Below are positions 1 to 31,533 of a DNA stretch of 31,533 nt, piece by piece. Both the position numbers and the translations under genes were made by a program. Numbering within the stretch: the first letter of the stretch is position 1; every line of letters begins with the position of its first letter. The stretch lies in IMG/VR virus record IMGVR_UViG_3300021356_000097, positions 1 to 31,533 of that record; one strand, written 5' to 3'. Below the pieces are notes generated by a model that saw nothing but the letters and a program-made list of their open reading frames with translations, had not been told where the DNA came from and did not search any database. The stretch is from a virus.

Positions 1-834
1 TTTAGCTGCAGCAATTAGAGTGTCAACAGATCCTAGGAACTCGCACTCAAATTCTTGTGTAAACTGTCGTTCTGATGTGTTCGCGATGGTAGTCTTTTTC
101 CATTCTTCATCGCGTCCTGGTACAAGTGACCAGTGTACCTCTGTCCATGCATATCCATTTCTACCTTTCTGAGCATCAACCCAGAGTTTGTAGAAATGGT
201 TCATCCCGTTCGGCGTTGAGATGATGATGACTTTTGTTGATTTACCAGAAGTAATAGTAGGATAAACAGAGGCAAAGAATTGCTCTGCAATATGGTTTGG
301 AATGAACGCAAACTCATCGAGGAAGATGATGTTAAACGACATGCCTCGGATAGCAGACGCAGATGTAGAAGCTGCCAGTATCTTACTGCCATTTTCAAGT
401 TCCATTGAACCTTTATTATATACCACAATTCCCTGCTGCATCCATAACGGGAGTTGTTCGTATGCTAACTGTAATCTTCCTAGTAGGTCCCTGGCAGTAG
501 AAAGTTTGTTTGCTAGGATACCGATGTTTACGTTGTCATTGAACAACGCATAGTGAAGTAGATATGATACGCAAGTAGTAGACTTACCAGTCTGACGTGG
601 CAACTTAGCGATATTGAATCTGTGTTCGTGGAAACTATTGATCAGTTCCTTCTGGAAGTCCCACATCTTAAACGGAACGACACCTTCGTCAAGAGAAATA
701 ATCTTGACGTAGTTCATTGCAAAGTAGACGGGATCTTCTTTACATCTCAAATACTCTTGAATTTGATCCTGAGTAAATTCAATCGCAGTTCCAACCTTTT
801 TGAGGTTAGGATTACCTAAGTAATGTTCAGACAT
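1..834 (-). CDS. 17: Terminase large subunit gp17 (5' part; runs off the left edge)
   Basis: This is the packaging ATPase that drives DNA into the prohead and cuts the concatemer. I translated 278 codons from the ATG at 834; the frame is open to base 1, so the C-terminal nuclease domain is outside the window. The ATPase core is clear: a Walker A loop PRQTGKST at residues 79-86, a Walker B strand IIFLDE at 169-174 with D173-E174 as the expected catalytic pair, and an ISTPNG coupling motif at 205-210. It lies last in the gp13-gp14-gp15-gp16-gp17 series, as in T4. Unlike T4, where genes 16 and 17 overlap, about 2.4 kb and eight small genes separate it from gp16. A strong terminator stands just upstream and no Shine-Dalgarno is visible, so how it is expressed late is not obvious. 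Confidence 0.97.
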   Translation of the reverse strand, partial: MSEHYLGNPNLKKVGTAIEFTQDQIQEYLRCKEDPVYFAMNYVKIISLDEGVVPFKMWDFQKELINSFHEHRFNIAKLPRQTGKSTTCVSYLLHYALFNDNVNIGILANKLSTARDLLGRLQLAYEQLPLWMQQGIVVYNKGSMELENGSKILAASTSASAIRGMSFNIIFLDEFAFIPNHIAEQFFASVYPTITSGKSTKVIIISTPNGMNHFYKLWVDAQKGRNGYAWTEVHWSLVPGRDEEWKKTTIANTSERQFTQEFECEFLGSVDTLIAAAK

Positions 835-846
835 AATTTTGCTACT

Positions 847-870
847 AAAAAAGGGAGGTTACTCCTCCCT
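847..870 (-). terminator. Rho-independent terminator upstream of gp17
   Basis: On the minus strand a perfect 7-bp stem AGGGAGG/CCTCCCT (870-864 with 858-852), with a 5-base loop, runs into a T6 tract ending at 847. The stop codon of the 57-residue gene lies in the loop. It closes the small unit that begins at the sigma70-like promoter near 1200 and lies only 12 bases before the gp17 start. Confidence 0.85.
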
Positions 871-1032
871 AGATTTATTTAGTTTGTACCAATCTTCGGC
901 GGTTTCATAACTATCAAAGTAGCGCATACGTCCATGGAAGGCGAGCGTAAATTTGTGTAGAAGAGAATCGAAACCAATGATGCCTGTATCCTCTTCGTCA
1001 AGGTATAGACGATCTTCTGGAACCATAGTCAT
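859..1032 (-). CDS. Small hypothetical protein, 57 aa (second gene of the mini-operon)
   Basis: I do not recognise this protein. The ATG at 1032 overlaps the TGA of the preceding 44-residue gene (ATGA), and AAGGAG at 1046-1041 lies 8 bases before it, one of the better ribosome binding sites in the window. The product is acidic at its N-terminus (LDEEDTG, residues 11-17), then has an HKFTLAFHG stretch and ends YETAEDWYKLNKSREE, which looks like a short beta/alpha fold with no membrane segment. The stop lies inside the loop of the terminator at 847-870, so gene and terminator form one unit. Expression from the sigma70-like promoter at 1186-1214 points to an early role, perhaps acting on the host, rather than a virion component. 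Confidence 0.7.
   Translation of the reverse strand: MTMVPEDRLYLDEEDTGIIGFDSLLHKFTLAFHGRMRYFDSYETAEDWYKLNKSREE
872..879 (-). promoter_or_regulatory. Possible degenerate late promoter for gp17
   Basis: The minus strand reads AATAAATC, which matches 6 of 8 bases of the T4-type late element TATAAATA. A start 5-7 bases downstream would fall inside the first arm of the terminator at 852-870, so transcripts begun here could escape that hairpin. The match is weak in an AT-rich sequence; the position is the main argument. Confidence 0.25.
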
Positions 1033-1163
1033 GACTCTTGCTCCTTTTTAATTAGTTCGTTCTCTATAATAGCACGAAGAATCTTTGCACGTCTAGTCTC
1101 ATTGAACGCCTCTAAAACTTTTAGTTCTTGTTTTAGATCATCTAGACTAACGCCTCTTTCCAT
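1029..1163 (-). CDS. Small hypothetical protein, 44 aa (first gene of the mini-operon)
   Basis: I do not recognise this protein. It is charged and predicted largely helical (DDLKQELKVLEAF, then NETRRAKILRAIIENELIKK), so a small helical hairpin or coiled coil is likely. The ATG at 1163 is preferred because GGAG lies 8 bases upstream and because the predicted transcript would start near 1179. An in-frame ATG at 1187, adding eight basic residues, overlaps the -10 hexamer and would not be on that transcript. The gene is coupled to the next by a 4-base ATGA overlap. Helical, charged and early-expressed are typical traits of phage host-takeover peptides, but no target can be named. Confidence 0.65.
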   Translation of the reverse strand: MERGVSLDDLKQELKVLEAFNETRRAKILRAIIENELIKKEQES

Positions 1164-1185
1164 GTAGAATCTCCGTTTCCTACAC

Positions 1186-1214
1186 ATTATATATGATTCA
1201 AATTAAACCGTCAA
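1186..1214 (-). promoter_or_regulatory. sigma70-type promoter for the mini-operon
   Basis: The minus strand shows TTGACG at 1214-1209 (5 of 6 to TTGACA), a 17-base spacer, and a perfect TATAAT at 1191-1186. It lies at the end of the 95-residue gene and a start near 1179 would give a leader of about 15 bases carrying GGAG before the ATG at 1163. This is the host-type (early) promoter architecture and differs from the ATAAATA late elements elsewhere in the window. Confidence 0.75.
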
Positions 1215-1485
1215 GTTCTTCTAACATTTTACGTCTTTCTTCAATTTTTCCATCAATAAAACCTGCTCTATATTCCCAGGTTTGTCCACCATCAATACCT
1301 TTGCTTGGATTGATGCAGCGGTGATCTCCTAGTTTATTGCAAACTAGTCCTGCGAGGTCTAATTCATTTCCTTGGTTTCCAGTTCCACCCCAAACGTGGT
1401 TACCATTAATCCAAGTGGCACCGCACTTCTCGCATTCTCTCCGCTCTAGTTTTAGATCGGAAAGCTGTCGGTCAGGATCGGTCAT
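1198..1485 (-). CDS. Hypothetical protein with Cys pairs (zinc-finger-like), 95 aa
   Basis: Function unknown. The protein has a CEKC pair at residues 18-21, and C49 and C57 around a CNKLGDHRC segment, which together could hold one zinc ion; His30 and His55 are alternatives. The first 20 and last 25 residues are charged helices (DRQLSDLKLERREC and KIEERRKMLEELDGL). The centre is Gly/Asn-rich (WGGTGNQGN). The ATG at 1485 has AAGGAG 10 bases upstream and overlaps the end of the preceding gene by 14 bases. Its 3' end carries the sigma70-like promoter for the next two genes. Zinc binding is my reading of the Cys spacing, not a family match. Confidence 0.7.
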   Translation of the reverse strand: MTDPDRQLSDLKLERRECEKCGATWINGNHVWGGTGNQGNELDLAGLVCNKLGDHRCINPSKGIDGGQTWEYRAGFIDGKIEERRKMLEELDGLI

Positions 1486-1696
1486 CGTGTTTGATCTCCT
1501 TGCTTAGTTTATTGAACTCGGGTAAGTCCTTTATGAGTTGCTGTTCTAATTTGCGTCTCATTAGAAACAGTCTAAACTGTATCAACTGGTAACGCAATGA
1601 TATGTCTATGTATGCGAACAACCTCATAGTGGCATCATAACCCGCATACGCAAATAAAGCAGCCACTAAGAATACAATAATATAGAAACCAAGCAT
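1472..1696 (-). CDS. Small single-pass membrane protein, 74 aa
   Basis: Residues 3-24 (FYIIVFLVAALFAYAGY and flanks) form one clear N-terminal membrane segment. The remainder is a basic, amphipathic stretch (RYQLIQFRLFLMRRKLEQQ) followed by a charged tail, so an N-out/C-in inner-membrane protein is likely. The ATG at 1696 comes 3 bases after the stop of the 267-residue gene. A role in lysis or membrane remodelling can be imagined, but a single membrane pass with no partner gene in view does not establish a holin. I do not recognise the family. Confidence 0.7.
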   Translation of the reverse strand: MLGFYIIVFLVAALFAYAGYDATMRLFAYIDISLRYQLIQFRLFLMRRKLEQQLIKDLPEFNKLSKEIKHDDRS

Positions 1697-1699
1697 AGG

Positions 1700-2503
1700 T
1701 TAGCAGTTCCAAGCGCGAAGAGACTTATTGATTCTAGAATCTGGATCGCGTGCTGTCTTCTTAGATGTTAATTTCTTTTTCATCCCCTTCATTCGCGCAC
1801 AAAAGCTCGCTCTACGAGGGTTCCCAACTTTCTTTGAAGGTCTCTTAAGATCGCTTCCTGGATTTTGACGTTCGTAGGACTTGCGTCCTTTTTCATTAAG
1901 TCCGCCTTTTGGGTTCTTTCCAGATTTCTTTTGCCAGTCTTCATTCTTCATTTTAGCATCGGCACATGTGACCTTCTGGCATTTCTGACATTCAGGACAC
2001 CACTTAGTACCTTCAGGACACTCCTTTGCTTCATTCTTCACAGCATCCGCAATCTTGTGCGCCTTCTTAATTGTACTCTTTTTCAGAGGTGGTTTGTCAC
2101 CAGTAGATTTCATTGCCTGAGCCATACCGATGGCATATGCATCATTATCTTCAGACTTCATCTTTTTCAGATGTTTTCTAATACGATCTGCTTGACCCTT
2201 ATGCATCTTAGATGCACCGTCAAGTTCTTTAGACATCTTCTTAAGATCAAGATCCTCACGGAACTCTCTAAATGATTTCATAGCTCCCTCAGTTGCCAGG
2301 AATGTTGGTGCTGTTGTTTTATCAGACTCGTGATATGAGATTACTCTAGATCCAGGATAGATCTTTTCTGCAATACGTTGTGCTCCAGTTCTTTGGAGTT
2401 TCTGTAACTTTGGAGTAAAAGCAGACAGGGTGAATTCTCTACCACGCCACACGAGGTTGATGGTATAGTATCTACCATACATTGTAGGAATTCTTTCTGC
2501 CAT
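1700..2503 (-). CDS. Cys-rich basic protein with a conserved phage C-terminal domain (DUF6321-like), 267 aa
   Basis: Three parts are visible. Residues 1-75 are a small beta-rich head (YYTINLVWRGREFTLSAF). Residues 80-160 are strongly charged helices containing ASKMHKGQADRIRKHLKKM, a segment also seen in other phage structural proteins. Residues 162-180 hold four to five cysteines (C162, C169, C172, C175, C180) spaced like a zinc ribbon. The C-terminal 70 residues (GLNEKGRKSYERQNPGSD through KSLRAWNC) resemble a domain I recall from tailed-phage proteins as DUF6321; the family name is from memory. GAGG sits about 8 bases before the ATG. The high Lys/Arg content suggests contact with DNA or acidic virion surfaces. 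The function is not known. Confidence 0.8.
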   Translation of the reverse strand: MAERIPTMYGRYYTINLVWRGREFTLSAFTPKLQKLQRTGAQRIAEKIYPGSRVISYHESDKTTAPTFLATEGAMKSFREFREDLDLKKMSKELDGASKMHKGQADRIRKHLKKMKSEDNDAYAIGMAQAMKSTGDKPPLKKSTIKKAHKIADAVKNEAKECPEGTKWCPECQKCQKVTCADAKMKNEDWQKKSGKNPKGGLNEKGRKSYERQNPGSDLKRPSKKVGNPRRASFCARMKGMKKKLTSKKTARDPDSRINKSLRAWNC

Positions 2504-2504
2504 A

Positions 2505-2789
2505 TCAACCCTCAGTAGCTACTGCGGAACATCTTTGCAAACTAGATCCGCCACCTACATAGTGGTCTGGATCTTTTTTGATAACAATAGACTCTCTTGC
2601 TCGCAGTGCATATTGAGCTACTCTAGTGTATGTTCCACCAGATTCACTAAAGACACCAAAGTTAGTTCCACCGCTACTATAACTTACCAATCGAACATAG
2701 ACTGCTCGATCTAAAGTGCTGTACTGGGAGGAACCTGATCCTGATGGGGTGTGTAGGGTGTTACCACCAATAAGTTTAAGTGCTCTCAT
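2505..2789 (-). CDS. Small structural-type protein, 94 aa (paralogue of the next gene upstream)
   Basis: This beta-rich protein is a diverged copy of the 92-residue product encoded at 2794-3072. Both have T(L/M)DRAxYVR near residue 30 and ESI(V/L)IKKDPDxxVG about 45 residues later. The stop is separated by one base from the ATG of the 267-residue gene. No membrane segment or signal peptide is visible. The position behind gp16 in the late virion cluster, with Ser/Gly-rich loops, suggests a small decoration or fibre-associated protein; this is inference. It contains one Cys (in LQRCSAV). Confidence 0.75.
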   Translation of the reverse strand: MRALKLIGGNTLHTPSGSGSSQYSTLDRAVYVRLVSYSSGGTNFGVFSESGGTYTRVAQYALRARESIVIKKDPDHYVGGGSSLQRCSAVATEG

Positions 2790-2793
2790 TATC

Positions 2794-3072
2794 TTATGGG
2801 TTAGGTGAAACTGCTGATGCGTAAACGTTTCCAGTAGAGGATCCTACAAACTCATCTGGATCTTTTTTGATGAGGATACTTTCTCCTGGAGCAATGATAG
2901 TACGACCAACATTGGTGTTATTATCATTAGCAGTAGTTCTAACAAAAATATCGTAGGCTGTTCCCGTAGAGATATTAGTAATCCTAACGTAGGTTGCCCT
3001 ATCCATAGTAGTATCGTTACTACTAGTCAACTGGGAATAATTTGCGCTTAGAACTTCAATTGGTTTGGACAT
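2794..3072 (-). CDS. Small structural-type protein, 92 aa (paralogue of the next gene downstream)
   Basis: Diverged tandem partner of the 94-residue gene at 2505-2789, sharing TMDRATYVR (residues 22-30) and ESILIKKDPDEFVG (residues 64-77). The rest is Thr/Asn/Ser-rich and predicted beta, fitting a small virion surface protein. GAGGAG, at the end of the preceding 37-codon gene, lies just before the ATG at 3072, so the two are probably translationally coupled. I do not know a functional family. Confidence 0.75.
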   Translation of the reverse strand: MSKPIEVLSANYSQLTSSNDTTMDRATYVRITNISTGTAYDIFVRTTANDNNTNVGRTIIAPGESILIKKDPDEFVGSSTGNVYASAVSPNP

Positions 3073-3073
3073 T

Positions 3074-3187
3074 TTACTCCTCTGTGTAGCCTTCGTCGGT
3101 CAAAGTATCGAGAGCGTCACCCTCTCCCGTATCTGAATATCCCTCATCATTAAGGACTTCCAATCCTGTATCAGACTCTTCTTCCAT
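3074..3187 (-). CDS. Acidic small peptide, 37 aa, with an internal duplication
   Basis: This short frame lies between gp16 and the 92-residue gene. Its product is very acidic (about 14 Asp/Glu and a single Lys-free composition) and holds two copies of a short motif: LNDEGYSDTG and LTDEGYTEE. It begins about 23 bases after a GATAAATA late element and ends one base before the ATG of the 92-residue gene. No Shine-Dalgarno precedes it. The promoter spacing, exact fit between neighbours and internal repeat argue for a real gene, but it could also be leader sequence for the downstream pair. Confidence 0.55.
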   Translation of the reverse strand: MEEESDTGLEVLNDEGYSDTGEGDALDTLTDEGYTEE

Positions 3188-3208
3188 GATGATAGTTTAG
3201 TTACAACT

Positions 3209-3625
3209 TTATTTATCTGCTTTCTTCTTAGCGTCTTTCAACATCTTCTGAAGATCTGCTGTACTACCAACAAACAAAGCATTGGTGACGTTAGTTGGTC
3301 CCTTTGTTTTTTCTTCTTTGACTGACTTAGTATCTTTTTGCAGACCCATAATTTTGTCTGCTACATCTCCGACGTGTTTGATGAGTTGTCCAGCAACTTC
3401 ATATGCTCTAGGGTGATCAGAAGACATAGCCAAATCAAGAGCGCCGTTGATAGCTTCTTGTCCTTTATCCACCAACTGGTAAAGATTTGCTCTTGCATAT
3501 TCGTAGTCTTTTTCTACATCATCCTGCTCTAATCTAGCAGGTGGTTTCTTTTTCTTTGATTCTTCCGCTGGGACAATATCCGCTACGGTTTCAAACGCTT
3601 CGTCTAATCCTTCAAACTTATCCAT
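3209..3625 (-). CDS. 16: Terminase small subunit gp16
   Basis: The small terminase recognises phage DNA and regulates the gp17 motor. The 138-residue product is a little shorter than T4 gp16 (about 164). It has an acidic head (DKFEGLDEAFETVADIVPAEE), a basic patch KKKKPPAR at 24-31, a central helical region (DYEYARANLYQLVDKGQEA and HPRAYEVAGQLIKHVGDVADKIM) expected to form the oligomeric coiled-coil core, and a Lys-rich tail. Its ATG overlaps the TAA of gp15 by one base. Identification rests on these features and on position directly after gp15. The stop codon is embedded in a GATAAATA late promoter. Confidence 0.88.
   Translation of the reverse strand: MDKFEGLDEAFETVADIVPAEESKKKKPPARLEQDDVEKDYEYARANLYQLVDKGQEAINGALDLAMSSDHPRAYEVAGQLIKHVGDVADKIMGLQKDTKSVKEEKTKGPTNVTNALFVGSTADLQKMLKDAKKKADK
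3210..3217 (-). promoter_or_regulatory. T4-type late promoter (GATAAATA)
   Basis: GATAAATA on the minus strand overlaps the TAA stop of gp16 and lies 23 bases before the ATG at 3187. It is well placed to drive the 37-, 92-, 94- and 267-residue genes. It matches the late -10 element of T4 at 7 of 8 positions; the first base is variable in T4-like relatives. Confidence 0.7.
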
Positions 3626-4629
3626 TATTCAAAAAATACGGAGGTCATTTCATTGAATCCAAAGTCATCTCCAGAGTCTAAGAGAGCATCATCTTCAGCA
3701 TTGATTAAGTCAACTGCAGCACCAGCAGCATGAGCGGATGCAGTTGTTCCGTTCTGTGCTCTGACAACCTTAATCTTATTACCGCCTGGTTTAGACTTGA
3801 CTTTCATCACCTCATTACCAATCTCGATGAATCCACCGATAACGATATCTACAATATCGTCTACATCAAATGTAAGCGTGCTCTTTGTAATTGGACTGGA
3901 CAGTGAAGTAGTACCATCTTTGTTTTCGTCTGTAAGTGCTTTTGGTGTAACCTCGTAAGCAACTTGACGCTCTGCCTGCAAATTGGTATTGGTACGATAA
4001 TCGACCTTTGCCTTTTTGATAGGTCCTTGAGTTCCAATAGGTCCAAAGATATAAGTTTTTGCAGTGAACTGCAGTGTGAAGATAGTGAGTTTTCTACTAT
4101 CAAATGTACCTTCATAATCATCTGAGTAGTTTACACTGTTCAGAGTGATGGGGACATCTCTATAGTCATTCAACTCATCAACCAGTTTGATGGTTACGTT
4201 GTATGATGGTTGGAAGAATGGAAAGATCTGCTCAGCAATTTCAATTGCTTCATCATTAGTCTTTGAAATGATGTTGAGTTCAAAGTCTACGTTGTATGGG
4301 ACAGGTACAAACTGTTTAGTAACTGTTCCAGCGTCTTTTGGTTTTAATGACTTTGTAACTGCTCCTAGTTTTCTGGTTGCATCATAAGACACACCAGTCA
4401 TCTCGAAAGACAGTCTAGGGAGAGTAATCGCAACCTTTTTATTCAGGTCTGGTTGCTCAGTAATACGTGCTAAAAATTTCTGACGAGGACCATATGCCAG
4501 GGGCACCTTCATTCTGCTGTAGGTGCTGCCATCTGCATTTTCTTTGCGGACCTCAATGTTATTAAAAAGAGTACCAAAAGCAATCAGGGTCTTTCTAATA
4601 ATTTTGTTATATGTATATGTCCCTAACAT
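3625..4629 (-). CDS. 15: Tail sheath stabiliser / tail terminator gp15
   Basis: In T4, gp15 caps the tail tube and sheath and binds the neck. The 334-residue product begins MLGTYTYNKIIRKTLIAFGTLFNNI and has the beta-rich core typical of cyanophage gp15 (PRLSFEMTGVSYD at 71-83; PSYNVTIKLVDELNDYRDVP at 141-160; LQFTAKTYIFGP at 186-197). It is about 60 residues longer than T4 gp15. The extra length is largely a module at about 235-310 containing VVRAQNGTTASAHAAGA, a motif also met in fibre and decoration proteins. The end, DDFGFNEMTSVFFE, appears to be native gp15 sequence. The ATG at 4629 follows the gp14 stop by one base. Confidence 0.93.
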   Translation of the reverse strand: MLGTYTYNKIIRKTLIAFGTLFNNIEVRKENADGSTYSRMKVPLAYGPRQKFLARITEQPDLNKKVAITLPRLSFEMTGVSYDATRKLGAVTKSLKPKDAGTVTKQFVPVPYNVDFELNIISKTNDEAIEIAEQIFPFFQPSYNVTIKLVDELNDYRDVPITLNSVNYSDDYEGTFDSRKLTIFTLQFTAKTYIFGPIGTQGPIKKAKVDYRTNTNLQAERQVAYEVTPKALTDENKDGTTSLSSPITKSTLTFDVDDIVDIVIGGFIEIGNEVMKVKSKPGGNKIKVVRAQNGTTASAHAAGAAVDLINAEDDALLDSGDDFGFNEMTSVFFE

Positions 4630-4630
4630 G

Positions 4631-5959
4631 TTAACTAATCACTCCGAATGGATTTGTTTCTGTAAAGTCTAGAATGTCATCAGCGAATTCTTCAAAGGCG
4701 ACATTTTCATAATATTTAGTATCGGTGCTTGCCATCTCATCTCTATTCTCTAATACGACAGTTGCGCCAGACGTATTACCCATAATAGTTTCGCCAGTAG
4801 AGAATGTAGCAGTTGGAGATTTTAATTTGATCCAACCCTCTACAGAATTCCATTCTACCAAACTTGCAGTTGCTCCAGTGGTTCCTCCAGTGACGGATTC
4901 TGGAACTTTGAACTCACCAGTGAGTCCAGCAGGAGGAGAACTGAAAGTAATATTTGTAGTGGTATATCCAGTTCCAGCTGAAGTCAAATCAACCAGAGAA
5001 ACACTAGTATAATTGGATCCTTGTGTTGTAATATTGAGTGCTGTTAATACTCCATTGGTAAAAGTTGGAACCACAGTGGCAGGAGTTCCACCTAAGTTTG
5101 GTGAACTGACAACTATAGATGCTCTATCTTCATCATATCCAGATCCACCATCAACAATTCTCACTGATCTAAGTGAACCGTCTTTTACAGTTCCCCTAAT
5201 TACTGCACTAGTCAATGGAGATCCTCCACTGACAGTAATATTAATTAGGAAAGCTTCTGCTGCTGCACCATTTCCATCACCAGTGATAGTCATAGTGGGA
5301 GCTTCTTGATATTTACTACCGCCATCGGTTAAGTAAATAGAATCAATCGCTCCATTGGTAAGAGAAGTAGATGCTACTGCAGATGTTCCAGGTGTAGTTA
5401 GATAGTAATACTTAACTGTATATCCACTATCAACCAGCTCTTCATCACCCTCAAAGATGTCTCCTTTCTCATCGGAGTATTCAAACAACTCACACTTGAG
5501 TTTGTATACGTAATTTTTTCCTAATTGATAAAATGGTTCTTCGTGCTCTACAAATTTTATCTCAAAGTAATTATTTGTTAGTGGGAAATAAATAAGGTCT
5601 CCCTCAGAAGGTCTCTCTCCAAGTTCTATATCTGTATCAAGTAATAAGAATTGCGAAATAAGATCTGAGAATCTTTGCTGTGAAATAACTAATGTCACTT
5701 CATCAGATTGTCGAATGCCAAACTTAGTCAGTAAATCTCCACCACCTTGGAATCCATCGAAGTTTTCCATGTATGCTTCAATGAGATATGAGTCATCAAA
5801 TTCAGATACAATCTCTTCATTGAAGACGCTATCCTTCGATACAAGTTGTCTTGGGATGAACAATACATCCATACCAAACATCTTGAGATACTCCTCCACA
5901 AGATTCTGTTGGAGGAATTGTTCGTTACGAGTTCCGTGTGTGAAGAAAGTATTTCTCAT
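4631..5959 (-). CDS. 14: Neck protein gp14 with an inserted repeat domain
   Basis: gp14 and gp13 form the neck that seals the filled head and accepts the tail. Residues 1-180 are a typical gp14 body (EYLKMFGMDVLFIPRQL at 24-40; LTNNYFEIKFVEHEEPFYQLGK at 127-148), and the last 30 residues end with DDILDFTETNPFG as expected. T4 gp14 has about 256 residues; this one has 442. The excess lies at about 187-405 and consists of GGxxY repeats (TDGGSKYQEAPTMTITGD, VDGGSGYDEDRASIVVSS) plus a TGGTTGATASL module. The same repeat types build the large protein at the right edge of the window. The ATG overlaps the TGA of gp13 (ATGA), so the two are translationally coupled. Confidence 0.93.
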   Translation of the reverse strand: MRNTFFTHGTRNEQFLQQNLVEEYLKMFGMDVLFIPRQLVSKDSVFNEEIVSEFDDSYLIEAYMENFDGFQGGGDLLTKFGIRQSDEVTLVISQQRFSDLISQFLLLDTDIELGERPSEGDLIYFPLTNNYFEIKFVEHEEPFYQLGKNYVYKLKCELFEYSDEKGDIFEGDEELVDSGYTVKYYYLTTPGTSAVASTSLTNGAIDSIYLTDGGSKYQEAPTMTITGDGNGAAAEAFLINITVSGGSPLTSAVIRGTVKDGSLRSVRIVDGGSGYDEDRASIVVSSPNLGGTPATVVPTFTNGVLTALNITTQGSNYTSVSLVDLTSAGTGYTTTNITFSSPPAGLTGEFKVPESVTGGTTGATASLVEWNSVEGWIKLKSPTATFSTGETIMGNTSGATVVLENRDEMASTDTKYYENVAFEEFADDILDFTETNPFGVIS

Positions 5960-6771
5960 CCGATCATATCCATTGGTGGGAATTCATGTGAGCTCAACAT
6001 CTCATCCTCTAATTTTTCTACTGCTGCCTTTCCTTCGTTGTAAATAAATTCACCATTCATGGTGATTCCACCAGGCAACTGTGCTCCTTGGAATTTGATA
6101 AGGTTTGCACCCCATTGTCTACGAATAAGTGCAGTTACATAACGTTTGACCCAGAGGTCATTGTATACTGCAGCAAAGTCAGATGGATCTACAAGACGAT
6201 AACAATCAAGAACCAAGAAGTCTCCATCTGCAACATCTTCTTTAAAGTCGATGTCAAGATATAAACGGTCACCACGCATCTGATATCTAACTTGCTTTTG
6301 ACCTTCAAGTAAGAAATAGATATCTTCTAATCTGCGATTGACCATCTCATATGTAAGGATCTCTGTGTTTGTAAGATCCCAAAGATCATTCAGTCTCCAC
6401 TGATAGCGAACGTCAAACAAGTTAGTGACGTTCTTAGAAACAAAATCAAATACTTTGACTACTCCTGTGATATAGTCTGGAAGTTGAATATAGTTGTTCT
6501 GAGTTTTATATGTGATACTAGTGCCTGCTGAAGTTGCATTAGTAACAGTTGTGTCCGTGTCCGTAGTCATGGCGTCGATGACAACCTGAGACATAGGAAC
6601 TTTTAGGAAGGTTCTGATATAACCATCCATGTGACGCTCATTATAATATTGAATAGCATCATCGACCAGATCAGAAATCTGATCATCGTCAACGTTGATC
6701 TCTAATACTGGGGCACCGAGCTGACGCAAAGCGTAGTCGATGAGTTCTTGTCTGGTGCTAGGTTGTGCCAT
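5956..6771 (-). CDS. 13: Neck protein gp13
   Basis: gp13 joins with gp14 to complete the head-tail neck. The 271-residue product (T4: about 309) begins with a helical region (RQELIDYALRQLGAPVLEI, 7-25; DLVDDAIQYYNERHMDGY, 34-51), continues with beta-rich sequence, and ends with the family-typical NGEFIYNEGKAAVEKLEDEM and PPMDMIG. The Thr-rich stretch at 68-92 (TTDTDTTVTNATSAGTS) looks like an inserted loop. It starts 3 bases after the stop of the 1801-residue gene. No Shine-Dalgarno or late promoter is evident, so it is probably read from the promoter at 12208. Confidence 0.94.
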   Translation of the reverse strand: MAQPSTRQELIDYALRQLGAPVLEINVDDDQISDLVDDAIQYYNERHMDGYIRTFLKVPMSQVVIDAMTTDTDTTVTNATSAGTSITYKTQNNYIQLPDYITGVVKVFDFVSKNVTNLFDVRYQWRLNDLWDLTNTEILTYEMVNRRLEDIYFLLEGQKQVRYQMRGDRLYLDIDFKEDVADGDFLVLDCYRLVDPSDFAAVYNDLWVKRYVTALIRRQWGANLIKFQGAQLPGGITMNGEFIYNEGKAAVEKLEDEMLSSHEFPPMDMIG

Positions 6772-6773
6772 GA

Positions 6774-9700
6774 TTATAATGGATTGACGTTGAATCGGAT
6801 ACGTACATAATATGTAGTGTTGGGATCAAGTGTTACATCCTGAGGTAAGACGTATGATGTTAAGTTTGCAGTGTTTCCAAGAGATTGGTGAACAATATTA
6901 GTAAAGAGGGAGTCTCCAGAGAACTGCCAGTCACTAGAGCTATGCTGATATCCAGCAATAAACTCAGATGCATTAATGGAAATTGTTGGATTAAACGATG
7001 ATGTAATCGTTTGAATCTCTGGTTGATCGACAAATGGAGTTGTGAAAGTTGTATTGGCAGTGTACGCACTTTCTAATCCATTATTATCTCTATATTTTAC
7101 CTGAACGTTATATGATGTATTGAAGGAAAGAGTTCCTGCAGGTACAGTGAAAGATGTAAGATTTCCAGTATCTCCATTCGTAAAAGTATTTGTGGTATCG
7201 TATACAGTTACGTTGTCGGACACTCTTCTAATTCTCCAGAAAGTAGAGAAGTGTGTAGATCCAGTGTACTGTGAAACAAAAGCAGCAGAGGTGATAGTTG
7301 GAACTCTGTCTAAAGTTTTATTTGTATCTGGGTCAATGTTTACAGTTACCGTTGTTGGCGCACTTACAAACTCAGACTCATTAACAGTCAGGGTAACAAT
7401 ATCACTGGATACTGTTGTTGCAGCAACGTTAGTTAAAGTACAACGGAACTTTTGAGATGGAGTTGTAGGGTAAACTGTTGCTGGAGTTGTGTATGATGGT
7501 GAGTTAGCACCATTAATAGGTGAGAAAGTATTTCCATCATCTATGGATAGATTCCATTGATACGAAACTACGTCACTAGTAATAGATGCAGCGATAGTAA
7601 ATGTTCCTTGAGCACCTTCAATAACTCCAAGGTCAACAGGTTGTTGTGTAATTGTAATTACTCTAAGTACAGTTAAGACTGCAAACGTGCTCGTGGAACT
7701 TCCAGCAGATCCAACCAAACTTACGACACAACGATATCTGTCATCATTATCATCTGCATAAACCAAAGTTGGGGTGACATATGTAGCTGATGTTGCTCCA
7801 CTGACAGGACTATAGTTTGCTCCACCATCGTCAGATCTTTCCCATTGATATGTTGGTGTTCCGCTACTTGCATTAACCGTAACTGCTAAAGATGCTGTAC
7901 TACCTTCATTACCAGTTGTATTCGCTGGTTGTGAGGTGATAGTAAATGTTCTTTGAACTGTAAGAGTTACTGTATTTGAGTAAACTGGGGCAGAAGCTCC
8001 AGGTGCGTTGACTTCACATCTATACTGATCGTTATTGTCATTTGCATATACTAAACTTGGAGTTGTATATACGGATGATGTTGCTCCAGATACACCACTC
8101 CAACTATTACCACCATCATCAGATCTCTGCCACTGATAAGTAACTGTTGGTTCATGCTGGGATTGTAATTGTACACTTCCCCCTCCACCTCCAGCTGGAG
8201 TTGTGAAAGACTCTGCATCGAAGGACGAAGATGCTGCATTAGCACCAATCTGCCCCATAGTTACATCACCAACACAGGTAAATGATGCTGTTGCATTTTC
8301 ATCAGCAGTAGCATCTGTAGGTTGTGTTGTAATTATTGGTGTTACTGTCTCTACCTGTAGAGTTGCTGAACCACTAATTACTTGGGTTGCTTGAGGTGCA
8401 TTTAAAATACAACGATAACGATGCTCATCGTAAGTAGAATCTAGAGTTGGAGTCGTATAAGTTGCTGCAGTTGCACCACTACCGCCAACTACGTTTGACC
8501 AATTTGCTCCACTATCAATAGAGAACTGCCACTGATAAGTAATATCTGCTGCGTCATTGTCAGAAGTGTCAGCAGTTACGGTAAACTGGGAGGTACCTCC
8601 TACAGCACCAGTGATATCTACTGGTTGTCCAGTGATATTAATTGTTCTTGTGAGGAATAATCTAGCAGCGTTACTTGTCACTGCTGACTGAGATCCAGCA
8701 GCATCGCAAACTACTCTAAAATATCTTCCGTAATCGGAATCATATGAAGTGGTTGCAAGTGTATATGCAGCGCTAGTAGCACCATTTATGTTTGAATATG
8801 TAACACCATCATCAGATCTTTCCCATTGATAAGTAATTACGGCACTATCAAGAGTAGATGCAGCAGAGGTAAAGGTTGCTGAAGCTGGTGCCACTGGTGT
8901 TTGATCTAATGGTTGAGTTCCAATAGTAACAACACGATAAACTGTTAGTGTCGCTACGTTACTAGTTGTTGGAGTAACTGCAGTTGCACTAGTAAGTACA
9001 CAGCGATATTGATAAGAGTTGTAGTTGTAGTCATCATCAACAGTTAGAGTTGATGTAGTTTCTCCACTGTGACCAGCGAGAGATGAAATAGTGGAGAAGT
9101 TGTTTCCTCCATCTGTAGAGTATTCCCACTGGAATGTTACTGTGGACGCATCTGAGGCAGTACCAGCAACAGTAAACGTTGCATTAGTCGCTGCACCTGC
9201 TTCTACTGATGCGTTAGATGGTTGTTGTGTAATCGTAACTTGAACACCAGTACCAGTAGTAACAAAACTAAAGTTCCTAGTTTGACCAGAGTTGAGGTGT
9301 GTTACTGTAAGATTATATGTTGTATCATTAAAGGATGATGTAACTGTACCACCAAGTATGCCTGTCGTTGTTGTGAAAGTAAGTCCAGAACCAGTTAAAG
9401 CTGGTGTTGATACTATTGAATAATTTCCTTCTGAAATTGGTTCATTTGCCCATGTAGTATATGCAGACAAACCAAGATCAATACCAGATACGACTGCATT
9501 ATTAGCAAATGGACTTGCCGATAGAGCACCTGAGTTGTTGACCCAAGTTACAACTTGATCAACATAAGGATATACAAGTCCTCTCGTCGTAGTTCCAACT
9601 CCGTTTGGATCATAGTCAACACCAGATTGCACTGGTCTACCAGTTCCAATATTAGTTGAACTGCTTACTGTATTGACAGTGATAGCACCAAGCATTCCAC

Positions 9701-12179
9701 CGTGAGACTGGCATTGATAAACAAATGAACCTGCTGTATTTGGTGTCCAAGATACTGTGTTATTGCCTGTAGAACCCTGACCAGTGGCAGCAGGAGTGGA
9801 TACATCAGCACCACCAGAACTAACTCTTATGCGGAATGGGTGAGAAGCAGAAACGTTTGAAAGGTTGAAATTAATTGTGTCTCCTACAGAAATAGTAACA
9901 GGTTGATTATCACCACTTACAGATCCAAGTCTGTCAGTTCCACTTAGAGTGTAACGTGAAGCATCTGGAGCAGTTACAGTAATGTTATATGTTTGTACAC
10001 CGCTATATGCTTCCTGAGTATCTGTCTGAGTGAACAATGTAGTATTGCTATAGATAGGACCATCAGTTTCTTCGTGGGTGTCACTGATGATTCCCATGCT
10101 GCCACCACCACCAGTAGTAGTTAGAGTAGCAGATTGAGCTAATGCAATTGTAATTTTATAATTTGCAGCATCCTCACTGGCGATTGTAAACCAAGATGTA
10201 ATAGATTCTGCATAGATATCAAGATTACCTACTACAGTTGGATTTGGAACATTTAATTGTACTTTTTTACCAACCTTGTTCGCAAAATAAGTAGCATCTT
10301 GTGATGCATATGTAACTTCAACTTGACTTGATCCGTTTGTTACAGCAAAACAATTAGTAGGCAGAGGTCTCTCTATCATCGTATCGGTTGGATACGCTGT
10401 ATTACCAGAACCAGTTTGAGAGAATACAGAGATGTCAGATCTGACCCATGTCTTTGCTAAACCTGGAAGATTACTCGTGGTGTAATCGTAAGAATTTTTT
10501 TGCACCCAAGATAGAACTGCTCCAGCAACAATAGGTCCAGAGAACGATGTACCTGCGATCGTGGAATAATTATTGGTGTTAGAGTATGTGGTATTAGCAG
10601 TCCAATCGTAAGCAGGAACAAGGACTCTAGTTCCAGGTGCTACTGTTGTTACACCCAAACCATAGTTAGAGAAGTCTGCCCAAGTATCATTATACTCTGT
10701 TGCGCCAACAGAGATTTTATCAGTGTCGGAATCTATTGCGTTGAATACAGAGTCGAGATATCCTGCAGTTCTATTTCCTGCAACAAATTTTCCTTGCAAA
10801 GGTCCAGCAAAATTATCAGATGAATCTTTGAATCCGTTACCTGCGGACCTAACTATGATAATATTGTTTTGTGCAACTGTTTTTTCAATTTCATCCAATA
10901 CTTCTAATTCAACTCCAGCATCCGTTCCGCTATCATTTAGTTCAATAAACGGATATCCTCCGTTTGGAGTTGTTGGTCCAAAAGATGCATTGATTACTGC
11001 AGCTCTAGTATTTCCTTTGTAGTTGGCATCGGTGCTGTCATTGTGATCTATGACTGCTTGATATGCAGTTACAATCCCAGAATAGGATGCTGATAAGGAT
11101 GAGTTGAATGCTTTTAGTGAATAAATTCTAGACTTATTAGAGACTCCTGCAGTTCTTCCTGCAGCTAAGATAGCGCAATATGTACCGTGACCATTGTCAT
11201 CTTCATTATTACTTCCATACGCACCACTATAGTGGGACATTTGGAACACTCTATATTGTTGCTGCTCAGAAAGACCGTTTAAATCAGTTACGAAATCTGG
11301 ATTGTAGAGTTCTGGATGAAGCGCAGCATTAGTTCCAGTTGGTCTAGATGCACCACGGACACCAGAGTCAATAACATATAAGTCAACACCGTCACCATCT
11401 TGAGTGTAACTGTATTGAGAGTTCATATATGAACGATCAATCTTACTGATTCTATCTAAGTGCCAGAAGTCATGAAGGTTAATAGTTCCGTATCTGTCTG
11501 GAGATACATTATACCTACCCATTCCAGAGTGCGCTGTGCAATAATAAAATAAGATTGCAGGAGTCGCAGAAGTAGTAGCAATTCTAGTATACGCACCAGC
11601 TTGTCCTGGAATCCCGTTTGTAGTTACACCAGTATTATATTCCGAACCACCACCCCAAGTTCCGTTGGCGGTTAAAGAAAATCTAAATGGATGACCAGCG
11701 TTAGAAACATCAGACTGATCAAACGTGAACGTTCCACCTTGTAAGAAACCAGTGTAGTTAGGAATTACACTATACGTTCCTGACTGAGTATTTGAAAATA
11801 CGTATAAGTTTTGACCACTAATGTTTTGTACCTTTACGTAGATTGTACTAAATCCAGTAGAGGTAAGATTTCTAGTTCCAGTGGAAGTATCTCCAACTGC
11901 TTGGTGTTGGGAACCCTCTTCATATTGAACTGCAGTTGAAGCTATCTCAACAGGATCGCAAACAATATTTTCTTTATCCCAAAAAGCACTCTTGACTCCT
12001 TCCACACCACGAATGTCCCCGAGAGCATCATCTTCGTTCTCTTCAGGTACATCTACAGTTAAGATGCCAAAGCTTCTAAATTTATCTACAAAAGTTAAGT
12101 AACTATGCTGCCCCAGGATAGAGTCTTTGACTTCTTCTAACTGAGAATTATTAGTTACCTTGACTACTACCCTTTTCAT
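6774..12179 (-). CDS. Giant virion protein: subtilisin-like protease with cupredoxin-like and six Ig-like domains
   Basis: The 1801-residue product has these parts. Residues 1-73 resemble a subtilase I9 prodomain, ending GVEGVKSAFWDKE. Residues about 105-225 are a cupredoxin-like domain (H163, C214, H217, M220). Residues about 255-565 are an S8 protease with the full triad: D271 in VIDSG, H331 in NGHGT and S545 in GTSFSGP, plus oxyanion N448 in SAGNG. Residues about 730-835 are a second cupredoxin-like domain (H780, C823, H826, M829). Residues about 985-1600 are six Ig-like domains, and 1605-1801 are FN3-like. It lies between fibre genes and gp13, so a tail or neck appendage is likely. Substrate unknown; it may cleave virion fibres or host surface proteins. 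The ATG at 12179 follows a late promoter by about 28 bases. Confidence 0.9.
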   Translation of the reverse strand: MKRVVVKVTNNSQLEEVKDSILGQHSYLTFVDKFRSFGILTVDVPEENEDDALGDIRGVEGVKSAFWDKENIVCDPVEIASTAVQYEEGSQHQAVGDTSTGTRNLTSTGFSTIYVKVQNISGQNLYVFSNTQSGTYSVIPNYTGFLQGGTFTFDQSDVSNAGHPFRFSLTANGTWGGGSEYNTGVTTNGIPGQAGAYTRIATTSATPAILFYYCTAHSGMGRYNVSPDRYGTINLHDFWHLDRISKIDRSYMNSQYSYTQDGDGVDLYVIDSGVRGASRPTGTNAALHPELYNPDFVTDLNGLSEQQQYRVFQMSHYSGAYGSNNEDDNGHGTYCAILAAGRTAGVSNKSRIYSLKAFNSSLSASYSGIVTAYQAVIDHNDSTDANYKGNTRAAVINASFGPTTPNGGYPFIELNDSGTDAGVELEVLDEIEKTVAQNNIIIVRSAGNGFKDSSDNFAGPLQGKFVAGNRTAGYLDSVFNAIDSDTDKISVGATEYNDTWADFSNYGLGVTTVAPGTRVLVPAYDWTANTTYSNTNNYSTIAGTSFSGPIVAGAVLSWVQKNSYDYTTSNLPGLAKTWVRSDISVFSQTGSGNTAYPTDTMIERPLPTNCFAVTNGSSQVEVTYASQDATYFANKVGKKVQLNVPNPTVVGNLDIYAESITSWFTIASEDAANYKITIALAQSATLTTTGGGGSMGIISDTHEETDGPIYSNTTLFTQTDTQEAYSGVQTYNITVTAPDASRYTLSGTDRLGSVSGDNQPVTISVGDTINFNLSNVSASHPFRIRVSSGGADVSTPAATGQGSTGNNTVSWTPNTAGSFVYQCQSHGGMLGAITVNTVSSSTNIGTGRPVQSGVDYDPNGVGTTTRGLVYPYVDQVVTWVNNSGALSASPFANNAVVSGIDLGLSAYTTWANEPISEGNYSIVSTPALTGSGLTFTTTTGILGGTVTSSFNDTTYNLTVTHLNSGQTRNFSFVTTGTGVQVTITQQPSNASVEAGAATNATFTVAGTASDASTVTFQWEYSTDGGNNFSTISSLAGHSGETTSTLTVDDDYNYNSYQYRCVLTSATAVTPTTSNVATLTVYRVVTIGTQPLDQTPVAPASATFTSAASTLDSAVITYQWERSDDGVTYSNINGATSAAYTLATTSYDSDYGRYFRVVCDAAGSQSAVTSNAARLFLTRTINITGQPVDITGAVGGTSQFTVTADTSDNDAADITYQWQFSIDSGANWSNVVGGSGATAATYTTPTLDSTYDEHRYRCILNAPQATQVISGSATLQVETVTPIITTQPTDATADENATASFTCVGDVTMGQIGANAASSSFDAESFTTPAGGGGGSVQLQSQHEPTVTYQWQRSDDGGNSWSGVSGATSSVYTTPSLVYANDNNDQYRCEVNAPGASAPVYSNTVTLTVQRTFTITSQPANTTGNEGSTASLAVTVNASSGTPTYQWERSDDGGANYSPVSGATSATYVTPTLVYADDNDDRYRCVVSLVGSAGSSTSTFAVLTVLRVITITQQPVDLGVIEGAQGTFTIAASITSDVVSYQWNLSIDDGNTFSPINGANSPSYTTPATVYPTTPSQKFRCTLTNVAATTVSSDIVTLTVNESEFVSAPTTVTVNIDPDTNKTLDRVPTITSAAFVSQYTGSTHFSTFWRIRRVSDNVTVYDTTNTFTNGDTGNLTSFTVPAGTLSFNTSYNVQVKYRDNNGLESAYTANTTFTTPFVDQPEIQTITSSFNPTISINASEFIAGYQHSSSDWQFSGDSLFTNIVHQSLGNTANLTSYVLPQDVTLDPNTTYYVRIRFNVNPL
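7375..9240 (-). repeat. Six tandem Ig-like domain repeats within the subtilase gene
   Basis: Each unit is about 95-125 codons. It begins with ITxQPxD-like sequence, has YQWxxSxDxGxxxS in the middle and ends with YRCxxxxAxxxxxxSxxATLTV. The similarity is visible at DNA level, with near-copies of the bases encoding SDDGG...YQW near 7840, 8130 and 8815. The fourth unit carries an extra loop of about 30 residues containing GGGGGS. This indicates domain duplication, partly recent. Confidence 0.8.
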
Positions 12180-12190
12180 TCGGTAAGCAC

Positions 12191-12225
12191 AAAAAAGTCC
12201 TCTTTTGTATTTATACAGAGGACTT
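12191..12225 (-). terminator. Rho-independent terminator with a late promoter in its loop
   Basis: On the minus strand a perfect 8-bp stem AAGTCCTC/GAGGACTT (12225-12218 with 12202-12195) encloses a 15-base loop and is followed by a T tract down to 12191. It lies 5 bases after the stop of the 104-residue gene and ends the adhesin/oxygenase operon. The loop contains the TATAAATA element at 12208-12215. Confidence 0.85.
12208..12215 (-). promoter_or_regulatory. T4-type late promoter (TATAAATA) for the subtilase-gp13-gp16 operon
   Basis: Perfect 8-base match to the T4 late element on the minus strand, 28 bases before the ATG at 12179. Initiation 5-7 bases downstream would begin at about 12202, at the first base of the second stem arm. 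Transcripts started here would therefore lack the first arm and not be terminated, while transcripts arriving from upstream would be. Confidence 0.8.
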
Positions 12226-12229
12226 ATAG

Positions 12230-12544
12230 TTAATTAATTAGATGGGGCAATTCAAAATTCTTTGGAACTGCTCCAGTTGGTTTTTCTAATGGTTTTGTGG
12301 TTTTTAGATCATGCTTAGAATCAAAGGTGAATCTAGTTTTTACATGAGTTCGATCAGAATCAACTAGGAGATCGTAGTAATGACCATAACCAGTTTTGGT
12401 AAATGCAATTCCATAGATCGGTCTTCCTTGATATAAATCTCCAACCTTGTATGGAATCGTTTCCATTGTCCCATCAAAGTCAACAATATTAATAGTTGAC
12501 TCTAGATGTTCTTTTTGTCTTAGTTCACTTGACTTCTTCAGCAT
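12230..12544 (-). CDS. Hypothetical protein, 104 aa
   Basis: I do not recognise a family. The product begins with a short charged helix (KKSSELRQKEHLES), followed by a beta-rich segment (INIVDFDGTMETIPYKVGD) and an aromatic core (YGIAFTKTGYGHYYDLLVD at about 44-62), and ends in a Lys/Pro-rich tail. No membrane segment is visible. AGAGAG lies a few bases before the ATG at 12544, and the start overlaps the end of the 61-residue gene by 20 bases, so the two are probably co-translated. It is the last gene of the adhesin operon and is followed at once by the terminator at 12191-12225. A small assembly factor for the neighbouring fibres is possible but unproven. Confidence 0.65.
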   Translation of the reverse strand: MLKKSSELRQKEHLESTINIVDFDGTMETIPYKVGDLYQGRPIYGIAFTKTGYGHYYDLLVDSDRTHVKTRFTFDSKHDLKTTKPLEKPTGAVPKNFELPHLIN

Positions 12545-12710
12545 TGCTCTCTTCTGCAGACTTGAGTGTCATATTCAGAGCTTCAATTGCACCTTCCAAA
12601 CGGAGAGTTTGTTCTTTCCTAACTTTCAGTTGAGTCTCCATTTCGGAGATAGTTGCCTTTTGCTCTTTCAGTTGTTCGGTGAAATCCTTCACCATTTCTT
12701 CTGTAGTCAT
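12525..12710 (-). CDS. Small coiled-coil protein, 61 aa
   Basis: The whole product is a predicted helix with heptad-like spacing (MVKDFTEQLKEQKATISEM, then LKVRKEQTLRLEGAIEAL). This suggests a short oligomeric coiled coil. The ATG at 12710 follows the stop of the oxygenase gene by 2 bases, and its 3' end overlaps the next gene. Small coiled-coil proteins next to phage fibre genes often aid fibre trimerisation or attachment; here that is only a contextual guess. Confidence 0.65.
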   Translation of the reverse strand: MTTEEMVKDFTEQLKEQKATISEMETQLKVRKEQTLRLEGAIEALNMTLKSAEESNAEEVK

Positions 12711-12712
12711 GA

Positions 12713-13369
12713 TTAATAAGAAAAATTGCGAATTAAACGATCTTGAACCTCTTGGAGATTCATAATTAAGTGTTCGTCCTTATATTTATCTAGGATATAA
12801 GAACATGATTCTGTAATGCTACTAATGCATTCCCTTACAGGTTCATTAATAACTTTACTTTCCATCCACCATACGGCACCTAACCTTTCACCTTCGGTGA
12901 CTGGCATTACCTCATGGCGTACACCAGAAGGATAGCATATAAACTGTCCAAATTGAAGCTTAACTGGAATGAAGTCAACAGCATTGACATAGATCCTCAA
13001 CTCTCCACCCTCATATTCATCTGGGTCAGAGAGAAATAGTGTATGACTATAGTGAGTGAGAATCTGGTGTTCACCTCCCATCAAAGAAGAATCATTATGT
13101 CTGAAATAATGATCTCCAACTCCATACTTATTAAAAGTAACAGGAGTTAATCTTCTAGGAATGACTTTGTTTACATACGATCCAATCTTATAGATTCCTT
13201 GATGAATCTGTGCGCTAAGTGCTTGATCGTATGCTTGTTTATTTACCTTGACAGGATTGTTTGGATTACTTCTAGCACCATCAGACCACTCTAAATTTTG
13301 AATTAGAGATTTGATAGTTTTAAGTTCTTCAATGTCAGGGTACTCATAGATATCGAATAATGAATGCAT
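12713..13369 (-). CDS. Fe(II)/2-oxoglutarate-dependent oxygenase, PKHD/PiuC-like
   Basis: The 218-residue product matches the prolyl-hydroxylase-type fold of the PKHD (PiuC/YbiX) family, whose members hydroxylate with Fe(II), 2-oxoglutarate and O2. Visible active-site residues are the HxD pair H91-x-D93 in YFRHNDS, the distal His H152 in PSGVRHEV, and R162 in GERLGAVWW as the likely 2-oxoglutarate anchor. The EYEGGELRIY strand at 118-127 is also characteristic. The length (about 220) is normal. It lies between a LamG-like fibre gene and a coiled-coil gene, so hydroxylation of a virion fibre is an attractive idea; the substrate cannot be read from sequence. Cyanophages commonly carry such genes, usually without known function. 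Confidence 0.9.
   Translation of the reverse strand: MHSLFDIYEYPDIEELKTIKSLIQNLEWSDGARSNPNNPVKVNKQAYDQALSAQIHQGIYKIGSYVNKVIPRRLTPVTFNKYGVGDHYFRHNDSSLMGGEHQILTHYSHTLFLSDPDEYEGGELRIYVNAVDFIPVKLQFGQFICYPSGVRHEVMPVTEGERLGAVWWMESKVINEPVRECISSITESCSYILDKYKDEHLIMNLQEVQDRLIRNFSY
12783..12790 (-). promoter_or_regulatory. Possible late promoter (GATAAATA) inside the oxygenase gene
   Basis: GATAAATA lies in the oxygenase coding sequence 73 bases before the ATG at 12710. The other late elements with good placement lie 23-54 bases before a start. It could boost the two small downstream genes or simply be coding sequence (LDKYK). Confidence 0.3.
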
Positions 13370-13375
13370 AATTTT

Positions 13376-14341
13376 TTAACCGTAACCAAATTGACTTCTT
13401 TCTGCGTCGTAATTTCTTCTAATCTCTCCACTGCTTAACTTCCTATTATAAAGTCTCCACTTGTAGAGAGTGTTGTTTCCTGGGTTTCCTCTGGAACCCG
13501 TTCCATCGCTTCTAGCGTTAAACTTCGGATAACTGTTTCCGCTTGTATTCAGGACACCACCATTGGGGTAATTATATACTTGAATTAAACCACCGTTCAA
13601 CCAAGTATAAACTGCATTTCCATCATACGCTAATGCAACGTGTTGTGGAACGCTTTGAGCAAATCTTCCACCACTATCCTGCCAGAACCAACTTCGGTTG
13701 TTAGCGTACACCGCCCACTGGCAGACACCGCTATCAGATCTCATTTCCCAGACATTTTCCTTATTGAAGAGAATGTCCTCACCGCCTTGGTTAGATCTCC
13801 ACTGGAACCAAACCTCACAAGTAAAATATGTCAGGTTTGTTGTCTGAGGCATGTAGCAGTGAGAACTTCCTGTAAATTGAAGACCACCGCCATAATCACC
13901 ACTATACGAAGGGGATCCGCTATTTGTAAATGATCCGTATCCACTACCAGAAACTAGGTTGTTGAGACTGCTGCCTCCAGTATAGGAAGATGAATTTGAT
14001 ACATCGTAATATGCAATCAAACCATCTGTAGAATACCCACCGCCAGAAGCTAGTGCCTGCCAGAATGTTCCTGTGTAGATTTCAATCTGACCAAGTTCAG
14101 TGTTCCTTCGGATGGTTCCCGCATATTGAGATCCCGTCCCTGGTCTTTGAGCGGTTGTTCCTGCAGGGAGTTTTAATCCGTCAGTAACTCCACCAAAATC
14201 AGCTCCTACGACTGGGGATCCTACGTTAACACCAATTCTATTATTGCTGGTATCTACATTCAGAACGTTATTGTCAACAGAAATATTTCCGCTGCCGCTG
14301 AGCGCACTGACGTTAATACTGCCTACGTTTAATGATGACAT
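13376..14341 (-). CDS. Short tail fibre/adhesin with LamG-like (concanavalin-fold) domain, 321 aa
   Basis: Residues 1-60 are a Ser/Gly/Val-rich fibre head (GSGNISVDNNVLNVDTSNNR). Residues 60-95 contain the module GTTAQRPGTGSQYAGTIRR...YTGTFWQAL, also present in the 337-residue adhesin. Residues about 105-321 form a LamG-like jelly roll: LIAYYDVSN, TCEVWFQW, HVALAYDGN and the diagnostic end WRLYNRKLSSGEIRRNYD. Such domains bind glycans or proteins, so host-surface binding is the likely job. It has its own late promoter (14369-14376) overlapping the upstream stop. The oxygenase gene follows 6 bases after its stop. The exact receptor cannot be predicted. Confidence 0.85.
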   Translation of the reverse strand: MSSLNVGSINVSALSGSGNISVDNNVLNVDTSNNRIGVNVGSPVVGADFGGVTDGLKLPAGTTAQRPGTGSQYAGTIRRNTELGQIEIYTGTFWQALASGGGYSTDGLIAYYDVSNSSSYTGGSSLNNLVSGSGYGSFTNSGSPSYSGDYGGGLQFTGSSHCYMPQTTNLTYFTCEVWFQWRSNQGGEDILFNKENVWEMRSDSGVCQWAVYANNRSWFWQDSGGRFAQSVPQHVALAYDGNAVYTWLNGGLIQVYNYPNGGVLNTSGNSYPKFNARSDGTGSRGNPGNNTLYKWRLYNRKLSSGEIRRNYDAERSQFGYG

Positions 14342-14368
14342 TTCGGTCAGGTATTTAGTCTTCTAAGT

Positions 14369-14376
14369 TATTTATC
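14369..14376 (-). promoter_or_regulatory. T4-type late promoter (GATAAATA) for the 321-residue adhesin
   Basis: GATAAATA lies 28 bases before the ATG at 14341 and overlaps the TGA stop of the 66-residue gene (TGATAAATA). Its spacing equals that of the element at 12208 relative to its start. Confidence 0.72.
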
Positions 14377-14575
14377 AAAGAGCATCAATCAAATTTCCTT
14401 CGATGTCATAGTCCCAACGCCCAGAGTTGGTGCATACGAAATATCCAATAGGATTCTGATTTCCGTTTGGTGGATAATTCCACCCATAAGCAATAATTTT
14501 TTCGTTATTGGCAAATGGTTCACCATCTTCACCTAGAAAAACTTCTAGATGTTCAGTTAAATTAGATACAATCAT
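14375..14575 (-). CDS. Hypothetical protein, 66 aa
   Basis: I do not recognise this protein. It is acidic and aromatic (IIAYGWNYPPNGNQNPIGYFVC at the centre, GRWDYDIEG near the end), probably a small beta domain. The ATG at 14575 overlaps the TGA of the second oxygenase gene (ATGA), indicating coupled translation, and the stop overlaps the late promoter of the downstream adhesin. Its position between an oxygenase and an adhesin would fit an assembly helper for the fibre or an accessory to the enzyme; neither is shown by sequence. Confidence 0.65.
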   Translation of the reverse strand: MIVSNLTEHLEVFLGEDGEPFANNEKIIAYGWNYPPNGNQNPIGYFVCTNSGRWDYDIEGNLIDAL

Positions 14576-15177
14576 AGTTCTAAGTAAGTTAAGGATGTTT
14601 CATCACCAACTATTCCTTTGATCCAAACATTAAAAGAGATTGATAGTCTGATGCCATCAGTATTGTTTGGTAAAGTATCGTGCTTTAAGTGACTTGGGAA
14701 AAGAAAGAGATCTCCGCCCATAGGTTTTTGAATACTATTGGGAACGTTTAAAATATTTACCTTCTTAATATTTGGACGAATGGTTGAATTAATAGTGTCA
14801 TAGAATCTTAATGGAGCATAGTCCATCTCTCCTGGGTAATATACCCCAGAGATGAAAGAGTTACTATGATAATGAGTCCTTACATAAGAGGTGGGTTTTA
14901 CTCCAACTCCCCACATGGTTACCATATATGGTTCAATGTCTTTGAATTCATATACGTCGTTAACCATGTAACGAACACAATGCATAATATCATCCTGCAA
15001 TTTATCAAAAGCAGGATCTTTATTTAAGTCTTTGATGAAGTAATTATCTTCCATTGCGAGATAATTTTCTTCATTGCATCTTTCTTCAAGAATTTCTGTC
15101 CATTTTTCATGTTCAGTCTCTAAGGAAAACTTGACTAATGGTTTTGCAAAGAGAGGTACGATTTCATTGAGATACAT
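14572..15177 (-). CDS. Putative 2OG-Fe(II) oxygenase of the TIGR02466 type, 201 aa
   Basis: Length and motifs match the TIGR02466 / 2OG-FeII_Oxy_5 family. HYHSNSFISGVYY at 102-114 supplies the N-terminal His ligand(s) H102/H104, FPSHLKHDT at 160-168 supplies H166, and RLSISFNVW at 177-185 supplies R177 for 2-oxoglutarate. Members are predicted dioxygenases frequent in marine phages and bacteria, with mostly unknown substrates. The gene lies 18 bases after a LamG-like adhesin gene and is coupled by ATGA overlap to the 66-residue gene. It is a different branch of the superfamily from the PiuC-like enzyme at 12713-13369, so the locus holds two non-redundant oxygenases. Modification of a fibre is inferred from position only. 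Confidence 0.85.
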   Translation of the reverse strand: MYLNEIVPLFAKPLVKFSLETEHEKWTEILEERCNEENYLAMEDNYFIKDLNKDPAFDKLQDDIMHCVRYMVNDVYEFKDIEPYMVTMWGVGVKPTSYVRTHYHSNSFISGVYYPGEMDYAPLRFYDTINSTIRPNIKKVNILNVPNSIQKPMGGDLFLFPSHLKHDTLPNNTDGIRLSISFNVWIKGIVGDETSLTYLEL

Positions 15178-15195
15178 AAAAAAGCATCACTAAGT

Positions 15196-16209
15196 TTATG
15201 GATATGGAGTCTCAGGTGCGAGTCCAAATTTACTTGCACTAGCACTATATAGGTTAGCAATTTCCGTTGCTTCTAAAGGACGATTCCAGATTCTAATACT
15301 AGCACAGTGTCCCATGAATGAAGAGTTAGATCCATAAGCATGACCAGACAGTAATCTTCCAACGCTGCTGGTATTCCCACTATTGATATCGGTAGAAATA
15401 GTTCTTCTTCTGTTTTGATAACCGTTAACGTAAATGGAACTAAAGTAAGATCCCTGTCCACTTGAAGCGGATCTTGTATCCCAGCAGGCAACAATTTGAC
15501 TCCATGTAGATGCAGGAGCATATGGTCTCATGTTTGAATTGCTGATGTCATTTCCACAGCAACCTTGAGATGGAGCTCCCAATCTAAAATAGAATGTGTT
15601 TGCATAATCCCAATAACCAACCCAGAACCAGTTAACGTCATTAGGGGAGTCATTGCTTCTATTGTGAATTAGACCATTACCTTGGTTAAATCTTTGTGGT
15701 TTAATCCACCATTCAATAGTTCCTTTGACTTTATTCCATCCGTTAGTTGTTGGGAAAGGAATACCACTTCCACTTCCACTTCCATTACTGTTGTTATAAA
15801 CTGCCCCAACGTTATCAACGTTCTGAAAACTCCAGTTGCCTTGAGCACTAGTAATATTTACGTTTCCAATTGTGTTTTGCTGATCGATCCAAGTATTTCC
15901 ACTATAACCAGTTCCACTACCTAAAGTTGCATCCCAGTTTGCAACCAATCCATTTGTAGGAATATTTGTAGTATCTGGATCTTCATACGTAGGGACCCAC
16001 CTAGTACCGTTGTAATACTCCATTGTATTCGTGGATGTATTAAAACGCATTTCTCCAGACGCCGAACTAGGTCTTTGAGCCGTAGTTCCCTTTGGCATCT
16101 TGAGAGTTGTGTTTGCTGCAGAGCAATCCAGACTAACTCCACTAGAGGTAGAAACGTAACCGCTACCTGCTAAATTGTTAAGTTGGTCTACTTTTAAAAT
16201 ACTTGCCAT
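15196..16209 (-). CDS. Short tail fibre/adhesin with LamG-like domain, 337 aa
   Basis: Residues 1-35 are a fibre head typical of cyanophage tail proteins (MASILKVDQLNNLAGSGYV). Residues 39-72 hold the shared module PKGTTAQRPSSASGEMRF...YYNGTRWVP. Residues about 85-330 form a LamG/concanavalin-like domain with TIEWWIKP, a CCGN cysteine pair, SIYVNGYQN and the diagnostic SIRIWNRPLEATEIANLY. A GSGSGSG linker (about residues 143-150) is encoded by a hexanucleotide tandem repeat. The likely role is binding a host-surface glycan or protein. The gene begins 2 bases after the stop of the 92-residue gene and is followed by the TIGR02466-type oxygenase. Confidence 0.85.
   Translation of the reverse strand: MASILKVDQLNNLAGSGYVSTSSGVSLDCSAANTTLKMPKGTTAQRPSSASGEMRFNTSTNTMEYYNGTRWVPTYEDPDTTNIPTNGLVANWDATLGSGTGYSGNTWIDQQNTIGNVNITSAQGNWSFQNVDNVGAVYNNSNGSGSGSGIPFPTTNGWNKVKGTIEWWIKPQRFNQGNGLIHNRSNDSPNDVNWFWVGYWDYANTFYFRLGAPSQGCCGNDISNSNMRPYAPASTWSQIVACWDTRSASSGQGSYFSSIYVNGYQNRRRTISTDINSGNTSSVGRLLSGHAYGSNSSFMGHCASIRIWNRPLEATEIANLYSASASKFGLAPETPYP
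15764..15783. repeat. Hexanucleotide tandem repeat (CCACTT)n in the adhesin linker
   Basis: About 3.3 copies of CCACTT on the plus strand encode the Gly-Ser run of the 337-residue adhesin. Because the unit is a multiple of three, slippage would change linker length without a frameshift. Confidence 0.7.
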
Positions 16210-16211
16210 CG

Positions 16212-16490
16212 TTAGTCAGGTAACTCGTTAATAATTTCGGAAAAATCTAAAGCTTTATATTGTTCAATATCAAAGGGAGCTGGATTTGAATCTTTCCTTG
16301 ATTTCACTTCATTATAAAAAGCAGATTCTTCTTTACCTGGAATAACTCCAGAGTCAAGATCTTCCCATACTTTATGTAGCAAATCTACAGTATAATAATT
16401 TTGTGCTTTTTCAAAATACTTATTCATTTGGAGGTTTTTCTCCTCCATCCACCTATAGAGGTCGGACTTTGATGTAGTTGGATATTCCAT
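16212..16490 (-). CDS. Hypothetical protein, 92 aa
   Basis: Function unknown. The product is helical and charged (SDLYRWMEEKNLQMNKYFEKAQ near the start, KALDFSEIINELPD at the end) with no membrane segment. I chose the ATG at 16490, whose product begins MEYPTTSKS. A TTG at 16499 would add three residues and overlap the TGA of the preceding gene, but no Shine-Dalgarno supports either. It lies between the fibrinogen-like adhesin and the 337-residue LamG adhesin. Small helical proteins at this position in T4-like phages can be fibre chaperones, but I see no similarity to T4 gp38 or gp57A. Confidence 0.65.
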   Translation of the reverse strand: MEYPTTSKSDLYRWMEEKNLQMNKYFEKAQNYYTVDLLHKVWEDLDSGVIPGKEESAFYNEVKSRKDSNPAPFDIEQYKALDFSEIINELPD

Positions 16491-16495
16491 AATTA

Positions 16496-17350
16496 TCAAG
16501 GTTTTGCATTAGTAGATACTAGGTAGTTGCTTCCAGTAGCTCTTGTACCAGCATCGTCAAAGAGTAAGTCTTGGAGATTGTAATTATCAGGTGGATAACT
16601 ACTCCAGAAATACAGGAAGGAATATGGTGTGTAGTTTCCGTTTGGTTCAGAATAAGTATTGTTCCTCAACCACCATCTTCCACCATCTCCAGTTCTCCAG
16701 GTATTTGCTGGAACACCATTACCATAGTATTGTGGATTTCTCATTACATAACCAGTATAGTTTCCTGCACTAGTATTCCAAACCTTTCCTGGGCATTGGA
16801 AGTAACTTCTTAAGTTACCACCAGTTTGACCAAGTTGACCACGAACAAAGTTTACCATTGCTCTCCAATGATATGAAGATCTTGGATATACCAAGTCTAA
16901 ACCAAGGGCAGTACCACTATGATTATTTCTTGCATCATTGACACTACTACCACCAGTAATAGCATACATGTCAAATCCACCACCCTCTTCATCCATGTCC
17001 ACCCACATCTGAAGTGGTTGAGGCATAGATGCAGATTTGATCCAATAGTATCCACTAGTCTTTGTTGGATAATCTAATGCTAATTGATAACCTGATGCAG
17101 CAGCGTTAGAAGAACTAGAACCATCTGGAGCTCCAGTGAAGAGTGCGTGCCATGCACCACCTTCATAGAAAAGCAACTCTCTTGTGCTGCTGTTGTAGTA
17201 CATAAATCCATTGGCAGCTCCAGATGGATTTGATGTCAAAACAGGAACTCTAAGATTTCCGTCAATTTGTAATAGGTGTCCAGATGGGACTCTTACTGTA
17301 TTGTTATACGTTGAGAATCCCTGGATATCGTGTACTGAAAGTGTGCTCAT
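16496..17350 (-). CDS. Short tail fibre/adhesin with fibrinogen-C-like domain, 284 aa
   Basis: Residues 1-37 are a fibre head (VHDIQGFSTYNNTVRVPSGH). Residues 38-70 resemble the module of the two LamG adhesins (NGFMYYNSSTRELLFYEGGAW). From about 97 to 270 the protein resembles a fibrinogen-related domain: SGYYWIK, then MWVDMDEEGGGFDMY (compare the family's CDMxTDGGGW pattern), a W-rich core (GDGGRWWLRNN) and a late LLFDDAGTR segment. Such domains bind acetylated sugars and related surface groups in other systems. Cysteines typical of animal members are mostly missing; only C186 is visible. A TATAAATA element lies 54 bases before the start. Confidence 0.8.
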   Translation of the reverse strand: MSTLSVHDIQGFSTYNNTVRVPSGHLLQIDGNLRVPVLTSNPSGAANGFMYYNSSTRELLFYEGGAWHALFTGAPDGSSSSNAAASGYQLALDYPTKTSGYYWIKSASMPQPLQMWVDMDEEGGGFDMYAITGGSSVNDARNNHSGTALGLDLVYPRSSYHWRAMVNFVRGQLGQTGGNLRSYFQCPGKVWNTSAGNYTGYVMRNPQYYGNGVPANTWRTGDGGRWWLRNNTYSEPNGNYTPYSFLYFWSSYPPDNYNLQDLLFDDAGTRATGSNYLVSTNAKP

Positions 17351-17353
17351 TTT

Positions 17354-20300
17354 TTAAATAATACTCCAGCTACCACCGTTAGCAATAGTGATCGTGTTTC
17401 CATTATTTATAGTGATAGGACCAGCGGTCATGCAGTTATCACTAGAAGAAACTGTGATGTTCTCTCCAATAGTTTGACGATTACGCTTGAATACGCCGTA
17501 TGTATCAATCCACTGCTTGTCACCATCAGCACGAAGAACAACGCTCCTCTGACCACTACTCAATCCGACTGAACTAGTGTTGATGTTCAGACCGTTTTGA
17601 CCGCGAACCTCAACTCTATAATTGGTCTGATTTTGGTCGCCACCAGAGTAGAATGTCCAAGTACCACCATTACCATCAACAGAACCCATGCTGGTATCGT
17701 TATCAGATCTCCAGTAGAAGTTATCACCAGTTCTGAAGAATGTGTGAGAGTTATTACCAAAGTAGAATCTTGGTTGACCACCAGCATCGTTCAACCATAC
17801 GTTTACGCTAGAACCGAAGTATGGGAGACCTAATGCTTGATAACCATCAAGGAGATCAGCGTTCAAGTTTGTACATACTGTAGTAGAAGTTACCGCGAGT
17901 GGTGAAGTACCAGTTGCAACTGTAGAAATAAGTCTGTTGTCAGTTTCAATTGCACCACCAACGGTTAGAGTTGAACCAGCACCAGTGCTAACACCACTGC
18001 CCTTGTTCATGAATACTCTGTTTGTTGCAGAGTAGATACACAACGATGCGCTGTTCCTAGCACCTTGGAATGTTGTAGTAAGAGCTCCACTAGCATTAGC
18101 AAATCCTTTGATAACGAACCAAGATTGGTTATTATCGTCTGCACCCAACTGCCAACCCGAATCATCGCTAGTGTCACTAAAGGTCATGAATGGAGATGAT
18201 CCGTCTCCACCAAACGTAATTCTGTGGTATCCTGAACGACCATCTCTAAAGTCCGCAAACAACTGGGAACTATCGCCTTGTCTAACAATCTCTAAAGGAG
18301 ATCCTGGATTGCTGTCTCCAATACCGATGCGACCATTACGGAAGAAAACGTTGTTGTAAGACAGATATGATCCGTTCCAACCAAAGGAATTGCTATCATT
18401 ACCAAAGCGGATGAATCCTTGATTTCCGTTACCTTTGCCTTTGAGAGCTGCAGTATTGGTTGTTACCTTACCAAAGGTAATACCATTACCATCACCAATG
18501 CTCAGTGCGCCTGTACCGTTGTTAGAGAAGATACCTTGGTCAGCATACAAGTCAGAGATATTGATGTCACCTGATCCAGTTCTTCTTACAAGTGTATTAT
18601 TTACATTGCTAGAGTTCTGGGTGTAACCATCAACATAGTGAGCGTCTAACTGTGATGATGCTCCATCGTTTCCTGCGTGCCAGACTGTATTGCCATTAAA
18701 GGTAAAGTCAGCAGCATTGATTCTTAAAGTTCCCTGTCCGTTGGTAGCATTACCACCAGAGATGAAGAACTGAACATCGTAGTTAGCTGCCAGACCAGAA
18801 GATCTGAAATCGATACTTGGTGTTGTAGTTACATTACCTTTACCAATCTGCAGTTTAGCACCTACAGGATTGTCAGTAAGACCGAAGATTTGACTAGAAC
18901 CAGAAGCAATTTCATTAGAAGAAGTTACAGTCCACTTAGTTCCTGGGTTTGGACCAAAGATAGCGATGTTTGCATTAGTGTTAACACCGACAAATGTGAT
19001 AGATCCAGTAACTAATGAATAGATGTCTCCAGTTGGTCCTGTTTGTTCGGAAACTCCATTTGCATCAACTACGATAGAACCAATGTTATTGGTTGCGTTT
19101 GAATCTGAGTAGATAGTATATGTTCCACCATTATTGATGTTACCATTAGTTCCAGAATTTACATGATACTTTGGAATATACAAAGTGTATTTGTTTCCAG
19201 TGTCATGTACATACAGATTCTCAAGGAAGATCTTTTCTCTACCTAATACTTCTGGTAAGAATGGATCACCAATAACACCAACTCCTCTTGTATCACCAAA
19301 GTTATATCCAGATTGATACCAGAGACCTTCATAATTATCAAGTTTGTCCGCATTCAATCCACCAGTTCTCGCTGGTTGACTTGGATCATTGAGATTTGGA
19401 CCATCATTGGCAGAGGACCACATCTTAGCCCAGTTGCCATATACGTTACCAGATCCAGAGTTGCCTCTAATATAAAGGTTATTGTTACTTGTAAATCCAA
19501 GTTGAGTCGCTGCATTTCCAGTAGCTTCTCTTCTGTAAGTTAGTACACCGTGAGTTGATGCACCATCATTGAGACCTGTTGCAGCATTGTTTCTAAGTGC
19601 GGCACTAATACCAGCACCAGACGTGCTTGGTGTTGGGTTAGAACTTAACGCTGTAACATCATTAAAGACCCTGTTAGCGGTGTCAGCAGTACCAGAGATG
19701 GAAATGTTATAGGTGGTATTTGCCAGACGTGCTGGGTCAAGAGTACCACTTAAGAGGTTTGTAGCATCCTCAAAGTAAGATGCTGGGTTACCATGTAAGA
19801 AGTCAGCGTTGAGTTTAGATCCTGGACCCTGATCAATTGAGACTTCACCGTTAGCGGTAACAATAAATCCACCTTCAGATTGATTACCAATTGCTTGGTT
19901 GGCAACATCCTTACGGAACTTGAATACACCATAGTTACCATAGATGGTGGAGCTTGGTGTTAAGTCGTTTCCTTTTCTGATGTCAATAGAAGCGTTACCA
20001 TAAACTCTGTTTATAGTTCCTTTGTTTGCAGTAAGAACTGCATTAGTTCCAGATCCCAGTTCTGCTGGAATAGTTACAGTAAAGTCAGCAGCGTATCCAG
20101 TACCAGAGTCAGTGATAGATGCTGATGTAATAACTCCACCACTAACAACATAGTTAGCGCGAGCAACATTATCATCAGAACCAGTAATGCTACCACCACC
20201 AGTGTTAGATCCACCTTCTACTGGGAGGTTTTGGTAATTGCCATCAGTAAATCCTGTACCACCATTGGAGATGGTGATAGAGTCAATGTAAGAACTATCA

Positions 20301-23300
20301 GTGATAGAACCACTGATAAGCATTGCGTCAGCTGTTTCTGGTTTGAGTGATTGAATTACAAACTCATACGAAGAGTCACCTCTTAGGAATGTATTAGAGT
20401 TTGCAGCACCTCTAGCAGCAAGACGTTCTGGATCGATTGTACCAGCAACAATATTAGAAGCGTCAATATTGGTAGATGTTAACTGCGTCCAGTTAGCAGC
20501 GTTAGATGCAGAAGTATTGATTACTCTACTGAGGTCAATAATTCTCTTTCTATTAATGTTGCCACTTGTCGTAGTGCTGTTAACTGACTGAATTGTATAC
20601 TCATTAACGTTAATTACGTTAATAGTATAGAATCCATCTGGAGCAGTTCCAGATGTAAAGTCTAAGTAGACAAGATCGGCGTTAGCGAGACCATGTGAGG
20701 TTTCTGTAATACTAACGACATTGCTATTATTTTGAGAATATGTTCCAGTTCCTTCGTTGACTAAACCTTGATCTAAGATAAAGTCACCAGCGTCAAACTT
20801 AATATTGTTAGCAATGTCGATATCAACACGTCCTTCAATCTCCGCTGCGATGACTGCATTATTAGCAGTTGGAGATGCCTGTGGAGTTACTGTTGGTTGA
20901 CTGTAATATCCTTGACCAAAGTTAGTGATTGTTACTGCGGTAACTACACCGTTAGAAACGTTAGCGGTAGCAGCTGCCTGAACACCATTTACAGTATCAT
21001 CTGGAGCACTGATAGTTAAACTGAAGTCTCCAGTATATCCACCGCCACCATTACTGATATTATACTTAAATACTCTACCATCATTATAACCAGTTACAGT
21101 TCCTCTAGCAGTTGTAGAACTACCGACGATAATATCACCATTGTTAAATGTGAATGCACTGTTAGGTTGGAATGCTAAGAATTGAGATTCTAAATCATTC
21201 TCCAAGATATAAGAAACTGCTGTTCCTTGAGTTGTAAATACTTGAGTTCCAGTTCCTTGTGTTGTTAAGTCAATAGCAGTGGGAATCTGAGCATTAGCTT
21301 CGGATACCGCTAACTGGATAGTGTTGGCATCTACAACGTAAACATAATAAGTATTACCTGTTGCAAGACCACCTATAGCTGCAGTTCCTTGTGTATAGAT
21401 CAGTGCATCTCCAGTTGATAAACCATGACCAGTAATAGTGATTTGTTCATTACTGGTATTGATAGATCCTGGTGCAACGTTAAACGTCTCAGTTGAGGTT
21501 TCAATTGCAATATCACCTGCCTCAGCATCTTCAATTGCAAGACGCGCAGCAGTAGAAGCAACAGAGGTAATATTGAAAGGACGTAGAGCAGGAATCTGGT
21601 CAATATTGATCTTACCAGATGCGGTCAACTGAACCAGCGCAGAAGGAACAGCGTTGGTAGAGTATGGTTGGTTCAGGTATGGACCAAGGTTGTTAGAGAT
21701 ATAATCCTTAACTGCTGCCTGAGTTGGGAGGATGGAGTCACTTGCAAATGCACCACCCAGGTTATCATCAGCAGAGAAACCTGTAATAGTGATGTTACCA
21801 CCAACAATTTTAATGGAGGACAGTTCGGAAATACTAACAGTACCAACGAAACTAATAGCACCAGTTCTGTTGAAGATAGTAACGAAGTTACCAACCTTGA
21901 AATCACCAAACTCGTTAGTACCAGAAGTATAGACCTGACCGAACGCTTGTTCCGCTGCTTCGTATGCAGTTCCTAAACCAACACCACCGTTTTGTGGAAG
22001 AGCAGCGTAAGTGTTACCAGAACCAGAATATTCCCAAGTGTGAGAAGAGGAGTTAACTACAGATGGTCTATGTAATTTAATAGTTCTGTTTACCAGACCA
22101 GAACTTAGATTTCCATTTGCATAACTGTATACAGTGCTAGTAGATGTCTCTGTCAGATCAAGAGACTGGTTAATTGTGATGTCTGCAACAATCTGAGTAC
22201 CTGGAGAACCACTAATTAACTCAGTTTCAAGAACAATAAATTCAATTGCAGTATTGGTATTTGTAAGACCGTCAAACTTGACGATATAATCTTCAATTGG
22301 AATGTTGGTTAATGTTGTTCCACCAATTCTTAAGGTCTGTCTTCCAGTTGCAACTCCATTACCATCAACTTCGTTAGTAACACTCTGTACAGTGCCGATG
22401 TCAAAGGCATATGGTTCCGCTCTGAAACCAGTTGCACGGAGAGCGAATGTACCAAAGTTAGATGCCGAGTTGGTAACAGAAGCGTAACCACCAGACTGAC
22501 ATACAATACCATCTTGACAGAAGATAGCAAACACAGAAACTAACTGCGTATATCCATCGTTGGTAATATTGTATGCTGTACCACCGAAAGAGATAATCGT
22601 AAATGCCGATGCAACCATCGACTTACCTTGTGGATCAAACTTGGCAGTTATATTACCTTGTCCATCTACCTTTAGACCTGGACGTGGTACGTTTGGTGTA
22701 GCAACCTTAGCACCATCAATTTCACAACCAGAACCACCCAAGAAGGAGATTAGAGAGGAGTTCTGAATGTATGGGGATGCTTCAATAACAGGCAGATCAA
22801 GGTTGTCCGAAAGCAGTGGGAAACTATATCCACCAGATCCCAACTCAGTGATCAGTGGATCTGGATTAGTTACTGTTCCACTGTAAGCAGTAGAAGTGCT
22901 CAGTGTTGTGTCAAGAATCTGCCAATTAGTAGTAAGAGCAGCAACAACGTTAGCGCATTCTGGTTGAACTGAATCAACAGTTACAGATCCATTTGCTACT
23001 GGAGTGATTTGACTGAAAGATCCAGTTGTAAGGTCATTTCTAATTGCTTTGACTGCAAGTTCTTTTGCCTTTGCATATACAGTTCTAGAGAAGTCAACCT
23101 CATTTGCGATAAACTGGATTGCTCCACTGTTGATATAGAGATTTGCTGCCTCTACAATTTTGGAGTTACCATTGTATCTAAGATCAAATTGGAATGCTTT
23201 GAGGATCTTAATGATATCATCAACACATTGCTGATCTCCCTCAGCATAAGTTCTTGTTACACCGCTTAAGTTACCAGGATTACCTGTGCTACCAATAGCA

Positions 23301-26300
23301 GTAGTTAAGACTCCAAACAGAGTTGTGATAGTGGAAGCTACATCTTGACATGCTGGACTTTGAATGTCCTGAGTAATACTGGTATCTTTTACCTGAGTAT
23401 ACCCACCAAGGTTGTAAGTGGTGAATGCAGATGCAAAGGTCTCGTTACGCATTGCTGCAATAGCGAGATCTCTAGAATAATTGAATGCAATTACAGACTC
23501 ATTTTCTTCGCCAGCAACATGAGCACCATCAACATAATACTTAGCAGCATCATATACTTGATCGTTTCCACCGTAGGTGAGGTTATATGTAAGAGATTTT
23601 AAGAAGTCAACAACGTCATCCTTACAGTTTTGAGTTCCTGTTGGGACTGTGAATGACTGCTCAGCAATCATTCTTTCAACTGCCATTTCGGCAATCATAT
23701 CAGCATTAGCAAGAATCAAAGATGATGCGTCTGCATATCTATCACCGTAAGGAAGACTTCCTGGAGTGATATGTGGAAGAGGTGTGAGATACGTTACTGT
23801 TCCTGTCTCACCATCATTATTGGAGTTTGGAAGAGTAATTGTAAATGTTCTGTGATCTGTTTGATCCGCAATTTGGTAACTAGCGGCACCGAGGGATCCA
23901 CTAAAAGTAAAGTTATATGTCTGTAATGCATATCCAGCATGTCCAAGTGGAACAGTTACAGTGCAAGTTGTTCCAGAAACAGAGTAAGTACCAGCTCTCG
24001 TATTTCCTAAGATAGTTGAATAATTTACACTATCAATAACAGGTTGAGTTCCTCTAGTTACCGAACTAGTATGGTGCGATTTTACAAAAGCATATGCTTC
24101 TTCTGCAATATGATTTTGGTTTGCCCTGATAGCTTCGGCACCATCTCTAAATCTATCTGATACTGGTTCAGATTTAGTAAACACATATGGAGAGTTTCTC
24201 AGTGATGCAAGAACATAGTTACTTGCTGAGATAACAGTCTGATCTCCAGTTGGATCCAGAGCAGCATTGAATACTGAATAGTTACCTCTTACTGCAAATT
24301 GCAGAGAGTATCCATCAGCTCTTTCGATTCTATGCGTTACATACTTTCTACCATTCAGGTCTGCAATGTTGTCAGCAATCGTTAGAGAACCTGTTGTTGA
24401 TTTACTATCAGGTGCTTTGAGCGTAAATCTTACAGTATTAGTTCCAACATCATAAACACCATAACCAACACCTAGAGCTGTATTTGCTGGAAGAGATGGA
24501 TGTGAAGATCCAGTACCAAAAGAATCAATATGATATGTCTTAGATACTGCTGTTCCAGAAGTAAAGTTGAACTTTAAACCAGCTTCTCCAAGAGAAGTTA
24601 AATTACCCCAAAGAGTACCTACTAAACTAGCATCAGTGCTGGTGATTGTTACTTCAATAGCATTTCCAGTTTGACTGTATGCGTAACTTGCAGCTCCACC
24701 AAAATCAATAGTGCTGGAAGTAAATCCATAAAGATTGACCTCTTGTCCAACTTCAAATGTATGGAAGTTAGTGCCTGTAGAGGTTACTAAAACTCCATTG
24801 TAAGCTTGCTGTGTAGTTAACGAACAATCGATTGTAGAGACACTGACAAGATTATTGGATAAATCAAATCTATGATCTCCTTTTCCTGCAGATGTGATAT
24901 CAATCAGGACAGGATCATCAGCTCCAGATGCATTTTTATTTGTAGCGTCAGCAGCGGAAGCTGCAAGAGCAATCCAATTATCGTTATACTTGTATGCATA
25001 ATAACGAGTGTCATTGGTAAGTCCACCAATGTCACCAAGACTGCTGGAGCGATATTCTAATGGATCTCCAGATACAAGTCCGTGTCTTTCAATAAAAATT
25101 TGATTGTTCTCTGGCATGATATTGCCAGAAGTTAGATAATGATATCCAGTAGAAGTTCCTGTGATATCTTTTCTTCCCTCTACCTCAGTAATCGTGGTAG
25201 AGTTTTCCCAAGTATCATAGAGTTCAATAGTGTTACTATCAACAGATCTTACATAATAAACTGTGCCGTCGATGAGACCAGGGATAACTGGGTTTCCATC
25301 TCTGTTATAGGAGACAGCAGAACCAGTAGCAAGTCTATGTCCTGGGATAGTAATTCTATCAGTCAGGACATCTGGAATATTTGTAGCATCTGGAATAAAC
25401 TGAAGAGTTTCTCTTTCAGAATCTACAGTGTGTTGGAAAATCTGGTTAGAGATGGTTTCCAGTTCTGGTCTCAATGACTCGGTATCAGCAACCTCAAAAC
25501 GTAAAGATACACTTGGGTTATTGATATCAGTAATAATATTAGCAAAAGAAGCAGAATCGTAGAAGATACTTTCTGCCTGATTGAATGTTGCTGTTGGTCC
25601 AGATGTGACCAGGATAGTTACAAATCCAGTTGCAGCTTGGGTAGCTCCAGTTCCAGTAAAGGTTACTGACTGAACTCTACCTTGAGTACCAGAAGATCCA
25701 CCCTGTACATAAAAACCCACTCCAGGTGTAGCTGTAGTTCCTGTGTGGTTTGTGAAGGTGACCTTGAAAATGTTTTCACCACGGAATTGATCACCTGGAA
25801 CAGCAGGAATTTGTCTTACTTCAGGTTCGTAGTAAAGTCTCTGCTTATCGTCAAATACGAATGCGAAATTCCAAGTGTGAATTACTTCACTTTGAGGATC
25901 ACTAGCGTTTTGGAGAGCATCTCTGAATACAACTCCATTAACATAAGTTTCGTTAGACGCCTTGACCATATGGCGGTCAGCGTTAATTGGTCTAACAACT
26001 ACTCTACGAAGGTTGTCACCAATCAGAGAACAGTTTCTTGGAAGAGAGATTGGGTTATCTTCTAAGTATTCACCACCAGATACGATGATCGATACGTACT
26101 CATCACTAGGATCTGGAGTTGCTTTTTGTAATCCGTATGCAATTTGAGCAGCTTTTTTAATAGTAGCAACTGGTCTTGCTGCAGAGCGACCATCATTGGT
26201 ATCACTACCAATAGTAGAAGATACGTATACACGACCACCCGTGTCATTGGTGGCGACTTTATATACGAAGTCTGTAGTTGCAATACGTCTCGACTGATCA

Positions 26301-26926
26301 CTCAGAGGAGGAGTATCTGCTGTTGGGAAAAATGTAGTACCGAAAGTGGGACTATTTACATCGGTATCTTCAAAGTTAACTAAGTTTGGAGCACGAAGAT
26401 TCAGTGCTGGGTTGACGATAGTGTCAATATCCAGGTTTAAAATTTGTGCAGTATCAGAAATGATAGAACGAGTCGTTCTAATCTGACCTTCAACGTCAAG
26501 TTCAAACTCAGGGTTGGCAGTATTAACACCAACACGAACGTTTTGAGAAGCGTTTTTGTTTACAAAGATAGCTTCTTTTTGGTTAGCTCCAACACCAACC
26601 GCCACAGAAACATTGTTATCACCTTGTAGAGTTACTGATCTTCTACGGCGATACGATACTGTGTTACCAGCAACAATAGTGCCGCTGGCGGAATCGGTAA
26701 TTGTAAAATTATCATCATCAACTACGGTGATGGTGTAGATGCCATCCGTAGCTCCACCCGAGGTGAAATCCAGGTAAAGAGAGTCGTTACTGTCGAGTCC
26801 ATGCGACGGACTGATAACATTGACAGTAGTTAATTGTCTGAAGTAAGTGGCGTTAATCCATGCGCCAGTGTTTACTACACCAGAACCTTCGATTCTTTGC
26901 TGTTCTGAATTAAAATTGAGACTCAT
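17354..26926 (-). CDS. Giant tail fibre protein, 3190 aa
   Basis: One uninterrupted frame encodes about 330 kDa. Residues 38-95 are a beta module (SHGLDSNDSLYLDFTSG) that recurs near the middle. Residues 231-345 form a pectin-lyase-like beta-helix start (VSSTIGSDTNDGRSAARPVATIKKAA). Several HGLxTGDxxxY...GLxxGxxYYV repeats follow. About residues 1095-1345 hold two copies of a helical module (CKDDVVDFLKSL...AAKYYVD and CVDDIIKILKAF...AANLYIN). A cysteine-containing beta segment comes next (GCEIDG; FCQDGIVCQSGG). The C-terminal third has features of T4-type distal fibres (WHAGNDG, ADKLDNYEG) and ends ITINNGNTITIANGGSWSII, a tip typical of cyanophage fibres. It is probably the main long fibre. 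It begins 12 bases after the 176-residue gene. Confidence 0.9.
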   Translation of the reverse strand: MSLNFNSEQQRIEGSGVVNTGAWINATYFRQLTTVNVISPSHGLDSNDSLYLDFTSGGATDGIYTITVVDDDNFTITDSASGTIVAGNTVSYRRRRSVTLQGDNNVSVAVGVGANQKEAIFVNKNASQNVRVGVNTANPEFELDVEGQIRTTRSIISDTAQILNLDIDTIVNPALNLRAPNLVNFEDTDVNSPTFGTTFFPTADTPPLSDQSRRIATTDFVYKVATNDTGGRVYVSSTIGSDTNDGRSAARPVATIKKAAQIAYGLQKATPDPSDEYVSIIVSGGEYLEDNPISLPRNCSLIGDNLRRVVVRPINADRHMVKASNETYVNGVVFRDALQNASDPQSEVIHTWNFAFVFDDKQRLYYEPEVRQIPAVPGDQFRGENIFKVTFTNHTGTTATPGVGFYVQGGSSGTQGRVQSVTFTGTGATQAATGFVTILVTSGPTATFNQAESIFYDSASFANIITDINNPSVSLRFEVADTESLRPELETISNQIFQHTVDSERETLQFIPDATNIPDVLTDRITIPGHRLATGSAVSYNRDGNPVIPGLIDGTVYYVRSVDSNTIELYDTWENSTTITEVEGRKDITGTSTGYHYLTSGNIMPENNQIFIERHGLVSGDPLEYRSSSLGDIGGLTNDTRYYAYKYNDNWIALAASAADATNKNASGADDPVLIDITSAGKGDHRFDLSNNLVSVSTIDCSLTTQQAYNGVLVTSTGTNFHTFEVGQEVNLYGFTSSTIDFGGAASYAYSQTGNAIEVTITSTDASLVGTLWGNLTSLGEAGLKFNFTSGTAVSKTYHIDSFGTGSSHPSLPANTALGVGYGVYDVGTNTVRFTLKAPDSKSTTGSLTIADNIADLNGRKYVTHRIERADGYSLQFAVRGNYSVFNAALDPTGDQTVISASNYVLASLRNSPYVFTKSEPVSDRFRDGAEAIRANQNHIAEEAYAFVKSHHTSSVTRGTQPVIDSVNYSTILGNTRAGTYSVSGTTCTVTVPLGHAGYALQTYNFTFSGSLGAASYQIADQTDHRTFTITLPNSNNDGETGTVTYLTPLPHITPGSLPYGDRYADASSLILANADMIAEMAVERMIAEQSFTVPTGTQNCKDDVVDFLKSLTYNLTYGGNDQVYDAAKYYVDGAHVAGEENESVIAFNYSRDLAIAAMRNETFASAFTTYNLGGYTQVKDTSITQDIQSPACQDVASTITTLFGVLTTAIGSTGNPGNLSGVTRTYAEGDQQCVDDIIKILKAFQFDLRYNGNSKIVEAANLYINSGAIQFIANEVDFSRTVYAKAKELAVKAIRNDLTTGSFSQITPVANGSVTVDSVQPECANVVAALTTNWQILDTTLSTSTAYSGTVTNPDPLITELGSGGYSFPLLSDNLDLPVIEASPYIQNSSLISFLGGSGCEIDGAKVATPNVPRPGLKVDGQGNITAKFDPQGKSMVASAFTIISFGGTAYNITNDGYTQLVSVFAIFCQDGIVCQSGGYASVTNSASNFGTFALRATGFRAEPYAFDIGTVQSVTNEVDGNGVATGRQTLRIGGTTLTNIPIEDYIVKFDGLTNTNTAIEFIVLETELISGSPGTQIVADITINQSLDLTETSTSTVYSYANGNLSSGLVNRTIKLHRPSVVNSSSHTWEYSGSGNTYAALPQNGGVGLGTAYEAAEQAFGQVYTSGTNEFGDFKVGNFVTIFNRTGAISFVGTVSISELSSIKIVGGNITITGFSADDNLGGAFASDSILPTQAAVKDYISNNLGPYLNQPYSTNAVPSALVQLTASGKINIDQIPALRPFNITSVASTAARLAIEDAEAGDIAIETSTETFNVAPGSINTSNEQITITGHGLSTGDALIYTQGTAAIGGLATGNTYYVYVVDANTIQLAVSEANAQIPTAIDLTTQGTGTQVFTTQGTAVSYILENDLESQFLAFQPNSAFTFNNGDIIVGSSTTARGTVTGYNDGRVFKYNISNGGGGYTGDFSLTISAPDDTVNGVQAAATANVSNGVVTAVTITNFGQGYYSQPTVTPQASPTANNAVIAAEIEGRVDIDIANNIKFDAGDFILDQGLVNEGTGTYSQNNSNVVSITETSHGLANADLVYLDFTSGTAPDGFYTINVINVNEYTIQSVNSTTTSGNINRKRIIDLSRVINTSASNAANWTQLTSTNIDASNIVAGTIDPERLAARGAANSNTFLRGDSSYEFVIQSLKPETADAMLISGSITDSSYIDSITISNGGTGFTDGNYQNLPVEGGSNTGGGSITGSDDNVARANYVVSGGVITSASITDSGTGYAADFTVTIPAELGSGTNAVLTANKGTINRVYGNASIDIRKGNDLTPSSTIYGNYGVFKFRKDVANQAIGNQSEGGFIVTANGEVSIDQGPGSKLNADFLHGNPASYFEDATNLLSGTLDPARLANTTYNISISGTADTANRVFNDVTALSSNPTPSTSGAGISAALRNNAATGLNDGASTHGVLTYRREATGNAATQLGFTSNNNLYIRGNSGSGNVYGNWAKMWSSANDGPNLNDPSQPARTGGLNADKLDNYEGLWYQSGYNFGDTRGVGVIGDPFLPEVLGREKIFLENLYVHDTGNKYTLYIPKYHVNSGTNGNINNGGTYTIYSDSNATNNIGSIVVDANGVSEQTGPTGDIYSLVTGSITFVGVNTNANIAIFGPNPGTKWTVTSSNEIASGSSQIFGLTDNPVGAKLQIGKGNVTTTPSIDFRSSGLAANYDVQFFISGGNATNGQGTLRINAADFTFNGNTVWHAGNDGASSQLDAHYVDGYTQNSSNVNNTLVRRTGSGDINISDLYADQGIFSNNGTGALSIGDGNGITFGKVTTNTAALKGKGNGNQGFIRFGNDSNSFGWNGSYLSYNNVFFRNGRIGIGDSNPGSPLEIVRQGDSSQLFADFRDGRSGYHRITFGGDGSSPFMTFSDTSDDSGWQLGADDNNQSWFVIKGFANASGALTTTFQGARNSASLCIYSATNRVFMNKGSGVSTGAGSTLTVGGAIETDNRLISTVATGTSPLAVTSTTVCTNLNADLLDGYQALGLPYFGSSVNVWLNDAGGQPRFYFGNNSHTFFRTGDNFYWRSDNDTSMGSVDGNGGTWTFYSGGDQNQTNYRVEVRGQNGLNINTSSVGLSSGQRSVVLRADGDKQWIDTYGVFKRNRQTIGENITVSSSDNCMTAGPITINNGNTITIANGGSWSII
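17404..17411 (-). promoter_or_regulatory. T4-type late promoter (TATAAATA) for the fibrinogen-like adhesin
   Basis: A perfect TATAAATA, preceded by C, lies inside the last codons of the 3190-residue fibre gene, 54 bases before the ATG at 17350. It would let the adhesin operon be expressed apart from the very long fibre transcript. Because it also encodes part of TINNGN, chance is possible. Confidence 0.6.
22905..23640 (-). repeat. Duplicated helical module inside the giant fibre gene
   Basis: Two units of roughly 110-130 codons, starting near 23640 and 23240, share a pattern. It begins with a Cys-containing helix (C-x-DD-[VI][VI]-x(2)-L), then Y-[GN]-GN, an AA-x-[KL]-YY/I helix, a long A-rich helix ending A[MI]RN[ED], and a final Cys-containing helix (PACQDVAS / PECANVVAA). 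Divergence is high, so this is an old protein-level duplication. Confidence 0.7.
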
Positions 26927-26938
26927 TTATGTTTACCC

Positions 26939-27469
26939 TTAAGTAACTAGAGTGATATCTAATACACCGATCCACTTAACTGTGGAAGATGTGGTTACAG
27001 TTGCAACTTCAAACGTAAAAAATGGATCTGATCCGATCGTAAATGCGTCTGGAGTGACTGACCAAGATTCTTGTCCTGGTGGATTGTTTCTAAGAATGTT
27101 TTCGTGTGATGCAGACACCACAGGAGAACCAGAAGCAGTATGAATTACAACGTCATAAGTGCTTGCATGTACGTATTGAGAAGATGTAGTCTCCTGCCCA
27201 AATACATGTGCCCTTACAAAAGCAACACTATTTTGTCCTAGAGGAATACTATTTGATGCCAGAGGCGTAGTTCCATCAAGGGACAATTGCATGGTATTAT
27301 TAGATGCATCAGTTACTCTTTTTAATAGAAAAGTATCTTTATTGGCATCGGTAAAACTATCACTAGTCATGTGCATAGCAGAAATATTCTTCAGAGCACG
27401 CTCCGTAGAGAGAACTTCTGTAGCCGCTACTGCATAGCCTCCAATAGACGAAAAATTGTTAATCGGCAT
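26939..27469 (-). CDS. Structural protein of unknown function, 176 aa
   Basis: The product is beta-rich, Ser/Thr-rich and contains no membrane segment. Recognisable stretches are INNFSSIGGYAVAATEVLSTERALKN at the start and FFTFEVATVTTSSTVKWIGVLDITLV at the end. It has the look of a small virion jelly-roll or collar protein, but I do not recognise a family. It begins about 20 bases after a TATAAATA late promoter and ends 12 bases before the giant fibre gene, so the two are probably one transcription unit. A role as attachment or base piece for that fibre would fit the order, by inference. Confidence 0.75.
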   Translation of the reverse strand: MPINNFSSIGGYAVAATEVLSTERALKNISAMHMTSDSFTDANKDTFLLKRVTDASNNTMQLSLDGTTPLASNSIPLGQNSVAFVRAHVFGQETTSSQYVHASTYDVVIHTASGSPVVSASHENILRNNPPGQESWSVTPDAFTIGSDPFFTFEVATVTTSSTVKWIGVLDITLVT

Positions 27470-27489
27470 GACTTTAGATTACCTTAGGT

Positions 27490-27497
27490 TATTTATA
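27490..27497 (-). promoter_or_regulatory. T4-type late promoter (TATAAATA) for the 176-aa and giant fibre genes
   Basis: A perfect TATAAATA on the minus strand contains the TAA stop of the upstream gene and lies 20 bases before the ATG at 27469. It is the obvious promoter for the fibre operon. Confidence 0.8.
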
Positions 27498-30400
27498 CCT
27501 TGACCTTAGTGGTTGTAAACCTACCAGTGAAGGATGTGGATGATGTTGCGGCAGACGATTTAGCGAGAGCAATTGTAACAATACCACCAATAACGGAGAT
27601 AGAAACGTCAATCAAATCGTTATCAGATGTTACTGAGTTGGTGACAGTTGCGTATGCATTTGTACCTGCTGCAGCACATATGGAAGTTACTTCTACCATA
27701 TGCACTTTGCCGTCATCACTTTCAATTGTGATGAGAGATTTTGCTCCTTTGAAATCACTTCTAGTAAACTGAGCAAAGGAAGTTGATGTTGTGAACGATG
27801 ATAATTGACCACCCTCAACACGGCAATCGTCAAGTTCTACGAAGTCTGCTGTAGAATCGATTACGGTAAGATATGATTCTGTGCCTGCTTGCCATCCACG
27901 GTTAACTTTGAATCCCGCTTCACTACCATTTGCATCATAGCTAACAAACGGTTTGTTATCCATGAACGTAACAAGATCCTGATTCAGGACTTCTTGCTTG
28001 GTGAATGCGGCAGTTGCTCCACTAATAGTGTCAACTTCAAATGTGACATCATTAGCAGGTGTAAGTCCACCTAGGAGGTCACCAGCAATAGTAATTACTT
28101 CATCAGCAGCGTATAATGTACCACCACTGTTGATAGCGACTGTTGATACATTTCCAGATCCATCGATCGTGACATCGAAAGTTGCTCCAGTACCATCAAT
28201 TTGAGCACTAGAAGCGAGGTTTGTAAAACTACCATTTGGAGTATATGCTCCGTTTGTTGCTGTAATCGTAGCAGCATCAATAGTAGCAATTACACCTTGA
28301 GGAGGTACAGCTCGGAGTCTTAAACCTCCACTAATTTCAAGATCTCTCTTTGTTCTAATAGAAACAATTGCAGATCCTCGTGAAAGGAATTCAAAAGTAT
28401 TTCCTGTTGTTGATGCACTATCAAAGGTAGTAACAGATGGATAATCAAATTTGAATGAAGCTGCGTCCATTCTAATTCCCGTCATATTACTGCGGAAAGT
28501 CATCAAAGTATTATTCAAGCTGAGGTTATTGACACCTGCAGCATAGAATTCAAAAGTATCTTCATCCTGACCTGGAGCAGACTCAGTAAGGATGTAAGTA
28601 TCCTGGTCAACGTCACGAACACCACCAAGAGAAACAAAGTCAGATCCGTTATAACCCTCAAATTGTAATTGAGTAGTATTGAAGCGAACCATACCAGTCA
28701 GTCTGTTCGCTGTCAATGGTCTCTGGTTTGTTGTTCCAGAAGGAATAACCAAAGCACTGTTAGTATCGATTCTTACATCCTTTCCATTTTGAGGTTTGAT
28801 ATCAATACCAGCACCTTGAATGGCAGTAATCGTAAGAGTTTTTCCACTTCCACTTCCGATGTTAGATGTATCCAGAATGAAAGTATCACCAGACTTGTAG
28901 TTAAATCCAAGATATCCTGTAGAAGGAGTGATTGCAGTGATGTCTCCACCAGCGATGGTAACATCAAACTCAGCACCAGTTCCATTTCCAGTTGTAGACG
29001 CTACTGCTACTCTTGTATAAGATCCATCAGTATATCCAGTCGCAGTTCCAGTTGCACTTACGATCTTGACTTGACCGAAGGAAAGAGTTGAAGTTAAACT
29101 GCTGTTGCCAATAGTGTTATCTACAAGTTTCAGATTTTTACTTGCCTCAACAAATCCTTCAGATGAAAGATCACCTGTATTAGGTAATATGCTGAGAGTT
29201 TCTGAGGTTCCATCTGTAACTTGGATGAGATTATTTACATCTCCAGTGCCTTTGAGGATAAGATTTCCTTGTCCTTTTGGAGCAACACTAATATCTACAT
29301 TAGCATCAGTACCAATTGCAGTGATAGAATTATCATTTCCAATTCTAAGTTGAGTTGCTTCAGCGCCAATATCAACTCGTTCGTTGACTGCATCAATCTT
29401 GAAGAATGGTGTGGTTTCTGTTAAGTTTTGATCTACTACAAAGTCAGTAGAGAGATCGAATCCAGTTGCGCTAATACTTCCACGTTGCGTTCCAGAGATA
29501 CTCAGACCAATATCATCAGTACCAGCGGCGTATAAACCAGTCGTTAAACTATTCTGCAGTGCAAACGAAGGAGTAGTTGCAGATCCATCTTGGATCTGGA
29601 GTTGACCATTTGTGATTGTGTTTACAGTGCCATTAGCAGTTAAGTCTCCAGTTAATATAGATGTACCACCAACAGTCAGATTAGTTCCAACTTGTACAGT
29701 TGCAATGCTTTGAATATCTGGAGATTGTAATAATCCAGCAGAAGAAATAGAAGCACCATTACTAAAACTTACAGCTCCAGTCTCAGCAATGTTGAAATTG
29801 GTGCTAGTAAGTGAACCATCAGGACTGTATTGGAATACTTCGGTTTCATTTACACTACCAACTGCAATCGATAAATTAGATCCACTTCCCATTGGACTTG
29901 TATCCAATGAAAGAACATCACCGACGCTAAAGTTAAATCCTGCTGTTGATGGTGTTACAGAGTTGATAAATCCTGCTTTGGTGATTGTAAATACAAATCC
30001 ACCACCGTTACCTACACTATCAATCGTAGCATCTTCGACGCCAACGGTATCGTTTACTGCGTATCCAGATCCAGATGGAGAAATTAAGGTTACAGAACTA
30101 ATTGAGGTGTCGTTTGTAGTGATCGAAAATGCAAATCCAGATCCACTACCAGCACCAAGATAAGTATTATCCGTAGATAAAGTATCACCTACTTTATAAT
30201 CATCGCCTTGTGTTGTAATTGCAAACGAGGTAATCGTGCCATTTGCAGCAACAGTAACATCAGCAAGAGCGCCAGATCCAAACTCACCAACAGATCCAGC
30301 AGAAACTGTTAACTCTCCACCCCTTCCCATACCAGCACCATGCGTGGTGCATACGTAAGTAATAGGACCAGTAGCAGCAGATTTTACAACAACCTCAGCA

Positions 30401-31533
30401 AAAGCACCAGCGGTACCAGCAGTTCCCCAGTTTTGAACTACATACTCACCAAAAGTATATGTTCCTAAAGTCCATGGGTGACCAGTGTTAGAAGCATCTG
30501 ACTGGTCAAATCGATATGTGTTACTAGTATTTAAGTTGATGGATGGGGTTTCTTGTCCGTTGATTGCGTATCTATCTTGGTTTTGCGACCATGCAAATAC
30601 CGTACCACTTCCACCACCACTAGCAGTTGCAGTATCGCTAACAGTAAACTGAGAAGAACCAGTATTCAGATAAACATAAGTATCGTTACCATCAGTAAAC
30701 ACGAAAGTTACTGTACCCGATCCACCAGAAGGATCTGTGATGGTATTACCTACAGCGATAGTTCCAGTAACACCTGTCAGTTGTACTAAATCTCTCTGGA
30801 TAACAGTTACCGCATATGTAGCAGATGGACTATTATTAAAGAGTTGTACATTATTATAATCTGCAGCAGTATAACCACTACCAGCGTTAGTGATGTTGCC
30901 ACTAAGACCTAAAATTGTGAAAGATGCACTTGCTCCAGTTCCAGAACCAGTAATGGTTCTAAAATTAGATTGATATACTCCTGGAGCGTATCCAGTACCA
31001 CCATTAGTAATCGTTCCCTGTAATGGAAGAACTTCAACGTTTAAGTCTGCTCCGAATCCATTACCGCCAAGGATGCTTACTGTTGGTACTGAGGTATAAC
31101 CACCACCAGGAAGATTGAGAGTTACTGAAGAAACTTCTCCAGTTAATTTATTAATAACTGCAGTAGCTTCTGCATCTTGGTTTGTATCTGGACTTCCACC
31201 GATAAAAGCAATCGTAGGAATTACAGCATATCCCTTACCTACAGTGTTAAGAGTTACTGAATCAATTCCGAAACCGATAACAGAGGTAACAGCACCACCG
31301 CTACCAGTAGTATCTGTTCCATCAGGAGTAACTGTAACTGTTGGAGCACTAGAATATCCATCTCCTTGACCGTTTAACGTCACTGTGGAAATTGGAGAAC
31401 CACCAACAACAGTTAAAGATGCAGGTGTGGTTGGGGATCCACCAGTGATAGTCACGGATGGTGTAGTGCTATAACCAATACCTCTAGATGAAATAGTGAT
31501 AGCACTAATAGCACCAGAAGTTAAAGTTACTGT
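27493..31533 (-). CDS. Large virion structural protein with GxGY repeats and a cupredoxin-like domain (5' end missing)
   Basis: The frame is open to the right edge, giving 1346 visible residues. The first ~190 residues are tandem beta repeats of the form V-x-L-x(3-4)-GxGY-x(3)-P-T-[VI]. A cupredoxin-like domain follows at about 330-415 (H352 in GHPW, C395, H398, M402), then more GxGY-type repeats (SGSGYAVNDT). Near residue 931 is the GTTNQRP...GMVRFNTT module seen in the short adhesins. The end is a beta-rich tail. It is probably a baseplate-proximal fibre or tail decoration protein. The GTG at 31455 is not a start: the 26 codons before it continue the same repeat. It precedes the fibre operon and its stop is buried in that promoter. 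Confidence 0.85.
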   Translation of the reverse strand, partial: TVTLTSGAISAITISSRGIGYSTTPSVTITGGSPTTPASLTVVGGSPISTVTLNGQGDGYSSAPTVTVTPDGTDTTGSGGAVTSVIGFGIDSVTLNTVGKGYAVIPTIAFIGGSPDTNQDAEATAVINKLTGEVSSVTLNLPGGGYTSVPTVSILGGNGFGADLNVEVLPLQGTITNGGTGYAPGVYQSNFRTITGSGTGASASFTILGLSGNITNAGSGYTAADYNNVQLFNNSPSATYAVTVIQRDLVQLTGVTGTIAVGNTITDPSGGSGTVTFVFTDGNDTYVYLNTGSSQFTVSDTATASGGGSGTVFAWSQNQDRYAINGQETPSINLNTSNTYRFDQSDASNTGHPWTLGTYTFGEYVVQNWGTAGTAGAFAEVVVKSAATGPITYVCTTHGAGMGRGGELTVSAGSVGEFGSGALADVTVAANGTITSFAITTQGDDYKVGDTLSTDNTYLGAGSGSGFAFSITTNDTSISSVTLISPSGSGYAVNDTVGVEDATIDSVGNGGGFVFTITKAGFINSVTPSTAGFNFSVGDVLSLDTSPMGSGSNLSIAVGSVNETEVFQYSPDGSLTSTNFNIAETGAVSFSNGASISSAGLLQSPDIQSIATVQVGTNLTVGGTSILTGDLTANGTVNTITNGQLQIQDGSATTPSFALQNSLTTGLYAAGTDDIGLSISGTQRGSISATGFDLSTDFVVDQNLTETTPFFKIDAVNERVDIGAEATQLRIGNDNSITAIGTDANVDISVAPKGQGNLILKGTGDVNNLIQVTDGTSETLSILPNTGDLSSEGFVEASKNLKLVDNTIGNSSLTSTLSFGQVKIVSATGTATGYTDGSYTRVAVASTTGNGTGAEFDVTIAGGDITAITPSTGYLGFNYKSGDTFILDTSNIGSGSGKTLTITAIQGAGIDIKPQNGKDVRIDTNSALVIPSGTTNQRPLTANRLTGMVRFNTTQLQFEGYNGSDFVSLGGVRDVDQDTYILTESAPGQDEDTFEFYAAGVNNLSLNNTLMTFRSNMTGIRMDAASFKFDYPSVTTFDSASTTGNTFEFLSRGSAIVSIRTKRDLEISGGLRLRAVPPQGVIATIDAATITATNGAYTPNGSFTNLASSAQIDGTGATFDVTIDGSGNVSTVAINSGGTLYAADEVITIAGDLLGGLTPANDVTFEVDTISGATAAFTKQEVLNQDLVTFMDNKPFVSYDANGSEAGFKVNRGWQAGTESYLTVIDSTADFVELDDCRVEGGQLSSFTTSTSFAQFTRSDFKGAKSLITIESDDGKVHMVEVTSICAAAGTNAYATVTNSVTSDNDLIDVSISVIGGIVTIALAKSSAATSSTSFTGRFTTTKVKV

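What the first reader, a model, noticed from the sequence alone, without database searches (positions are those of the whole stretch)
847..1214. Self-contained sigma70-driven mini-operon wedged between the two terminase genes
A near-consensus promoter (TTGACG, 17 bases, TATAAT), two tiny genes with good Shine-Dalgarno sites and ATGA coupling, and a strong terminator form a closed unit inside an otherwise late, ATAAATA-driven region. Genes placed this way (moron-like) often serve early host takeover or defence. Both products (44 and 57 residues) are unrecognised.
Basis: partly seen in the sequence, partly recalled or inferred. Interest (0 to 1): 0.66.

Follow-up and report, generated by a model that had tools for sequence, protein, structure and literature searches.

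The report
Insulated two-gene cassette before phage terminase
In a virus of marine cyanobacteria, two very small conserved genes of unknown function sit just ahead of the DNA-packaging motor gene and, in this virus lineage only, have gained their own start and stop signals for transcription; this is a modest variation on a known gene-swapping region.

Summary
On the minus strand, a TTGACG-17-TATAAT promoter, two short coupled genes (A, 44 aa; B, 57 aa) and a hairpin/T-run terminator lie directly upstream of gp17 in a T4-like cyanophage. "Wedged between the terminase genes" is loose: at least five other genes lie between gp16 and this unit.

The interpretation needs correcting. A and B are not unrecognised moron cargo. 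They belong to PHROG families 22265 and 32067 (the P-HM2 pair T4-GC521/522) and sit next to P-HM2-type gp17 in most sampled relatives, usually overlapping gp17 and the upstream gene, with no own promoter or terminator. Only the window's sublineage has the closed unit. Its terminator is present in every haplotype seen. Its promoter (always a 17-nt spacer) is strong in five haplotypes, even where spacers are unrelated, and weak in the others, most of which carry two extra small genes. The two-gene version occurs in two gp17 backgrounds, suggesting exchange.

Best reading: an insulated, host-sigma70-type cassette in the known gp16-gp17 hyperplastic region, inherited with gp17. Early timing and function are untested. 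B is predicted as a βββα, possibly AP2-like, mini-protein; A as a helical hairpin.

The parts
1186..1214 (-). sigma70-type promoter: -35 TTGACG (1214-1209), 17-nt spacer, -10 TATAAT (1191-1186); predicted start of RNA about 1179
   Evidence: 11/12; only 11/12 site of the window; same boxes and spacing in L007, L014, L018 and L123 with little spacer identity to WIN
1029..1163 (-). gene A, 44 aa, predicted helical hairpin; phrog_22265 / P-HM2 T4-GC521 homolog
   Evidence: model mean pLDDT 91.5; six invariant columns in 21 homologs
859..1032 (-). gene B, 57 aa, predicted bbb-alpha fold; phrog_32067 / P-HM2 T4-GC522 homolog; start overlaps A's stop (ATGA)
   Evidence: model mean pLDDT 70, about 80 in residues 21-50; dN much lower than dS
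847..870 (-). intrinsic terminator AGGGAGG-AGTAA-CCTCCCT + T run; B's stop codon lies in the loop
   Evidence: present in every sublineage haplotype, including the altered GGGAGGCTTGACCTCC of L123
876..883 (-). ACTAAATA in the 3' end of B: possible variant late promoter for gp17 (NATAAATA with one change); inferred only
   Evidence: conserved although CTA is the rarest Leu codon (28 of 354); TCTAAATA lies at the corresponding place before gp17 in ACG-2014i and S-CAM1
1..834 (-). gp17 terminase large subunit (cut by the window end), P-HM2 type
1198..1485 (-). gene D, 95 aa, phrog_484, related to T4-GC392; its last codons carry the -35 box
1472..1696 (-). gene E, 74 aa, phrog_1181, related to T4-GC836
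3209..3625 (-). gp16 terminase small subunit
   Evidence: phrog_445 E 4.5e-53, PF11053 above cut-off

Best explanation
It is a small resident gene pair of the cyanophage gp16-gp17 hyperplastic region that has become its own transcription unit. SHOWN by sequence: A and B are conserved, coupled genes co-inherited with P-HM2-type gp17; in this sublineage they are preceded by the E-D gene block, followed by a conserved terminator and, in the two-gene form, preceded by a conserved sigma70-type promoter. INFERRED: host RNA polymerase with its ordinary sigma factor transcribes A-B without waiting for the phage late factor gp55, so the pair can be made early or throughout infection; the terminator keeps that transcription out of gp17, which is then expressed late, possibly from an ACTAAATA late-type box in the end of B that lies just upstream of the hairpin. 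MORE SPECULATIVE: B is a small nucleic-acid-binding protein (AP2/integrase-arm-like bbb-alpha fold) and A a helical-hairpin partner or adaptor.
For: Same order A-B-gp17 in most relatives with P-HM2-type gp17. Promoter boxes at exactly 17-nt spacing in WIN, L007, L014, L018 and L123; spacer identity WIN-L014 only 4/17 while the boxes match 10/12; among 65 unique upstream regions only L123, L014 and L007 were scored >=10/12 (WIN and L018 seen), null P about 0.007 per region. Terminator in all sublineage haplotypes and none of the P-HM2-like overlapping arrangements. Host sigma70 thought to drive cyanomyovirus early genes, NATAAATA late genes (PMC2984593). B fold: AP2 chain 6sy0 Z 4.0, rmsd 2.1 over 43; viral HNH endonucleases among the top matches; weak Pfam Arm-DNA-bind_4, E 0.017.
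Against: No transcript data. Four-gene relatives (L009-L013, L015-L019) keep the terminator but score at most 9/12 for a promoter, so the promoter is not universal; in them and in L123 the -10 sequence also reads as YIL codons of a membrane-peptide ORF. The ACTAAATA box is only a variant of the late motif. The B model is of moderate confidence, no fold match exceeds Z 5, and PH-like, dsRBD and other folds score similarly.
Confidence: 0.6

Rival explanations
1. The pair is an ordinary part of the late gp16-gp17 operon; the promoter match is incidental or weak, and the hairpin acts as an attenuator or RNA 3' stabiliser that lowers gp17 output, with late transcripts reading through it.
For: In most relatives A-B overlap both neighbours and have no own signals. 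A 11/12 promoter-like site is expected about once per 63 kb by chance. The -35 box lies in codons of gene D. B's stop codon lies in the hairpin loop, so translation of B could weaken termination.
Against: Promoter boxes and spacing recur in diverged haplotypes with little spacer identity to WIN.
Confidence: 0.25
2. A moron-like early host-takeover or counter-defence cassette, independent of gp17, parked in a variable slot.
For: Known hyperplastic region between gp16 and gp17 (PMC3037559, PMC4928673); extra small genes come and go between A and B; a B homolog followed by a C homolog lies elsewhere in S-BM3.
Against: Strong linkage of A-B to P-HM2-type gp17; no match to PADLOC models; own promoter and terminator absent in most carriers.
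Confidence: 0.12
3. B is what is left of the DNA-binding part of a homing endonuclease that once targeted gp17, kept as a small regulator or doing nothing.
For: AP2-like fold matches include phage HNH endonucleases; endonuclease genes are known beside gp17 in cyanophages.
Against: B is under purifying selection and intact in all relatives seen; fold match is weak.
Confidence: 0.08

Closest known systems
PHM2_113-PHM2_114 (T4-GC521/GC522) of Prochlorococcus phages P-HM1, P-HM2 and MED4-213
   Same: Homologous pair (44-52% identity), same order, same place directly before gp17
   Different: There A overlaps the upstream gene and B overlaps gp17; no terminator and no promoter in between; no E-D block upstream
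gp16-gp17 hyperplastic region of marine cyanomyoviruses (Millard et al. 2009, cited in PMC3037559 and PMC4928673)
   Same: Same interval, small genes that vary between phages, sometimes metabolic genes such as zwf, gnd and petE
   Different: The closed promoter-A-B-terminator unit described here was not found described in the papers read; the original paper is not held
GC836-GC392-gp17 arrangement of S-PM2, Syn1, S-CAM1 and ACG-2014i
   Same: The window has homologs of both genes (E, D) in the same order
   Different: There gp17 follows GC392 after about 20-27 bp, with an ATAAATA or CTAAATA box; in the window A-B and the terminator lie in between
AP2 / integrase-arm small DNA-binding domains
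   Same: Predicted bbb-alpha order and an F-D-[ST]-x-E-x-A stretch; 6sy0 rmsd 2.1 over 43
   Different: No significant sequence match to the Pfam families; Z only 4

Membership tests
PHROG 22265 / T4-GC521 (gene A) | sequence match to the family | tested here: met
   E 9.4e-10; P-HM2 GC521 itself hits the same PHROG at 6.3e-38
PHROG 32067 / T4-GC522 (gene B) | sequence match to the family | tested here: met
   E 2.3e-10; P-HM2 GC522 hits it at 3.7e-44
Moron (self-contained acquired phage cassette) | own promoter and terminator | tested here: met
   (by sequence only)
Moron (self-contained acquired phage cassette) | absent from close relatives at the same site, i.e. inserted as a unit with its signals | tested here: not met
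   the pair is present at the same site in most relatives with this gp17 type, without the signals
Moron (self-contained acquired phage cassette) | expression independent of neighbouring late genes | not testable with these tools
   no transcript data at hand
Cyanophage early (host sigma70) transcription unit | sigma70-type -35/-10 at suitable spacing | tested here: met
Cyanophage early (host sigma70) transcription unit | RNA present early in infection | not testable with these tools
   the Syn9 transcriptome paper is not held; the P-HM2 light/dark paper's main text names neither gene
AP2 / Arm DNA-binding domain (gene B) | significant profile match | tested here: inconclusive
   Arm-DNA-bind_4 E 0.017 in 2 of 29 members, below curated level
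AP2 / Arm DNA-binding domain (gene B) | three-stranded sheet plus helix fold | tested here: inconclusive
   predicted bbb-alpha, mean pLDDT 70; AP2 chain Z 4.0, tied with unrelated folds
Known anti-phage defence proteins | match to a PADLOC model | tested here: not met
   no match at E up to 1 for A, B, C or the membrane peptide

The most novel reading that the evidence does not exclude
An early/late switch built into the gp17 upstream region: the host polymerase makes A-B from a sigma70 promoter and stops at the hairpin, while the late polymerase starts from a CTAAATA box hidden in B's last codons, at the edge of the hairpin, so that the same terminator blocks early but not late transcription of the terminase gene; A-B act on early DNA or on the terminase through the AP2-like protein B.
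Probability: 0.15. Interest if true: 0.5.

Novelty: new variant of a known kind. Interest (0 to 1): 0.33.

Why it matters
It gives two orphan protein families a genomic logic (linkage to one gp17 type) and shows natural variants in which the same gene pair is either fused into the late operon or insulated with its own promoter and terminator. That is a ready comparison for testing how cyanophages move genes between temporal classes. The practical stake is modest, since the functions of A and B stay unknown.

Tried and rejected
Adjacency to gp16: rejected, five ORFs intervene. A and B as equivalents of GC836 and GC392: rejected; those are the upstream ORFs 1472-1696 and 1198-1485, and the DNA matches fall there. 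Late box AATAAATC at the end of B: rejected, it varies to AATAAAGC, AATAAGGC or AATAATGC in relatives; the overlapping ACTAAATA does not. Structured RNA: no Rfam match at E up to 1 in 1-4000. Solved-structure sequence searches with both profiles: nothing significant. A against solved folds: best Z 5.5 (McsA), typical for a helical hairpin and not informative. PDB Foldseek for B: nothing with E below 1. Known defence models: none. Syn9 transcriptome paper not held.

Full report
What is there. The window is a 31.5-kb fragment of a T4-like marine cyanophage from a viral-contig collection, nearly all genes on the minus strand. Directly before gp17 (834-1) lie a TTGACG-17-TATAAT promoter (1214-1186), gene A (1163-1029), gene B (1032-859, ATGA overlap) and a hairpin with a T run (870-847). 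The wording 'between the two terminase genes' needs care: gp16 (phrog_445, PF11053) is at 3625-3209, and five ORFs lie between it and the unit.

Is it more than chance? A scan of the whole window for the same consensus gives one 11/12 site; random sequence of the same composition gives about 0.6 per strand, so the match alone proves nothing. Three things do count. It lies exactly in the short gap before A. The boxes and the 17-nt spacing recur in other haplotypes: TTGACG-17-TATACT in L007/L008, TTGACA-17-TATACT in L014 and L123, TTGACG-17-TATACT in L018. And the spacer between the boxes is largely unrelated (WIN to L014, 4 of 17 identical, boxes 10 of 12; WIN to L123, 9 of 17), while in L014 the -35 overlaps the stop codon of D and in L123 both boxes lie inside a small membrane-peptide ORF. 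As a control, 65 unique 110-nt regions upstream of A homologs were scanned: those reaching 10/12 were L123, L014 and L007 (the window and L018 entered with a longer reading frame and are documented); Markov shuffles reach 10/12 in 0.7% of regions. The haplotypes are related, so these are not fully independent events. The genes themselves are real: low dN relative to dS for B, and invariant residues across homologs of 40-50% identity.

What the genes are. A matches phrog_22265 and B phrog_32067, both of unknown function. Their best annotated relatives are PHM2_113 and PHM2_114 (T4-GC521 and GC522) of P-HM2 and the matching genes of P-HM1 and MED4-213, in the same order and directly before gp17. 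In a survey of gp17 loci, most with gp17 at least 87% identical to the window's carry A-B immediately upstream, while loci with more distant gp17 do not; some close ones instead have a larger, structural-looking gene before gp17. Separate profile scans for A and B returned the pair with gp17 in 128 fetched loci, not all distinct contigs, and with a third gene between in 18. So the pair travels with one type of gp17.

How the closed unit arose. In P-HM2-like phages the order is F (DUF6321)-A-B-gp17 with overlaps, no hairpin and no promoter at 10/12. In the window's sublineage E and D (relatives of GC836 and GC392, which directly precede gp17 in S-PM2, Syn1, S-CAM1 and others) lie between F and A, and a hairpin separates B from gp17. 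This hairpin is in every haplotype of the sublineage, even where the sequence differs (GGGAGGCTTGACCTCC in L123). Within the sublineage there are forms with and without extra genes. L009-L013 and L015-L019 read D-membrane peptide-A-C-B, with overlapping or nearly overlapping frames, and no better than 9/12 for a promoter; L123 has the membrane peptide but not C; WIN, L007/L008, L014 and L018 have neither. The TATATACT of the membrane peptide's YIL codons resembles the -10 box of the two-gene forms, so the -10 may be a remnant of that gene (inference). The two-gene form occurs on both the WIN-like (gp17 99%) and the L014-like (95%) background. A groups by gene content (WIN-L014 70%, WIN-L010 49%), whereas B and gp17 group by background (B: WIN-L010 89%, WIN-L014 70%). 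This suggests recombination between A and B.

Surroundings already known. The gp16-gp17 interval is a published hot spot of gene gain and loss in marine cyanomyoviruses (PMC3037559; PMC4928673, both citing Millard et al. 2009). C is phrog_495 / T4-GC43, found in 449 cyanophage records, mostly elsewhere in the genome; the membrane peptide is phrog_814. In S-BM3 a B homolog followed by a C homolog lies away from gp17.

Mechanism. In cyanomyoviruses early genes are thought to be read by unmodified host sigma70 polymerase, and late genes from NATAAATA (PMC2984593). The window has six NATAAATA sites on the gene strand, none between A-B and gp17. The simplest reading is that A-B are made by host polymerase independently of the late programme, and that the terminator keeps this from entering gp17. 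gp17 then needs readthrough or its own start. An ACTAAATA box in B's last codons is unchanged in the sublineage (TTTAAATA in L123) although CTA is the rarest Leu codon (28 of 354), and TCTAAATA sits at the corresponding place before gp17 in ACG-2014i and S-CAM1; S-BM3, whose B is not before gp17, has CTAAACA. A start there would fall at or in the hairpin's first arm. This is a hypothesis; no transcript data were available.

Protein function. A is predicted with high confidence (mean pLDDT 91.5) as a two-helix hairpin; fold matches are uninformative. B is predicted as three strands and a helix (mean pLDDT 70, about 80 in the core). Its best close superposition is an AP2 DNA-binding domain (6sy0, Z 4.0, rmsd 2.1 over 43), and phage HNH endonucleases are among the viral matches, but several unrelated folds score equally and Pfam support is below threshold. 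DNA binding is a lead, not a result.

Verdict. The moron and host-takeover reading is weakened, because the pair is the standing neighbour of this gp17 type and it is the regulation, not the gene pair, that is peculiar to the sublineage. Novelty is a variant of a known kind; interest is modest.

Noticed in passing
L009-L013, L015-L019 upstream of B: Four-gene version of the slot: a single-helix membrane peptide (phrog_814) and a C gene (phrog_495, T4-GC43) are interposed around A.
   Followed up: partly
window 876-883 (minus strand): ACTAAATA in B's last codons is conserved at synonymous sites and may be the late promoter of gp17.
   Followed up: partly
L030, L032, L034, L035, L039, L049, L060, L061, L068 just before gp17: A different gene, ending in ...DFTYRxSx and probably structural, directly precedes P-HM2-type gp17 in these loci; in L060/L061 a divergent B relative lies upstream of it.
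   Followed up: no
L022 4935-5377 (S-BM3): A B homolog followed by a C homolog on the opposite strand to its neighbours, far from gp17.
   Followed up: partly
window 12713-13369: 2OG-Fe(II) oxygenase gene (phrog_61, E 4.3e-30) within the structural region.
   Followed up: no
window 17354-26926: 3190-aa ORF matching a tail fiber family (phrog_5342).
   Followed up: no
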